Positions 1 through 64,000 of a stretch of 64,000 bases of DNA are shown one piece after another. Below the pieces are notes generated by a model that was not told where the DNA came from, made no database searches, and saw nothing but the letters and a program-made list of their open reading frames with translations. Position numbers and translations under genes: made by a program. The first letter of the stretch is position 1. Each line of letters begins with the position of its first letter. The stretch is from Flavobacteriales bacterium (lineage in GTDB: Bacteria > Bacteroidota > Bacteroidia > Flavobacteriales_D > Crocinitomicaceae): the NCBI GenBank assembly GCA_947500875.1, contig CANMUN010000009.1, positions 1-64,000 on the forward strand. The letters run 5' to 3'.

Positions 1-65
1 ACACCCGTTTCCGACTGTTTGATGGCAAAAATGATCTGAGATTCTGTGAATTTTGATGTTTTCAT
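1..65 (-). CDS. IS3-family transposase OrfA, N-terminal fragment (cut by window edge)
   Basis: Reverse complement from the CAT at 63-65 reads MKTSKFTESQIIFAIKQSETG..., the typical start of IS3-group OrfA helix-turn-helix proteins. Not in the ORF track because it is short and truncated. Confidence 0.8.
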   Translation of the reverse strand, partial: MKTSKFTESQIIFAIKQSETG

Positions 66-148
66 TGTGTCAATTTAAGTTAAAAAAATCAGTTTTGACA
101 CCTGAAAAACTCTATTTTTATATGCTTCGAATTATTGGGGGGAGGTCA
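1..148 (-). mobile_element. Terminal part of an IS3-like insertion sequence (rest lies outside the window)
   Basis: OrfA start at 65, preceded on the minus strand by a noncoding leader. A candidate terminal repeat begins TGACCTCCCCCCAATAATTCG at 148. The outer boundary is inferred; the other end is not visible. Confidence 0.6.
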
Positions 149-206
149 CTTTTTGTAACCTAATGGATATTCGCTTCGTAAGCACCCCTCGAATTAAACA
201 TCGAAT

Positions 207-401
207 ATGGGAAAGTATCAACAAAATTTAAGAGCAAAGGTGGTGAAGGAAGCGCAATTGAAATTGATCGTACACCGCGAGAAGGGAACAGGCACCTCCA
301 TGAGTGTTTTTGAAGTCGCTCAATTAATGGATAAAATTCGTTGGTCGAAGTCCCACCAAGAGGAGGAACATTCGATTTTCTTTGCGGTGAGCATGAATTA
401 A
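207..401 (+). CDS. Small hypothetical ORF between the IS end and mnmA
   Basis: 64-aa polar ORF ([27 protein letters not shown]...), not shadowed by a known gene, overlapping the mnmA stop by 4 nt. No family recognised. Confidence 0.3.
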
Positions 402-1576
402 GCCTCAATGATTCCGGATCCCAAAAGCTCGTCGTTCCGGTACCACGCTGCAAATTGTCCTGGCGTTATTCCACGCTGAGCTTGATCAAAGAGCACATAC
501 AACCGTCCGTTTTTGAGGATTAACCTTCCCTCTTGTAGGGCTTGACGGTATCGAATACGGAATTCCAATTTCACTCCCTGTTGCAACGCTGCTTCAGGGA
601 TTTTTTGTACCCAATTAAGTTCCTCTAAACGCAATTTCAAGGCCCTTCGGTATAGTCCGGGGTGCTGATCGGTTTGACCTGAATAAATCACATTGTTCAC
701 CGTGTCGGTGGCCAGTACAAAACTCGGTTCTGGACGACCTCCAATATGCAGTCCTTTTCGCTGACCGATGGTGTAGTAATGCGCCCCTTGATGCGTTTCT
801 ACGTGCTGTCCCATCGAAGGCTCATAATCAAATGAACAGGAAAGTTCCTCCGCATATTCCGCTTCGTTCGGGAGTTTCTGGTAGGCTTCGAATTGCGGTA
901 GATCCCTCGGGATTTCAATGATCGGGCCTAGTTTGGGCATCAACTGCTGCTGCAAAAAGGTGGGCAGGCTAATTTTTCCAACAAAACACAATCCTTGAGA
1001 ATCTTTCTTTTCCGCCGTGAGCAACCCTTGCGCTGCAGCGATGGCTCGCACTTCCGCCTTGGTCAAGTCACCGATAGGAAATAGCGCCTTTTGCAACTGG
1101 GATTGGCTGACCTGGCATAAGAAATAGCTTTGATCCTTGTCCTTGTCCAATCCGCTTTTTAATCCGTGACTTCCGTCCGGATGGACGATTTTTCGGCAAT
1201 AATGCCCCGTAGCGACAAAATCCGCCCCCAAAGCAAGTGCCTCCTTGAGGAAAACGTCGAATTTTATTTCGCGGTTGCAAAGCACGTCCGGGTTTGGCGT
1301 TCTTCCTGCCTCGTATTCGCGAAACATGTAGTCCACGATGCGTTCTTTGTATTGCGCACTTAAGTCTACTACCTGAAAAGGAATGCCGAGGTGTTGCGCC
1401 ACCAGTAAGGCGTCGTTCGCGTCGTCGATCCAAGGACATTCGTTCGATATTGTGACGGTCTCGTCGTGCCAGTTGCGCATGAACATGCCAATGACCTCGT
1501 ACCCTTCTTGGAGTAGGAGATAGGCAGCAACGCTCGAATCCACCCCGCCCGAAAGACCAACTACCACACGTTTCAT
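398..1576 (-). CDS. mnmA: tRNA-specific 2-thiouridylase MnmA
   Basis: [38 protein letters not shown]-loop SGGVDS motif, CNREIKF and CFVGKI motifs; full length 392 aa. Confidence 0.97.
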
Positions 1577-1580
1577 GGAA

Positions 1581-1588
1581 CAAAGGTA
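1581..1588 (-). promoter_or_regulatory. Bacteroidetes -7 box (TACCTTTG) 4 nt upstream of the mnmA start
   Basis: Plus-strand CAAAGGTA at 1581-1588; matches the TAnnTTTG consensus. Confidence 0.6.
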
Positions 1589-1625
1589 GGAAATTGCAAC
1601 GACTGCGAAACGATCAATAAATCCA

Positions 1626-2801
1626 CTATTTCCCCTTCCTTCGGCGCTGTTCCGAGCTGATTAAGCCCAGTTCGCGCCCGGTTTGACCCGCTACGGAGGT
1701 ATTTTCATCAGCTCGGCGCAACAAATAAGGAAGAACCTCTTTCACAGGACCGAAAGGCACGTATTTCGCTACCTTGTAGCCGGCATTGGAAAGGTTGTAC
1801 GAGATGTGGTCGCTCATGCCGAGCAATTGCGCAAAATAGAATCGGTCGTTACCAGGTTTTAATTGGTTCTGAGCCATAAGTTCCGTCAACAGCATGGAGC
1901 TTTCCTCGTTGTGCGACCCTGCGCAAACAGCAAAGTGCTGATGGTTTTCAACAATAAATTTCAAGGCATCGTTGTAATCTCGGTCGGTAGATGCTTTGTC
2001 CGGCTGAATAGGAGAGGGGTAGCCCATTGCCGCAGCACGGGCACGTTCTTTTTCCATGTAGGCGCCACGCACCAATTTAACGCCGTAAACGATTCCCGCC
2101 GCTTGAACTTGAGCTAATTGCCGCTGGAGGAAATCGAGTCGGTCGTGGCGATACATTTGCACCGTATTGTAGATGATGGCGCGCTCCTGGTTGTAACGGC
2201 ACATCATTTCCCAGGTCCAGGCATCCAGTACCGGTTGAATCCACGTTTCTTCTGCATCGATGAATAAGCGAACTCCGTGTTGAGCAGCTGCGGCACAAAT
2301 GCGTTCGAAACGTTCTTTTACCGCAGCAATTTCACGCAATACTTGTTCGTTCGCTGTGGTTTTTTCCTCCGAAGCAATTTCCAATAAATCAAAGCGGCCG
2401 ATGCCTGTTACTTTGAAGACAGCGAATGGAATGTTCTCCGAGTTTTTCGCCTTTTCGATGGTGGAAATGATGATTTGTGTGGTGTGCTCAAAATCCTCAT
2501 CGGAAGTCTTGCCTTCAACGGAATAGTCGAGGATGGTTCCTACCCCAAATTTACCGAGCTCGCCGATGCGCTCCGTGCATTCTTCGATGGTTTCTCCTCC
2601 GCAAAATTGGCGAAAAATCGTAGCTTTTATCATCGCTTTAATGGGAAAACGTAGTTTTAAAAGCCACGGAGTGAGACGTTTACCTAGCTTAACAATCCAA
2701 GGGTAACTTACCACCTTGAAAAGCCAATAAGCGCGTTTTAAGTCTTTAGGATTCTTCGATCCAAATGCAATCTCGGTGTTGGTGAAATCAAGCATGCGCA
2801 A
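1626..2801 (-). CDS. Proline dehydrogenase family protein
   Basis: 391 aa with [36 protein letters not shown] and [15 protein letters not shown] motifs of PRODH. Confidence 0.93.
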
Positions 2802-2840
2802 AATTAACGCTTTTTACCCACCATTCGCTCAGATTCTTAA

Positions 2841-2848
2841 TACCTTTG
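2841..2848 (+). promoter_or_regulatory. -7 box TACCTTTG 5 nt upstream of the predicted aroB start
   Basis: TACCTTTG at 2841-2848, ATG at 2854. Confidence 0.5.
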
Positions 2849-2853
2849 AAGCT

Positions 2854-3927
2854 ATGAAATTGGATTTTGACGGTATACCGGTCGAACTAGGACCTTTGGA
2901 AACTTCGAACCTTGGAAACCTGCTGTCGACCTACCTGGATTGCAACAAGGTCATTATTGTCGATGAAAATACCCACGACGCGTGTTTGGAGTACTTGCTG
3001 CTTTCATTTCCAGCACTGCAAAACGCCGAAATCATGCTCTTGCCAGCAGGCGAAGAGAACAAAACCATGGAAGTCGTTTTTCAGGTGTGGTCAGCCTTAC
3101 TGGAGTACCGAATCCAGCGCAACGATTTGATCCTTAATTTAGGGGGTGGTTTGGTGACCGATTTAGGCGGATTCGTTGCAGCGACCTACAAACGAGGGAT
3201 CGACTTCATTCATATTCCCACCTCACTGATGGCCATGGTGGACGCCGCATTGGGTTCAAAAACTGGCATTGACGTAAACGATGTTAAAAATGCCGTAGGA
3301 ACGTTTACCGCTCCTAAAGCGATTTTTATAGACCCTACCTTTCTAGAAACACTTCCAGCGGAAGATATTTTTAACGGTTTTGCAGAAATGCTCAAGCACG
3401 CCTTGATTTTGGACGAACCCTATTGGATGCGGCTGAAAGCTCTTAACAACGATGCGGAATTAATCGCTTCGGAAAACATCCTGCGTTCCATCCAACTTAA
3501 AAAAGAAGTCGTAGAATCCGACCCCCACGAATCCGGTAGAAGGAAGTTATTAAATTTTGGCCACACCTTTGGCCATGGACTTGAGTCCTATTTTCTATCG
3601 CGAAAACCGATCGATCATGGTCACGCGGTTGCCCTAGGAATGATCGCAGAGGCCTATGTTTCCTTCAAACGAAAGGCGCTCTCCTTTGAGGCTTACCAAG
3701 AAATTGAACATGTACTGATTGCTATTTTTCCAATGCCACCGATTCCCGAGGAAGCCTTTGAAGAAGTCATGAACCACATGAAGAACGATAAGAAAAATGC
3801 GGGTAACAGCATCAATTTTGTTTTACTCAAGGCCCCAGGTTCTGCTGAAATCAATGCCGAACTATCGGAAAAAGAAATAGGGGAGGCCTTGTTGCACCTT
3901 TCGTTGCTCGCTCGAAATTCGAATTAA
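2854..3927 (+). CDS. aroB: 3-dehydroquinate synthase
   Basis: NLGGGLVTDLGGFVAATYKRGIDFIHIPTSLMAMVDAALGSKTGID and LNFGHTFGHGLE motifs. The track ORF starts at 2776, but the AroB-like sequence begins near ATG 2854. Confidence 0.96.
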   Translation: MKLDFDGIPVELGPLETSNLGNLLSTYLDCNKVIIVDENTHDACLEYLLLSFPALQNAEIMLLPAGEENKTMEVVFQVWSALLEYRIQRNDLILNLGGGLVTDLGGFVAATYKRGIDFIHIPTSLMAMVDAALGSKTGIDVNDVKNAVGTFTAPKAIFIDPTFLETLPAEDIFNGFAEMLKHALILDEPYWMRLKALNNDAELIASENILRSIQLKKEVVESDPHESGRRKLLNFGHTFGHGLESYFLSRKPIDHGHAVALGMIAEAYVSFKRKALSFEAYQEIEHVLIAIFPMPPIPEEAFEEVMNHMKNDKKNAGNSINFVLLKAPGSAEINAELSEKEIGEALLHLSLLARNSN

Positions 3928-3933
3928 CAAAAA

Positions 3934-3953
3934 AAGGCTTCCAAAGAAGCCTT
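3934..3953 (-). terminator. Rho-independent terminator for the S46 peptidase gene
   Basis: AAGGCTT-CCAAAG-AAGCCTT hairpin flanked on the plus-strand 5' side by an A-run (minus-strand U-tract). Confidence 0.7.
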
Positions 3954-3976
3954 GAGTTCAAATTAATTCAAGAAGT

Positions 3977-6106
3977 TTAACGAATGATGGTCATTTCGTC
4001 CACGATATGACGGGCTCCAGAGAATTTATCGATAATGAAAAGGACGTACCGAATGTCCACGTTAATCGTTTTTTGAAGCTTATCATCGAAGATAACATCG
4101 CCAGCCATGGCTTCGATGTTTCCGTCGAACGCTAATCCGATTAATTCACCTTTAGCGTTGAGCACTGGAGAACCTGAATTCCCGCCAGTGATATCGTTAT
4201 TCGTCAAAAAGTTAACCGGCATATATCCATTTTTATCGGCGTATTCACCAAAATCTTGTGTGTTATTCAACTCGATTAAACGCTGTGGCAAATCGAATTC
4301 TTCGTCATTGGGCTTGTATTTATTGATCGTACCCTGAAGGGTGGTGTAAAAATTGACTTTAGCATCGTTTCGCTTATCGTAGGGTAAAGCGCTCACGGTT
4401 CCATAGGTAAGGCGCATGGTGCTGTTAGCGTCTGGGTATTGGACTTCACTTAATCCAGATTCTCTTAAGCCTTTAACAAGTTTTCGGTAAGCGCGTGCAT
4501 AATCGGCTTGCATCTGTGCCATTTCTGGGGTCGTTGCATTCAAATGAGCAATCAATTCCTGAGAAAGGGCAAACAAGGGGTCCTTACTGATTTCGATGCG
4601 AACTTCGCCCCGTACGTAAGCTCTAAGTTGCTCAGGATCGCTGAAAACCGTTTTAGCCAAAACAGTTGCTACGCGTTGTGAAATAGCATCCGGTGAATCG
4701 AACGAAGCGGGCATTTTGTATCCAGCTTTGGTAACATAGAGCCAAATTCCGTTCATCAATATATCTTTTTCTACGGGAAATGATAAGGTAGAGTAGAATT
4801 CGTCGATGGTTTGCAGCATGGATTGCTTTAATGCATCCGTTTTATCACTTGCCTTGTCGAATTCCAACAATTTACTTCCCAAGGTTCTAGATATCACGCC
4901 TAATTCAGAAGCTCTTAGGAGGTTGGAAAGGTAGTTGTCATGACGCGCTTTTTCGTTGGTTGCTGCGTAATACGTATTGATGGTTGAAACAACATTCCCA
5001 TATTCTTTGCGGTTTTTTTTCTTTTGAGCCCATTGGTCAAAAGCAGCTTCGTTGGCGGCTTTCGCTTTGGCGGTTTCAAATTTGGTTAAGGCATCGATCA
5101 TGCCTTGTCGGTTTTTCCAATAATTGGCGATTCGAGCGTACTTGGAAGCGTAATCAAGGTTGATTTTCTCGTCCTTATCCATGTACGATTTCATCGCATC
5201 CATGGCGGTTTTCGAAGCCTCCACCCAGGCAGGGTAGGCATATTTCACGTTTTGATCAATTCCACCCGCTGGCAGCCATCGGTTGGTTCTTCCTGGGAAT
5301 CCTAGTATCATGGCAAAATCTCCTTCATTCACGCCTTTAATGTTTACTTTTAAATGAACCTTTGGCGTTAAGGGTACATTGTTCGGCGAATAATCTGCGG
5401 GGTTACCATTGGCGTCTGCATAAATGCGGAACATGGAAAAATCACCGGTGTGACGAGGCCACTCCCAGTTGTCGGTGTCGCCCCCGAATTTACCAATAGA
5501 ACTTGGAGGGGTTCCTACCAATCGTACGTCCTTGTAATCTTGGAAAACAAAATAGTAATACTCGTTTCCTTGAAAGAAGGAACGAACACTCACCACATAT
5601 TTCCCGCCTTCGCTTTGCTCTTTTTCAATTACAGCGATTTCATCTTTGATGGCTTTCTCCCGCTCAGCCTCGGTCATTTGATCGTTGACCTTTCCGAGAA
5701 TTCGCTTAGAAACGTCGTCCATGCGCACAAAAAATCGTACAAACAGCGATTTAGGTTTCAATTCTTCGGCTTTGCTTGCTGCCCAAAAGCCGTTTTGTAA
5801 ATGATTGCTCTCAGGGCTAGACAGCTCGGCAATGGCATCGTAACCGCAATGGTGATTCGTTAATACCAAGCCTTGAGAGGAGATTAATTCGGCTGTACAT
5901 CCGCCGTTGAATTGCACTACCGCATCTTTCAAACTGGAATGGTTGATGCTGTAGATCTCTTCAGCGGTCAATTGAAGGCCTAATTTTTCCATGTCGCGTT
6001 GGTTCAAACGTTCGATGAACATCAAAAACCACATGCCTTCATCGGCACGTACAAAAATTCCAATAAATAACGATAAGGCGAGAAAAGCGTTTTTCATGTT
6101 GTTCAA
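3977..6106 (-). CDS. S46 family dipeptidyl-peptidase (DPP7/DPP11-like), exported
   Basis: 709 aa with N-terminal signal, ADEGMWFLMFIERLN, SSQGLVLTNHHCGYDAI and NDITGGNSGSPVLNAKGELIGLAFDGN catalytic Ser motif. Confidence 0.95.
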   Translation of the reverse strand: MNNMKNAFLALSLFIGIFVRADEGMWFLMFIERLNQRDMEKLGLQLTAEEIYSINHSSLKDAVVQFNGGCTAELISSQGLVLTNHHCGYDAIAELSSPESNHLQNGFWAASKAEELKPKSLFVRFFVRMDDVSKRILGKVNDQMTEAEREKAIKDEIAVIEKEQSEGGKYVVSVRSFFQGNEYYYFVFQDYKDVRLVGTPPSSIGKFGGDTDNWEWPRHTGDFSMFRIYADANGNPADYSPNNVPLTPKVHLKVNIKGVNEGDFAMILGFPGRTNRWLPAGGIDQNVKYAYPAWVEASKTAMDAMKSYMDKDEKINLDYASKYARIANYWKNRQGMIDALTKFETAKAKAANEAAFDQWAQKKKNRKEYGNVVSTINTYYAATNEKARHDNYLSNLLRASELGVISRTLGSKLLEFDKASDKTDALKQSMLQTIDEFYSTLSFPVEKDILMNGIWLYVTKAGYKMPASFDSPDAISQRVATVLAKTVFSDPEQLRAYVRGEVRIEISKDPLFALSQELIAHLNATTPEMAQMQADYARAYRKLVKGLRESGLSEVQYPDANSTMRLTYGTVSALPYDKRNDAKVNFYTTLQGTINKYKPNDEEFDLPQRLIELNNTQDFGEYADKNGYMPVNFLTNNDITGGNSGSPVLNAKGELIGLAFDGNIEAMAGDVIFDDKLQKTINVDIRYVLFIIDKFSGARHIVDEMTIIR

Positions 6107-6142
6107 ATTTTAAGGAGGCTAAAATACTAAAATTCCCTCAAA

Positions 6143-6775
6143 TTATTGTTGTTGACGAACCTTGGCGATCATTTGTTTTTTGAGCCGACTTAAGGATTCG
6201 GGCATGATGCCGAGGTAGGAGGCAATTTGATATTGCGGGACCAATTGTTCAATGGAAGGATAGCGTTCTAACAAGGCTAAATACCGTTCCTCCGCCGAAG
6301 CGGAAACGGTTAGAAACAGCCTTTTTTGCAACACGGATAAGGTGCGTTGAGCCATTTTACGAAACAAACTTTCGAGAGCAGGTATCAGAAGAAACAGCTC
6401 CTCGATTGCCTTTCGGTCAAATACCAGTAACCAGGTGTCGTCCATGGCTTGTATGTTCAATCGGGTAGGGGATTCATCATCGAAACTTCCTAAATCGCCC
6501 ACCCACCAATCTTTAAATCCGAAATACAATACATGTTCCTGCATTTTTTGATCTTGGTAATAGACCCTCATGCAGCCTTTTACCACATACGCATGTTCGA
6601 TGGCTTTTTGGCCTTCTTGAAGGAAGAACTGTTTTTTCGTGAGTTTACGCAATTGAAAACGTTGACGCAAAGGCGCTTCGTCTTGTTCGGAAAGCGCCAC
6701 TTTCCCGCGGATGTAGGCAAAGAGTTGCTCGTACGCTTCGTTGGAATTTACTTCAAATGCATTCGAATCCTCCAT
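6143..6775 (-). CDS. Crp/Fnr family transcriptional regulator
   Basis: cNMP-binding-like fold followed by a C-terminal HTH (QYQIASYLGIMPESLSRLKKQ). Confidence 0.88.
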   Translation of the reverse strand: MEDSNAFEVNSNEAYEQLFAYIRGKVALSEQDEAPLRQRFQLRKLTKKQFFLQEGQKAIEHAYVVKGCMRVYYQDQKMQEHVLYFGFKDWWVGDLGSFDDESPTRLNIQAMDDTWLLVFDRKAIEELFLLIPALESLFRKMAQRTLSVLQKRLFLTVSASAEERYLALLERYPSIEQLVPQYQIASYLGIMPESLSRLKKQMIAKVRQQQ

Positions 6776-8067
6776 GTTTTTGGATATAAATTATTAAATC
6801 GCTGCCCTAAGTGTTTAATGAATCCAAGGTTGAAACCTTGATACCTCAAAACGTAATATCCGGGAGGATAGGGTGGAATGGGGAAGGTTTCTCCTCGTAG
6901 GTACATTAAAGCCTCCTGTTTCGAACAATCGATTGCAGGAATTCGATGGGTTGTCATGGACAAATCATGCTGAGGGACCCAACCTTTTGGGGTTGATTCA
7001 GCAACCGTCATGCCGCTTTTCATGATACGCAAAGGAGTTTTTAGCTGGGATAAAGCGTGCCCCAATGACGCAGAACGAAGGTAAGCAAGGTTGTTTTGTC
7101 GAACGAGCTCTTGGTTGGGTAGAACATCGAAGTCCAGTCCTGTAAAATTAAGGGTGGAAGGGTTTGGAATGGTAATCGTGTTCGAATTCAAGGTGCCAGA
7201 TTTCTTTAGAACTCCGATAAAAAGGCCTTCGGAACGGCTCCTGCCGGGGACAAAATAATGCCCAAGTCCATTTCTACCAACAAGGCAATCCGATGGAGCT
7301 TTCCACGGTTGAAGTTCGAATTCTCCAGTGGCTAGGATTGCTTGAAGCTGTGTTTCATTCTCGCTTTCGTTGAAGGTACAAGTGGCATAAATCAAATAGC
7401 CTCCAGGCTTAATGCAGTTACTTAAATTATGGACAATATCTCGCTGTCTATCAGTGCATTTACGCACGGATTCTATACTCCATTCAAGCCTTGCATTGGG
7501 GTCCTTTCGAAACATGCCCTCCCCCGAACAGGGAGCATCAATCAACACCGCATCAAAAAAAGCTTCAAGGTTACGGAACATCGAAGTATCGCTGTTGCTT
7601 ACCGCAACGTTGTCAAATCCCCATTTCGTTATATTCTCGCACAAAATATTTGCGCGATGCGGATGGATTTCATTGGCTATTCCCGCACAGTTCTGCGGTA
7701 AGGCATCCATCATGGCCAGGGTTTTTCCTCCGGGTGCGGCACATGCGTCCAAAACGACCGATCCTTGGGGTAAATTCAGCGATTTCACCAGGTCATAAAC
7801 GGCCATCGATGCTGCTTCCTGCGGATAGTAAGCTCCTGCATGAAACAACGGGTCTAAGGTGAAATTCGGCCGTTCCTTGAGGTAAAACGCATTGGGACAC
7901 CATGAAACCGGCTCATGGCTGTCGAATTCAGGGGCCTGAGGTTTTCGTAAATTGAGGCGCACAGAAGTAGATGGGGTGTCGTCCAATGCATCAATTAAGG
8001 GCTGACCAAACGGAGAATCCTTTAAAATGGTTGTAATAAATGCTTCAGGCAAAGGGATGTTTAGCAT
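6748..8067 (-). CDS. RsmF/NOL1-NOP2-Sun-type RNA (cytosine-5) methyltransferase
   Basis: FHAGAYYPQEAASM, VLDACAAPGGKTLAMMDAL, DAPCSGEGMFRKDP and YATCTFNESENE motifs. Start moved to MLNIPLPEAF (8067). Confidence 0.93.
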   Translation of the reverse strand: MLNIPLPEAFITTILKDSPFGQPLIDALDDTPSTSVRLNLRKPQAPEFDSHEPVSWCPNAFYLKERPNFTLDPLFHAGAYYPQEAASMAVYDLVKSLNLPQGSVVLDACAAPGGKTLAMMDALPQNCAGIANEIHPHRANILCENITKWGFDNVAVSNSDTSMFRNLEAFFDAVLIDAPCSGEGMFRKDPNARLEWSIESVRKCTDRQRDIVHNLSNCIKPGGYLIYATCTFNESENETQLQAILATGEFELQPWKAPSDCLVGRNGLGHYFVPGRSRSEGLFIGVLKKSGTLNSNTITIPNPSTLNFTGLDFDVLPNQELVRQNNLAYLRSASLGHALSQLKTPLRIMKSGMTVAESTPKGWVPQHDLSMTTHRIPAIDCSKQEALMYLRGETFPIPPYPPGYYVLRYQGFNLGFIKHLGQRFNNLYPKTWRIRMHLK

Positions 8068-9329
8068 TGAACAAAGGTAATTTTTATAAAGGAAGTTCCT
8101 TGGAGATTCGCCCGGAAAAAATGCGAAATGGCGATACCCGGAATTCCCACAATGCTTGATCCGCACTTAAGCACAGGCCATTGATCCCTCTCATGTTTTG
8201 GAATACTTGCCGCTTTGAGGATGGCGTTAATGCGCTTCTCATGGGCCAATCCGATGGGCATCATGGTTTCATGCGGTAAATAACTGCTTAGTTCTAAGTC
8301 CTCCATTAAATCTTCGGGATTCAAATACCATGTCCAAGCATCAAATTTGGACGGCAACGATTGTGTTGGTATCACGGTAAATTGGAATCGTTCCAACGGT
8401 TTGTCGGAAAGGAGTTTAAAGCTTTTCTTTCCTTGAATCAAGCGCAGCTTATCATGAATCAACAATTGTTTTCCTGGCTCTAAGGTTGTCAATTCAAGCA
8501 TGGTGGATAAAAATCGAGGCTCGATGCCAAGCTCTTTCATGGCTTCAATGAGTACGGTCGTTTCCACAGCAAGGTCACCGTGAGGAATTTCCTGATGTTC
8601 TTTCCACTTAGCTGAAAGTTCCTTTGCAAGCCTTCGATTCAATCGATGGGTTTGCTGGAATTTTCTCATCAATAACAACAGTTCTTTTCTCAAGGTTGGA
8701 TGCTCTTGGTACAGCATTGGTAATGCTTCGTTGCGGAGCAGATTCCTAAGGTATTGGTTGTTTTGATTGCTAAGATCCTCCCTCCATGTCAGGGTGTTTT
8801 TGCGCGCAAATTGTTCAATCGATGCACGCGAAACGGATAAAAACGGACGAAGTATTTGATCGGCAACGTGTTCCATTCCAGATAGGCCGCTCAAACCACT
8901 ACCACGGATTAAGTGCAACCAAAAAGTCTCTAATTGATCGTCTTGGTGGTGGGCAGTAACTCCAATGGATTCTGGAATATTCGCAAGCTTTTCTGCCAAG
9001 AATGCATAGCGAATTTTACGGGCTTCTTGTTGCAGGTTTCCTCCTTTTTCGTGCAGCTGTTGTTTAAGGTTCGCCTGGAGAATATCACAACAAACGTTGA
9101 TTGCCTCACATCGTTCCTTCACAAACTGAGCATCCTCCGTGCTTTCTTTTCCCCTCAAACCGTAGTCAACATGAACCACAGAACAGGGTAGCTTTAAGCG
9201 ATGAAACGTTTCTAACATGACCATTGAATCAACGCCAGCACTGCAAAGCAGAACATAATGTTTGTAGGTTTTTTTTTCGAGTAATTTTTGAACCTTACGA
9301 AGCATCGATCTAATGGATAAGTCGTTCAA
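8061..9329 (-). CDS. tilS: tRNA(Ile)-lysidine synthetase TilS
   Basis: PP-loop (LLCSAGVDSMVMLETF), VVHVDYGLRGKES, TAHHQDDQLETFWLHLIRGSGLSGLSGM. Confidence 0.95.
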   Translation of the reverse strand: MNDLSIRSMLRKVQKLLEKKTYKHYVLLCSAGVDSMVMLETFHRLKLPCSVVHVDYGLRGKESTEDAQFVKERCEAINVCCDILQANLKQQLHEKGGNLQQEARKIRYAFLAEKLANIPESIGVTAHHQDDQLETFWLHLIRGSGLSGLSGMEHVADQILRPFLSVSRASIEQFARKNTLTWREDLSNQNNQYLRNLLRNEALPMLYQEHPTLRKELLLLMRKFQQTHRLNRRLAKELSAKWKEHQEIPHGDLAVETTVLIEAMKELGIEPRFLSTMLELTTLEPGKQLLIHDKLRLIQGKKSFKLLSDKPLERFQFTVIPTQSLPSKFDAWTWYLNPEDLMEDLELSSYLPHETMMPIGLAHEKRINAILKAASIPKHERDQWPVLKCGSSIVGIPGIAISHFFRANLQGTSFIKITFVQC

Positions 9330-10482
9330 TTTTTAATTGGCATTCCTCATATTCTTGTGCAGCGTCTGCCTCGATGGTAATTGCACTACCTACGCCGCAT
9401 TGGAGCAAGCGTTCTTTCGGATAATACTCCAGCGAACGGATAACAACGTTGAAGTCAAAATCGCCCTCTGGGGTGAAATATCCAACGCTTCCCGAATAAA
9501 GTTCCCTCGTAAAAGGCTCCATGGAATTCATGAATCGGAGGGCATTGCGTTTGGGTGCCCCAGTCATTGAACCCATGGGAAAGGTTGCTTTCAGGATCTC
9601 TGAAAAAGGAAGGCATTGATCCATTTTACAGGAAACGGTAGAAATCATTTGATGCACGGTCGGAAAGGAATAAATCCCGAAGAGTTCCTCCACGTTGACC
9701 GTTCCAGAAAGTGCAATTTTAGAAAGATCGTTGCGAACTAAATCCACAATCATCACGTTTTCAGATCGCTCCTTCGGCGAATTCAAGAGTGCCGTTTTTG
9801 AAGAAGCATCCAACGAGGGGTCTTGGTGTCTTGGTGCGGTCCCTTTGATGGGTTGAGAAATCAAGGTGTTACCCGTTTTTTTCAGAAAACGTTCAGGACT
9901 GCCACAAGCGAGCCAAATGTGATCCAAGCAAAGCAAGGCGGAAAACGGTGCTTTGGTGCGTTCGTTTACCCTTTGATATAGGCTGAAAGGGTCCCGTAAA
10001 TTCAAATCGTTGAGCGTGTAATTAAAGCAAAAATTGGTTTCGTACAAGTCGCCTCGTTGAATCAGCGATTTTATCGTATCGATGCGAGCTAAGTACTCTG
10101 CTTGCGACAGCGAGGGAGTGAACTCGGGTAAGGTTAAGGCTTCTGCGGTACGAAGCTGGGAATAAAGGTCCTCAAGCAACTTGTAATCCGATCCTTGAAC
10201 CAAGGTTAATTCGTCAGATACGATTTCACCCACCTCAGGACACACCCAGAAATAGGCGAGGGGCAGGCGTTGAACTCCCACATAAGCCGATTGGGTAATA
10301 TGGGATTGCAGCGCATACGAGAGATAACCAAAAATGTACTTTCCACGGTGGGAAATCAAAAACTGATCGAGCAGGGGTAGTTCTTCTATGGAGCATAAGG
10401 TAAAGGAAGGGCCTTGACCTGCCGCAATGTAACCGCTGCCGTCGTTGGAATTCAAGTAGCAAATAGGAGGGAAGGAGGTCAT
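9310..10482 (-). CDS. pabB: Chorismate-binding enzyme, aminodeoxychorismate synthase component I-like
   Basis: GDLYETNFCFNY, SQPIKGTAPR, RNDLSKIA and FPMGSMTGAPKRNAL motifs. PabB versus TrpE cannot be separated with certainty by eye. Confidence 0.85.
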   Translation of the reverse strand: MTSFPPICYLNSNDGSGYIAAGQGPSFTLCSIEELPLLDQFLISHRGKYIFGYLSYALQSHITQSAYVGVQRLPLAYFWVCPEVGEIVSDELTLVQGSDYKLLEDLYSQLRTAEALTLPEFTPSLSQAEYLARIDTIKSLIQRGDLYETNFCFNYTLNDLNLRDPFSLYQRVNERTKAPFSALLCLDHIWLACGSPERFLKKTGNTLISQPIKGTAPRHQDPSLDASSKTALLNSPKERSENVMIVDLVRNDLSKIALSGTVNVEELFGIYSFPTVHQMISTVSCKMDQCLPFSEILKATFPMGSMTGAPKRNALRFMNSMEPFTRELYSGSVGYFTPEGDFDFNVVIRSLEYYPKERLLQCGVGSAITIEADAAQEYEECQLKIERLIH

Positions 10483-12572
10483 GGAAAAGGAAGAAGTTTA
10501 TCGCTGGTTAAGGTCATTTTTAAATGATTAACCAATACCGTGATTTTTTGTTTTTCAATCGCCTGAATGATGCCGGTTTGCTTACTCCCTTGAATTTTAA
10601 CCTTATCACCGATTTTAAACTCAAAACTTGGTTGCTCGACCTTTTTCACCACGGTTTTCTTAGGTTTGATCGTTGGTTTGAGGCTACGAGCCTTAACGAT
10701 AAAACTTCGAATTTCTTCAAACAGGGCTTCGTTTTCCTTTTGCTTTTTTCTACTCGGTTGATATCGGTTGAGGAATTTTTCAAATTTCTGCCCTAATTGC
10801 ACAGCTTTCGCTTGTTCCTCGGCTTGAAGGCTGAGTTGTTTCGCTTTGGAACGGTTGTCGTTTTCGAGCTGTTTTAAGCGCGACAATTCCTGCAGCATTC
10901 GTTCTTGAGCATTTTTGTGCTCTTGCACCATTTTCTGATAGTATTGCTTTTCTTCTTGAATGGAAGATAACAATTGATTCAGTCGTTTGGTGTCAGAGGA
11001 AAGCTTCTTTTTCGCTTCTTGAATCATCGGTTTTGGAATGCCATTGATTGCGGCGACTTCAAACGTAAAGGAGCTTCCAGGAAGACCTAAAACCAGTTCG
11101 TACAACGGTTTGAGGGATTTTACATCGAATTTCATGGCGCCGTTGACCGCAAAAGGCAATTCCGACGCTTTAACTTTAATCGCGGAATAGTGGGTTGTAA
11201 TCATAGCAAAACAGTGCTTTTCATAGATCTCTTCGAAGAAAACCTCTGCCAATGATGCGCCGAGTTCAGGATCGGAACCGCTGCCGAATTCATCCAGCAA
11301 TAAAACGGTTTTCGGGTTAGCAACCTCCAAAAAGTATTTCATTCTTTTAAGGCGGTAAGAATACGTACTTAATTCATTTTCAATAGATTGATTGTCTCCT
11401 ATATCGGAATATAAATGTTGAAATATGCAAGCAATGGAATCTTGGTGAACGGGAATCAGTAGGCCCGATTGCAGCATGCATTGAAGTAAACCAAAGGTTT
11501 TCAAGGTAAGGCTTTTTCCTCCCGCATTGGGTCCTGAAATCACTAAAATACGCTGGTTGGAATCGAGGCTGAATTGTTGTGCAACGGTAGGTTTGCCAAT
11601 GCGTTGATTGGTTGCCACAAGCATAGGGTGGAAGGCTTCCTTCCATTCAAAAGAAGTAGTGCTTGAAATGGAGGGTACAGCGGCCTGCATAGACGAGGCT
11701 AACCGCGCTTTGGCTGTTACAAAATCAAATAAAACCAAGGCCTCTTGATAGGCCTGAATTAAAGGTAAATAGCTCCGCAGATGATGACTTAAGGCCCGAA
11801 GAATACGGTAAATCTCCTTGCGCTCATCGTCCATTAGGCAATCCAATTCATGGTTAAGTTCTCGGTTAACTTGGGGTTCAATGTACGTTAGACTTCCTGT
11901 CTTACTTGTGCCGACAACGGTACCGAGGACCCTTCGTTTGTAGCCGGACTGTACGGTTAGCACCCTTCGTTCTCCGAGAAAGGTTTCCTGCGTATCACCA
12001 AGCCAACCTTCTTTCAGGAGTTTACGCATTTCTCGGTCGAAATTCCGGTTGATTTTTTGGCGGACCGACTTCATTGAACTGCGAATATCAAAAAGCTCCC
12101 TGGTAGCATCGTCCTTAATATTCTTCGTAATTTTCACATCAACTACGGAAGCAATGTGCTGTTGAATGTCTTCGGAAAAATAACAGCGCTCAAAAACCTG
12201 CGAAAGCTGTTGATAAGCGTTGACCTCTTCAAAAAAACGCAACCATTGGTTCACCAATTGGCTAGCGGCATAAATGCGCAGTACGCCTTCAAGGTTGAGA
12301 ACAGCATCTTCTAATTTCAGTAAGGATATTTCTTTGATGAGTTCTTCGAATTCGATTCCTGGAACCGTTCTTCGTTGTTGCGTTATCGCAAGACGCTGGT
12401 GAGTTTGAACCAATTGGAATTCAATGCCGGTTTTCTGATTGCTTGGTTTAAGTTTCAGAGCGAGCCTCTTTGCACTTTCCGAATGAGCGAGTGCTGCTAA
12501 GTTGTCAAGAATTTCAGGGAATTGTAATTCCTTGAGCGTTTGTGTATCGGTGAAATAGCGGGGAGATCCCAT
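10479..12572 (-). CDS. MutS2-like DNA mismatch-repair ATPase (endonuclease MutS2 family)
   Basis: Walker A ISGPNAGGKSLTLKTFGLLQ, LLLDEFGSGSDPELGASLAEVF, coiled-coil C-terminal region. The Smr domain is not evident at the C-terminus. Confidence 0.9.
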   Translation of the reverse strand: MGSPRYFTDTQTLKELQFPEILDNLAALAHSESAKRLALKLKPSNQKTGIEFQLVQTHQRLAITQQRRTVPGIEFEELIKEISLLKLEDAVLNLEGVLRIYAASQLVNQWLRFFEEVNAYQQLSQVFERCYFSEDIQQHIASVVDVKITKNIKDDATRELFDIRSSMKSVRQKINRNFDREMRKLLKEGWLGDTQETFLGERRVLTVQSGYKRRVLGTVVGTSKTGSLTYIEPQVNRELNHELDCLMDDERKEIYRILRALSHHLRSYLPLIQAYQEALVLFDFVTAKARLASSMQAAVPSISSTTSFEWKEAFHPMLVATNQRIGKPTVAQQFSLDSNQRILVISGPNAGGKSLTLKTFGLLQCMLQSGLLIPVHQDSIACIFQHLYSDIGDNQSIENELSTYSYRLKRMKYFLEVANPKTVLLLDEFGSGSDPELGASLAEVFFEEIYEKHCFAMITTHYSAIKVKASELPFAVNGAMKFDVKSLKPLYELVLGLPGSSFTFEVAAINGIPKPMIQEAKKKLSSDTKRLNQLLSSIQEEKQYYQKMVQEHKNAQERMLQELSRLKQLENDNRSKAKQLSLQAEEQAKAVQLGQKFEKFLNRYQPSRKKQKENEALFEEIRSFIVKARSLKPTIKPKKTVVKKVEQPSFEFKIGDKVKIQGSKQTGIIQAIEKQKITVLVNHLKMTLTSDKLLPFP

Positions 12573-12576
12573 ACGC

Positions 12577-12584
12577 CAAAGCTA
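12577..12584 (-). promoter_or_regulatory. -7 box TAGCTTTG 4 nt upstream of the mutS2-like start
   Basis: Plus-strand CAAAGCTA at 12577-12584; minus-strand TTG 18 nt further upstream. Confidence 0.55.
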
Positions 12585-12651
12585 AGGTTTAAATGCTAAT
12601 TACAATGTAATATAATTGATATTATGTTAAATAGGATATTACCACAACCAA

Positions 12652-13020
12652 TCACTCCCAATTATTATAACCTCCTTCGAGTTCGTATATTTTCTTGAAA
12701 CCTGCCTTCTTTAAATCCCTGCACGCTGAAGCACTTCTTCCTCCCGCTGCGCAATATACCAGAAGGATTTGATCTTTTTTTGCAATTGATTCGATCGATG
12801 CAATAAATTCATTGGAAAAATAATTGACGTTAACCGTCGATGCGTTTCCAGCAATAAATCCTTCCGAGAATTCTTCCGGCGTTCTTACATCGAGAATCAA
12901 TGCGTTACTATCCGCAATCAGTTCCTTAAAACGTGCATTGTCTACTTTCACTTGAGCACGGGTTGAACAAGCACAAAACAAAACACTTAAACAAATCCAT
13001 GTTAAAATTCTCATATCCAT
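12652..13020 (-). CDS. Rhodanese-like domain protein, probably exported/lipoprotein
   Basis: N-terminal signal ending CACS, LILDVRTPEEFSEGFIAGNASTVNV, LVYCAAGGRSASACRDLKKAGF. Confidence 0.9.
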   Translation of the reverse strand: MDMRILTWICLSVLFCACSTRAQVKVDNARFKELIADSNALILDVRTPEEFSEGFIAGNASTVNVNYFSNEFIASIESIAKKDQILLVYCAAGGRSASACRDLKKAGFKKIYELEGGYNNWE

Positions 13021-14120
13021 CCTTTTTGTTGAATAAATGCTACTCCTTGACCGCGTTGATATGCTGACAAATACTCATCGATGTGGGTTAATGCATCCTC
13101 TTTGAAATTTAAATCTTGGGTAAAATCCCGAAGCGACTTTCGTTCACGTCGGCTTACATTACCATCCAAAATAATGCCTGTTGCAAATAGCAAACTCACC
13201 CACTGAACGGTTTTTGGATCAGACTCTTCCAATAATTTACGCATGGAAAGCGTTCGGTATTCGTTTTCATGCATCGAAATTTGCAGGGATTCCAACAACC
13301 TTGATGAGAAATAATGGTTGATTTCAGAATAATCACGTTTTAGGGCCACCACCGAAACCAACAAATGCTGTATTTCTCGGCTTATTTCTTCCTTAATCTG
13401 CTGCTCGTTTTGGAGTTTTTCAGCCAACATGTCCGTTATCTCTACCGAAAAAATGTAATATTTGGAATCTTTGAACAGTTTGGCGGTCGCATAAGCGTTC
13501 CAAAAAGCGTAGATGGGCGCACCAACCAAATCAATGACTGTCTTTAGGAGGTATCGGCTCGCAAAACGCTGCAAGAGAAACTTAATCAGCATGTTGCTGA
13601 ACATCGCTTTGAATCGAGAAATCAGTAAGTATACATATAGCTGAACACGGGAAAGACCTAAAAACGGATCTAATCCCAATTCAGCCTCTTTTTTTTGCTT
13701 GACTTCTAAACTGAGTTTTTGAATATTCTGAAGATGCAATTGATAATGTTTGGATTGCATCGATGGAAAATCCAGTACCATAGCTAAACGCTGAATCATA
13801 TAAATGCTGATTATGCTCAAAAAATAAAGCTCTACGTAGGTTAACAAAAAATTATCAAGCTCTCGTATCCAGCGAATTTTAAGGTCTAGGCCCCACAATT
13901 GAATGTTCAAAAGGTTTTCGTTAAAAAAAGATGGGAACAAATATATGGGGAGATAAAATAGCAATACGAAAAATACCCCAATGGATGCAGATATAGTCAA
14001 GGAAGTTACATACAATCGTTGAATTTCCTTTAACTCTCTAGCGGTAATACGTGCATCGCTTTCTCGCTTGTTGTTGTACTTTTCAAAAAGCCTTTGAGCA
14101 ATCTTTCGTTTAGAAAACAT
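13011..14120 (-). CDS. Hypothetical membrane protein with TerB-like C-terminal segment
   Basis: 369 aa; hydrophobic helices in the first third; C-terminal LLFATGIILDGNVSRRERKSLRDFTQDLNF resembles the DGxxSxxE signature of TerB-like domains. Confidence 0.7.
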   Translation of the reverse strand: MFSKRKIAQRLFEKYNNKRESDARITARELKEIQRLYVTSLTISASIGVFFVLLFYLPIYLFPSFFNENLLNIQLWGLDLKIRWIRELDNFLLTYVELYFLSIISIYMIQRLAMVLDFPSMQSKHYQLHLQNIQKLSLEVKQKKEAELGLDPFLGLSRVQLYVYLLISRFKAMFSNMLIKFLLQRFASRYLLKTVIDLVGAPIYAFWNAYATAKLFKDSKYYIFSVEITDMLAEKLQNEQQIKEEISREIQHLLVSVVALKRDYSEINHYFSSRLLESLQISMHENEYRTLSMRKLLEESDPKTVQWVSLLFATGIILDGNVSRRERKSLRDFTQDLNFKEDALTHIDEYLSAYQRGQGVAFIQQKGWI

Positions 14121-14122
14121 CT

Positions 14123-14560
14123 TTACGGAACTAAATTAAACTCCAAAATGCTGAGCACATCCGAAGCACACGACGTTCTTACCGTGGTACCCGCAGGAAT
14201 CCACATGGGAAGCGAATTGCCAACTGCCATAAATGTGCCGCTGCTTCCGTGCCCCGGAGAGCCATTGATAAGGTAGTAAAGTTGATTGTTCACTAAAAAC
14301 GCATGATGGCGTCCAGGAAAGTTACACGTCGCAGATGATTCGGACATGTCATTAATTGTCACTCCCGACTGCATGTATGATTCAATTTTCCATACCTTGC
14401 CTGCAGGAACTGTTTGTAACGTATTGTTCACTAAAAGTACTTGATTCAATTGAAGGTTATATTGACCGTAGGATACGAAAGCACCCACCAACATTGTAAA
14501 GAATACCAACCAGCGCATGGCGGAAGAATTATTCTTCAACTTTGAAAACCATACCAGCAA
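14123..14560 (-). CDS. Hypothetical exported protein
   Basis: 145 aa with hydrophobic signal-like N-terminus (WLVFFTMLVGAFVSYGQYN). Confidence 0.65.
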   Translation of the reverse strand: MLVWFSKLKNNSSAMRWLVFFTMLVGAFVSYGQYNLQLNQVLLVNNTLQTVPAGKVWKIESYMQSGVTINDMSESSATCNFPGRHHAFLVNNQLYYLINGSPGHGSSGTFMAVGNSLPMWIPAGTTVRTSCASDVLSILEFNLVP

Positions 14561-14900
14561 GCATTAAATCACCGTTTTCCAAGACCATTACGTCGATGGA
14601 GTTATTTCCTTCGCCTTGGGCTGTCACCATTGCGGAGGTGGCACCTGAGGTGTAGGTTAGGTTGGTGAATTCTTTTTTATTTCCGGTATGATGGCTAAAA
14701 ACAAGTACTGGAATTTGGTTTATCGTCTCCACAGCTAACGTATAGCCAAAACTCTCATCCGTTTTGAATTTGTGCGTGGTCACCCAAGCCGTAATCTCAG
14801 CGGTCGATTCCAGGTCCAACTTCGTTTGCGCATTCAAGGAAATACTAATGAACGCAACGAAAAAACACAGCAATAATTTTTTCATACCTTTTTTTTTCAA
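14529..14900 (-). CDS. Hypothetical exported protein
   Basis: 123 aa with signal peptide MKKLLLCFFVAFISISLNAQ; overlaps the next gene in the operon. Confidence 0.7.
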   Translation of the reverse strand: MKKKGMKKLLLCFFVAFISISLNAQTKLDLESTAEITAWVTTHKFKTDESFGYTLAVETINQIPVLVFSHHTGNKKEFTNLTYTSGATSAMVTAQGEGNNSIDVMVLENGDLMLAGMVFKVEE

Positions 14901-14909
14901 AAATAGGAA

Positions 14910-16082
14910 TTAATTGTGAATCTCCGTTTCAAAAACTATGAAATTTGATTCCAAAGGAATTCGATAGGGTTCTCCCCTATTTCCCGTGATATGATAAACC
15001 GGCGCAATTCGCTTACCCACGGTTTTTTCAATAATTCTCTTAATTCGCGATAAAGTCTCGTTCAGATTACTCTCCAGGGGATCCAATAATAAATCCAACG
15101 ATTCTTCAATTCTATCCAAGGTGCTTTGGTTGCTGAAACGGTGATAAAGCTCACCAATTTCTTGTCGATGGTCCACTAAATCCACCAAACGAACCCCTTC
15201 TGGATGGTTCAGAAAAAAACAATAAATCGCGCGTTGTTTGGGGTTCAATTGCAATGGTAAATTACCATAATCTTGGAAAATAATCTGGTGGGTATATCCT
15301 TTGACCAATAACCTGCTCGGCTGCTTTAAGAAGTTCGTCCTTTCGGTTGCTAAAAAATGTTTTCGAATCCCCTCAAACGTTTCGACAACCTGGGTAACCA
15401 AACGCATGTCAACATCTTGCGTTGCGATAAAATTCATGCAATCGGTGCAAATGTCTGCTGTTCGCATTTTCAGAACGATTTGCTTTTTGTGCAGGCACAA
15501 ATCCGAAATACACCCCCGCGGTTCGGTGTGGTAAAGTCGCTGTATCGTTGCATTAGAGCCCAGGCTCGACAGCCTCAAAACGGTCGCAGCAATTTCATAA
15601 GCAATAGGAAACCGTTCGTTCAATCCTTCGAAATAGTGGTGCCAATCCGCGGTATGGATGAATGCGTGAGTCATTGTTTGATCCATGCCCACAAACCAAT
15701 TGGCTTCATTAGCCGTATCCGTCAACAACAGGATTAAATCTTCTTTCGGAAGCTTTTTGGCTGAGCGGTAGGATTTACATACATCGAATAAACTTTCCCA
15801 TGTTGCCAATTGAACTTTAACAGGAAACTCAACAGGCGGACGGTGGCTAAAACTGCGGCTTTCTAGCGAATGCTCCATTTTGATGCTCGCTAACGGCGGC
15901 GGCTGTTTTCCCGTTTCAAAGGATTCTCGGTTGCTAATCTCCTGTTCTATTGCTTGGTTTATCTGTACCTCCGTCTCCGAGGGTACGTAATTTACGGGCC
16001 CCGGAAAGGAAGTGACGATTTGAAGAACCGCTTGATAGGTATGGGCTGAAAAATCAGCCGCTCGAATTAGATGAACGTTCAT
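14910..16082 (-). CDS. Hypothetical protein with Cys-rich motif and C-terminal winged-helix-like segment
   Basis: 390 aa; GCISDLCLHKKQIVLKMRTADICTDCM (C-x4-C...C-x2-C) and LNPKQRAIYCFFLNHPEGVRLVDLVDHR. No family name recognised with confidence. Confidence 0.75.
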   Translation of the reverse strand: MNVHLIRAADFSAHTYQAVLQIVTSFPGPVNYVPSETEVQINQAIEQEISNRESFETGKQPPPLASIKMEHSLESRSFSHRPPVEFPVKVQLATWESLFDVCKSYRSAKKLPKEDLILLLTDTANEANWFVGMDQTMTHAFIHTADWHHYFEGLNERFPIAYEIAATVLRLSSLGSNATIQRLYHTEPRGCISDLCLHKKQIVLKMRTADICTDCMNFIATQDVDMRLVTQVVETFEGIRKHFLATERTNFLKQPSRLLVKGYTHQIIFQDYGNLPLQLNPKQRAIYCFFLNHPEGVRLVDLVDHRQEIGELYHRFSNQSTLDRIEESLDLLLDPLESNLNETLSRIKRIIEKTVGKRIAPVYHITGNRGEPYRIPLESNFIVFETEIHN

Positions 16083-16744
16083 TATTTTTTTCGTAGATCT
16101 TTTTTATCAAATATATCAAAAAAGCCTTTTGGTTTTTCGCCCTGCTGCTTTTTACGGGCATAATCTTCCGAAGCTTCGGTTAAGTATTCGCGACTGACTC
16201 GAGCATAATCCGATTTATCAAAAGAGATCGTGCTGTTTGCTTGAATACCATACCTGCTGGCTGCATTGATGGCATCTAAGTCCGCTCCCATGAAGGTGAA
16301 ATTCCAATTTTCGGTTGCTTCCAATTCCCCAATCATTCGTTGAATGTCGTCAAAAGTGTACATCCTTGAAGCGTTTTCGTGTCCATCCGTGATGATAATA
16401 AACACTACTGTGGTGCCATTTGCATGAATTTCCGATCCGAATTTGGTCTTGATATCGTAGATGGACTTTCCAATAGCATCCAATAAGGCGGTACTGCCCG
16501 TGGGATGATAATGGAGCCGAGAAAGCTCGTGGCATTGGGAAACCGGTTCAAAGTTCACTGTGTTGGGACCAACTTCGTTGTTGAAAAACTTCAAACTCAT
16601 GATGATTTCCTGCTCTGGATATTTTTCCTGGGTGGACTTCATGGATTGTAAATGCTCGTTAAAGCCTACGATTACTTGATGCTCGCTCCCTTGCATGGAG
16701 CCGCTTTGGTCGATGACCATTTGGTAAAGGGTTCTTTTTTTCAT
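16082..16744 (-). CDS. Cytosolic von Willebrand factor A (vWA) domain protein
   Basis: MIDQSGSM-type MIDAS (QMVIDQSGSMQGSE), TGSTALLDAIG, FIIITDGHENAS. Probable start MKKRTLYQ at 16744. Confidence 0.9.
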   Translation of the reverse strand: MKKRTLYQMVIDQSGSMQGSEHQVIVGFNEHLQSMKSTQEKYPEQEIIMSLKFFNNEVGPNTVNFEPVSQCHELSRLHYHPTGSTALLDAIGKSIYDIKTKFGSEIHANGTTVVFIIITDGHENASRMYTFDDIQRMIGELEATENWNFTFMGADLDAINAASRYGIQANSTISFDKSDYARVSREYLTEASEDYARKKQQGEKPKGFFDIFDKKDLRKK

Positions 16745-16808
16745 GTTACTTTTAATTTTGGTTAAACTTCGATGCAAGAATACGACAGCCCAACATCATT
16801 GTAACATC

Positions 16809-16841
16809 TTTGCAACCTTGCAATAAAATTTATTATTTTTG
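16809..16841 (+). promoter_or_regulatory. Bacteroidetes-type promoter TTTG-N21-TATTTTTG
   Basis: TTTG 16809-16812, TATTTTTG 16834-16841, 17 nt before ATG 16859. Confidence 0.6.
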
Positions 16842-16858
16842 CACTCAAAATATTTGGA

Positions 16859-17503
16859 ATGGAAGATTTTAACCTATCAACAGACAGTTTGAAGCACCAA
16901 TGGAAGACCAACAAGCGCTTTAAGTTGGGGGTATACATTGCGGGAGGCCTTCTTGGGGCCTTGATCCTATTTTTAGGTTACCGACAGTTGATTTGGGCGC
17001 CTTCCGACAACAAGGCCAACGATGGATGGTGGTCAGCGCTGAACTATGTCGAGAAAGATTCCACGGATCAAGCGATTAAACTGTTGATTCCTTTTGTTAA
17101 AAAATACGACGGGCATACGGGCGGAGAAATTGGGCAATACCTGTTAGGAACCCAATACATGAAGAAAGGTGAATTCCAAAAAGCTTTAGAGCAATTTGAG
17201 GGCGTTTCGGTCAACGACACTTACCTTTCAACTATGGTAATAGGACTTCAAGGAGATTGTTTATCTGAACTTAAAAAGTACGATGATGCAGCGGTTTTAT
17301 ACGAAAAAGCAGCAAACGCGATAGAAAACGAATTCACCTCGCCCATGTATTTGTTCAAAGCGGGTCTTCATGCGGAACTGGCGAAGAACTATGAGGTGGC
17401 TTCTAACCATTTCACTAGAATTAGGGATGATTATCCGGATTACGCTAATCAAAAAACCATCGATAAGTACATTGCGCGCGTTGCAACGGTCAAAAGCAAA
17501 TAG
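16859..17503 (+). CDS. TPR-repeat membrane-anchored protein (YfgM-like architecture)
   Basis: 214 aa; N-terminal TM (LGVYIAGGLLGALILFLGY) then TPR-like helices. Confidence 0.85.
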   Translation: MEDFNLSTDSLKHQWKTNKRFKLGVYIAGGLLGALILFLGYRQLIWAPSDNKANDGWWSALNYVEKDSTDQAIKLLIPFVKKYDGHTGGEIGQYLLGTQYMKKGEFQKALEQFEGVSVNDTYLSTMVIGLQGDCLSELKKYDDAAVLYEKAANAIENEFTSPMYLFKAGLHAELAKNYEVASNHFTRIRDDYPDYANQKTIDKYIARVATVKSK

Positions 17504-17505
17504 GC

Positions 17506-17991
17506 ATGGCAACCGTTGGTAACCATTTATCCAACTTTTCTAGTAACCTTCTCGAAAATTGTTCTGAATTTCGCTTGGGAATCGTGGTCTCCGAATGGAA
17601 TGAATCCATTACATCTTCCTTGGCCAAAGGCGCAATGGAAGTTTTTCAGCAAGCGAAGGTTGCTCATGTTGAACAGCTCAAAGTTCCAGGTTCGTTTGAA
17701 CTACCTCTAGCTGCCCAGTTCTTGTTCTCAACAAGGTCGGATTTGGACGGTATCGTCGTAATTGGTAATGTAATTCAAGGGGAAACCAAGCATTTTGATT
17801 TTGTCTGTCAAGGATTAACCCAAGGAATCATGGATGTAATGCTCAAATTCAATAAACCGATCAGTTTTTGCGTCCTCACCGACTTAAACCAACAACAGTC
17901 CTTGGATCGCTCAGGGGGGAAACACGGAAACAAAGGCATTGAATGCGCAGCAGCCTTGTTGCAAATGGTCAAACTTCAAAAGAAATTATGA
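17506..17991 (+). CDS. ribH: 6,7-dimethyl-8-ribityllumazine synthase
   Basis: VSEWNESIT, VPGSFELPLAAQFL, GNVIQGETKHFDFVCQG, HGNKGIECA motifs. Confidence 0.95.
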   Translation: MATVGNHLSNFSSNLLENCSEFRLGIVVSEWNESITSSLAKGAMEVFQQAKVAHVEQLKVPGSFELPLAAQFLFSTRSDLDGIVVIGNVIQGETKHFDFVCQGLTQGIMDVMLKFNKPISFCVLTDLNQQQSLDRSGGKHGNKGIECAAALLQMVKLQKKL

Positions 17992-19379
17992 CGCTAATTA
18001 AATCCATTTCGGGTTTCCGAGGCACCATTGGAGGCTCAGCCGGTGAGAATTTAACCCCTATTGATGCAGTACTTTTCGCTTCGGCGTACGGTACTTGGCT
18101 TAAAACGCAGGGCCAAAATAACCGCGTTAAAGTCGTTATTGGTCGCGATGCAAGGATTTCTGGATCCATGGTCTCACAATTGGTCTCAAACACGCTGATC
18201 GGCTTGGGAATAGATGTCATTGATTTAGGCCTCTCCACCACTCCGACCGTCGAAATAGCAGTTCCGATGGAGCAGGCTCAAGGTGGGATTATTCTCACCG
18301 CCTCCCACAACCCAAAGCAATGGAATGCGCTCAAGTTGCTGAACCACCGGGGAGAATTTCTTTCAGCTCAGGCAGGTGCGGAGGTTCTAAGCATCGCTGA
18401 ACAAGGTGTTTTTAACTTTGCCCAAGTTGACGAATTAGGTTCTATCACGGCTGACGACTCCTATTTGGAAAAACATATCAAGGCTGTTTTATCCCTACCA
18501 TTGGTTAACGCTGAAGCGATCAAAAAAGCCAATTTTAACGTAGTGGTCGATGCCGTTAATTCCAGCGGAGGCGTTTTCGTTCCTGCGCTGTTGAGCGCGT
18601 TGGGTGTAACCCAAATTACCGAATTGTACTGCACGCCAAATGGACAATTTCCCCACAATCCAGAACCGTTACCCGAACATCTTGGGGATTTGGCCTCAAC
18701 CATTCAGTCGGTGAAGGCTGACCTAGGCATTACGGTAGATCCCGACGTAGATCGCCTGGCCATGGTGTGCGAAGATGGGACCATGTTTGGCGAAGAATAT
18801 ACCCTGGTAGCAGTTGGAGATTATGTGCTTTCCAAAACTCCAGGACCCACTGTATCGAACCTCTCCTCTACCCGTGCTTTGCGGGATATTACCGAGGAAA
18901 AATATCAAGAAACGTATGCAGCCGCTGCCGTTGGCGAAGTGAATGTTGTTGAAAAAATGAAAGAAATAGGCGCGGTCATTGGGGGCGAAGGGAACGGTGG
19001 GATCATTTACCCTGCCTCTCATTACGGACGTGACGCCTTAGTAGGAATTGCATTATTTCTATCTTTGCTAGCTGAACGGGAGTGCAAAGCCTCCGAATTG
19101 CGGGATTCATATCCTGCTTACACCATTGCCAAAAACAAAATCGAACTTACCCCTGGAATTGATGTCGATGCCATTTTACGTCAGATGGCGTATAGGTACC
19201 GAAACGAAGAGGTTGATTTAACCGATGGCGTAAAAATATACCTCGGAAAAGAGTGGGTTCATCTTCGTAAAAGCAATACAGAACCGATCATACGCATTTA
19301 TTCTGAAAGTAAAAGTGCGGAAACCGCGAACCAATTAGGGCACAGAATTATCAAGGAAATATTGGCCCTAGTGCATTAA
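17988..19379 (+). CDS. glmM: Phosphoglucosamine mutase / phosphomannomutase family
   Basis: SGFRGTIGG, ILTASHNPKQWNALKLL active-site Ser, DPDVDRLAMVCEDG, GEGNGGIIYP. Start moved to MTLIKSISGF. Confidence 0.92.
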   Translation: MTLIKSISGFRGTIGGSAGENLTPIDAVLFASAYGTWLKTQGQNNRVKVVIGRDARISGSMVSQLVSNTLIGLGIDVIDLGLSTTPTVEIAVPMEQAQGGIILTASHNPKQWNALKLLNHRGEFLSAQAGAEVLSIAEQGVFNFAQVDELGSITADDSYLEKHIKAVLSLPLVNAEAIKKANFNVVVDAVNSSGGVFVPALLSALGVTQITELYCTPNGQFPHNPEPLPEHLGDLASTIQSVKADLGITVDPDVDRLAMVCEDGTMFGEEYTLVAVGDYVLSKTPGPTVSNLSSTRALRDITEEKYQETYAAAAVGEVNVVEKMKEIGAVIGGEGNGGIIYPASHYGRDALVGIALFLSLLAERECKASELRDSYPAYTIAKNKIELTPGIDVDAILRQMAYRYRNEEVDLTDGVKIYLGKEWVHLRKSNTEPIIRIYSESKSAETANQLGHRIIKEILALVH

Positions 19380-19437
19380 TTTCATCCTCCATTGAACCCA
19401 TTTTGAATTTAGGTGTACTGACGCCAAAATTAATACT

Positions 19438-21114
19438 ATGAAAAAACTGATTGCCTTACTAGGATGCTTTCTTATAGCGGGAAGTGCTTTATCCAACGAC
19501 AAAGATGTTATCAAATCCATTTTGAACGAAGTAACCGTTTACTCTCAAGGAGCTCAAATGAAGCATATGGCTTCATACTCCATTAAAAGTGGAATTACCG
19601 AGGTATGTATTGAAGGAGTAAGCGCGAACATCGACATTAAATCTCTTCAATTGAAAGCCACCGGTAATGTGGTGATTATTGATACGAAATACACGCTTTT
19701 TTATCCCCAACCTGAAAACAATCCGAATCAAGGTTTGCCTATTAAAATCGTTAAAGACATGGCGGCTATAAAAGACTCTTTGGAAGTCTTAGATTTTGAC
19801 CTTCAGGAGCTGAGGGATGAAATAGGAATTTATCAAGCTGCCCAGCGCATAATCTCCATGAACGGAGCAGTAAAAGGCACCGGCAAAGTCAATGACTCCA
19901 TTCAGTTATTAAAACAAACCGTGGAATATTACACCGCCAAAATGAATGAAATCAATAAAAAATTATTGGCCTTAGAGAAAAAAATAAAGGAAAAATCTAA
20001 ACTTCAGGAGCGCCTTCAATCCCGTTATGCCGATTTGGAAAACTATCAGAATCAAAATTACAATACCAAAAAATACGAACCCATTCCGCGGGTGGTGGTA
20101 ACGCTCTCTGCCAACGAGGCCGCAACGGGAAAAATCAATTTCAGCTATCTTGTAGCAAGTGCCGGATGGACCCCGCTTTACGATATTCGCAGCGATTCCC
20201 AAACCGGAAAGATTTCTCTCACGTACAAAGCCCAAGTTTTTCAAAGTTCTGGCATGGATTGGGACAATGTAAAATTGAACATCTCCACCAATAATCCCTT
20301 CGTCAACAAAACGAAACCCGAATTGAATCCTTGGTATATTGACTATTTTGCCCGCAAGGAAAAACTTGAATTAAACGAAGTTGCCATCCGAGGCGCTAGA
20401 AACATTCCTCAAGCGGCATTTAATCAAGGGTATTTCTTGAATGATAAAGAAGTGGTGGAAGATGAACCGGCCATGGAAGCAAATCAGTTTACCACCGTGG
20501 TTCATCAATTAATTGCCGCTGAATTCAAGATTGACCTCCCCTATTCCATTAAATCCAATAACGAAAAGAACCTCGTGTTGATAAAAACCAGCGAATTGAA
20601 TACTACCTTTAAGTATTACGCAGTGCCAAAAGTTGATCCAGGAGTTTACTTGGTCGCACAAATGACCAAACTCGATGAACTTCAATTGGTACCGGCAAGT
20701 GCGAACATCTTTTTTGACGGTTCCTATATTGGAGAAACGTACATTGATCCAACGAGCATGGACGACACCTTAAATTTATCCTTAGGCAAGGATCCAAACA
20801 TTGTGGTGAAACGTACCCTCTTGAAACAAAAATCAAAAGACAAAATCATCCAAGATAAGCGTGAAAGAATTTTTGCCTATCAGTTTGAAATACAAAACAA
20901 TAAATCAAGCGTTATTCAAGTAATTATTCAAGATCAATTGCCCATGACTACGAACGCCGATATAACGATAGAAGTAACCGAAAAAGGCAATGCTCGGGAA
21001 ATTCCTGGCAATGGGATTTTAGAATGGGAGTACAAACTTAAAGCCGGTGAAAATCGAAAATGGGAATTCGGATATAAAGTTAAACATCCAAAAGATCAAC
21101 AGATTAATCTATAA
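19438..21114 (+). CDS. DUF4139/MuiA-family exported protein
   Basis: 558 aa; signal peptide, coiled coil, YLVASAGWTPLYDIRSDSQTGKISLTYKAQVFQSSGMDWDNVKLNIST and GNGILEWEYKLKAGENRKWEFGYKV. Confidence 0.88.
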   Translation: MKKLIALLGCFLIAGSALSNDKDVIKSILNEVTVYSQGAQMKHMASYSIKSGITEVCIEGVSANIDIKSLQLKATGNVVIIDTKYTLFYPQPENNPNQGLPIKIVKDMAAIKDSLEVLDFDLQELRDEIGIYQAAQRIISMNGAVKGTGKVNDSIQLLKQTVEYYTAKMNEINKKLLALEKKIKEKSKLQERLQSRYADLENYQNQNYNTKKYEPIPRVVVTLSANEAATGKINFSYLVASAGWTPLYDIRSDSQTGKISLTYKAQVFQSSGMDWDNVKLNISTNNPFVNKTKPELNPWYIDYFARKEKLELNEVAIRGARNIPQAAFNQGYFLNDKEVVEDEPAMEANQFTTVVHQLIAAEFKIDLPYSIKSNNEKNLVLIKTSELNTTFKYYAVPKVDPGVYLVAQMTKLDELQLVPASANIFFDGSYIGETYIDPTSMDDTLNLSLGKDPNIVVKRTLLKQKSKDKIIQDKRERIFAYQFEIQNNKSSVIQVIIQDQLPMTTNADITIEVTEKGNAREIPGNGILEWEYKLKAGENRKWEFGYKVKHPKDQQINL

Positions 21115-21120
21115 GAAACC

Positions 21121-21152
21121 AAAGGCTATCGAAATCGGTAGCCTTTTCTTTT
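21121..21152 (+). terminator. Rho-independent terminator after the DUF4139 gene
   Basis: AAAGGCTATC-GAAAT-CGGTAGCCTTTTCTTTTTT hairpin (with G:U) plus T-tract. Confidence 0.7.
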
Positions 21153-21196
21153 TTACTTTTGTTCAACAAATTCCCAATAACGCTTGTTAGTCAACC

Positions 21197-22408
21197 ATGA
21201 AACAATTTGTAATTCCTGAATTCTATCGTTCGCCGATTATTGCTAAAGTCAAGGCGAAGCGAAAGCTTGAAGATCCAAGGAAACAGGATTTTTCACCCAC
21301 CAAATTAACCTTAGAAAAAATAGAGTTTATACTGCCTCGGCATTTCGGCTTTTGTTATGGAGTCGAAAATGCCATTGAAAAGAGTTATCGTGCTATACAA
21401 GAAAATCCTGGTAAGCGCATCTTTTTGTTGAGTCAAATGATCCACAACCCTGCGGTAAATGAGGACTTACAAGCCAATGGCATTGCCTTTCTTCAAGATA
21501 CCCATGGAAATGAATTGATTACTTTTGATACCCTTACCCCTGAGGACGTCGTCATTATTCCTGCCTTTGGCACTACGCTGGAAATTGAAACTGCGTTACA
21601 ACAAACCGGAGCCAATATCACTTCCTACAACACGACCTGTCCTTTCGTTGAAAAAGTGTGGAATCGTTCCCAGAAATTGGGAGAATTAGCGCATACCGTC
21701 ATCATTCATGGAAAATACGACCATGAAGAAACGCGTGCAACGTTTTCCCACAGCAATGTCAACGCTCCTACCTTAGTAATTAAAAACATGGATGAGGCTG
21801 TTTTTTTGGGGGAAGTCATTGCTCAACGTAAGTCAAGTCAGGACTTTTATCAATTCTTTGAAGGGAAATACTCCCAAGGATTTGACCCTGAGGTTCATTT
21901 GAACAAAATAGGAGTGGTAAACCAAACCACCATGCTTGCCGTTGAAACACAAGCCATAACGGAGTTCCTCCGAGATGCAATGAAACAAAGGCATGGGGAA
22001 AGTTCATTGAAGGAGCGCATGGCTGATACGCGAGACACGTTATGCTATGCCACGAATGACAACCAAAGCAGCACGTACGAATTGGCTAAGAGCAATCCGG
22101 ATTTTGCCGTGGTCATTGGAGGATATAACAGTTCAAACACAACCCATTTGGTAGAGATTTTGGAACAAAGTATGCCCGTATTTTTCATAACAGGACAAGA
22201 ATGCATTGACGACGACGGATGGGTACAAACGTTTGATATTCATGATTCGAGAGAAAAACGTTTACGTTTACCTATGGAAAAGAACCTTGTTCGCATTGCC
22301 ATTACCTCCGGTGCTTCATGTCCGGATTCTGTGGTAGATCGGGTGATGCTTAAAATTATGGAGTTGTACCAAGATACTACGCCCTTCGATAACCTAATGA
22401 ACGCATAA
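21197..22408 (+). CDS. ispH: 4-hydroxy-3-methylbut-2-enyl diphosphate reductase
   Basis: FGFCYGVENAIEKSYRAI, TTCPFVEKVW, VVIGGYNSSNTTHL, ITSGASCPDSVVDRV; conserved Cys ligands. Confidence 0.94.
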   Translation: MKQFVIPEFYRSPIIAKVKAKRKLEDPRKQDFSPTKLTLEKIEFILPRHFGFCYGVENAIEKSYRAIQENPGKRIFLLSQMIHNPAVNEDLQANGIAFLQDTHGNELITFDTLTPEDVVIIPAFGTTLEIETALQQTGANITSYNTTCPFVEKVWNRSQKLGELAHTVIIHGKYDHEETRATFSHSNVNAPTLVIKNMDEAVFLGEVIAQRKSSQDFYQFFEGKYSQGFDPEVHLNKIGVVNQTTMLAVETQAITEFLRDAMKQRHGESSLKERMADTRDTLCYATNDNQSSTYELAKSNPDFAVVIGGYNSSNTTHLVEILEQSMPVFFITGQECIDDDGWVQTFDIHDSREKRLRLPMEKNLVRIAITSGASCPDSVVDRVMLKIMELYQDTTPFDNLMNA

Positions 22409-22410
22409 CC

Positions 22411-22965
22411 ATGAAAATTTATACAAAAACGGGGGACGATGGAACAACGGGATTAATCGGTGGATCAAGGGTTTCCAAAGCAGATTTACAGATTGAGTCC
22501 TATGGAACGGTGGATGAACTTAATTCTTGGATAGGCTGCATACGTGATTCCTTGGATGACGGCCCTTGTTCAAAACAACTATTGGACATCCAAAATAACC
22601 TCTTTGTACTCGGCGCCAGTTTGGCCACTGCCCCAAAAGGAACGAAAATGCAATTACCCCCTTTGGAATCGAATTTTATTGAGGATCTCGAACGTTGGAT
22701 TGATGCCATGAACACGGAATTGCCTGACCTCACCCATTTTATTTTACCTGGAGGCCATATGGCAAGCTCGCATGCTCAAATCGCACGTTGTGTATGCCGC
22801 CGTGCCGAGCGTAGAGTCATCGAATTAAACAACAATGATCCACGTTTTTCACTCGAAATTAAGTACTTGAACCGGTTAAGCGATTATTTATTCGTGCTTG
22901 CACGGTATGCCCTGCGGAAATTTGAAAAAGAGGAAGTTAAATGGATTCCTAACCGAGCAAAGTAA
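22411..22965 (+). CDS. Cob(I)yrinic acid a,c-diamide adenosyltransferase (PduO type)
   Basis: MKIYTKTGDDGTTGLIGGSRVSKADLQIESYGTVDELNSWIG, FILPGGHMASSHAQIARCVCRRAERR, LNRLSDYLFVLAR. Confidence 0.95.
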   Translation: MKIYTKTGDDGTTGLIGGSRVSKADLQIESYGTVDELNSWIGCIRDSLDDGPCSKQLLDIQNNLFVLGASLATAPKGTKMQLPPLESNFIEDLERWIDAMNTELPDLTHFILPGGHMASSHAQIARCVCRRAERRVIELNNNDPRFSLEIKYLNRLSDYLFVLARYALRKFEKEEVKWIPNRAK

Positions 22966-23003
22966 GCCTGTGGAACAGAAACGATTAAAATTTTTTAAAT
23001 CCC

Positions 23004-23033
23004 TTGGATAGATTAAAATAAAAATTACTTTTG
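23004..23033 (+). promoter_or_regulatory. Bacteroidetes-type promoter TTG-N19-TACTTTTG
   Basis: TTG 23004-23006, TACTTTTG 23026-23033, upstream of ATG 23062. Confidence 0.7.
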
Positions 23034-23061
23034 CCGAAATAACCGATTAATTATTGAATAT

Positions 23062-23283
23062 ATGTATTGGACTTTAGAATTAGCCTCTTACTTAGAAGAT
23101 GCACCATGGCCTGCCACGAAAGACGAATTAATTGATTTCGCCATTCGGACAGGAGCGCCTTTGGAAGTGGTTGAGAACCTTCAACTTCTAGAAGACGAAG
23201 GCGAGGTTTATGAGAACATTGAAGAAATTTGGCCCGATTACCCGTCACGTGAAGATTTCCTTTTCAACGAAGACGAATATTAA
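23062..23283 (+). CDS. DUF2795 domain protein
   Basis: 73 aa, MYWTLELASYLEDAPWPATKDELIDFAIRTGAPLEVVENLQLLED; small conserved Bacteroidetes protein. Confidence 0.85.
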   Translation: MYWTLELASYLEDAPWPATKDELIDFAIRTGAPLEVVENLQLLEDEGEVYENIEEIWPDYPSREDFLFNEDEY

Positions 23284-23287
23284 ATTT

Positions 23288-23995
23288 ATGAAATCCTGCC
23301 TGCTTTTCCTTGGAGTTTTTTTCGGATATTTTTCCTTCGGACAAAAATCCCAAGATACCATTCCTGACCTACGAAAGGTAATAACAACTCAAGTAGTGTC
23401 GTATCAAGTTAAACCCGATGTTGAAGGCGTTTTTGACATCAATAGCGGAAGGGTCTATGAGACTATGGTGGTTACCAAGAACTCCATCTCCAAGAAATCC
23501 CTTCGAAAATTAACCAAAGTTTTATTTAAACCAAGTACGTACACTCAAACTTCATCCAACTCACAGGCGCCCTTAAACGTGGGTAAAGTGTTGGATGACG
23601 AACAAAAAGAAACGAAGAACGCCACCCATGATACCGGAACCCCGACCACAAGTCCCTCCTCGGGAAACGGATCAGGACCTCCCCCCAATTCTGGGAATTC
23701 TGAAGGAAGCGGAAGCGTGAACGTTGCGGTGGAAGTTTTGCAACCCGTTCCATTTGATTTAAGTGCACTGGCTTCGGACGGTATATCCAACCGATACACG
23801 CACATTCTTGCTTTTGAAAACGGCCAATATGTCAACGTTGCTTTGTGCCTCAACCTTTTAGAAAACAGCATTCGAGTGTATTCCTACATGCAGCCTAAAA
23901 ACCTAAAGCAGTCCTTCGACCCTACCAAACCGTACATTTTTTCTGGGAAATTGAGTGCCAAGGCACGATTTAAACTGAGAAAGTTCATTCCTTAA
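23288..23995 (+). CDS. Hypothetical exported protein with Gly/Ser/Pro-rich linker
   Basis: Start moved to MKSCLLFLGVFFGYFSFGQ (signal peptide); central SSGNGSGPPPNSGNSEGSGS linker. Confidence 0.75.
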   Translation: MKSCLLFLGVFFGYFSFGQKSQDTIPDLRKVITTQVVSYQVKPDVEGVFDINSGRVYETMVVTKNSISKKSLRKLTKVLFKPSTYTQTSSNSQAPLNVGKVLDDEQKETKNATHDTGTPTTSPSSGNGSGPPPNSGNSEGSGSVNVAVEVLQPVPFDLSALASDGISNRYTHILAFENGQYVNVALCLNLLENSIRVYSYMQPKNLKQSFDPTKPYIFSGKLSAKARFKLRKFIP

Positions 23996-24015
23996 CCCTA
24001 CCCTTTTTCTTCAAC

Positions 24016-25968
24016 ATGAAACATCTCTCCTTCTTTTTGATCATTTCCTACACGTTTGTGCTAGGACAAAACGAAAACAGCACCCATTGTTCCAAACGTG
24101 ATCGAGCTAAGCATCTTACGCTCAAAAGCAACAGCTTAAACTTGGCTCAAATTGCTCAAAGCGAGAAATACGACGTCAATTACTACAAGCTCAATCTGAA
24201 CATGACCAACACCTCCACCACCCTTTCCGGGTATGCGGAAATGAAAGCAACGGCCATTTCAGCAATCGATACGGTTTTGTATGAATTATTTTCGAGCTTA
24301 TCCATTTCCTCCGTTAGTTTTAATGGAGCCAATGTGCCTTTCACTCGATCAGGTTCGGCAGTAAAAATTGCTGCAAATGTATCCCCAGGAACTTCATTCA
24401 TCATCCGTACCAATTACAGTGGAACTCCCCCAACAGCACAAACAAATCCACTGGGCGGTAGCGGAATGTCCAATGCTACCTCACCGTCTTGGGGCAACGA
24501 AGTAGTTTGGTCGCTGTCCGAACCGTTTTGCGCTTACGAATGGTGGCCTTGTAAGCAGAGCCTCACCGATAAAGCCGATTCGTGCGATGTATTCATTACC
24601 GTCCCAAATTCCTGCAAGGCAGGTTCTAACGGGGTTTTAACGCAGGTCGTAAACCTTGGAAACGGATCAAGCCGTTACGAATGGAAACACCGACACCCCA
24701 TTGATTATTACCTCATTTCCGTTGCGGTTGCGGAGTATGTCGAATACAATGTTTTCGCAAATCCGGTTGGAGCTCCCGCACCTATCCTGATTCAGAATTA
24801 TATCTATAACAACCCACAAACCTTACCCAATTTCCAAGCAGACATTGATGAAACCGTTGATTTCATGGAACTGTTCTACGATCTTTACGGCCCGTATCCT
24901 TTTGAGGATGAGAAGTACGGTCACTGCATGGCCCCTTTCTCAGGTGGAATGGAACATCAAACCATGACCACCCAAGGTTTTTTTAACCCCGCGCTTACTG
25001 CGCATGAACTGGGACATCAATGGTGGGGAGATTATGTTACCTGTGCTTCATGGTGCGATATCTGGGTCAATGAAGGATTTGCTTCGTACAGCGAACAAAT
25101 CATGCTTGAGAACCTTTACCCTGGTCAAGAAGTTCAAAACATGCAGTCTGTTCACAATAACGTTATGTCGCAACCCGGAGGCAGCGTTTGGGTCCTCGAC
25201 AGCTTGAATGAAGCAAGGATTTTTAGCGGACGCTTAACGTACGACAAAGGAGCTGCCTTAGTTCATACCATGCGCTACATGTTGAACGACGACCAACTTT
25301 TCTATGCAACGTTGAAGAATTTTTTAAGCAGCAAAGCGTTCGGAACTGCCTTCGGTGTTGACGTTAGGGATGCTTTTGCACAAGCCTCGGGCATCAATTT
25401 TACACCGTTTTTTGACGAATGGTATTTTGGAGAAGGTTTCCCTACGTATTCGGTTCAATGGAAACAATTGGGCAACGATGCCTTAGTCCAAATATCGCAT
25501 ACAACTTCAGCTCCTAACGTAACTCCAACTTTTACCAATCCGATTGACCTTAAGTTTGTGCGTCCAGGCAACACCGACACAACGATTCGTTTTGACATTA
25601 CCAGCAACTCCAATCTTTTTCAAATCAATGGAATAGGAACCTTAAGTAATTCCATCAGCATCGATCCTCAAAACTGGGTAGTCAACCAAAATGGGACGAT
25701 TACAATGAACGAATTGCTTAGTTTGGAATCCCTCAACGCTTCTGAAGGAATGGAGCTTTATCCCAATCCAAGCAACGAGGAAATTTACATTAACAACATC
25801 CCCAACGATTGCCGCTATTCCATATATGACATGTACGGAAAAGTGCAATTAATGGATAAAGTAAGTGGAGGTAATTCGATCAAAACAAGCAGTTTACCTT
25901 CAGGAACTTATTTATTGGTGTTGGACAGCACCAAGGTAAAATACCGAAAAACCTTCGTGAAGCTCTAG
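24016..25968 (+). CDS. M1 family aminopeptidase with C-terminal T9SS (type A) sorting domain
   Basis: FSGGMEHQTM, HELGHQWWGDYVTCASWCDIWVNEGFASYSE, C-terminal LYPNPSNEEIYI...TYLLVLDSTKVKYRKTFVKL. Confidence 0.94.
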   Translation: MKHLSFFLIISYTFVLGQNENSTHCSKRDRAKHLTLKSNSLNLAQIAQSEKYDVNYYKLNLNMTNTSTTLSGYAEMKATAISAIDTVLYELFSSLSISSVSFNGANVPFTRSGSAVKIAANVSPGTSFIIRTNYSGTPPTAQTNPLGGSGMSNATSPSWGNEVVWSLSEPFCAYEWWPCKQSLTDKADSCDVFITVPNSCKAGSNGVLTQVVNLGNGSSRYEWKHRHPIDYYLISVAVAEYVEYNVFANPVGAPAPILIQNYIYNNPQTLPNFQADIDETVDFMELFYDLYGPYPFEDEKYGHCMAPFSGGMEHQTMTTQGFFNPALTAHELGHQWWGDYVTCASWCDIWVNEGFASYSEQIMLENLYPGQEVQNMQSVHNNVMSQPGGSVWVLDSLNEARIFSGRLTYDKGAALVHTMRYMLNDDQLFYATLKNFLSSKAFGTAFGVDVRDAFAQASGINFTPFFDEWYFGEGFPTYSVQWKQLGNDALVQISHTTSAPNVTPTFTNPIDLKFVRPGNTDTTIRFDITSNSNLFQINGIGTLSNSISIDPQNWVVNQNGTITMNELLSLESLNASEGMELYPNPSNEEIYINNIPNDCRYSIYDMYGKVQLMDKVSGGNSIKTSSLPSGTYLLVLDSTKVKYRKTFVKL

Positions 25969-25969
25969 C

Positions 25970-27448
25970 TTATCGGAGTCTTTGAAGTAAAATCGCCCTG
26001 GCTTTGGCCATGTCCTTGTGCAGGTAGCGGTCAGTCTCCATGAACGGAATTTCTTCTCTGAGTGCTTCAAAGATCGTTTTGGTTTCTGGACCTAAGCCCC
26101 ACCCCACTCTGAAATCGAACGCTTGGCATGCCGTTAGCCATTCCAAGGCCGTAATTGAAATAAGGTTGTCGATGACCCTTTTGCATTTCGTAGCAGCATT
26201 TGCGCCCATACTTACATGATCCTCCTGCCCATTACTCGAATCAATGTTGTCGACACTGGATGGCGTGCACAGCTGCTTATTTTGACTAACAATGGAAGCT
26301 GCCGAATACTGTACAATCATGAACCCTGAATTCAAGCCAGCATGTTTCACTAAAAAAGGCGGTAATTCTCTTGTGCCGGAAATTAACTTGTAGATCCTTC
26401 GTTCCGAGATCGAACCCAATTCAGCCAAAGCAATGGCCAGAAAATCCATAGCCAAAGCTAAAGGTTGTCCATGAAAATTCCCTGCTGAAACAATTTGGTC
26501 CACCTCGGGAAACAAGGTTGGGTTATCCGTTACTGCATTCAGCTCATTTTCGAAGGTGGTCTTGACAAAATTCAAAACATCCAATGTGGCACCATGTACT
26601 TGAGGTATGCATCTAAACGAATATGGATCCTGGACATGTTTTTTTATCCGTTCTGAAGCACAAAGGAATTTCCGCATCTTTTCTGCGACTTGAATTTGAC
26701 CGCTTTGCCTTCGGAGTTCGTTCACGTTGGCCTGAAAAGGCTCATGCCGTCCATCGAATGCCTCCAAGGAAAGTGCGGCAATGCACAGTCCTTTTTCGAA
26801 TAATCGTTCCGATTTTGCAACAATGAATGCAGCATAGGCATTCATAAACTGGGTTCCGTTGAGTAAGGCGAGGCCTTCTTTGGCTTGAAGTTGAAGCGGT
26901 TCTACACCATAAAGTTCCTTCAACCGAAATGCGGGAATGATTTCCCCTTCCACCCAAACCTCACCTTCTCCTATCAAGGGCAACGAAAGATGGGCCAAAG
27001 GTGCTAAATCGCCCGAAGCGCCTAAACTTCCTTGTTCGAAGACCACAGGGAGGATGTCGTTATTATAAAAGAACAGTAAGCGCTCTACGGTTGCAAGTTG
27101 GACCCCAGAATATCCTTTTGCTAAGGCGATTGCTTTCAGTAAAAGCATTCTTTTTACAAGTTCTTCTGGAACTTTTTCGCCCATGCCGCAAGCATGAGAC
27201 CGCAAGAGGTTGATTTGCAATTGTTGAAGGTCATCCGAAGAAATTTGCGTATTGCAAAGCGAACCAAACCCCGTATTGACCCCGTAATAAGGTCGGTCGT
27301 TTAAGCTTACTTTTTCTTGGAGGAATTCACACCCAACAATTACTGCATGCTTTGCCTTTTCTCCAAGAACCACCTCGTGTTCATTGGAAAAGTGATGTTC
27401 CAAGTTCTCCAGGGAAATCCATTGATTATTGAGTACCAATTGTTCCAT
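25970..27448 (-). CDS. hutH: Histidine ammonia-lyase (aromatic amino acid lyase family)
   Basis: GSLGASGDLAPLAHLSLPLIGEG (MIO-forming Ala-Ser-Gly) and LLRSHACG (SH selectivity pair typical of HAL). Start MEQLVLN or one codon earlier. Confidence 0.92.
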   Translation of the reverse strand: MEQLVLNNQWISLENLEHHFSNEHEVVLGEKAKHAVIVGCEFLQEKVSLNDRPYYGVNTGFGSLCNTQISSDDLQQLQINLLRSHACGMGEKVPEELVKRMLLLKAIALAKGYSGVQLATVERLLFFYNNDILPVVFEQGSLGASGDLAPLAHLSLPLIGEGEVWVEGEIIPAFRLKELYGVEPLQLQAKEGLALLNGTQFMNAYAAFIVAKSERLFEKGLCIAALSLEAFDGRHEPFQANVNELRRQSGQIQVAEKMRKFLCASERIKKHVQDPYSFRCIPQVHGATLDVLNFVKTTFENELNAVTDNPTLFPEVDQIVSAGNFHGQPLALAMDFLAIALAELGSISERRIYKLISGTRELPPFLVKHAGLNSGFMIVQYSAASIVSQNKQLCTPSSVDNIDSSNGQEDHVSMGANAATKCKRVIDNLISITALEWLTACQAFDFRVGWGLGPETKTIFEALREEIPFMETDRYLHKDMAKARAILLQRLR

Positions 27449-28419
27449 CATTGTTGCGTAAATGCGGCAAAATCTTTCGCGAAATAGGTAAGGATTCCAT
27501 CAGCCCCTGCCCTTCGCATTCCCATTAAAATTTCAGCGACAATCGCCTCATAATTAACCCAACCTTTCTCCGCTGCGGCATAGACCATTGCGCATTCGCC
27601 GCTTACATTGTACGCAGTAACCGGTACTGTAGCCTTTTCTTTAAGCAACGAAATAACATCCAAATAAGCTAAGGCGGGTTTAACCATGATGAAATCAGCT
27701 CCTTCCTCGCAGTCCAATTGAGCCTCGAGTAAGGCTTCCCGGCGATTTGCCGGATTCATTTGATACGTCTTTTTATCTCCAGACTTTGGAGCTGAATTGA
27801 GCGCATCGCGAAAAGGACCGTAAAAGGCACTCGCATACTTCGCCGTGTAAGCCATGATGCTTACTTCGTTAAAATGTTGTTCGTCCAAAACCTGCCTTAA
27901 ATATCCTACTCTCCCATCCATCATATCGCTTGGGCCAAGTACATCAATCCCAGCCTGTGCTTGGGCTATGGCCATTTTACCTAAGATTGGTAAGGTTTCG
28001 TCGTTCAGAATTTTTCCCTCCTGAACCAAACCGTCATGTCCATCGGAAGAATACGGGTCCATGGCAACATCGCTCATCAATACCAAATCAGGGAAGCGAT
28101 CTTTTATGGATCGAATGGCCTTTAAATAGAAGTTATCCTGGGCGTAACTGTAGGAAGCAATATTGTCTTTGTATTGATCATCTACTGCTGGAAAAAGCAC
28201 AAATTTATTCAGTCCAAGTTTCAAGGATGCTTCTATCTCTTTAAGTAACAAATCCAGTGACCACCGGAAATTTCTGGGTAAAGAGGCGATTTCTTGTTGA
28301 GTGCCTTGACCGTCTACTAAAAATAACGGGTAGATCAGGTGATTAACCGACAAGTGTGTTTCTTGCACCATGTCGCGAATGGCAGCATTTTTACGATTTC
28401 TTCTTGGACGTATCAACAT
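27448..28419 (-). CDS. hemB: Porphobilinogen synthase (delta-aminolevulinic acid dehydratase)
   Basis: RPRRNRKNAAIRDMVQET, DVLGPSDMMDGRVGYLR, MVKPALAYLDVI, PVTAYNVSGECAMVYAA. Confidence 0.97.
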   Translation of the reverse strand: MLIRPRRNRKNAAIRDMVQETHLSVNHLIYPLFLVDGQGTQQEIASLPRNFRWSLDLLLKEIEASLKLGLNKFVLFPAVDDQYKDNIASYSYAQDNFYLKAIRSIKDRFPDLVLMSDVAMDPYSSDGHDGLVQEGKILNDETLPILGKMAIAQAQAGIDVLGPSDMMDGRVGYLRQVLDEQHFNEVSIMAYTAKYASAFYGPFRDALNSAPKSGDKKTYQMNPANRREALLEAQLDCEEGADFIMVKPALAYLDVISLLKEKATVPVTAYNVSGECAMVYAAAEKGWVNYEAIVAEILMGMRRAGADGILTYFAKDFAAFTQQ

Positions 28420-28423
28420 AAGA

Positions 28424-29167
28424 TTACATTAACATGCCGCCACAAACGTGAAGAGTTTGACCCGTAATGTAGGCGGACATGTCCGAGGCTAAAAATACGG
28501 TTGCATTGGCAACATCCTCTGGTTGCCCCCCTCGTTTGAGCGGAATAGCATTTCTCCATTGATCCACAACGGCTTGGTCTAAAACTTCTGTCATTTCCGT
28601 TTCAATAAAACCCGGTGCAATGGCATTGCATCGAATGTTACGTGAGCCCAATTCCGCTGCAATGGATTTGGTGAAACCGATTAAACCTGCTTTGGACGCA
28701 GCATAATTGGCTTGTCCTGCGTTGCCTTTCACACCCACCACCGAACTCATATTGATAATGGAACCAGAACGAGCTTTCAGCATCGGTTTAATGACGGCTT
28801 TTGTGAGGTTAAATGCCGATTTCAAGTTGGTATTGATCACTTCATCCCATTGTTCTTCGGTCATTCGCATCATGAGGGTATCGCGAGTGATACCTGCGTT
28901 GTTAACGAGCACGTCCACCGTACCGAAGCGTTCCACAACTCGATCTACTAGATCGTGGGCTTGGTTGAAATCCGAAGCATCCGATTTAAAGCCAACGGCT
29001 ACTCCTCCGCCTGCACTTAGTTCAGCTTCCAATGCACGTGCTTTTTCATCAGAAGACAGATAGGTGAAAGCTACTTTGGCACCTTGCTGCACACATACTT
29101 GTGCAATAGACTTTCCAATACCTCTGGAAGCACCTGTAATGATAACTATTTTGTCTTTAAGTAACAT
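28424..29167 (-). CDS. fabG: 3-oxoacyl-[acyl-carrier-protein] reductase
   Basis: VIITGASRGIGKSIA, NNAGITRDTLMMRMTEEQWDEVINTNL, NYAASKAGLIGFTKS, ITGQTLHVCGGM. Probable start MLLKDKIV at 29167. Confidence 0.94.
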   Translation of the reverse strand: MLLKDKIVIITGASRGIGKSIAQVCVQQGAKVAFTYLSSDEKARALEAELSAGGGVAVGFKSDASDFNQAHDLVDRVVERFGTVDVLVNNAGITRDTLMMRMTEEQWDEVINTNLKSAFNLTKAVIKPMLKARSGSIINMSSVVGVKGNAGQANYAASKAGLIGFTKSIAAELGSRNIRCNAIAPGFIETEMTEVLDQAVVDQWRNAIPLKRGGQPEDVANATVFLASDMSAYITGQTLHVCGGMLM

Positions 29168-29258
29168 ATTCATAATTTTTGACAAAGATAAACAAACCCT
29201 TTTAATGGGATGAACTTAGCAACTTTTAGAAATCCGAGGCAACTTCAAAGAATAAGAT

Positions 29259-29266
29259 TAATTTTG
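29259..29266 (+). promoter_or_regulatory. -7 box TAATTTTG 4 nt upstream of the rhodanese start
   Basis: TAATTTTG 29259-29266; ATG 29271. Confidence 0.5.
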
Positions 29267-29270
29267 TTGC

Positions 29271-29585
29271 ATGAAGATGCTGCACCCTTCGGAATGCACC
29301 GATTTACTTGCCGATTCGTCGGTTTTATGCATTGACGTTCGTGAACATTTTGAATACGAAGCGGAAAACATCGGTTGGCTTAATGTTCCAATGAGTCAGG
29401 TTTTGACCTATTTGCAAGCGGAACAAATCCCGAATGACCGTAGGATCGTATTATTGTGCAACTCAGGTAGAAGAGCAAGTGCCCTGGGAAACCTTTTAGA
29501 AACCGAGGCTGTGTTTTCCAACATTTGGATTGTGGATGAAGGCATGCAAGGATGGAACCGTTGGATTGAAATGCAACATCGTTAA
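29271..29585 (+). CDS. Rhodanese-like domain protein
   Basis: LCIDVREHFEYEAENIGWLNVPMSQV, VLLCNSGRRASALGNLL. Confidence 0.9.
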   Translation: MKMLHPSECTDLLADSSVLCIDVREHFEYEAENIGWLNVPMSQVLTYLQAEQIPNDRRIVLLCNSGRRASALGNLLETEAVFSNIWIVDEGMQGWNRWIEMQHR

Positions 29586-29594
29586 ATATCGAAT

Positions 29595-30218
29595 ATGGTA
29601 GAGTTTTTTCAACATTTATTTGCGCTCGATTTCCCTTGGTTCTTCGAACAATACGGCACCGCTATATATCTCATATTGTTCTTGATTATTTTCATTGAAA
29701 CAGGTTTGGTTGCCATGCCTTTTTTACCTGGGGACTCTTTACTCTTTACTGCCGGACTTTTTTGTAAAAGCGGGCAATTAGAAATCCTAGTTCTTCTCCC
29801 TTTTTTATTCATAGCCGCCGTTCTTGGGGATAACATCAACTATTGGGTGGGTAGGCGCTTGGGGCTTTCTGTTTTTAAATGGAATTTCAGAGGCAAACCT
29901 CTGGTGAAGGAAGCTTACCTTGAACGCACCGAGAAATTTTTCACGCAATATGGAAATTTTGCAGTGATCATGGGGAGGTTTATTCCTTTCGTGAGAACCT
30001 TTACACCTTTTGCGGCGGGTGTTGCAAAAATGGACTATCGTAAATTTGCTTTAATTGATCTTTTCGGTGGAGCATTATGGATTGGTTCCATGACCATGGC
30101 GGGATATCTCTTGGGAGAAATCCCATGGATTCGTGAACACGTGGATTTAATCGCCATAGGAATTGTGGTGCTTTCCATTACCCCTGTGCTTATCTCATTC
30201 ATTCGCAGAAAAAAGTAA
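29595..30218 (+). CDS. DedA family membrane protein
   Basis: FIETGLVAMPFLPGDSLLFTAGLF, GDNINYWVGRRLG, GRFIPFVRTFTPFAAGVAKMDYRKF. Confidence 0.94.
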   Translation: MVEFFQHLFALDFPWFFEQYGTAIYLILFLIIFIETGLVAMPFLPGDSLLFTAGLFCKSGQLEILVLLPFLFIAAVLGDNINYWVGRRLGLSVFKWNFRGKPLVKEAYLERTEKFFTQYGNFAVIMGRFIPFVRTFTPFAAGVAKMDYRKFALIDLFGGALWIGSMTMAGYLLGEIPWIREHVDLIAIGIVVLSITPVLISFIRRKK

Positions 30219-30290
30219 TTTTTTTTCCCTTCATGCAATTTTGGCTTATCTTCGTGCGTCAAAGACTCGATTTACTAAAATTTTGTTAAA

Positions 30291-33023
30291 ATGAAGATTG
30301 TCAAACTCGCATTTTTAGGACTGTTATTAGGACTTGCACCAGCAGTAATTGCTCAAAACGCTGTAGTTTCGAGCATACTGTGTAACGGAGCCATTACCAA
30401 CGGAACCATTACCAATGGAGTTCCAGTAGGCAATGCCACCGTAACGGTAGGATATCTTGGAGGTAATTCAGGTAGCTACAATGCTCAGAGTGTGCCCTCG
30501 ACCGGGGTGCTAGGCCTTACGGCGACATTGAACGCAGGAAACTTAGTTAACGGTAACGGTAACCTTGTTTACACGATTAGTGGTACCCCCACTTCCAACG
30601 GTCAAGCCAATTTCAACATAAGCCTTGGTGGCCAAACATGTCAAATAACCGTTTGCGTTGGTTCTTGTTGTTTCAATGCTGATTTCGAAGATAACTCGTT
30701 CAACGGTTGGCAAGGGGAAATTGGACAATGTTGTGGAATCAATACCTTTAATACCGGTCAAATTGTCGGTGGAAACAGCATGACCAACCAATTTTCGATA
30801 GTCACAGGTCCAGGAAACGATCCTACGGCTTGTGCGAATCCCCTGAATGGACAACCTCTACCGCTCGTTTACCCAGGTACCAATTTCTCAGCCATGGTTG
30901 GAGACGGGACTGGCACTGGAGCACAAGCCGCTCGCTTAAAATATACCTTCACTATTTCCCCACAATCAAATTTAATCATTGTTAATTACGCCGCAGTTTT
31001 GGAAGATCCTTTTCACAGCGTAATGCAGCAACCTCGTTTTGAAGCGCAATTGTACGATCAGCAGGGCATTCCTATTCCTTGTACCTTTTACCAAGTAGCA
31101 GCTAGTGGAGGAATACCTGGATTTTACAGCTGTCCTGGAAACATTCGAGTAAAACCTTGGTCAACCTTTGGAGTGGATGTTTCCCAATACATGGGACAAA
31201 CCATTACCTTGGACGTGGCGACTGGTGATTGCTCTTTAGGAGGCCATTGGGGTTATGCCTACGTGAGCGCTAATTGTTCCTCGTTAAATTTATCCGCATT
31301 GTACTGCCAAAACGGCGCGAACAATACAGCTAACCTAAGCGCACCATCAGGTTTCTCCTCGTATGTTTGGACGAATGCTGCGAATGGTCAGCAATTGGCT
31401 ACAGGCCAAACGGCTCAAGTGAATATTAACGGCGTTGACACTGTTAATTGCTCCATAACCTCCGTTAACGGTTGTGTTGCTACCTTATCAACAGCCGTTT
31501 TACCGGCAGAAGTTATAGGAAGCATTGTAGATTCAAACGTTTGTGCAGGAAACTCAACACTTTTGTTCAACACGACATCTTTCACTAATTCGGCTTTTGA
31601 CAGTGCTTATTGGGCGTCTTCTGACGGGTACACTTCCAACGCTTTTGATTTTGACCATACCTTCCCTGGGCCAGGTTCATACGATGTGGATCTTATTGTT
31701 TACAATACGGCCAACTGCGTTGATACGGTTTCTACGACCGTTGAGGTCTATGAAAACCCAACCGCTGGATTTGGATTTAACGATGTGTGTTTGGGAGCTA
31801 CTGCGAGTTTTCAAGCGACTAGTTCGTTACTAGGAAACGATACGATTACCAATTATTGGTATGCCAACAACGATACCTTGGTGGGTGATTCCGTTACGGT
31901 ATATTTTAATGGCCCCGGTAATTATCAGGTTGATTTGATTGCCATTACCGAAAATGGATGTTCGGATACCATTTCTCAAAACTTCACGGTATTTAATAAT
32001 CCAACGGCAGATTTCGACATCGTAGAGTCGTGCATCGACCAAGCGGTACTGTTCAATAACACGACTACAGGACTTTCCAATTCTACGACGTTCGAATGGA
32101 TCTACAACAACCAATTGGTGGATACGTCCTTTAATTATTCTGACATTTTTAACACCCCGGGAATACATAACATGACTTTAATAGCTACGGATTCATTCTC
32201 TGCTGCGGTACAATGCGATGATACGGTGAGCTTCAATTTCTTTGTTCACGCGTATCCTACCTTCACCTACCTTGCCGATACGATTCAATGCGAGGATGTA
32301 GCCTTTGGTGTGGTCGGTGCCCCAGCTATTGTTACAAATGAAAACATCAGCGATTATTGGGAGGTAAATAACGTCTTTGCGGATAGTGCAACGTTGTTTA
32401 ATACGACCATAGCAAACCCAGGAGTTTACCAGTTCACGTACACGGTTACCTCGGATTTTGGATGCGAAGTCGATTCAACGTTTGACATGTACATTATGGC
32501 CACACCAGATGCTCCGATTTTAAGCTTTAACATCCCTGAGTGTCCTGGAGACCCATTCTTCCTGTCAGCCGTTGGTGAAGCAAATTCGACTATTTTATGG
32601 ACTGGACCAAACAACTTTGCCTCCACCCTATTTAATCCAACGTTTCCGTTAGATGAAAATGAAATGGGTATTTACACGGCGTTCTTAACTTCAGAATACG
32701 GTTGTATATCGGATACCTCGCAAATTGATGCAACCATTACCTACATCAAAGACTTTAATGCTTTTGATTTTCCGAACGTAATTTCAGCGAACGAAGACGG
32801 AACGAATGATTTCTTAGATCTCAAAACCTATTTTGAAACCTGCGATGAGTTTACACTTTACATTTTCAATCGTTGGGGCAACTTGGTATGGGAGCAAGCA
32901 CAAAATACGCCTTTCTTCCGTGGACAAGATACCAACGGTAACCATTTAGAGGATGGTATTTATACTTACAAATTGATTTTCGACAATTTCGAAAAGCATG
33001 GATTCATCCACGTAGTTCGATAA
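30291..33023 (+). CDS. Large secreted PKD-repeat protein with gliding-motility-associated C-terminal (T9SS type B) domain
   Basis: Signal peptide; PKD-like repeats (GPGSYDVDLIVYNTANCVDT, GPGNYQVDLIAITENGCSDT); C-terminus FPNVISANEDGTNDFL...LYIFNRWGNLVWE...GIYTYKLIF. Confidence 0.9.
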   Translation: MKIVKLAFLGLLLGLAPAVIAQNAVVSSILCNGAITNGTITNGVPVGNATVTVGYLGGNSGSYNAQSVPSTGVLGLTATLNAGNLVNGNGNLVYTISGTPTSNGQANFNISLGGQTCQITVCVGSCCFNADFEDNSFNGWQGEIGQCCGINTFNTGQIVGGNSMTNQFSIVTGPGNDPTACANPLNGQPLPLVYPGTNFSAMVGDGTGTGAQAARLKYTFTISPQSNLIIVNYAAVLEDPFHSVMQQPRFEAQLYDQQGIPIPCTFYQVAASGGIPGFYSCPGNIRVKPWSTFGVDVSQYMGQTITLDVATGDCSLGGHWGYAYVSANCSSLNLSALYCQNGANNTANLSAPSGFSSYVWTNAANGQQLATGQTAQVNINGVDTVNCSITSVNGCVATLSTAVLPAEVIGSIVDSNVCAGNSTLLFNTTSFTNSAFDSAYWASSDGYTSNAFDFDHTFPGPGSYDVDLIVYNTANCVDTVSTTVEVYENPTAGFGFNDVCLGATASFQATSSLLGNDTITNYWYANNDTLVGDSVTVYFNGPGNYQVDLIAITENGCSDTISQNFTVFNNPTADFDIVESCIDQAVLFNNTTTGLSNSTTFEWIYNNQLVDTSFNYSDIFNTPGIHNMTLIATDSFSAAVQCDDTVSFNFFVHAYPTFTYLADTIQCEDVAFGVVGAPAIVTNENISDYWEVNNVFADSATLFNTTIANPGVYQFTYTVTSDFGCEVDSTFDMYIMATPDAPILSFNIPECPGDPFFLSAVGEANSTILWTGPNNFASTLFNPTFPLDENEMGIYTAFLTSEYGCISDTSQIDATITYIKDFNAFDFPNVISANEDGTNDFLDLKTYFETCDEFTLYIFNRWGNLVWEQAQNTPFFRGQDTNGNHLEDGIYTYKLIFDNFEKHGFIHVVR

Positions 33024-33548
33024 TTACATCAAGCGCTGAAATTCAGCTTTAAGCGCTTCAATCGCAATTTCAGACGGCAGAGGATTTACCTCTGCCGTTT
33101 TTGTTATCAACGAACTGCAAAAATCTACCGAAGATGCCCCTTCTGGAAGTTGTTCGGCAACAAGACTAATCAAGCGAACCGTTTCTTCTTTGGCCGTTTT
33201 CAACAATTTCCAAGACCCCTCAGAGATGAACAATTGCTGAGCAACGTTATGATCGTATTCATCGCGAAGCGCCTTTAACAAAATAGCTTCCATGGCTTTC
33301 GCCGAAACATTCGAATCATTCAATCGCAACACTAGGGACGTAGGATTCATCCGTTCTAAATACAATATGGCACGTTGATACGCCTCCATCCGAAGGGGCA
33401 AGGTGGCATTTTGGCGTTCTTTCAACAACTCCGATTGAAGCAACAAGGCATCCTTCAATTGGGTTCTTTTCTGATGCCAATACGACTGCAATATGAGCGC
33501 GCTAATACCGATAATGGCTATGATTACGAGGGCAAGAATTTCATTCAT
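33024..33548 (-). CDS. Hypothetical membrane-anchored protein
   Basis: 174 aa; N-terminal TM (LALVIIAIIGISALILQSYW); no other gene on this interval. Confidence 0.7.
   Translation of the reverse strand: MNEILALVIIAIIGISALILQSYWHQKRTQLKDALLLQSELLKERQNATLPLRMEAYQRAILYLERMNPTSLVLRLNDSNVSAKAMEAILLKALRDEYDHNVAQQLFISEGSWKLLKTAKEETVRLISLVAEQLPEGASSVDFCSSLITKTAEVNPLPSEIAIEALKAEFQRLM
33074..33102 (+). terminator. Perfect 10-bp hairpin plus T-tract terminator, inside the 33024..33548 minus-strand CDS
   Basis: ACGGCAGAGG-ATTTA-CCTCTGCCGT-TTTT; oriented to terminate the plus-strand gene ending at 33023. Confidence 0.8.
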
Positions 33549-33664
33549 AAAAGGTGTTTTTTTGAGGCAAAGATAGTATTAGTAGCTCATTATTAATCGT
33601 GGCGCTCCTGGAAACTGTGATCGTTGACTACATCGTATCGCGAATAAAAGTGTATTTTTAACGC

Positions 33665-35122
33665 ATGGAAAATGTTGTTTTATCCGCATTATTACTGGTA
33701 TATTTTGGTGTCTTATTTTGGATTTCCAATGCTACCTCCAAAAACGCGACAACCCAAAGTTTTTTTTCAGGCGATAGAAAAAGCCCATGGTATCTTGTGG
33801 CTTTTGGAATGATCGGGACCTCACTTTCCGGTGTTACCTTTATATCTGTCCCAGGAAAAGTTATGTCATCGGGATGGCATTACTATCAATTAGTCCTTGG
33901 ATTCTTTTTGGGTTATTTTGCGGTCGCTTTTGTATTGCTTCCCATTTATTATCGAATGCAACTTACCTCCATTTACACGTATCTTGAGAGGCGTCTGGGG
34001 GTGGATGCTTACCGTTGGGGAGCTGGATATTTTATTTTATCCCGTTGCCTTGGAGCCACGGTTCGTTTATATTTGGTCATCAATGTGTTGCAATTATTTA
34101 TTTTCGAAAAAATTGGAATTCCTTTTGCATTGAGTACCTTAATTATCATTGCCATGATTGTTGCCTATACCCTAAAAGGAGGCGTTAAAACCATTGTATG
34201 GACGGATACCTTGCAAACCTCATTCATGCTATTGGCCTTGTTGGTTTGTGTAATCAGTTTTCAGCAAAAATTAGGTTTGGGATGGTCGGATATTTTTACG
34301 TCCATGAACTCCGGAAATCTGTTGAGTATTTTTGAAACGAATCCACTGAAGGGAGATTATTTTTGGAAACATTTATTGGGTGGAGCTTTCATTTCAATAG
34401 CCATGACGGGCTTGGACCAAGAAATGATGCAAAAGAACATTAGCGTTAAAACCTTGCGCGATGCCCAAAAAAACATGGTGGTCTTTAGTTTTACCCTTTT
34501 ATTCGTAAATGCTTTGTTTTTAATCCTCGGGGGAGTTCTTACTTTGTACGCCAACCAGCACGGACTCCACATTGCACCGGATGATTTGTTTCCGCGCTTA
34601 GTGCAGGATTATCTTCCATTTGGCGTATTTGTACTATTCATTGTTGGATTAATCTCAGCCCTGTTTCCATCGGTAGACGGGGCCATCACAGCCTTAACCG
34701 CATCCTATTGCATTGATGTTTTAGGTTTCGACCGATTGGAACGTTCGGAAGCGGAAAAAAAACGCATCAAACAGCGTGTTCACCTAAGTTTTGCACTGAT
34801 ATTTATGGTACTCGTATTTATTTTTAAGGCACTGGACAATAAGAGCATTGTTGATCTTATCTTCGACATTGCTGCTTACACCTATGGACCTTTACTCGGC
34901 TTATTTTCGTTTGGAATACTCACGAAACGTCAATTAATTTCTCCAAAGGTGGTCTACCTCACCTTACTTTCACCCCTGTTCTGTTACGGTTTGAAGTTTT
35001 ATTCTTCGGAACTTTTCGGAGCCTATCAAATTGGCAATGAAATGTTAATCATTAACGGTTTAATTACCTTCATCATTCTATTTGTATTCAGTAAAAACTC
35101 AACCCATGCCGCTGCGAATTAA
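33665..35122 (+). CDS. Sodium:solute symporter family protein
   Basis: 485 aa, ~13 TM segments; GTSLSGVTFISVPGKVM and TGLDQEMMQKNIS motifs of the SSS family. Confidence 0.93.
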   Translation: MENVVLSALLLVYFGVLFWISNATSKNATTQSFFSGDRKSPWYLVAFGMIGTSLSGVTFISVPGKVMSSGWHYYQLVLGFFLGYFAVAFVLLPIYYRMQLTSIYTYLERRLGVDAYRWGAGYFILSRCLGATVRLYLVINVLQLFIFEKIGIPFALSTLIIIAMIVAYTLKGGVKTIVWTDTLQTSFMLLALLVCVISFQQKLGLGWSDIFTSMNSGNLLSIFETNPLKGDYFWKHLLGGAFISIAMTGLDQEMMQKNISVKTLRDAQKNMVVFSFTLLFVNALFLILGGVLTLYANQHGLHIAPDDLFPRLVQDYLPFGVFVLFIVGLISALFPSVDGAITALTASYCIDVLGFDRLERSEAEKKRIKQRVHLSFALIFMVLVFIFKALDNKSIVDLIFDIAAYTYGPLLGLFSFGILTKRQLISPKVVYLTLLSPLFCYGLKFYSSELFGAYQIGNEMLIINGLITFIILFVFSKNSTHAAAN

Positions 35123-36254
35123 CCTAGATGACCGCCATTTGCATCTTTCTTTAGCTCCTCATACCCTTTTTAAACCCGCCCCTCTTTTACGCTGCGGGAT
35201 TTTTACGTTGCTGGAAAGATACCGTCAACTTGATCCCGAAATGGAAATAGGCTTTCTAACGGTCGAATACCTCAACGGAAATTTTAAACCGCTAGAAAAA
35301 GCCATAACGGTAGACGCGGGCATAATACCAACATTGGAGTTTATCCAAGCATTAACACAACTGAACGACGGCGAGTTTCTTAGCATTCAACAAAAAACCG
35401 TGGCTCGGATTGGCGAGGGTCAATGCACAGAAAAAACGTTGGATTTAAACTTGTTCTACCTCCAAAATCGGTGGGATTTGCCGAAATTGAATGCTGAAAT
35501 TATGCAATTGGATTTTACAACCCTTACGCGCGGTAAAATATCGAAAGCCCCTCCTGTAAATTGCCGTATTATCGGCCCCAGTGAAGGATTTTTTATGGAA
35601 GAAGGCGCCATCGCACATGATGCCTCCTTTAATACAAGCAGCGGCCCGATTTATTTAGCGGCCAACTCGGAAGTGATGGAAGGATCCATGATTCGCGGCC
35701 CCTTTAGCTTAGGACAACGATCGCAGGTGAAAATGGGAGCGAAAATTTACGGCGCAACCACGGTTGGACCGGATTGCAAAGTTGGCGGTGAAATCAATAA
35801 CGTGATCTTCGAATCGTATTCAAACAAATCCCACGATGGATTTTTGGGTAACGGATATATCAGTTCCTGGTGCAACATCGGGGCTGACACCAACGCCTCT
35901 AATTTGATGAACAATTATGGAACAGTTGACGTGCACGACTATGCAACGGGTAAAACAACTTCCAGCGGTGAACAATTTGTTGGATTGCACATGGGGGACC
36001 ATGCTAAATGTGGAATTAATACCATGTTCAATACCGGCACAGCGGTTGGCGTAGCCTGCAACATTTACGGGCCCGGCTTCTTTAAAAAACACATTCCAAG
36101 CTTTAGTTTTGGAGAACCATCCAGGTTATTCCCTTACCGGTTTGATAAAGCCGTTGAGGGAATTGAAAGCATGATGGCGCGACGAAATCGCTCGTTATGC
36201 GAGAACGAACGTGCCGTTTTACTGCATCTTTGTAAAGAACGAGAATCATTTTAG
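35106..36254 (+). CDS. GlmU-family putative sugar nucleotidyltransferase with left-handed beta-helix
   Basis: MPLRINLDDRHLHLSLAPHTLFKPAPLLRCGIFTLLERYRQL plus hexapeptide region (PIYLAANSEVMEGSMIRGPFSLG...). Start moved to 35106. Confidence 0.85.
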   Translation: MPLRINLDDRHLHLSLAPHTLFKPAPLLRCGIFTLLERYRQLDPEMEIGFLTVEYLNGNFKPLEKAITVDAGIIPTLEFIQALTQLNDGEFLSIQQKTVARIGEGQCTEKTLDLNLFYLQNRWDLPKLNAEIMQLDFTTLTRGKISKAPPVNCRIIGPSEGFFMEEGAIAHDASFNTSSGPIYLAANSEVMEGSMIRGPFSLGQRSQVKMGAKIYGATTVGPDCKVGGEINNVIFESYSNKSHDGFLGNGYISSWCNIGADTNASNLMNNYGTVDVHDYATGKTTSSGEQFVGLHMGDHAKCGINTMFNTGTAVGVACNIYGPGFFKKHIPSFSFGEPSRLFPYRFDKAVEGIESMMARRNRSLCENERAVLLHLCKERESF

Positions 36255-37952
36255 CTCAAACACCGGAAGCATCATGTAGCTAGGTTCGAAATATGGGCTA
36301 TTTTGGTATAAAAAGTACAACTGTTGCCATTCCGATGCAGCAAATTCAGGGTCACTTGATTTCTTGGCTTCGTAGGCTTGCTTTAATTCCGGATTAGTTT
36401 TCAATATACTTCGAATTTTATCGACGAAAACGTAGTTGGAAAAATACTCTTTCTCCTGAAGGTAGGAATCAAAATAATTCCACGTAAAATAGGAGTCCTC
36501 TGCCTCAGGTTGCAGAACAGAATGTAAGAACAAGGATCCGTTTTGATTGCAAGGGACAATCACATCACCTGGTCGGAAAACCATAGATTTTTCCACCCTT
36601 TCGATAACTTTATTGGGGTGCATGTAATGGCCTTCGTACGGTTTGGAGATAGCATCAAAAGAACGAACAATTTGTGCTTTTACCGTTAATTTTTGAGCTT
36701 CTCGTAGTTCATTCATTACGATTCCTTGGGACTTCAATTGCTCTATTATGCGTCGTTCTTGTCCGCGAATAATGTAAAATCTCGGAATGCGTAAAGAGTC
36801 TTTTGGCGTATAGTGTTTATAGAACGGTATTGTTTTTTGATACGGCTGAGTCCGGTCATATTTCAAATGAGCAAGACCTGTTATATCATTCGTATCTCGT
36901 GTGGCTTGAAACCCTTTGAATATTAAGGAGTCCGCTTCATCGGTACGCACGTAATTATACCTAAAATGAGACAGGCTTCCCTCCCACTCGTGGGCATTTT
37001 CACGTGCCTTTTCAAGCGTGTTTTTGTTTTTCACGCACCATCGAACGAGTGAATACATAAAATCATGGGTGGCTCTTACGCGATTTGGAAAGGGCTTGAG
37101 CATATGCGTTTCAACGGTAAACGAAACCGTATTAAACAAAGAGGCATACCCCATGGCGTAGCGCGGCAAATCGTTAAATTGGTAAATTCCTGAGTCTGGA
37201 ATATCCTTGACGGTTTCCACATATGGGAAAAGGTCCCATTTTGAGGCTTTTAACTCTTGGGTTAACTGAGGAAGTAAGGTGCCGTAAATTAATTTTCGAA
37301 GCGAAGGAGCTATGCGTTCTCGAACGGAAGTAATATAGGTCAAAGTGTATTGGTAATCTGCCCCGTTGGAAACATGGTTATCTACGAATACATCCGGTTC
37401 TAATGCGTGAAAAATTCGAGCAAAGGTATGAGCATTTTCACTATCCATTTTTGTAAAGTCGCGGTTTAAATCCAAATTTTGAGCATTTCCTCTAAAACCG
37501 TATTCTTCCGGCCCGTTTTGATTGGCACGACTCGTGGAACTTCGGTTTAACATGCCCCCAACATTGTAGGCAGGAATAAAAGCCACCATAGGATCTAAGG
37601 GGTTAATGCTGTCTAGTTTTAGGTAATTTTCAGTATATATCAAACAGGCATTAATTCCATCCGGTTCACCGGGATGTATGGCATTATTGAACAAGAGCGT
37701 AGTTCCGTTTCGTGCTTTAGCGAAGGTTAATGCAGAATCTTTCGCTGCATTTAAAACGCAGAGGTAAATGGGCAAACCCGGAACATCCGAAGGCCCCATA
37801 TCAAACAGGAACATCCTTTCATTGGCTCGGTCCAAGGATTTTAAATGTGTAATAAGGCTAGCGTAATCAGGAGAAGTATTTCCAAGCCATGGATGCTGAC
37901 CCAGTGCGCTTAATGCTGTGATAAATAATAAAGCGGTACATGAACGTTTCAT
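36246..37952 (-). CDS. M14-family zinc carboxypeptidase, exported
   Basis: [11 protein letters not shown] (HxxE), [27 protein letters not shown]; signal peptide [18 protein letters not shown]. Confidence 0.88.
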
Positions 37953-37997
37953 TGCTCCGTAAAAGTACGTTTTGTCGGCGAATTCCACGGGTTTTCC

Positions 37998-38005
37998 TAC
38001 CTTTG
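37998..38005 (+). promoter_or_regulatory. -7 box TACCTTTG 3 nt upstream of the trmD start
   Basis: TACCTTTG 37998-38005; ATG 38009. Confidence 0.5.
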
Positions 38006-38008
38006 AGT

Positions 38009-38683
38009 ATGCGAATTGATATCATTACCGTTCTTCCCAAACTATTTGAAGGGCCATTTTCCGATTCTATATTGAAACGAGCACAAGATAAGGGATTGGT
38101 AGAAATCCATCTACACAACTTACGCGATTATTCGACGGACAAACACCGTAACGTGGACGACTATCAGTACGGAGGTGGTGCGGGTATGGTATTGCGCATT
38201 GAACCCATCGCTGCTTGTATTAACCAATTGAAAAGCGAAAGGGAATACGACGAAATTATTTACATGACCCCAGATGGCAAAGTTTTAGAACAAACAACGA
38301 GCAATCAAATGTCCACCTTGAAAAACATCATGGTGCTATGCGGTCACTATAAAGGAGTGGATGAAAGGGTTAGAAACCTATACATTACGCGAGAAATTTC
38401 CATTGGTTCTTATGTGCTTTCCGGTGGAGAACTTGCCGCTGCAGTTTTAGTGGATTCAATAATTCGCTTGATTCCAGGTGTTTTAGGCGATGAAACTTCC
38501 GCCCTTACGGACAGTTTTCAAGATCGACTTTTGGCACCCCCCGTTTATACTAGACCCGTTGAATTTCAAGGTCATAAAGTTCCCGATATTTTGATAAGTG
38601 GCGATTTTAAAGCCATTGAAGCATGGCGCGATGACCAAGCCCTTATACGAACTCGAGAGCGGCGCCCCGACCTGTTGGACTGA
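38009..38683 (+). CDS. trmD: tRNA (guanine-N1)-methyltransferase
   Basis: [68 protein letters not shown]. Confidence 0.97.
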
Positions 38684-38700
38684 GCTTAAAGGAGAATTGT

Positions 38701-38708
38701 TACCTTTG
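38701..38708 (+). promoter_or_regulatory. -7 box TACCTTTG 4 nt upstream of the aminotransferase start
   Basis: TACCTTTG 38701-38708; ATG 38713. Confidence 0.55.
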
Positions 38709-38712
38709 CAAC

Positions 38713-39909
38713 ATGATACATTTATCCGATCGTTTGAATGCCATGGAAGAATCAGCCACTTTGGCCATGGCGAGGCTGAGTAGAACATTGCGCTCAGAAG
38801 GAAAAGATATCATTTCCTTATCGTTGGGAGAACCCGATTTCAACACCCCCCAATTCATCAAAGATGCAGCTATTAAAGCCATCAATGAAAACTACACCAC
38901 CTATACCCCCGTTGCCGGATACGATGAACTTCGCGAGAAAATTGCCCATAAGTTATTGCGCGATAATGGATTAACATACACGAAGGACCAAATCGTCGTT
39001 TCAACCGGTGCAAAACAGTCCATTGCCAATGCTGTCCTGAGCATTATTAATCCAGGGGACGAAGTCATTATTCCTGCCCCTTACTGGGTTTCCTACATTG
39101 AAATCGTTAAAATGGCCGGTGGTATTCCCGTGGTAATTGAAGCTACCGTTGAAGAAGATTTTAAGATCTCCGGTGAACAACTGGAACAGGCCATTACACC
39201 AAGAACCAAAATGTTCATTTTCTCCTCTCCGTGCAATCCGACAGGTTCCGTATACTCCTACAAGGAATTGGAATCATTAGCCAAAGTACTGGAGCGCCAC
39301 CCCCACATGGTGGCACTGTCCGATGAGATTTACGAACACATCAATTTTATTGGAGCCCATCAGAGTTTAGCGCAGTTTACCACTATTTTTGATCAAGTAA
39401 TTACCGTAAACGGAGCCTCCAAAGCCTGGGCGATGACGGGATGGCGATTAGGTTATTTGGCTGCAAGCAAGCCCATCGCTGATGCTTGCAATAAAATCCA
39501 AGGGCAATTTACTTCTGGAACAAATTCCATTACCCAGCGTGCCGCCATGGTTGCGATGGATGCCGATCCAAAAATACTTGCAGAAATGGTGCTGACTTTT
39601 GAGAAACGAAGGGATTTAGTGCTCAATTATTTACTGAAAATCCCAGGTATTAAAGTCAATAAACCTACCGGTGCGTTTTACCTTTTTCCAGATGTTTCCT
39701 ACTATTTTGGCGCAAGCTTTGAAAATTATACGATAAACAATGGTAAGGATTTGTGCATGTACCTGCTTCAAGAGGCGAACATTGCGTTGGTCGACGGGTC
39801 AGGTTTTGGTGCGCCAAAATGCATTCGAATCAGTTATGCCACTTCGGAAGAGCTATTGGAAAAAGCCATGCAACGTCTAACAGAAGCCCTAGCAAAGCTC
39901 CGAAAATGA
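38713..39909 (+). CDS. PLP-dependent class I/II aminotransferase (aspartate aminotransferase-like)
   Basis: LGEPDFNTPQFIKDAA, YTPVAGYDELREKIA, PCNPTGSVYSYKEL, VNGASKAWAMTGWRLGYLA. Confidence 0.94.
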   Translation: MIHLSDRLNAMEESATLAMARLSRTLRSEGKDIISLSLGEPDFNTPQFIKDAAIKAINENYTTYTPVAGYDELREKIAHKLLRDNGLTYTKDQIVVSTGAKQSIANAVLSIINPGDEVIIPAPYWVSYIEIVKMAGGIPVVIEATVEEDFKISGEQLEQAITPRTKMFIFSSPCNPTGSVYSYKELESLAKVLERHPHMVALSDEIYEHINFIGAHQSLAQFTTIFDQVITVNGASKAWAMTGWRLGYLAASKPIADACNKIQGQFTSGTNSITQRAAMVAMDADPKILAEMVLTFEKRRDLVLNYLLKIPGIKVNKPTGAFYLFPDVSYYFGASFENYTINNGKDLCMYLLQEANIALVDGSGFGAPKCIRISYATSEELLEKAMQRLTEALAKLRK

Positions 39910-40898
39910 AGTTAACTGAAGTTTTCGAGGGATTCCAAAACAAGCGAATTGCCATCGTCGGCGACGTCATGTTAGATACTTATATCATGGGGAAAGTCCA
40001 CCGCATGAGCCCAGAAGCACCTGTTCCTATTTTGCTTTTAAACCAAGAAGACCAACGCCTCGGAGGCGCGGCAAATGTCGCCCTCAATTTAAAGGCTTTA
40101 GGTGCAGAAGTTTTCCTCTGCTCAGTGGTTGGTAAAGACTTGCAGGGTTTAAAACTCATCGAATTACTCCAAGATGCAGGAATTGAATGTTCTGGCATTT
40201 TACAAGATGATTCCCGGAAAACCACGGTCAAAACAAGGGTTTTATCAGGATCACAGCATTTATTACGGATTGACCAAGAAGACCTTCATGCTTTGGAAAA
40301 CGCTGTAGCACATCGTCTCATAAATTGCGTTGAGCACTTGATCAACCAGGGCATTGATGCCTTAATTTTTGAGGACTACAACAAAGGTGTACTAACGGAA
40401 GAGGTTATCGTTCAATGCATAGCATTTGCCAGGGCCCATGGTGTCGTGACGTGTGTAGACCCCAAAAAAGACCATTTCTTTTCTTATCAAAACGTTGATC
40501 TATTCAAACCCAATTTGAAGGAACTCAAGGACGGTTTAGGATGCGAAATCAATCCAAGATCGTTAGCAACTTTAACCAATGCTTCCTCCAAATTAAGGGA
40601 TCGATTGAACCATAAAACCTCCTTAATTACCCTATCCGAATTTGGAGTCTTCGTAGACGATGGAAGTCAAGAATTCATCATTCCCTCTCATTTTCGAGAC
40701 ATTTCGGATGTAAGTGGGGCCGGTGATACCGTGATTGCAGTGGCCACGCTTGCCCTTTGTTCTGGTCTTTCCATGAAACAAGTGGCTGCATTAGCAAATC
40801 TTGCAGGAGGAATGGTTTGTGAACACTCCGGGGTTGTAAGTGTTAATCGATTGGAGCTGTTGAATGAGGCGAATAAACTGAAAGAATTCCATGACTAA
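39906..40898 (+). CDS. PfkB-family kinase, heptose-7-phosphate kinase (RfaE1/HldE kinase domain)-like
   Basis: IAIVGDVMLDTYIMGKVHRMSPEAPVPIL, LGGAANVALNLKALGAEV, DVSGAGDTVIAV. Kinase domain only (330 aa). Start moved to MKLTEVFEG. Confidence 0.88.
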   Translation: MKLTEVFEGFQNKRIAIVGDVMLDTYIMGKVHRMSPEAPVPILLLNQEDQRLGGAANVALNLKALGAEVFLCSVVGKDLQGLKLIELLQDAGIECSGILQDDSRKTTVKTRVLSGSQHLLRIDQEDLHALENAVAHRLINCVEHLINQGIDALIFEDYNKGVLTEEVIVQCIAFARAHGVVTCVDPKKDHFFSYQNVDLFKPNLKELKDGLGCEINPRSLATLTNASSKLRDRLNHKTSLITLSEFGVFVDDGSQEFIIPSHFRDISDVSGAGDTVIAVATLALCSGLSMKQVAALANLAGGMVCEHSGVVSVNRLELLNEANKLKEFHD

Positions 40899-41619
40899 AC
40901 CCGTTGTTAAACCCTACAATACCGAACAATCGAAAAAAGAGGAAGTAACCTCGATGTTCAACAACATCGCACATAGGTATGACTTTATGAACCACTTTCT
41001 CTCTTTAGGAATCGACCGAATTTGGCGAAGGAAGGCAGTAAATGCTTTGAAAAGCCTTGAGCCGAAAATGCTGTTAGACATCGCAACAGGCACGGGGGAT
41101 TTTGCGATTGCTCTCTTGAAACTTAAACCGAAGAAAATCATCGGAATGGATATTTCGAAAGGAATGTTGGAGGTGGGTAAAAAGAAAATGCAAGAGCGTA
41201 AAGTAGATCACATCATTGATATGCAGCACGGTGACTCAGAAAACCTACCTTTTGAATCGGAAACTTTCGATGCGGTTACTGTAGCTTTTGGTGTTCGTAA
41301 CTTTGAAAATTTAAAGCTTGGGCTTTCAGAAATACTACGGGTTACCCGATCTGGCGGTAAGGTTGTAATCCTGGAATTTTCTAAACCCAAAAAATTCCCG
41401 ATAAAGCAGTCCTTTGCCCTATACTCAAAATACGTCATTCCATTTTTTGGGAAGAACATTGCGAAGGATGAAAAAGCCTATGCGTATTTACCCGAAAGCG
41501 TCAGCGTTTTTCCAGAAGGCAAGGAATTCACCGACATCCTTACAGAATTAGGTTACCATAACGTGAAAGCGGAAACCCTGAGTGGAGGAATTGCCACGCT
41601 TTACACCGGCACGAAATAA
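40891..41619 (+). CDS. ubiE: Demethylmenaquinone methyltransferase
   Basis: MFNNIAHRYDFMNHFLSLGIDRIWRRKAV, DIATGTGDFAI, VAFGVRNFENL, LSGGIATLYTGTK. Confidence 0.96.
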   Translation: MTKPVVKPYNTEQSKKEEVTSMFNNIAHRYDFMNHFLSLGIDRIWRRKAVNALKSLEPKMLLDIATGTGDFAIALLKLKPKKIIGMDISKGMLEVGKKKMQERKVDHIIDMQHGDSENLPFESETFDAVTVAFGVRNFENLKLGLSEILRVTRSGGKVVILEFSKPKKFPIKQSFALYSKYVIPFFGKNIAKDEKAYAYLPESVSVFPEGKEFTDILTELGYHNVKAETLSGGIATLYTGTK

Positions 41620-41655
41620 TGCAACTAAATCGGTATTTTTACGTTACCCCATCCG

Positions 41656-42366
41656 ATGCGTTTAATCTTATGCTTTAGCCTTTTTTGGGTCTCGTTTACT
41701 GTTCTAGGTCAGAAGTTCAAACAAGAGCGTTATAAAAACTTCGACCGACGCCTGTTCCATTTCGGATTTATGTTGGGTTTTAACACTTCTGATTTCACCC
41801 TCTACCCTGAATTAATTAATTACGAAAATTATGGCATCTTATCCGTTGTAAACGATGCACAACCTGGAGGACAACTCGGAATACTAACCACCATGCGCAT
41901 TGGAACTCCCATGGTACGATTGCGTTTTATCCCCACCATTTCCTTTCAGGAACGGTCCATTAAATACCGCTATGAAGATACGAGTAAGCTTGGTTATCGA
42001 TTGGAGGACGAACGGGTCAACTCAACCAATTTGGATTTTCCATTGATGTTGCAATTCCGTACGCGCCGCCTGAACAATTTTGCCGCCTATTGTTTGGTGG
42101 GCGGACAGTATTCCATTGATTTACAATCGCAAGAAAAAGCATCCCAAAATTATATTGACCCATTCATTAAGATTAAACGAACGGATTGGCAAGGCCAAAT
42201 AGGTGCGGGACTTGAGTTTTTTGCACCGTACTTTAAGTTTGGGTTAGAATTAAAGTTTACCCATGGATTTGGGAATGTTTTTGTGAAGGACAATACCTAC
42301 ATTGCTGCCCCAATCAGAACCTTATACAACCGAGGCTGGGTGGTTTCCTTTATATTTGAAGGATGA
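41656..42366 (+). CDS. porT: PorT-family outer membrane protein (type IX secretion)
   Basis: Signal peptide; RRLFHFGFMLGFNTSDFTLYP, beta-barrel-like pattern, directly downstream of ubiE. Confidence 0.85.
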   Translation: MRLILCFSLFWVSFTVLGQKFKQERYKNFDRRLFHFGFMLGFNTSDFTLYPELINYENYGILSVVNDAQPGGQLGILTTMRIGTPMVRLRFIPTISFQERSIKYRYEDTSKLGYRLEDERVNSTNLDFPLMLQFRTRRLNNFAAYCLVGGQYSIDLQSQEKASQNYIDPFIKIKRTDWQGQIGAGLEFFAPYFKFGLELKFTHGFGNVFVKDNTYIAAPIRTLYNRGWVVSFIFEG

Positions 42367-43892
42367 TTCATACGTTTTCATTCGCTTGTTCACCCGAAGA
42401 AGCTCAAAATGAAGCTTTTATTCAACAGCAGATTGCGGCAGAATGTGGACCTCAATTCGTTCATTACCGTTGGAAAAAACGAAGCATTGACGCTCGATCT
42501 CGTAACATTAAAATCAATGCAACCCTCGAGTGCTCCGAATCTCCATTGCCTTCAAGAATTAGAAGCTTCACCTTTAATAACGTAATCCAATGCCCTGAAA
42601 TTCATATTATTGGAGCTGGACCCGCAGGACTTTTTGCTGCCTTGTTCGCCCTCATGAACGGACGTAAGCCCGTGATCTTTGAACGAGGTAAAGACGTGCG
42701 ATTACGCCGACGAGACTTGGCCCAAATCGGACGTTTGCAAACCATTAACGAGGAATCAAACTATTGTTTTGGTGAAGGGGGAGCCGGTACCTATTCCGAC
42801 GGAAAGCTCTACACTCGATCCAAGAAACGAGGCGAAGTACAGCTTGTATTGGAATTACTGGTACATTTTGGGGCGGATGAAAACATTTTAGTCGATGCAC
42901 ACCCGCACATCGGAACGAATAAACTTCCTAAGATTATTGAAAATATTCGTGAATTCATTCGTGCCAAAGGTGGGGAAGTTCATTTTGACTCCAAATTAAC
43001 TGGACTTCGACGTAAGGGAAGAGCGCTATCCCATCTTGAAATCAATAAATCGCTCATTGTTCCTGTAAATCAGGTGATTCTTGCCACGGGGCATTCGGCG
43101 CGAGACGTGTTTTATTTGTTACATCAAGCTGGGATTCAAATCTTACCCAAACCTTTTGCCTTAGGTGTACGTGTGGAGCATGCTCAGGAACTCATCGATC
43201 GTCTGCAATACCATGGTCGATTAAACGATGAATTCCTCCCCCCTGCCTCCTATTCTTTGGTGGAACAAGTGGACGGCAAAGGCGTGTATTCTTTCTGCAT
43301 GTGTCCGGGCGGAATCATTGCCCCATGCGCCACTCGAAACGGAGAGGTAGTGACCAATGGATGGTCGCCGTCGAAACGCAACAACCCTTACGCCAATTCG
43401 GGAATCGTGGTGGCTATTGAACCATCGGACTTCGAAAACCCTTTGGATCCCTTGGTTTGTTTGAAGTTTCAAGAATCCGTGGAACGCGCGTGCCATGATG
43501 CCGCTGGCAACCATCAACACGCACCAGCTCAACGATTAAAAGATTTCGTCGATGGCAAGAAATCGGATAGTTTCCCCAGATCCAGTTACACACCTGGAAT
43601 TGTCAGTGTTCGATTGGATCAAGTATTACCAAGGTTTGTAGCCGATAGGTTGCAAAAGGCTTTCCGCGCATTTAACCAGAAAATGCCCGGATTTTTAACC
43701 AACGATGCCGTAGTGCATGCGCCTGAATCACGTACCTCCTCCCCTGTTTTGATACCAAGAGATCGGGAACGATTGCATCACGTGGAGGTCAGGAACTTAT
43801 ACCCCTGTGCCGAGGGAGCAGGTTACGCCGGAGGCATTGTATCCGCAGCGATCGATGGAATGAACTGTGTGGAGGCTATTATTAGTCAATAA
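42363..43892 (+). CDS. NAD(P)/FAD-dependent oxidoreductase
   Basis: IIGAGPAGLFAALFALMNGRKPVIFERGKDVRLRRRD, FGEGGAGTYSDGKLYTRSKKRG, NLYPCAEGAGYAGGIVSAAIDGM. Confidence 0.92.
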   Translation: MIHTFSFACSPEEAQNEAFIQQQIAAECGPQFVHYRWKKRSIDARSRNIKINATLECSESPLPSRIRSFTFNNVIQCPEIHIIGAGPAGLFAALFALMNGRKPVIFERGKDVRLRRRDLAQIGRLQTINEESNYCFGEGGAGTYSDGKLYTRSKKRGEVQLVLELLVHFGADENILVDAHPHIGTNKLPKIIENIREFIRAKGGEVHFDSKLTGLRRKGRALSHLEINKSLIVPVNQVILATGHSARDVFYLLHQAGIQILPKPFALGVRVEHAQELIDRLQYHGRLNDEFLPPASYSLVEQVDGKGVYSFCMCPGGIIAPCATRNGEVVTNGWSPSKRNNPYANSGIVVAIEPSDFENPLDPLVCLKFQESVERACHDAAGNHQHAPAQRLKDFVDGKKSDSFPRSSYTPGIVSVRLDQVLPRFVADRLQKAFRAFNQKMPGFLTNDAVVHAPESRTSSPVLIPRDRERLHHVEVRNLYPCAEGAGYAGGIVSAAIDGMNCVEAIISQ

Positions 43893-44115
43893 TCCAACGT
43901 CCACCGTTTTGTTCCTTCATGTGTTCTTTTAACCGAAGAAATCTGCGTACATCTTCTTGTCGTATCTTAATCATTCCGAAGGTTATTTCAGGCGAAGTAT
44001 TTTGTTGGGTGATTTCAAAAATGGCACCCGGATAATCAACTAAAAAACCTGCGGTGCAAATTTGATTCCAATAAGACTGAGAGATACGCCCTACTTCAGT
44101 TAAATCGTCCGACAT
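43882..44115 (-). CDS. Small hypothetical protein
   Basis: 77 aa, last gene in the minus-strand run; convergent 11-nt overlap with the oxidoreductase. Confidence 0.55.
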   Translation of the reverse strand: MSDDLTEVGRISQSYWNQICTAGFLVDYPGAIFEITQQNTSPEITFGMIKIRQEDVRRFLRLKEHMKEQNGGRWIID

Positions 44116-44120
44116 CCTTC

Positions 44121-45569
44121 TTAATTGTTACGTTGATAAATTAACTGAAAAGCATGGGCACGCGCTTTGGCAATATCGCGTTGCAAGTCGGAAAGAACGG
44201 CTAAAGCGTTAAGCATAGGTGTATGGTCGAAATAATTAACCAACCAATGAGTTGGACCATCATAATATATATTGTACGTTTTCTCCTCTTTCGCCAAATC
44301 CGAATATACATCTACCAATGCGTAAAGTTCTGTTTGATTGACCTTGTTTTTCAAAAGTAGTTCCATTAATTGTTCTTCATTGCTTACAGAAACATTTTGT
44401 GGCATAGTTAACCGGTATTGGCCATAGGTTGCGCAACTTTCTAAAAGTTGGTTTTGAAAAGCCACGAGTGGTTTCCAAAGATTTTTAATACCAACTCCAT
44501 TTTGGTCATAATCATCATAACCACGAATCCCTAATTCGCGCATGGGTGTATCGTATTCATCTTTCGCCATTATCTCATAAAAATTGAGTGCCGTAGGTAC
44601 CAAAGGAGTTTTTGTATCATACCTATTGACAACCAAGAACCGTTCACCAGTGGAATGAAGGTCTTCCCCAGCCTTTTCCAACAGCAATAATTTAATTTGG
44701 TCGATGTTCTTCATAGCCTCAATGGATGCTTCATTGATTTGAAGCATCGTAGCTTGTTTTTGCTTGTCAAATTCGCTGAGGGAAAGGCCCATTTTTTGAC
44801 GCTGGCTGAATGCATTTAACATTCTGTCGCCTCGGTTTACGTAGTTGAGGGTTTGTTCCTGCACTATGCTTCCATAATTCAACTCGGTTGTAATCATGCG
44901 TAAACTTCTACTGTCTCTCAATAGTAAAAAACTACCAAAAACAATCAAAACGCCCAATATGAAAACCGGGTGATGGCCGATTAAATCGATGTTTTTGCGC
45001 TTCAAATATCCATAAGCAATAATAACATAAGGAAGCGTACCAACACCCACAATAATCATCTCATTCGTTCCGGGCCATTGCATTAGGAAGAATAGACTGG
45101 ACAAGGTAGTGATGGACAAACCAAAGAAGAAAATATAACTTGAAACTATAAATTTAGTAGCTAGTAATCCAGAAGGTCTTACCATAAAACCTTTGGTCAG
45201 AGTTGCAATGGACAAACATCCTATTCCTAAAATAAGCATTTCATTGCAACCTGGCCAATGCATTATTTTGTAGAGGAATCCAAGAATCAATACCGACAAG
45301 GAAAGATATGCAAAATAATTAAGCAATAGAGCTTGTCGTGGCCTCAATCCTAAAGTGCTTTCCTCGGGAATTTGAAATGCTGCAAGGCATACAAGAACTG
45401 CCGTCGTGCCTAAACTTATAATTAACATTGCATCTGCGCCTACCCAATGCATTATTTTGAAAAGCAAACTGAAAATCCACGTTGCAATAATTCCATAGTA
45501 GGTTAAATGCAGGATTTTTTGCCCTTGTTCAGTAGTTAAAAAACCACCTATACCGTTTTTTCTTGACAT
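44121..45569 (-). CDS. GldL-like multi-pass membrane protein with large soluble C-terminal region
   Basis: Three repeats of FKIMHWVGADAMLIISLG / YKIMHWPGCNEMLILGIG / FFLMQWPGTNEMIIVGVG, then a TM and ~250-aa soluble region. Confidence 0.8.
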   Translation of the reverse strand: MSRKNGIGGFLTTEQGQKILHLTYYGIIATWIFSLLFKIMHWVGADAMLIISLGTTAVLVCLAAFQIPEESTLGLRPRQALLLNYFAYLSLSVLILGFLYKIMHWPGCNEMLILGIGCLSIATLTKGFMVRPSGLLATKFIVSSYIFFFGLSITTLSSLFFLMQWPGTNEMIIVGVGTLPYVIIAYGYLKRKNIDLIGHHPVFILGVLIVFGSFLLLRDSRSLRMITTELNYGSIVQEQTLNYVNRGDRMLNAFSQRQKMGLSLSEFDKQKQATMLQINEASIEAMKNIDQIKLLLLEKAGEDLHSTGERFLVVNRYDTKTPLVPTALNFYEIMAKDEYDTPMRELGIRGYDDYDQNGVGIKNLWKPLVAFQNQLLESCATYGQYRLTMPQNVSVSNEEQLMELLLKNKVNQTELYALVDVYSDLAKEEKTYNIYYDGPTHWLVNYFDHTPMLNALAVLSDLQRDIAKARAHAFQLIYQRNN

Positions 45570-45608
45570 AATAGTAAAATTTAATGTTTGTAAAAGTATA
45601 AAAAAAAA

Positions 45609-46040
45609 CTACCCCAGCTTCTCTTTTACAAAATTCTTAAATGCGTCTTTGAATTTACCTTGATTTTCGGGCATATAAAACCACGCTTGGTGGAGTTTGA
45701 ATTCAGTTTCCAAAACTCCAACCCAAGTTACATAAAGTTCGTCATCTCCACGATCGTAGATGGTTTCAATGAAATTCCAACAAATGAAGGCATAGGCTTC
45801 GTATTGCAATCGTTCTTGGTGATTGAAAGCATTCTTATAGTCTGCTGTGCGCTGAAGATCCCTTAAATGCGGATGTTCGATGCCTGTCTTCAAAATATCT
45901 AAGTACAACCCATCAAACACGTCGTAGGCGCTCGTGGATTTATCTTTTTTCCAAATGATGATGTACAGTAAGATGGCGCAGGCCGCTAAAATCGTTGATA
46001 GTGAATCCACCAACAGCGACCAAAATTCAGTTTGTGTCAT
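45609..46040 (-). CDS. Hypothetical membrane-anchored protein
   Basis: 143 aa; N-terminal TM (LSTILAACAILLYIIIWKKD). Confidence 0.7.
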   Translation of the reverse strand: MTQTEFWSLLVDSLSTILAACAILLYIIIWKKDKSTSAYDVFDGLYLDILKTGIEHPHLRDLQRTADYKNAFNHQERLQYEAYAFICWNFIETIYDRGDDELYVTWVGVLETEFKLHQAWFYMPENQGKFKDAFKNFVKEKLG

Positions 46041-46695
46041 ACGCTTCGTTTATGGACTGTAAAATTAATCTAAAATATACATCTTCCTTTCCGCGCTTGT
46101 ACAATTGCTCGTACAAAGCACCAACCAACTCGATTAATCGATCTTTACACAATTCCAAGTGATTTGCTTGACTGAAAACAATCAACTTCATTTCAGTTGG
46201 AAAGGTATTATCTAAGGGCGGCAATAAGTAGTTGATCTTTGGTATCAAACATCCCCCGTTCCTTTGGTAAAAATGTATGCGTCGTAAACGGTCGTTCTGG
46301 TTTTCTCCAAACTCGGGTTCCTCAGCCTCTACCAATAAAAAAGTGTCTTGTTGCCAACATTTCTCTCGCACAAATCGGAGCATTTCGGAACCGTATCCCT
46401 TGCCGCGCAGGTCTCTTTGAACCGCTAAGTAGTCCAACAACACAAAAGGAACCACGGTTAAATCATGCAGTAAGGCAAAACCCACGAATTGGTCCTTTGT
46501 TTCAGCGACATAGAGAATCGACGATCCAGAGGTAATCCGTTGCAATATTACCTCGTCAGGGTGCCGCTCATTGGACGGAAATGCTTCATGGTAAAGCTCG
46601 AGACACGCAGAATAATCATACTCCTTCGCTTTTCGTATGTTAAGCGATGTTAGGTCAATCATTGATTTCTCTCGTTCCATCATTACGTACCACAA
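46027..46695 (-). CDS. GNAT family N-acetyltransferase
   Basis: FVGFALLHDLTVVPFVLLDYLAVQRDLRGKGYGSEMLRFV acetyl-CoA binding motif. Exact start uncertain. Confidence 0.88.
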   Translation of the reverse strand: MWYVMMEREKSMIDLTSLNIRKAKEYDYSACLELYHEAFPSNERHPDEVILQRITSGSSILYVAETKDQFVGFALLHDLTVVPFVLLDYLAVQRDLRGKGYGSEMLRFVREKCWQQDTFLLVEAEEPEFGENQNDRLRRIHFYQRNGGCLIPKINYLLPPLDNTFPTEMKLIVFSQANHLELCKDRLIELVGALYEQLYKRGKEDVYFRLILQSINEAYDTN

Positions 46696-48092
46696 AACGT
46701 TGAATATCCGCTATCATAATCCGCACTCGGTGCTTGGTTCACGGAAAGGTTATCAGGATTATACGGATTCGACAAAGCTTCCAAACCTTGATTGAATCCT
46801 ACATCTTGTCCCTTTTCCATGACATCCAACAGCTCCTCTACCCAATGGTTTCTTGGAACCATCACGGGGTTGGATTCTTTCATCAACGACTGATGCACCG
46901 TCATGCCACGCCATTGTTTCAGCCATTCTTGTAAGTTTGATTGAAGCCCTGTAAAACGTTCCATGTCAAAACCGTAGGTAAGAAAGGTGAACGTATCGGT
47001 GTAATCCAATGCATGCATCTCCATCAACTGGAGCAATTCTTGCCAACATAGGTCAGCCTCAGGATTGTTTTCCGCCAATCCAATTTTCGCTCGCATCATC
47101 GTCCCGAATTCCTCCTCCCACATGGGACCAAACTCACTGAGCATTTGTTTTGCTCGCATAATTGCCATTTCCTCGTTGCTATGCAATAGCGGTAATAAAG
47201 ATTCCAGCCATCGGGTTAAGTTCCAATGCAATATACTCGGTTGATTTCCAAAAGCATAGCGGCCGTGGCGGTCGATTGAACTGAATACCGTTTTTGGATT
47301 GTAGGCGTTCATAAATGCACAAGGACCGTAATCGAAGGTTTCCCCGGAAATAGAAGTGTTGTCGGTATTCATGACTCCGTGAATGAAACCAACGCGCATC
47401 CAATGGCAAACCGTATTAATTTGTCGGCGCATGACCTCCATGAACAAATCTTCCACGGGCGACGAGGAACTGCTGATCGACGGATAAAGGCGCTTCAAGG
47501 TGTAGTGAAACAAGGCCTCCAAATCCGAAGTTTCGCAAAAATACCGAGCGTACTCGAACGTACCCACCCTTATATGACTTTGCATGACACGTGCCAAAAC
47601 AGCTCCCGCGTGGACTCTTTCTCGAAGCACCTCGTTGCCCGTTTTGATCACGCATAAACTTCTTGACGTGTCGATTCCAAGCCCATGCATCGCTTCGCTG
47701 ATAAGGTATTCACGCAACATCGATCGAAAGGTAGCCCGACCGTCTCCTCCTCTCGAATAAGCGGTTCTTCCTGCACCTTTCAATTGAACGTCAAAGCGCT
47801 GTCCTTGCGGAGTAATGTGTTCGCCCAGGTGTAGTGCTCGCCCATCCCCTAACATGGTAAAATGGCCGAATTGATGTCCGGCGTACGCTTGAGCGTATGG
47901 CAATAAATTTTCAGGAACATTTCCCGAAAGTAGCTCGAGGAATTCTTGAGTAATCACAGAATTTACCCCAAGTGCTTTCATCAAAGCATCGTTCCATAGC
48001 ACTACCCGAGGATTGAACGACGGTTCAGGTGAGTGCTTCTTAAAAAATGCCTCCGGTAAGGTGAGATACCTGTTGTCCCAATGGAAACTCAT
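46683..48092 (-). CDS. selO: SelO/YdiU family protein adenylyltransferase (pseudokinase)
   Basis: AYAGHQFGHFTMLGDGRALHLGEH, QLKGAGRTAYSRGGDGRATFRSMLREYLISEAMHGLGI, HGVMNTDNTSISGETFDYGPCAFM. Confidence 0.95.
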   Translation of the reverse strand: MSFHWDNRYLTLPEAFFKKHSPEPSFNPRVVLWNDALMKALGVNSVITQEFLELLSGNVPENLLPYAQAYAGHQFGHFTMLGDGRALHLGEHITPQGQRFDVQLKGAGRTAYSRGGDGRATFRSMLREYLISEAMHGLGIDTSRSLCVIKTGNEVLRERVHAGAVLARVMQSHIRVGTFEYARYFCETSDLEALFHYTLKRLYPSISSSSSPVEDLFMEVMRRQINTVCHWMRVGFIHGVMNTDNTSISGETFDYGPCAFMNAYNPKTVFSSIDRHGRYAFGNQPSILHWNLTRWLESLLPLLHSNEEMAIMRAKQMLSEFGPMWEEEFGTMMRAKIGLAENNPEADLCWQELLQLMEMHALDYTDTFTFLTYGFDMERFTGLQSNLQEWLKQWRGMTVHQSLMKESNPVMVPRNHWVEELLDVMEKGQDVGFNQGLEALSNPYNPDNLSVNQAPSADYDSGYSTFCGT

Positions 48093-49429
48093 GCTATTTT
48101 GGAATTATGCGCTACTTGCTTAATGGCTTCGGCCAATTGCTCCACTTGCAGAATGCGAGAAAAGGCTTCAATACCTGATGATTTGCAGGCGATTTGTCCT
48201 GTTTGCTGGTGCTCTTCGTATAGGTCGTTCATGGTTTCCAATAGCCGGGCAGCATTTTCAACAATTATCCCCGAATTGGTAGCACGAATCAAATCTTCCT
48301 GTAAGGTTTCTGGTGCCTCATAGTTCTCCAATAAATAATGCTTTTCTTTTAGTAATTGTGCCCCTGGGTCGTTGGAAAAACAGAAAATAATTTTACGTTT
48401 TAACGCCAAATAATCGTAAATTTTTGTGCCCATAAATGCGTAATAATTGAACAACAACAACGCGTTATGTTCTGATAATCGCTCAAGTAAGCTCTGATTC
48501 GATACTTTTGGATGAACCTTAACTACGGCTTTCAGCGAAGGAAAATGCTCGGTGGTACTTTGTCGTATTTCTTCATTGCGGTTGGTTCCATAAAAATGAA
48601 GCTCGAATTTCCTTTGGGGGTTGGAAGCCGCCCAATCGTTTAAGGTGGTGAGTACTATTTCGAGCGGATGCCAATCATAAATCGTACCTACAAATGCCAT
48701 TTGAAATACCTCCGCATTTTGTTTCGAGGCATCCAGGTTTGCAAGTACTTCTTCGTCATAGCCGTTTGGGGCAATGCAAAAAGTACCCATCGGAACTTGT
48801 TGGCGTATTTGATGTTCCACAAAGGTGGATACGGTGGAAATCATTGAAGCAGGAACGACTGTTTTTTTTTCGACCAATTGGTTGAATTTAAAGTACAACC
48901 CACTTTTCTTTTTCCAAGGGTTCGACCAAGGGTCTCGATAGTCGGCTACCCATGGCACCTCGAAACGCTTTGAAAGTCGCTTAGCATAGTGGAATAAGAC
49001 AAATGGTTCTCCGGTGGCAATAATGACATCTATCTCATTCTTTTTTAAATAGTTAAATGATGCTTTATAAAGTTCTTGTTTAGTTCCTTTCGGTAAAAAA
49101 TATTGCATAATCTCGTTCACTCCGCTCAGGAATTTCCGGAGTTTTCGGTAACGTGCGTCACCGTATTTTAAGAACAATCGATTGCTTAGATTGGGGTGAT
49201 ATGGGGTGTAAAGAACCTTACCCCATTCCGTTTCTTCAACTATGACTTTATCGCTATAACCGGGTGCTATATAATCCAAGGCCGAACCGTAGGTGTTTCC
49301 CCATTGCCGAGTTACCACCACAGGATCCAAACCGAACTTTCGAAAGTTCTTATACCAATGGAAAGGACGAAGTCCACCTACCGAAACGTAGGGTGGAAAA
49401 TCGTAGGCAAGGATGAGGACTTTAATCAT
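48089..49429 (-). CDS. Glycosyltransferase (GT4-like)
   Basis: LILAYDFPPYVSVGGLRPFHWYKNF, VPWVADYRDPWSNPW, FVGTIYDWHPLE. Confidence 0.85.
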   Translation of the reverse strand: MIKVLILAYDFPPYVSVGGLRPFHWYKNFRKFGLDPVVVTRQWGNTYGSALDYIAPGYSDKVIVEETEWGKVLYTPYHPNLSNRLFLKYGDARYRKLRKFLSGVNEIMQYFLPKGTKQELYKASFNYLKKNEIDVIIATGEPFVLFHYAKRLSKRFEVPWVADYRDPWSNPWKKKSGLYFKFNQLVEKKTVVPASMISTVSTFVEHQIRQQVPMGTFCIAPNGYDEEVLANLDASKQNAEVFQMAFVGTIYDWHPLEIVLTTLNDWAASNPQRKFELHFYGTNRNEEIRQSTTEHFPSLKAVVKVHPKVSNQSLLERLSEHNALLLFNYYAFMGTKIYDYLALKRKIIFCFSNDPGAQLLKEKHYLLENYEAPETLQEDLIRATNSGIIVENAARLLETMNDLYEEHQQTGQIACKSSGIEAFSRILQVEQLAEAIKQVAHNSKIA

Positions 49430-50607
49430 GGCTTGTTCACTGGAATATTTTTACCATAAATACTTTGTTCGAGGCGTCTCATTTCGCGCTCACGGTTCCC
49501 TAATTTCTCAACGCGCTCTTTGGCATTGGTCAAGCATTGTTGCGGATAATACCCTCCAATAACCTCACGAAGTTGATAAGCTAACCCTTCAGGTGTTCTC
49601 TGGGTGATTTTTAAACAGGTGTTGTCGAAGAGCTCGGCGTCGTAGGGCAAATCCGATATAATCAAGGGGATTCCTGCTGCCATACATTCTAAAGCGCTGT
49701 TGGGTGTTCCGTCACTGATGGGCGTCATCAACACGGCATCTGCGGCTTTATAAGCTTGGAACATCTGGGCTTGATCTAGATAATCCAAGGCATTCCATTT
49801 CAAGCCTCTACCTTCCAATGCCGATAGTCCTAATTCAACAAGGCGCCAATAGTCCGAAGGGCAGTTTTTTCCACGAATGCAGAGGAAGTGGATTTTCAAA
49901 AGTTCCTGTGAATCCAATTGATTAAGTCCTTCGATTTGAAAGAGGGTGTCGTAAATTGGCGCTACAAAACGCGGAGAAAAAAGTTTAAATCGCTGATCCA
50001 CTTTCACAGGATACAAAGCCTCGGCTGTTTCAATGGCTCTCACGTCGATACCGGTTCGGATGCAAAGCGAAGTGCAAGCAAATAATCGGCTGACCGCATC
50101 TACTTGCTGATTCGAGGTAGAAGTTATATAATGCGCCTTGGCAAAAGACTTTTGAAATAAACGAAAGAGGTAAGCGAAATACATGCGTTTTATCCCTTTT
50201 TGTTGCAGAAGGGATGGTAATACCTTCAGGACATCCGATCCACGCGTAGAGATAACGCATTTGCCATGATACTTGCGCAACCAAAGAGCATAAGGAGTGG
50301 CAAAAAGTACGTGAACGCAGTCTATGGAAAAACGCTGGGTAAGGTCAAGAAAACGGCGGTATTCTCGCGTATTTCTTAGCGGTTTTCTTATCGAAAAAGG
50401 AGCCAAGCAACCTAGAAAAGTGATGTTTTCCTGGGATAGCCAGTGTTGGCATGCTACCGAGGGTTCTTCCGGGCTTTCACAAAGTAAAAACACCGCGTAA
50501 TTCGATGGTTGATTTGAAAAGAAACGAATCCATTTCTGATTGTGCAAACTGTTGGGGTCGGCAATGAATAAAATGCGGGTTACTGCTGGCTGCTCCATAG
50601 ATTCCAT
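49426..50607 (-). CDS. Glycosyltransferase (GT4-like)
   Basis: ILFIADPNSLHNQKWIRFFS, TPISDGTPNSALECMAAGIPLIISDL. Start ambiguous among three Met codons (50622/50607/50598). Confidence 0.85.
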   Translation of the reverse strand: MESMEQPAVTRILFIADPNSLHNQKWIRFFSNQPSNYAVFLLCESPEEPSVACQHWLSQENITFLGCLAPFSIRKPLRNTREYRRFLDLTQRFSIDCVHVLFATPYALWLRKYHGKCVISTRGSDVLKVLPSLLQQKGIKRMYFAYLFRLFQKSFAKAHYITSTSNQQVDAVSRLFACTSLCIRTGIDVRAIETAEALYPVKVDQRFKLFSPRFVAPIYDTLFQIEGLNQLDSQELLKIHFLCIRGKNCPSDYWRLVELGLSALEGRGLKWNALDYLDQAQMFQAYKAADAVLMTPISDGTPNSALECMAAGIPLIISDLPYDAELFDNTCLKITQRTPEGLAYQLREVIGGYYPQQCLTNAKERVEKLGNREREMRRLEQSIYGKNIPVNKP

Positions 50608-52436
50608 ACATAAAGCGTCCAAAGACGGTGCGTGTGGTCTGCCCTACCTGCTAGATGGTCCTCCCACAACGTACTCACAAAAGTACTATCCATTTCGATA
50701 AAAGGATTCGGTTCAAAAATTGTTGCTTTAAAACGGTTTTTCCATTCCTTTTTAATCCATTGCCCAATCGGAATACCGAAGCCTTGTTTTTTACGATGAA
50801 TGAGTTCCGATGGCATGAATTGCTCGGCTAGTTTCTTCGTTAAAAATTTATTTTCACCCTTTGGCATACGTAAATTATACGGCAATTTCGCAGAAAATTC
50901 AAGCAGCGATTTATCGAGAAAGGGCGACCGCAATTCCAATGAATTGGCCATGCTAGCACGATCCGTTTTAACGAGATAGTCGTTCGGAAGACGCGTACGA
51001 AGCGAAGCATGAAGTACGGCATCGAAGACCGTATCGGTAATTTCTAACGATTGAAGCATGATTTTCTCGTGCTCTTTTTCCAACGCATGTTGAAGCTGAA
51101 CATTGTGAAAGAGGCGTCCAAGATGCTCTTGCGTAAAACCCATGCTGCGATGCAACGCCGATGCGAGCACCTTTGGATTCTTACGCATAATCCCTAACCA
51201 ATAAGCCATCTTATCGTTTTTGGTAAGTCCATGTAAGAAAGATAGCGGGAGTTGAAAGGCTTTGGCGTTATGCCATTGTTGCATTCGTTTACCTTGATTA
51301 TAGGTCCTATATCCCGCGAATACCTCGTCGCCGCCATCCCCTCCAAGTACCACTTTCACCGAATTTCGGGCAAATTTTGCAAGGTAAAAGGATGGTATTG
51401 CTGAAGAATCCGCGAAAGGTTCACCGTATTCCATTAGTATCGAATCCACTGCCGAAAAATCCGAGGGATTGATGACAATTTCGTGGTGTTCGGTTCCTAG
51501 TATCCGCGAGACTTCTCTAGCAAAAGGCAGTTCATTGTAGGGTTCATACTCGAATCCTGCACAAAACGTCGGTAGTTTTCGACTATAATTCTTAGCGGCG
51601 AAATAGGAAACTAACGAAGAATCGATGCCTCCGCTAAGGAAACAACCAAGAGGAACATCGGAAACCATGGCGTTTTTAACGGCATTCTCCAAAAGGCTTT
51701 CGGTTTCCGCTATGCACTCCTTTATGCTTAAGTTAGACTTTACGTTATATGTTAATTCCCAATAGGGCTTGACTTCTAAAGAGTGGTGTCCGATTTCTAC
51801 AAAATTGGAGGGTGGAACTTTTCGGATTTCTTCAAAAATCGATTGTTCTGATGGGGTGGTCAACTCAGAAAAGTAGTAACCCAAAGCAAAGTGGCTAATA
51901 TTGCGCGAGAGATTTAACGGCTTAAAGGAGCGCAAGTCTGAACTGAAGGCAATTCCATTACGATAACTAGCGTAGTACAGCGGTTTTTCACCAAAACGGT
52001 CACGCGCTAAAAACATTTTGTGTAGCTTCTTGTCGAACAAGGCAAAGGCGAACATGCCTTCGATGTTTTCCAGCGTTTTTTGCATTCCCCAAGTTTCATA
52101 CGCATGAAGTAGAACCTCAGTATCGCTGGATGAGACAAAGGTGCACCCTTGTTGCTGGAGCATATATTTGAGGTTTCGATAATTGTAAATTTCACCGTTA
52201 AAGACCAGCGCTAACGAATCGGATGCATTGGTCATGGGTTGTTTTCCGGCATCGGTAACATCAATGATGCTTAATCGCTTGTGAGCCAATCCGCAGGAAA
52301 ATTCATGGGTAGTTGAAATCCAAAATCCTTCCTGATCGGGACCTCTAGCGTGAAGGGGAGTTGCCATAGCACGAAGTAACGATTCCTGAACCGCTTGTTC
52401 TTGGTTAAATACGAGGCTTCCTACTATTCCGCACAT
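50580..52436 (-). CDS. asnB: Asparagine synthase (glutamine-hydrolysing)
   Basis: MCGIVGSLVF (Cys2 nucleophile), RGPDQEGFW, LAHKRLSIID, FLSGGIDSSLVSYFAAK PPi-loop. Confidence 0.95.
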   Translation of the reverse strand: MCGIVGSLVFNQEQAVQESLLRAMATPLHARGPDQEGFWISTTHEFSCGLAHKRLSIIDVTDAGKQPMTNASDSLALVFNGEIYNYRNLKYMLQQQGCTFVSSSDTEVLLHAYETWGMQKTLENIEGMFAFALFDKKLHKMFLARDRFGEKPLYYASYRNGIAFSSDLRSFKPLNLSRNISHFALGYYFSELTTPSEQSIFEEIRKVPPSNFVEIGHHSLEVKPYWELTYNVKSNLSIKECIAETESLLENAVKNAMVSDVPLGCFLSGGIDSSLVSYFAAKNYSRKLPTFCAGFEYEPYNELPFAREVSRILGTEHHEIVINPSDFSAVDSILMEYGEPFADSSAIPSFYLAKFARNSVKVVLGGDGGDEVFAGYRTYNQGKRMQQWHNAKAFQLPLSFLHGLTKNDKMAYWLGIMRKNPKVLASALHRSMGFTQEHLGRLFHNVQLQHALEKEHEKIMLQSLEITDTVFDAVLHASLRTRLPNDYLVKTDRASMANSLELRSPFLDKSLLEFSAKLPYNLRMPKGENKFLTKKLAEQFMPSELIHRKKQGFGIPIGQWIKKEWKNRFKATIFEPNPFIEMDSTFVSTLWEDHLAGRADHTHRLWTLYVWNLWSSQQ

Positions 52437-53560
52437 AGCGATTTGTTCCTGTAAAGTTCGAGTAAATTATTTACATACGGCACAATATCAAATTTTTGAG
52501 CGCAGGAGGTTGAATACATTGACATGTTGCGGTACAAATCAGGATTATTAATTAATTCAAGTATTTTATCAACGAAGCATTTGACGTTTTCTTCCTCGAT
52601 TAAAAAACCGTTTTTTCCTTCTTCGATCAGATCTCGGTTGCCCCCTCCGTCAAGTGTGATTACGGGAAGTCCGGCTGCCATGGCTTCGATGATGACTAAT
52701 CCAAATGGTTCGTGTCTTGCGGTGTGAATGTAAATATCTGATTCTGAGAGGTATATTTCCACATTGTCTACATTACCATGAAAATAACAGATTTTACCTA
52801 CTTCGTTATTTGCGGCTAGCTTTCTCATAACTTCAAATAATTCTCCATCCCCTAAAAAATGTACTTCAAAATCGAAACCTTGTTTATTTAGTTCCTTGGC
52901 TATCTTAATGAGTAATTGCTGATTTTTTTTAGCGACAAATGAGCCGACATTTATCAATTTGATGGGATTAGTGATGCATTTTCGAATTGTTTCTTGCTTG
53001 AATTTATTATAATCTATGGGATTCAACATTAATAAGTGACCATGATTTTGTATGTTTTGTTTGAAATAATTTTCTGTTTGTTTGGAAATCGAAATGAATG
53101 TTGTTCCTCCGTTTCGAATATACCGTTTCAGTAAATAGGTTCGTTCAAAAGCTTCCGTTATTCTTGCTTTGCTCAATTGACTAAAAATTTGAAACTTCTG
53201 TAATTGGTGCATTTTATCATGTCCGTGACTAAACCATATCGTTTTAGGATAAAAACAACTTCTGCTCACCATTTCTGCTTCAAACATGTGAGAATGAATA
53301 ATATCGGGCTGAAAGGCCTCCAAAAAATTTTGCAAAGCGGCTATTTGAACCCTGTTTTTTCGCCAAAGGGATAGCTGAATGCTTGCAGGAATACAATGAA
53401 TTAAGGGTAGAATATCCTCAATATCATAAGCGATTTCATTTCGGAAAATTACCAACCGCACTTCAATGCCATTACGTTTTGCCAATTCACGGACGATATC
53501 GGTAACCATGCGTTCTGCACCGCCTTTTTTGAGATTGGGTATGATGTGGAGGATTTTCAT
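52424..53560 (-). CDS. Glycosyltransferase (GT4 family)
   Basis: ILHIIPNLKKGGAERMVTDIVREL, NVGSFVAKKNQQLLIKIAKEL, HEPFGLVIIEAMAAGLPVITLDGGG. Confidence 0.93.
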   Translation of the reverse strand: MKILHIIPNLKKGGAERMVTDIVRELAKRNGIEVRLVIFRNEIAYDIEDILPLIHCIPASIQLSLWRKNRVQIAALQNFLEAFQPDIIHSHMFEAEMVSRSCFYPKTIWFSHGHDKMHQLQKFQIFSQLSKARITEAFERTYLLKRYIRNGGTTFISISKQTENYFKQNIQNHGHLLMLNPIDYNKFKQETIRKCITNPIKLINVGSFVAKKNQQLLIKIAKELNKQGFDFEVHFLGDGELFEVMRKLAANNEVGKICYFHGNVDNVEIYLSESDIYIHTARHEPFGLVIIEAMAAGLPVITLDGGGNRDLIEEGKNGFLIEEENVKCFVDKILELINNPDLYRNMSMYSTSCAQKFDIVPYVNNLLELYRNKSLCAE

Positions 53561-53564
53561 GAGG

Positions 53565-54464
53565 CTAACCCTTCTGAATCATTGATTTATAATCTTGGCT
53601 TTCTAAACTCACACACTTCACCCCCATTGCTTCACTTTCCTTGGCCACCAAGCCCCATGATTCGTTAAAAGACATGTATAAATTTAGGTCCATAGAGCCT
53701 ACAAGGGATAAAAATTGTTCCCGGGGCAGATTTATACCATGTTCAACGATTCGATGATTCATGCCCAAATAGTCAAAGATGCTTTTATCAAGCACGTGAA
53801 CGACAGCATTCTCGATCAATAAGGCGTGTACCACCTGATTGTGCAAGTTTTTATTGAAAGTGTTGGCACCAAACACTCCAATATGGATTTTACTACGATC
53901 GAGGTTTAATTTTGTAAGGTTTTGAGGTATGATTGGATCCGGCAACGGTTGGTGATAGGATTCGAAGCCGTAAAGTGTTGAAAAAACCTCTTCCAATCCC
54001 TTTTTAACGAAACCAAATCGATGAATCGTTCCATGCTTTCCGAGTTGAATGAGTTTTCCGATGAAATTGCGGTGGGACAGATCGTGCCATTCGCTTATGG
54101 TCCCGTGGTAAAGGACCTCAATGGAATGGTTTTCCGCCAATTTTTCGATCCATGTCAAAAAATAAGGTGCAAACCCACTAAACACCATACGCTCGAACTG
54201 CTGTTGTTTAAGGTGTTCCAGTAGGCGTTCAACTTGTTTACTGCTGAGCCTGCAATGCGAAAAATATTGAGGTATTCCAATGGCATTCTGCTGAAACAGC
54301 CCCATCGTTGCATTCGCTATTCCCAACCAATTTCCTTGGGTTGGTGTTCCATAAAAAGCAATAGTCGACGAATGGTTTCGAATTGCTTCAATGCTTGCGA
54401 GCAATTCTTCCAATGCATTCGATGAGATGCCTGGTACTTTATTTCGAAAGTATTTCCGAATCAT
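53565..54464 (-). CDS. Hypothetical protein, possibly a divergent glycosyltransferase
   Basis: 299 aa in the polysaccharide cluster; C-terminal NLYMSFNESWGLVAKESEAMGVKCVSL resembles the donor-site helix of GT-B enzymes. Confidence 0.6.
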   Translation of the reverse strand: MIRKYFRNKVPGISSNALEELLASIEAIRNHSSTIAFYGTPTQGNWLGIANATMGLFQQNAIGIPQYFSHCRLSSKQVERLLEHLKQQQFERMVFSGFAPYFLTWIEKLAENHSIEVLYHGTISEWHDLSHRNFIGKLIQLGKHGTIHRFGFVKKGLEEVFSTLYGFESYHQPLPDPIIPQNLTKLNLDRSKIHIGVFGANTFNKNLHNQVVHALLIENAVVHVLDKSIFDYLGMNHRIVEHGINLPREQFLSLVGSMDLNLYMSFNESWGLVAKESEAMGVKCVSLESQDYKSMIQKG

Positions 54465-55443
54465 AGCGTAGGTATTCGTTTCTCGAAGATACTTTTCTTT
54501 GGTAGCTTTTGTTCACCATTCGGCTGATTTTTGAAAAAATAATGCGCCGTTCAGAAATCCGTGCCTTTTCTTGAGGGCTTTTAGCTAATAAAAGATCAAC
54601 CCATAAGGTGTTTTTCACGATAAGACGGTAGATGTAAAATTGAGCTATCGATAGTCGTTTATAGTAGTACAAGATTTCAGAGACGTAAAGTTGGGCTGCC
54701 AGATTGGAAAATGTTGAGGTGCTTGCGGCATTAACGTGTTGAATTTGTGTTTCTCCACAAAAAAAATGATGCATCCCTTTTCGCTGAAGGCGATAACACC
54801 ATTCCATATCTTCCCAATAGAGGAAAAAGTCTTCATCCAGCTTCAATTCAGGCAATACGAACTTTTCTCGTTCCCCCAGCACAACAGCACCACTGGCAAA
54901 ATCAACCTCATGCGTTTCATAATGCATGCTTTGAGGAGCATAATTTTTCTTGTTTTTGCGGGTTCGAAAAAATTTGATCCAAAGGGGATGTTGGCGAATT
55001 ATTCGTATTAAATCAGGGAAAATTCTACCAGAACCAATCAGCAGACTTTGGTCGTTTGAAGCGTGAATACGGCAAGTTACCAGCCCGACGTTGTAATTTT
55101 GTGATTTTTCGATGTGCGTTTGAATTAAAGCGCTCAAGGTATTAGATGAGATTTCTGTATCGGGATTGAGTAGCATAAAGTATCGTCCCGTAGCTTTATT
55201 CAGTCCAAGATTATTCGCCCTTGCGAAGCCCAAATTGTAATCAGCCCTGATCCAATTAACCTCCTTGAAAGAAGCACGCAGTGGTTCCATCTCATCCCAT
55301 TCAGGACTGTTATCTACCACGATTATTTCCAAGGATAAACTTCCCGCATGAGTGTATATCGACTTTAAACAATTGGCTAATAGTTCTGGAGTGCGGTAAT
55401 GGACCAATATAACGGATAATTCTATCATGCGTACTTTATACAT
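54439..55443 (-). CDS. Glycosyltransferase family 2 (rhamnosyltransferase-like)
   Basis: LSVILVHYRTPELLANCLKSI, VVDNSPEWDEM, NLGFARANNLGLNKATGRYFMLLNPDTEIS. Confidence 0.92.
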   Translation of the reverse strand: MYKVRMIELSVILVHYRTPELLANCLKSIYTHAGSLSLEIIVVDNSPEWDEMEPLRASFKEVNWIRADYNLGFARANNLGLNKATGRYFMLLNPDTEISSNTLSALIQTHIEKSQNYNVGLVTCRIHASNDQSLLIGSGRIFPDLIRIIRQHPLWIKFFRTRKNKKNYAPQSMHYETHEVDFASGAVVLGEREKFVLPELKLDEDFFLYWEDMEWCYRLQRKGMHHFFCGETQIQHVNAASTSTFSNLAAQLYVSEILYYYKRLSIAQFYIYRLIVKNTLWVDLLLAKSPQEKARISERRIIFSKISRMVNKSYQRKVSSRNEYLRYDSEILSK

Positions 55444-56462
55444 TTACGCCATCCATTCACTGAAAAATGACGAATTCCGTTGGTAATATATTGGAGTTCT
55501 TCAGTGCTTGTTTCCTCTCCCAATGGATACCTTGGTAAAGCCATTCGACTCGTTTCGTGAGCTAAAAAGACATTTCCTGGATGGTTTAGAACAGCCGATT
55601 GGAATCCCGACTCCATGGCTAATTGCATGGTTCGGTACGACACGTCCATGAGTCCTCCGTATGGATAGGCAAAATGCTTCACCTCTACCCCAGTTTTTTC
55701 TGCCATCTCCTCACGCGAACGAATCATTTCATGCCGAACCTCATCATCGGAAAGACCGGCAAGTGAAACATGATTGACCGTATGGGCCCCAATCGTTACC
55801 AACGGGTGAATAGCATATTTTTTTAAGGTGTCCCATGAAGCAGTCAACGATTGAACAGGTCTTTGCCAATCGTCGATTGGAACGGATGTTAACTCGGGTA
55901 AAAGGCGATGCAATTCCCTCTGAGGAAGACGGAGTATTTTGTTCCTTAATAGTTCAAAAACCGCCGTTTTTTGCGCTGGTGAGGCCGAAACCAATGTTTC
56001 ATTACCGAAATAAACGCAATCCTTGTTTTGAATAATTTCCTCCAGGGTAAACCACCACATTAAAGCCGTTTCGTTGGGAAAACAATTGGTTACATACAAG
56101 GTAAATGGCACCTCTTCCGCTTCAAAAACCGGTAGACCGTAGGTGAAATTATCCAAGTAACCATCATCGAGGGTGATGCAAATGAATTTATTCCGAGGAG
56201 AGGCAGAGGATTGCAATTCCAGCATTAATTGATCCATGGAAATAAACCGATACCCTTGCGCTTTAAAATAGCGGATGCGCTGTTGCAAGGTTGATGGTGT
56301 TATGGCGAGCCCCTTGTTGAAGGTGTATTGTTCCCTGTCTTCGAAAGGTAAAATGCGGTGAAGCATAAAGATATGACCCATACCAGCCAACATTGGACGG
56401 GAGAGTTTGCCTTTTGTCTTAACAAAAAGACCCAATGTTTTATGGTGCAGCCAATTGTTCAT
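55425..56462 (-). CDS. Polysaccharide deacetylase family protein
   Basis: FICITLDDGYLDNFTYGLPVF, TIGAHTVNHVSLAGLSDDEVRHEM, HFAYPYGG. Confidence 0.92.
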   Translation of the reverse strand: MNNWLHHKTLGLFVKTKGKLSRPMLAGMGHIFMLHRILPFEDREQYTFNKGLAITPSTLQQRIRYFKAQGYRFISMDQLMLELQSSASPRNKFICITLDDGYLDNFTYGLPVFEAEEVPFTLYVTNCFPNETALMWWFTLEEIIQNKDCVYFGNETLVSASPAQKTAVFELLRNKILRLPQRELHRLLPELTSVPIDDWQRPVQSLTASWDTLKKYAIHPLVTIGAHTVNHVSLAGLSDDEVRHEMIRSREEMAEKTGVEVKHFAYPYGGLMDVSYRTMQLAMESGFQSAVLNHPGNVFLAHETSRMALPRYPLGEETSTEELQYITNGIRHFSVNGWRKCIKYA

Positions 56463-57398
56463 TTAAAATGTATCATTATCTGCTGCTGTAAATTTCATTT
56501 TTTCCAACGGGATGATGTTCGAAAAATTAATGCCTCCGATTGCGTGGGTGGCTTCTAGTTTTTGACCAATTTTTTGAAAATAGTTGGCCAAGGGGGTATT
56601 GGTACTTCCTTGAAAGCGCAGGTGAGGGATGAACATTTTTGCCGCAAGTTTTTTCAGGTGATCAAGCGTTCTACCCCATTCGCGTTCTTCGGCCATTTGC
56701 ATATCACCAAGGAGTAAATATTCGCTGTTGAATTTCACCCAGCAATTCAATCCAGCCACTTCTATTAAATAGTTTTTTTCGTAGGTTTTGTAATTGAAAA
56801 AGTCGGATGAATGGTCAATGACAGGCACTCCATGCTGTTTACAGGAGCTCGGAAAAGGCTGACCTTTTTTACAATTGGAAAGGATGCGATGCCCACGTTT
56901 ATAAAACGTATCTTCAGACCAATTAAACCATTTGTGCATGCGATAGAATGAAAGCGTTTTTACGCGAAGCGTGTAAGCCTCTATGGTATCGAAATGAATC
57001 CAAGTTAACTTTCGCACAAATCCAGCGTATGAATTATTGTTGGGGAAACCAAAAACCAAATGAATTCCTTGCTCTTTGCATAAATCGTAGGTCTTTTGGG
57101 CTAACATAGTGAATAGTCCTTTTCCTTGATGCGCAGTATGCGTCATGGTGTCGCCCGATTGGGCCACCAGATACGTTTGGCCCTTGTAAATCGCGATGCA
57201 GGGAAAAACACCGTAAAAGGCAACAGCATCTCCATTGAAATCATAAGCAGTGTACCCAAGATAGCTAATACCCGCAAAATTGGTGTCTAATTTCTGTTGG
57301 AAGGCTCTTTCTGTAATTTTTTTTCCAAAAGCGTTCTCGTACAAAGGAACTAAATCTTTGACCGTATTCTTCGTGAGTTGATGGATTTGATAACTCAT
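56463..57398 (-). CDS. GNAT-fold N-acetyltransferase
   Basis: YLVAQSGDTMTHTAHQGKGLFTMLAQKTYDLCKEQGIHLVFGFPNNNSYAGFVRKLTW. Start moved to MSYQIHQL. Confidence 0.8.
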   Translation of the reverse strand: MSYQIHQLTKNTVKDLVPLYENAFGKKITERAFQQKLDTNFAGISYLGYTAYDFNGDAVAFYGVFPCIAIYKGQTYLVAQSGDTMTHTAHQGKGLFTMLAQKTYDLCKEQGIHLVFGFPNNNSYAGFVRKLTWIHFDTIEAYTLRVKTLSFYRMHKWFNWSEDTFYKRGHRILSNCKKGQPFPSSCKQHGVPVIDHSSDFFNYKTYEKNYLIEVAGLNCWVKFNSEYLLLGDMQMAEEREWGRTLDHLKKLAAKMFIPHLRFQGSTNTPLANYFQKIGQKLEATHAIGGINFSNIIPLEKMKFTAADNDTF

Positions 57399-58198
57399 TG
57401 GAATAGTTTTTTGACGCTTCGGTATGGTTTCATTAACCAATTCCCTATCCGATAATCAGGCGTTTCGAGTAGTTGTTTTTTTTGGTAATACATTTTTTCG
57501 TAGCATTCGGCCATGAAAACAGCATGTTTTTGATGAACGTACTGTTTTATCTGTTCCAAATTTTGATTCGCTACTTCAAATGTACGCGAGTTTTTTGAGG
57601 AGCGTGCTAAAAAAAATATGCCCTCAATCTTGTTAAACTTCCATGGGCTTTGACCAACTCTTATCCAAAATTCCCAATCCTCCAAGCCCAGTTTGCTAAG
57701 GAATTCGTCGTAATAACCCACTTTGTCATAAACAGCCTTTCGGATCAATGCAGTAACAGCTAATTGATTCATGATAAGCTGACGATCTATGGAAAAATGG
57801 GATTGAATTTTAACATGATTCTCCATGCCAAAGTAGCGTATATCACCGAAAGCTACTCCAACCTCTGCATCACGGAGTACCTCAATACTTCTGGCAATGG
57901 AATCTGGATTAATTACATCATCTGCATCCAATGGAACAATACAATCAGCCGTCGATTGCTTGATGGCCGCATTTCGCGCAAGACTCGGCCCTGCATTTTC
58001 TTGGTGAAGAATATGAATTTTTTCATTTCTTTCATAATCCTTAAGTTTTTCAATAGAAAATGGATCAGTACTTCCGTCATTCACAATCCAAACATCAAAG
58101 TTGGGATATGTTTGATTAAAAATTGAATCAATTGTTTCTTGAATGGTTTCTCCAGCGTTATAGTAGGGAATGATAAAGGAAACAAGGGGATTTGTCAT
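57395..58198 (-). CDS. Glycosyltransferase family 2
   Basis: VSFIIPYYNAGETIQETIDSIFNQTYPNFDVWIVNDGSTD, GPSLARNAAIKQSTADCIVPLDADD. Confidence 0.93.
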   Translation of the reverse strand: MTNPLVSFIIPYYNAGETIQETIDSIFNQTYPNFDVWIVNDGSTDPFSIEKLKDYERNEKIHILHQENAGPSLARNAAIKQSTADCIVPLDADDVINPDSIARSIEVLRDAEVGVAFGDIRYFGMENHVKIQSHFSIDRQLIMNQLAVTALIRKAVYDKVGYYDEFLSKLGLEDWEFWIRVGQSPWKFNKIEGIFFLARSSKNSRTFEVANQNLEQIKQYVHQKHAVFMAECYEKMYYQKKQLLETPDYRIGNWLMKPYRSVKKLFQ

Positions 58199-58204
58199 AA
58201 GGGA

Positions 58205-59188
58205 TTATTTGTGAATGAAATAAGCAGTCGAATCCATATCAAAATCCTTAAAACCACTATTGAAAGGGAACCCTGTTATTAATGTTGAATGAGAAGCAAG
58301 TGCATCATTTTGTACGTCAACGAGTTTTTGATGCCAGTTTTTTGACGATAGCTGAGGAAAGAAATGTTCATGAATAACAAGGTTTAATAGGGTCATGTCT
58401 TTGTGATGGTCGTTTGTCGCTTTAAAGATAAGTTTAGACATTTCATGCGTCAGGAAAAACAATAATTCACGCGAACCTCCACAAACCCCCGCATTGTATG
58501 CCCATTGATATTGGTAGGTTCTTGCAATTTTGTAATTGCTTTCAATAACATATTGCTCGTATTCCGCTTGAAGCCAGCCTGAGTCTTTGATACGATTCGC
58601 ATTGTCTCGACCTACATAAAGCGCCATTTTATTCTGAATGAATGGAAATGGATTTTGAGTGATGTAAACATCGTTACTGTCGGTAAAAAACACCTTTTCC
58701 AGCCTTGGTAGTTGTTTGAGAAATAAGTGATACAACAGCCAGCGCTCTTCAAAGATTGAATAGTTACCCAATTGGCAGAATCTAAATTGAACGTTATCGT
58801 TGGAGTACTGATCGATGAATGTTGGATCGAGTCCATCGTGAAGCACAATTCCTCTGACTCCAATTTTAATGACGGAGTCATACCAAGGCTGAATGTACTT
58901 AAATTCGGCAGCATTACGAATCGTTCCTGTTTGTGGATCCACTTTAAGCGTGAAATAACATGTTACGATGACATGCCTTAAATTCCTGTCTTTATCAGTA
59001 ATTTCTAGCTTTCTTTCTTGGTTTGAATTAAAGGTTAGGTGGTGAACATCTGTTTCCGTTTGTTTAATTTTTCTGATGATTTTTTTTCTTTGTTTCTTCC
59101 GTTCGAACGAATTATACATTAAAAGTTCAAAGTCAAGTTTTAAAGACTTTAATACCCGTTTTGCTTTATTTACTATGCGTTTAATCAA
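58205..59188 (-). CDS. Hypothetical, GT-A-like glycosyltransferase candidate
   Basis: 327 aa; KVFFTDSNDVYITQNPFPFI (DxD-like), YNAGVCGGSRELLFFL. Confidence 0.6.
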   Translation of the reverse strand: MIKRIVNKAKRVLKSLKLDFELLMYNSFERKKQRKKIIRKIKQTETDVHHLTFNSNQERKLEITDKDRNLRHVIVTCYFTLKVDPQTGTIRNAAEFKYIQPWYDSVIKIGVRGIVLHDGLDPTFIDQYSNDNVQFRFCQLGNYSIFEERWLLYHLFLKQLPRLEKVFFTDSNDVYITQNPFPFIQNKMALYVGRDNANRIKDSGWLQAEYEQYVIESNYKIARTYQYQWAYNAGVCGGSRELLFFLTHEMSKLIFKATNDHHKDMTLLNLVIHEHFFPQLSSKNWHQKLVDVQNDALASHSTLITGFPFNSGFKDFDMDSTAYFIHK

Positions 59189-59195
59189 AATATTT

Positions 59196-60014
59196 TTATC
59201 CTTTCCAAAATCTCATTTCGAGTGACATGCGCGTTTGATTCTCCATAAAATTATACCCTCCACCGTGGACCAAATAAGGAGAAAATAACATCACTTCATT
59301 CTCCTGTGGGTTGGGTCGAATAAGTTCTGGAATCTCATTATTGATTGAAATTACACAAGGAACCGTATAATTGGTGCCATTGAGAATAGCTCCTTGTACA
59401 GTTCGTTCAATTTCAGATTCTTTTAACAAGTGGCTTCCGGGTACAAGTCCCAATGAACTTTGCTCAGTACTACCGCAAATAGGCACGTAGATGTTCACCG
59501 CATCACGAAGTCGATCAAGCCAAACATCCCGGTGCGGAGGGTTATTGTCTTGGAAATTTTGAGGTCTCACCACACGCACGAAAAAATTATTCATGTCAAC
59601 ATGCTTCGCTTTAGTAGTTACATCCACTCCAATGATTGCAGAAATTCGTTTGTTAACTCGATGAATTTCAACAGGGAATTGACTTACATTCCATCCAGAT
59701 TGAATTAATTTGGCAACAGTTAAATGTATTTTATCATTCACATACAAATGATAATTTTCGAGTGTAAAACGGTCGTCAATTTTTCCGCCAGCTTCAACAA
59801 TTTTGTCACTTAGAAGCTGTGTAAGCCCTTCTTTTATTTTACTGAAATCTTCATCACTTAAAAATTTCTCAATGCTAAATCCTTCTTGGTTCCAGGGCGT
59901 TCTCTTTATTAAATTTTCATCTTTCTGAAGTAGTACTTCATTTTCGCCAACCAGCGTTTCACCAATTAATTCTAATTCTATCAGCCTACTGCCCAATCTA
60001 TAATTAACTATCAT
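59196..60014 (-). CDS. Predicted Fe(II)/2-oxoglutarate dioxygenase (phytanoyl-CoA dioxygenase-like)
   Basis: PPHRDVWLDRLRDAVNIYVPICG (HxD) with LGLVPGSHLLKES, and distal YLVHGGGYNFMENQTRMSLEMRF. Confidence 0.75.
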   Translation of the reverse strand: MIVNYRLGSRLIELELIGETLVGENEVLLQKDENLIKRTPWNQEGFSIEKFLSDEDFSKIKEGLTQLLSDKIVEAGGKIDDRFTLENYHLYVNDKIHLTVAKLIQSGWNVSQFPVEIHRVNKRISAIIGVDVTTKAKHVDMNNFFVRVVRPQNFQDNNPPHRDVWLDRLRDAVNIYVPICGSTEQSSLGLVPGSHLLKESEIERTVQGAILNGTNYTVPCVISINNEIPELIRPNPQENEVMLFSPYLVHGGGYNFMENQTRMSLEMRFWKG

Positions 60015-61171
60015 TTCTCCGTAATTATTCCTTTAGCGATTTGAAGGTAAAGTTCTTCCATTACATGAATGTTCTTGGAGATATTATAATTTTCATTCGT
60101 GTAGGAAAATTGTTCGTCAGCGAGCCTCTTCGCTTCCGATGGATGGGACAAAAACCAAAGACTTTTTTCTGCCATTTCGTTGACCGAATTAAACATAGGA
60201 AAAAAGGAATGAAATTTTCCGGTATCATTACCGAAATTCCAAAAAAGTTGTGGGAATCCAGCAGTGCTCAAATCAAAACTTACCCAGCCCCCTGGTAAAC
60301 CATGGTAACCATGGCCCCAAACTAAGTCAAGTTGGTCTTCCACCGCTGATTTTATGATATCATCTTGATGCCCTCTAAATTTGACCTGCTTTTCCAAACG
60401 GAGCTGTTCAACATAGCGACTAATACCTTCTTGTACAGGGTCTCCGCTGCCATAAATGTGCAATTCAGCCTCAGGATATTCTTCAACGATCCTTTGAAAT
60501 GCATACATAAACGGATCCAAAGGCTTCGCGGGTGTTAACCTCGTGAAAATTCCCAATTTCGGAGAAGAGGTATATCGATATTCGTTCTTTTTGAATTGAC
60601 GCTGAAATGAAAAGTTTAGGTTGTAATAAGTATGTTTAAATAATTTAAAATCAGATAGTTCGTACTTTATTTGATCGTCATGAAACCCCGAAACAAAATG
60701 AAATACTTCGGATTTAGGAAAAGCTTCATAATTGCCGGCTACTTGATAGGTTGAATTTTGCACGTGAATAAGCAATTTTTGCTGATGCTCGGCGGAAAGG
60801 TAACGTGCAATTTCCTTGTAATTGTATTCACCCATGATCGATATGCAATCAAACTTATTAAAAAACATTTTTATGGGTAACCGTTCATCGGGTAGGGATT
60901 TATTGACTAGGCGGTGTTCTATTTTTTGCTTTAGTGTTGGTGTTGTTCGGTGATTAATTTCATGGAGGAAATGTATTTTCGAACCTAATTCCCGATGTTT
61001 TGGATAATAATAATCGTTAAAACGATCACTAGTTTCTAAAGGTAAAAGGCACAAGATTTCAACGGAAAAACGATCTTTGTTGAGGGCGCGGTCCAATTCA
61101 TACGTAAAGCGCTGTGTTCCTGCTTGCCAAAACTCGGATACCACAAAAAGTACGTTAATTTTACTTTCCAT
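60011..61171 (-). CDS. Glycosyltransferase (GT4-like)
   Basis: INVLFVVSEFWQAGTQRFTYELDRAL, LGIFTRLTPAKPLDPFMYAFQRI, ELHIYGSGDPVQEG. Confidence 0.87.
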   Translation of the reverse strand: MESKINVLFVVSEFWQAGTQRFTYELDRALNKDRFSVEILCLLPLETSDRFNDYYYPKHRELGSKIHFLHEINHRTTPTLKQKIEHRLVNKSLPDERLPIKMFFNKFDCISIMGEYNYKEIARYLSAEHQQKLLIHVQNSTYQVAGNYEAFPKSEVFHFVSGFHDDQIKYELSDFKLFKHTYYNLNFSFQRQFKKNEYRYTSSPKLGIFTRLTPAKPLDPFMYAFQRIVEEYPEAELHIYGSGDPVQEGISRYVEQLRLEKQVKFRGHQDDIIKSAVEDQLDLVWGHGYHGLPGGWVSFDLSTAGFPQLFWNFGNDTGKFHSFFPMFNSVNEMAEKSLWFLSHPSEAKRLADEQFSYTNENYNISKNIHVMEELYLQIAKGIITEK

Positions 61172-62291
61172 CAAAAAAGGCAATAATGTGTTGGCAAATT
61201 TCATCAATGTTCCCCGATGTTATTGCGCAATGCACCGGTAATCGCAGTAATCCGTCGGTAAATTTGTCGGCATTTGGCAGATTCCTTCCGTCATGTTGGG
61301 ATTCAAAAAATGTGCTTTTATGGAGGCTCTGGTAGTGAAAGGCAGGAAAAATGTTTTTTTCACGAAGGTAAACGATTAATGATTTCCTGATGCCTTCATT
61401 GGGTAAAACCATGGCGAAAAGATGTCCGTTCTCCGTGGCGAATTTCCCGGGTTTAATGGTTTCTATTGCGCCCTTTTCGGATAAAGAACTCAGTGCCTCA
61501 TGATATCGTGAAACGATGCTCTTGCGCATGGTTTGAATTTCATCAAGGCATTCTAATTGCGCCATGAGGAAAGCTGCTGTAACATCCGAAGGTAAAAAGG
61601 AAGAGCCGACATCCACCCAACCGTATTTATCGACTTCCCCGCGGTAAAATGCCGTTCGGTTAGTCCCTTTTTCCCAAATAATCTCGGCTCTTTGCTCGAG
61701 TTTCTTGTCGTTTACGACCAACATTCCTCCTTCTCCACAAATAATATTCTTGGTTTCATGGAATGAAAAGGTCGATACATGCCCAAAACTTCCAAGGGGT
61801 TTTCCCAAATAAAAAGAATCTATAGCATGCGCGGCATCTTCGACAAGCAATAATTGGTGTTCCTTGGCAATTTTTGCAATTTCTTCCATATCGCAAGCTG
61901 CGCCTCCGTAATGTACCACAACAATTGCCTTTGTTTTAGAAGTAACTAAGGCCCGAATTTCTTGTGGATCTATGTTCGGGTGGTCGGTATAAGAGTCTGC
62001 AAATACTGCTTTGACGCCACGGAGGAGGAATGCATTTACCGTACTTACGAAGGTAAAGGATGGAAAAATAACTTCGTCTCCTGGCTTTAAGTCAAGAAGT
62101 ATTGCGGCCATTTCCAAGGCATCTGTGCAAGATGACGTTAAAAGGCACTTATTGAACCCATAACGATCTTCGAAAAACGATTGACAACGCTTGGTAAAGG
62201 GACCGTTTCCTGAAATCCAACGGTTGCCAACGGCTTCTTGAATATAGGTAAGTTCCTTTCCAGAAAGATAGGGACGGTTGAATTCTATCAT
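61161..62291 (-). CDS. DegT/DnrJ/EryC1/StrS family aminotransferase
   Basis: SSCTDALEMAAILLDLKPGDEVIFPSFTFVSTVNAFLLRG, VEDAAHAIDSFYLGKPLGSFGHVSTFSFHETKNIICGEGG. Confidence 0.95.
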   Translation of the reverse strand: MIEFNRPYLSGKELTYIQEAVGNRWISGNGPFTKRCQSFFEDRYGFNKCLLTSSCTDALEMAAILLDLKPGDEVIFPSFTFVSTVNAFLLRGVKAVFADSYTDHPNIDPQEIRALVTSKTKAIVVVHYGGAACDMEEIAKIAKEHQLLLVEDAAHAIDSFYLGKPLGSFGHVSTFSFHETKNIICGEGGMLVVNDKKLEQRAEIIWEKGTNRTAFYRGEVDKYGWVDVGSSFLPSDVTAAFLMAQLECLDEIQTMRKSIVSRYHEALSSLSEKGAIETIKPGKFATENGHLFAMVLPNEGIRKSLIVYLREKNIFPAFHYQSLHKSTFFESQHDGRNLPNADKFTDGLLRLPVHCAITSGNIDEICQHIIAFFDGK

Positions 62292-62920
62292 GGTCTTAAT
62301 TTTGCGGGAATTCCTGTATATAATCCAGACTCTTGAAGGGATTTAACAATTACAGCTCCTGCGCCAGTTCTTACGTGTTCAAAGGTAGTTACATGGTCCG
62401 AAACAAGGGTGCCAATTCCTAGGTGATTGCTTTTTCCAAGGGCACTAAACCCTGCGACCTTGACCCCAGGGGAAAGCACAGCGTGGTCTCCCACATGGCA
62501 GTTGTGGGATAGAATACAGCCGTTGTACAGCAGGCAATTCTTTCCAATGAACACGTGTTGATCTAAAATACATCCCGAAAAAAGAATGGTTCCGTCGCTC
62601 AATTGTGCACTAGAATCAACGATACAACTTGGATGCACAATTTTCCCGAAAGGAATTAATGGATACCAACGGTTGAAACATTCGGCGCGAAACGCCATGT
62701 GTTGGTAACCAATTCCCATAAGAAGGACATCAAATATACCAAGCGCATACAGCTCTTCCACTTGGTTGATTTTACCCAGGACAGGAATACCTCCTTGTCT
62801 TGTATCTTTGGGCAGGAAGTCGTCCAAAAATCCAACAACTTCATAGGAATTTGTTTCTATCGCTAAATGTGCAATCTGCTGAGCTAAATCTTGTGCCCCA
62901 AGGATGACTAATCGCTTCAT
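62288..62920 (-). CDS. NeuD/PglD-family sugar O/N-acetyltransferase
   Basis: LVILGAQDLAQQIAHLAIE, GFLDDF, hexapeptide repeats, LGIGTLVSDHVTTFEHVRTGAGAVIVKSL. Confidence 0.88.
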   Translation of the reverse strand: MKRLVILGAQDLAQQIAHLAIETNSYEVVGFLDDFLPKDTRQGGIPVLGKINQVEELYALGIFDVLLMGIGYQHMAFRAECFNRWYPLIPFGKIVHPSCIVDSSAQLSDGTILFSGCILDQHVFIGKNCLLYNGCILSHNCHVGDHAVLSPGVKVAGFSALGKSNHLGIGTLVSDHVTTFEHVRTGAGAVIVKSLQESGLYTGIPAKLRP

Positions 62921-63615
62921 GATACTTTCAAATAACGGTTTGCGTTGCTACCCACGTTAAATAATAAATCCAAGATACTAACTTCATGCGTAAATGCACC
63001 AAATAATTGATGATATGCTGGATATCCCGAATAATCCATCCATTCTACCTGAATATTATTTTCTTCGAAGAGCTTGATATCTAAATAAGCTCTAGCTGCC
63101 GGCCCCGATACGTAATGCGTTCCGTTTAACTTATGCACAGCATCCACCAAGCGTTCATTTTTATTGCCGTTCAGATTTAGGGCCAGCGAATCGATTATTT
63201 TGGTTTGAATGCCTAAAATAGCATTTATGGCATGTATAAATTTCAGGTTTATTTCCGATAGTAAATCGGTATCCATACCTAAGTACAATTCTTTGAACTG
63301 TTCCTCATACAGGCTAAAATACGGCGCTTTGGTATAGTTTGCTTTGATGGCGTTCCAGTGTTTTACATTCCAATTGTTTTTCGCGGTCCGCGTTGCGTGA
63401 ATGGTTTGCTCTAGACTTTCTTGCCTCACAGGAATGGTAAGCCACATGGGGCCATTCGAAGTTTTAATGATGTTGCGGTTGCGCCAATCGTTTTTCGTGT
63501 ATTGAACCACGTCATAAATTACCATGACGTCCACCGATCGAATGAGGTCGAAATAACCTTTCCATGGAATATAATTGGATTGAAGTATTGCCACCTTTTT
63601 CATGCTGTTTTCCAT
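62917..63615 (-). CDS. WbqC family protein
   Basis: VAILQSNYIPWKGYFDLIRSVDVMVIYDVVQYTKNDWRNRNIIKTSNGPMWLTIPV. Confidence 0.93.
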   Translation of the reverse strand: MENSMKKVAILQSNYIPWKGYFDLIRSVDVMVIYDVVQYTKNDWRNRNIIKTSNGPMWLTIPVRQESLEQTIHATRTAKNNWNVKHWNAIKANYTKAPYFSLYEEQFKELYLGMDTDLLSEINLKFIHAINAILGIQTKIIDSLALNLNGNKNERLVDAVHKLNGTHYVSGPAARAYLDIKLFEENNIQVEWMDYSGYPAYHQLFGAFTHEVSILDLLFNVGSNANRYLKVS

Positions 63616-64000
63616 GTTAGTTCAGGCCGAACCACTCCATTTATTTTACCTAAAAATCCATGCGTTCTTTCCCTTTCTTTAATTTCAAAACGTATCACCT
63701 CGGGAAGGGAAAATAGGGGTTGATATCCTTCGGTATTCACATAGAGATGTATGCTATAACTACCTTCATTGAGCAGATTTTTAGGAAAATAGCAGGTCGC
63801 TTGAAAGATGGAGTCATTGGACTTTAAGGTGGCGCCAGAACCAAAGACCACCATCTCATCTTGGTTCAACAGGTCGAAAGCAATCGCTATATTTTGACGA
63901 TTTTCCGTATCAAAAAACTCAAAATCCAGGGTAATATGATCGTCTATGAAAGGATCAGAAGGCGATAATGCGATTTTTTTAAGATAAACCCCCATGGCTC
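63600..64000 (-). CDS. Wzt-type C-terminal domain of a polysaccharide ABC transporter ATPase (5' end outside the window)
   Basis: Beta-sandwich-like LDFEFFDTENRQNIAIAFDLLNQDEMVVFGSG; the reading frame stays open to the window edge. Confidence 0.7.
   Translation of the reverse strand, partial: AMGVYLKKIALSPSDPFIDDHITLDFEFFDTENRQNIAIAFDLLNQDEMVVFGSGATLKSNDSIFQATCYFPKNLLNEGSYSIHLYVNTEGYQPLFSLPEVIRFEIKERERTHGFLGKINGVVRPELTWKTA

Follow-up and report, generated by a model that had tools for sequence, protein, structure and literature searches.

A GldL–GldM fusion protein in a Crocinitomicaceae genome carries three GldL hairpins and lacks the glutamate E49

Symmetry mismatch is a hallmark of the rotary motors known so far, and the GldLM complex has a 5:2 composition (PMC9389320). 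The rotation of GldM inside GldL and the anchoring of GldL are open questions (PMC9389320). Against this background, a locus that appears to encode ring and axle elements in a single chain asks what such a protein is made of, and whether it could still act as a motor. The locus in question lies in a window of 64,000 nucleotides, the whole stretch of DNA analysed here, from a lake bacterium of the Crocinitomicaceae whose 2.5-Mb draft genome of 102 contigs is probably metagenome-assembled. An earlier note, made from the sequence of this window, had read one of its open reading frames as encoding three GldL-like hairpins with a tail vaguely reminiscent of GldM, and had proposed an internally triplicated GldL-like fusion that might be motor-like. 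The protein is referred to here as P (P0001; Table 1).

Table 1. Coordinates of P, its parts and neighbours in the window, and of related gene groups at other loci
Feature	Position	Strand	Details
P coding sequence	44121..45569	(-)	482 aa; 7 predicted TM helices (hydropathy: three pairs and one single)
GldL hairpin 1 of P	45369..45500	(-)	residues 24-67; FKIMHWVG; E49-equivalent T
GldL hairpin 2 of P	45183..45332	(-)	residues 80-129; E49-equivalent L
GldL hairpin 3 of P	44997..45161	(-)	residues 137-191; FFLMQWPG, without both K and H; E49-equivalent L
TM7 of P, GldM-type axle helix	44913..44969	(-)	residues 201-219
GldM D1-like periplasmic domain of P	44124..44882	(-)	residues 230-482
porT/sprT, T9SS gene two genes from P	41656..42366	(+)	NF052311, 159 bits (cut-off 125)
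FAD-dependent dehydrogenase, convergent neighbour of P	42363..43892	(+)	common to other fusion loci; named from sequence alone
Gene A + gene B pair loci	L163: 3892-8142		L160, L163, L165, L166, L168, L169, L174, L180, L188, L213
Gene pair of L163	5743-7173 and 7180-8142
Clusters of GldN-related and GldM D3/D4-like secreted proteins	L203: 1399-7882; L208: 5878-10883; L251: 1842-5240		L203: fusion covers GldM positions 18-578; L251: without adjacent fusion

The open reading frame with three GldL-like hairpins is confirmed, on the minus strand, and its motifs (FKIMHWVG at residues 37-44, YKIMHWPG at 100-107 and FFLMQWPG at 160-167) fall where the earlier note had seen them in the DNA. The Pfam model GldL_N (PF22827) matches the protein in three stretches (E=1.1e-16, 61.2 bits, cut-off 24), and in hairpin 2, YKIMHWPGCNEML, 12 of 13 residues are identical to FKIMHWPGCNEML of the same genome's GldL. 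It is this hairpin that best fits the motif line KIMHWPGxxEML given previously. The lysine and histidine taken to be part of a shared hairpin motif are both present in hairpins 1 and 2, and their places in hairpin 3 are occupied by F and Q. The pairwise likeness of the three hairpin segments, each of about 50 aa, exceeds that in all 2000 shuffles, including shuffles restricted to the inside of 10-aa blocks; chance repetition of hydrophobic sequence, which matched the observed similarity in 0 of 2000 shuffles, was therefore rejected.

The likeness of the C-terminal region to GldM, originally described as vague, turned out to be firm. The GldM_1st model (PF12081) gives one match at 25.6 bits, just above its cut-off of 25, and residues 230-479 share 39% identity with the GldM of the same genome (E=9e-40). 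The chain stops after D1, and the Pfam search returned no match to PF21601 or PF21602 that would indicate domains D2-D4. The models for the full-length proteins score below their thresholds, at 49.4 bits for the GldL equivalog TIGR03513 (cut-off 68.3) and 15 bits for the GldM model TIGR03517 (cut-off 180). When P and its relatives were used as a profile against the PDB, both partners of the motor were recovered (GldM, 7sau_A, 1.5e-14; GldL, 7sau_C, 3.9e-11). The AlphaFold2 model (pLDDT 77.7, pTM 0.56) contains three helical hairpins and a long helix spanning residues 201-259, in which TM7 is continuous with the first helix of D1. Its best twelve Foldseek matches in the PDB are all GldM or PorM chains (probability 1.00, E 0.005-0.22, none below 0.001), and individual GldL hairpins superpose on it at 1.4-2.0 Å. 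Taken together, the Pfam matches, the shuffles, the PDB profiles and the AlphaFold2 and Foldseek results uphold the earlier reading of the anatomy, including a relation to both GldL and GldM, and specify the tail of the internally triplicated fusion as the first periplasmic domain of GldM. Sequence, profile–profile, structural and tree evidence are concordant: P is a fusion of three GldL hairpins with D1 of GldM.

An ordinary gldL-gldM pair resides elsewhere in the same genome, on contig C20. Because these separate copies exist, the idea that P serves as the genome's sole GldL or GldM was rejected, and P is an additional protein. The gldKLMN gene order is absent around it, the window neighbours being porT, the FAD dehydrogenase, a GNAT gene and SelO. 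A fusion gene occupies the same place between porT and the FAD dehydrogenase in three other genomes (G402, G006 and G024). No gene neighbours of P are conserved among the loci compared, and a shared operon was rejected since the 77-aa, 143-aa and GNAT neighbours are unmatched outside the window. Close relatives are found at 72–74% identity in CANHHA010000001, a Flavobacteriales MAG, and at 74% in G024, where the gene (L057, 5864-7435) sits within a glycosyltransferase cluster away from T9SS genes. The fusion at the porT place of G024 (L038) is a second, shorter one.

Whether P could work as a motor depends first on its membrane residues. E49 of GldL is strictly conserved and needed for secretion and gliding (Vincent et al., 2022, PMC8986121). 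In a profile alignment of hairpins, 97 single-hairpin rows carry a residue in the E49 column, which is glutamate in 95 of them; the 2 exceptions are not GldL. Of the 102 multi-hairpin rows with a residue in this column, 0 have glutamate. A gapless re-reading of a larger set likewise found glutamate at this position in none of 172 hairpins of multi-hairpin proteins; where real single-hairpin GldLs miss it in this re-reading, the cause is a turn of greater length or an anchor set at the wrong place. Three multi-hairpin proteins (L093, in hairpin 1, L167 and L241) have a glutamate one to two residues off the position. The three equivalents in P are T, L and L, and Asp and Glu are absent from the second helix of each of its hairpins. 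The N-terminal KETPRQKM segment of GldM, which holds R9, is absent from the P sequence as well; the gapless partner of R9 is H200, in an alignment that is ambiguous at the start of TM7. The earlier note had named a lack of conserved charged membrane residues as grounds for refutation, and for the key residue, E49, such a lack is seen in P; the equivalents of K27 and H30 are kept in hairpins 1 and 2. With E49 missing in its three hairpins and in all 172 hairpins of the multi-hairpin proteins, P is probably not a proton motor of the GldLM type, and the earlier suggestion of a motor-like protein does not hold in its proton-driven sense.

It could be argued that P is nonetheless an active single-chain motor in which other residues, such as the retained Lys and His, couple protons. 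The K27 and H30 equivalents are indeed kept not only in two hairpins of P, but in 120 and 125, respectively, of the 135 hairpins of multi-hairpin proteins, and a 755-aa fusion in G365 retains a GldM part that matches profile positions 18-578. We nevertheless consider such a motor quite improbable, given that P has neither E49 nor any acidic residue in the second hairpin helices, that hairpin 3 has lost both K and H, that ring and axle are tethered, and that the single substitution E49A in F. johnsoniae GldL abolishes SprB secretion (PMC8986121).

What P would do instead can be sketched from its sequence and model, which show it to be a single-chain derivative of GldLM with three GldL hairpins, one axle helix and D1 in one polypeptide. 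The hairpins would begin and end in the cytoplasm, with D1 in the periplasm. P would most likely dimerise through D1, as GldM does, and its hairpins would then surround two axle helices in the membrane. Since the glutamate is missing in every hairpin and a loop of about 10 residues tethers the hairpins to the axle, P would be expected neither to take up protons as GldL does nor to rotate freely; it is probably related to the motor without itself rotating. Alone, it should fall short of the GldN/K ring, because it is without D2-D4, which span the periplasm in GldM. P might form a fixed complex of its own, or it might join real GldL and GldM and set the number or placement of active motors, both being guesses among several. 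A homodimer would place six hairpins around two axles without symmetry mismatch; a complex of P, one GldM and two GldL would bring the number back to five. In the interpretation that we favour, P would be proton-inert and would serve the GldLM/T9SS system as a scaffold or regulator, with the chances for and against it about evenly balanced. Against it count the lack of conserved neighbours of P, the glycosyltransferase surroundings of its relative in G024, the K27 and H30 equivalents kept in most hairpins, which leave room for another proton path, and the glutamates close to the E49 position in three multi-hairpin proteins.

Thirteen fusion proteins, from 12 genomes, were analysed among 86 genomes of the genus; in two further genomes of the genus the related frames are shorter and no GldM tail can be recognised (L198, L199). 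A 150-genome sample of the family yielded one fusion candidate outside the genus at E<=1e-40, with one in-frame stop. This patchiness within the genus, together with the degenerate hairpin 3 and the shortened, scarcely recognisable D1 tails of L093 and L038, could be taken to mean that P is a recent, functionless duplicate of gldL and gldM in decay. Intact fusion reading frames in about a dozen species speak against this. So does the dN/dS of P measured against the G024 relative of 74% identity, which is 0.236 for the entire gene and 0.17 for D1; these values indicate that P is maintained. P is under purifying selection, and we regard decay as highly improbable.

A link with secretion is seen in two genomes. 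Behind the fusion genes of G029 and G365 comes a gene for a protein of about 725 aa and then two or more for proteins of about 200 aa. The former is a homologue of the protein just behind GldM, namely GldN (TIGR03523, 143.9 bits vs 85.9), and the latter match GldM positions 404-578 (D3-D4). G389 has the same accessory genes without an adjacent fusion gene, and the 725-aa protein has no match in the window genome. This clustering with GldN-like and GldM D3/D4-like genes ties at least the G365/G029 branch of the fusions to T9SS-type machinery; by extension, P may share the tie.

P is real, conserved, and kin to an unnamed family of Bacteroidota, and the triplication is kept in its relatives. Among the matches listed when 395 genomes of the class were searched, hairpin-covering ones occur in at least several dozen genomes. 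At the related Bacteroidota loci, the gene behind a PadR regulator encodes an N-terminal domain, then two or three hairpins of the GldL kind, one TM helix and a tail like GldM_1st. The N-terminal domain is helical, about 75 aa long and of the DLLDHICC type. Many Bacteroidia genomes hold PadR-linked proteins of about 390-430 aa that combine this domain with two hairpins and a GldM-like tail (L214-L227, L230, L232, L238, L241 and others), and neither Pfam nor NCBIfam appears to have a model specific to them. Other architectures include proteins of about 900 aa with two GldL hairpins near residues 611-719 (L041, 2436-5150; L040, 2832-5500), the L041 protein having no further Pfam domain; proteins of 713-715 aa in which two GldL hairpins and a GldM-like middle are joined to an extra C-terminal part of about 340 aa (L233, L235, L237); and proteins of about 260 aa that lack a GldM tail and are built of three GldL-like hairpins plus additional helices (L050, 3892-4674; L051, L052, L053, L209). 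Searches of a collection of open-access papers, which lacks most of the subscription literature, gave no mention of GldL-like or GldM-like proteins, nor of GldL with PadR in a relevant context.

These relatives suggest a different use of the fold, in which P would work outside the T9SS, sensing or transducing signals at the envelope, as the PadR-linked proteins may do; in the latter, the N-terminal domain, if akin to permease-prefix or HAAS domains, could bind and release the PadR regulator. A profile-level hhalign comparison of P with the PadR-linked, three-hairpin gene A family is colinear over the whole length, that is, three hairpins, TM7 and D1 (probability 99.7, E 1.6e-26), PadR reading frames lie directly upstream in most of the PadR-linked multi-hairpin loci, and one family member (L173) has a weak permease-prefix match (19 bits vs a cut-off of 30). 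However, neither a PadR gene nor a DLLDHICC-type domain is found in P or among its neighbours in the window. The TM7+D1 tree, furthermore, places the genus fusions inside the GldM of Crocinitomicaceae, separate from the PadR types, and one clade of the two on D1 was rejected (p-AU 0.021), with the reservation that long branches and gene conversion could mislead this test. A sensor function outside the T9SS is thus conceivable for P, but in our judgement rather unlikely.

The same tree does not reject a single clade of the genus fusions (p-AU 0.60). Two histories fit these results: the fusions arose independently, or an ancient one had its tail replaced through gene conversion with gldM. For the G365 fusion (L096), two 40-column windows of D1 are 97% and 92% identical to the GldM of its own genome (L253, 1674-3458), compared to 72% and 60% to that of G029, which suggests gene conversion with its own gldM, at least in this genome. 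One entry in the set (L144, CP034120.1) bears the title Glaciecola amylolytica THG-3.7, a name that denotes a gammaproteobacterium; its GldM falls among Fluviicola, and the entry may be mislabelled.

A further variation on this theme is a division of the hairpins between two genes. Ten loci, most of them with a PadR gene in front, hold a three-hairpin gene A and, behind it, a two-hairpin gene B that has a GldM-type TM helix and tail of its own. In the nine pairs measured, 7 TM helices are predicted for A and 5 for B; the hairpins of both are without E49, and a structure model of the gene B product matches GldM chains (E 2.5e-4). The sum of five hairpins and two GldM-type axle helices equals the 5:2 count of GldLM, as counted from genes only. 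A universal five-hairpin rule was rejected, since the majority of PadR-linked proteins carry two hairpins and are not accompanied by a gene B. As a tentative proposal, which we hold to be possible rather than probable, Bacteroidota would harbour a family of proton-inert, covalently tied copies of GldLM, in which A and B would assemble 1:1 with five hairpins around two axles; fusion and loss of the proton carrier would have yielded a frozen motor reused as a switch or scaffold, and P would be its lineage-specific version.

Proteins of this kind would show how a motor fold can be converted to a non-motor use. As natural frozen controls, single-chain GldL-GldM proteins that lack the proton carrier may allow the arrangement of ring and axle to be solved in a fixed state, and the 3+2 gene pair predicts a 1:1 heterodimer with the helix geometry of a 5:2 complex.

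Set beside known systems, P has in common with GldL/PorL (TIGR03513; PF22827) the two-helix hairpin with its KxxHxPG turn and the K27 and H30 equivalents of hairpins 1 and 2, as well as the stretch KIMHWPGCNEML that hairpin 2 shares with the GldL of its own genome. GldL/PorL, however, consist of one hairpin, bearing E49, and a cytoplasmic tail of about 200 aa, whereas P has three hairpins, TM7 and D1 without a long tail. With GldM/PorM (TIGR03517; PF12081) it shares the single TM helix leading into a D1-type domain, but not the KETPRQKM start with R9 or domains D2-D4. The PadR-linked proteins of Bacteroidota resemble P in the spacing of about 60 residues between hairpins in their three-hairpin forms, in TM7, in the GldM_1st tail and in the lack of E49; unlike P, they have an N-terminal helical domain and a PadR gene, and their D1 belongs to another branch. 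The GldLM 5:2 proton motor (PDB 6YS8, 7SAU) is made of the same two building blocks, and the fold of P matches both of its chains; the motor, in contrast, keeps ring and axle as separate chains and possesses a proton carrier, and a homodimer of P would have a ratio of 6:2.
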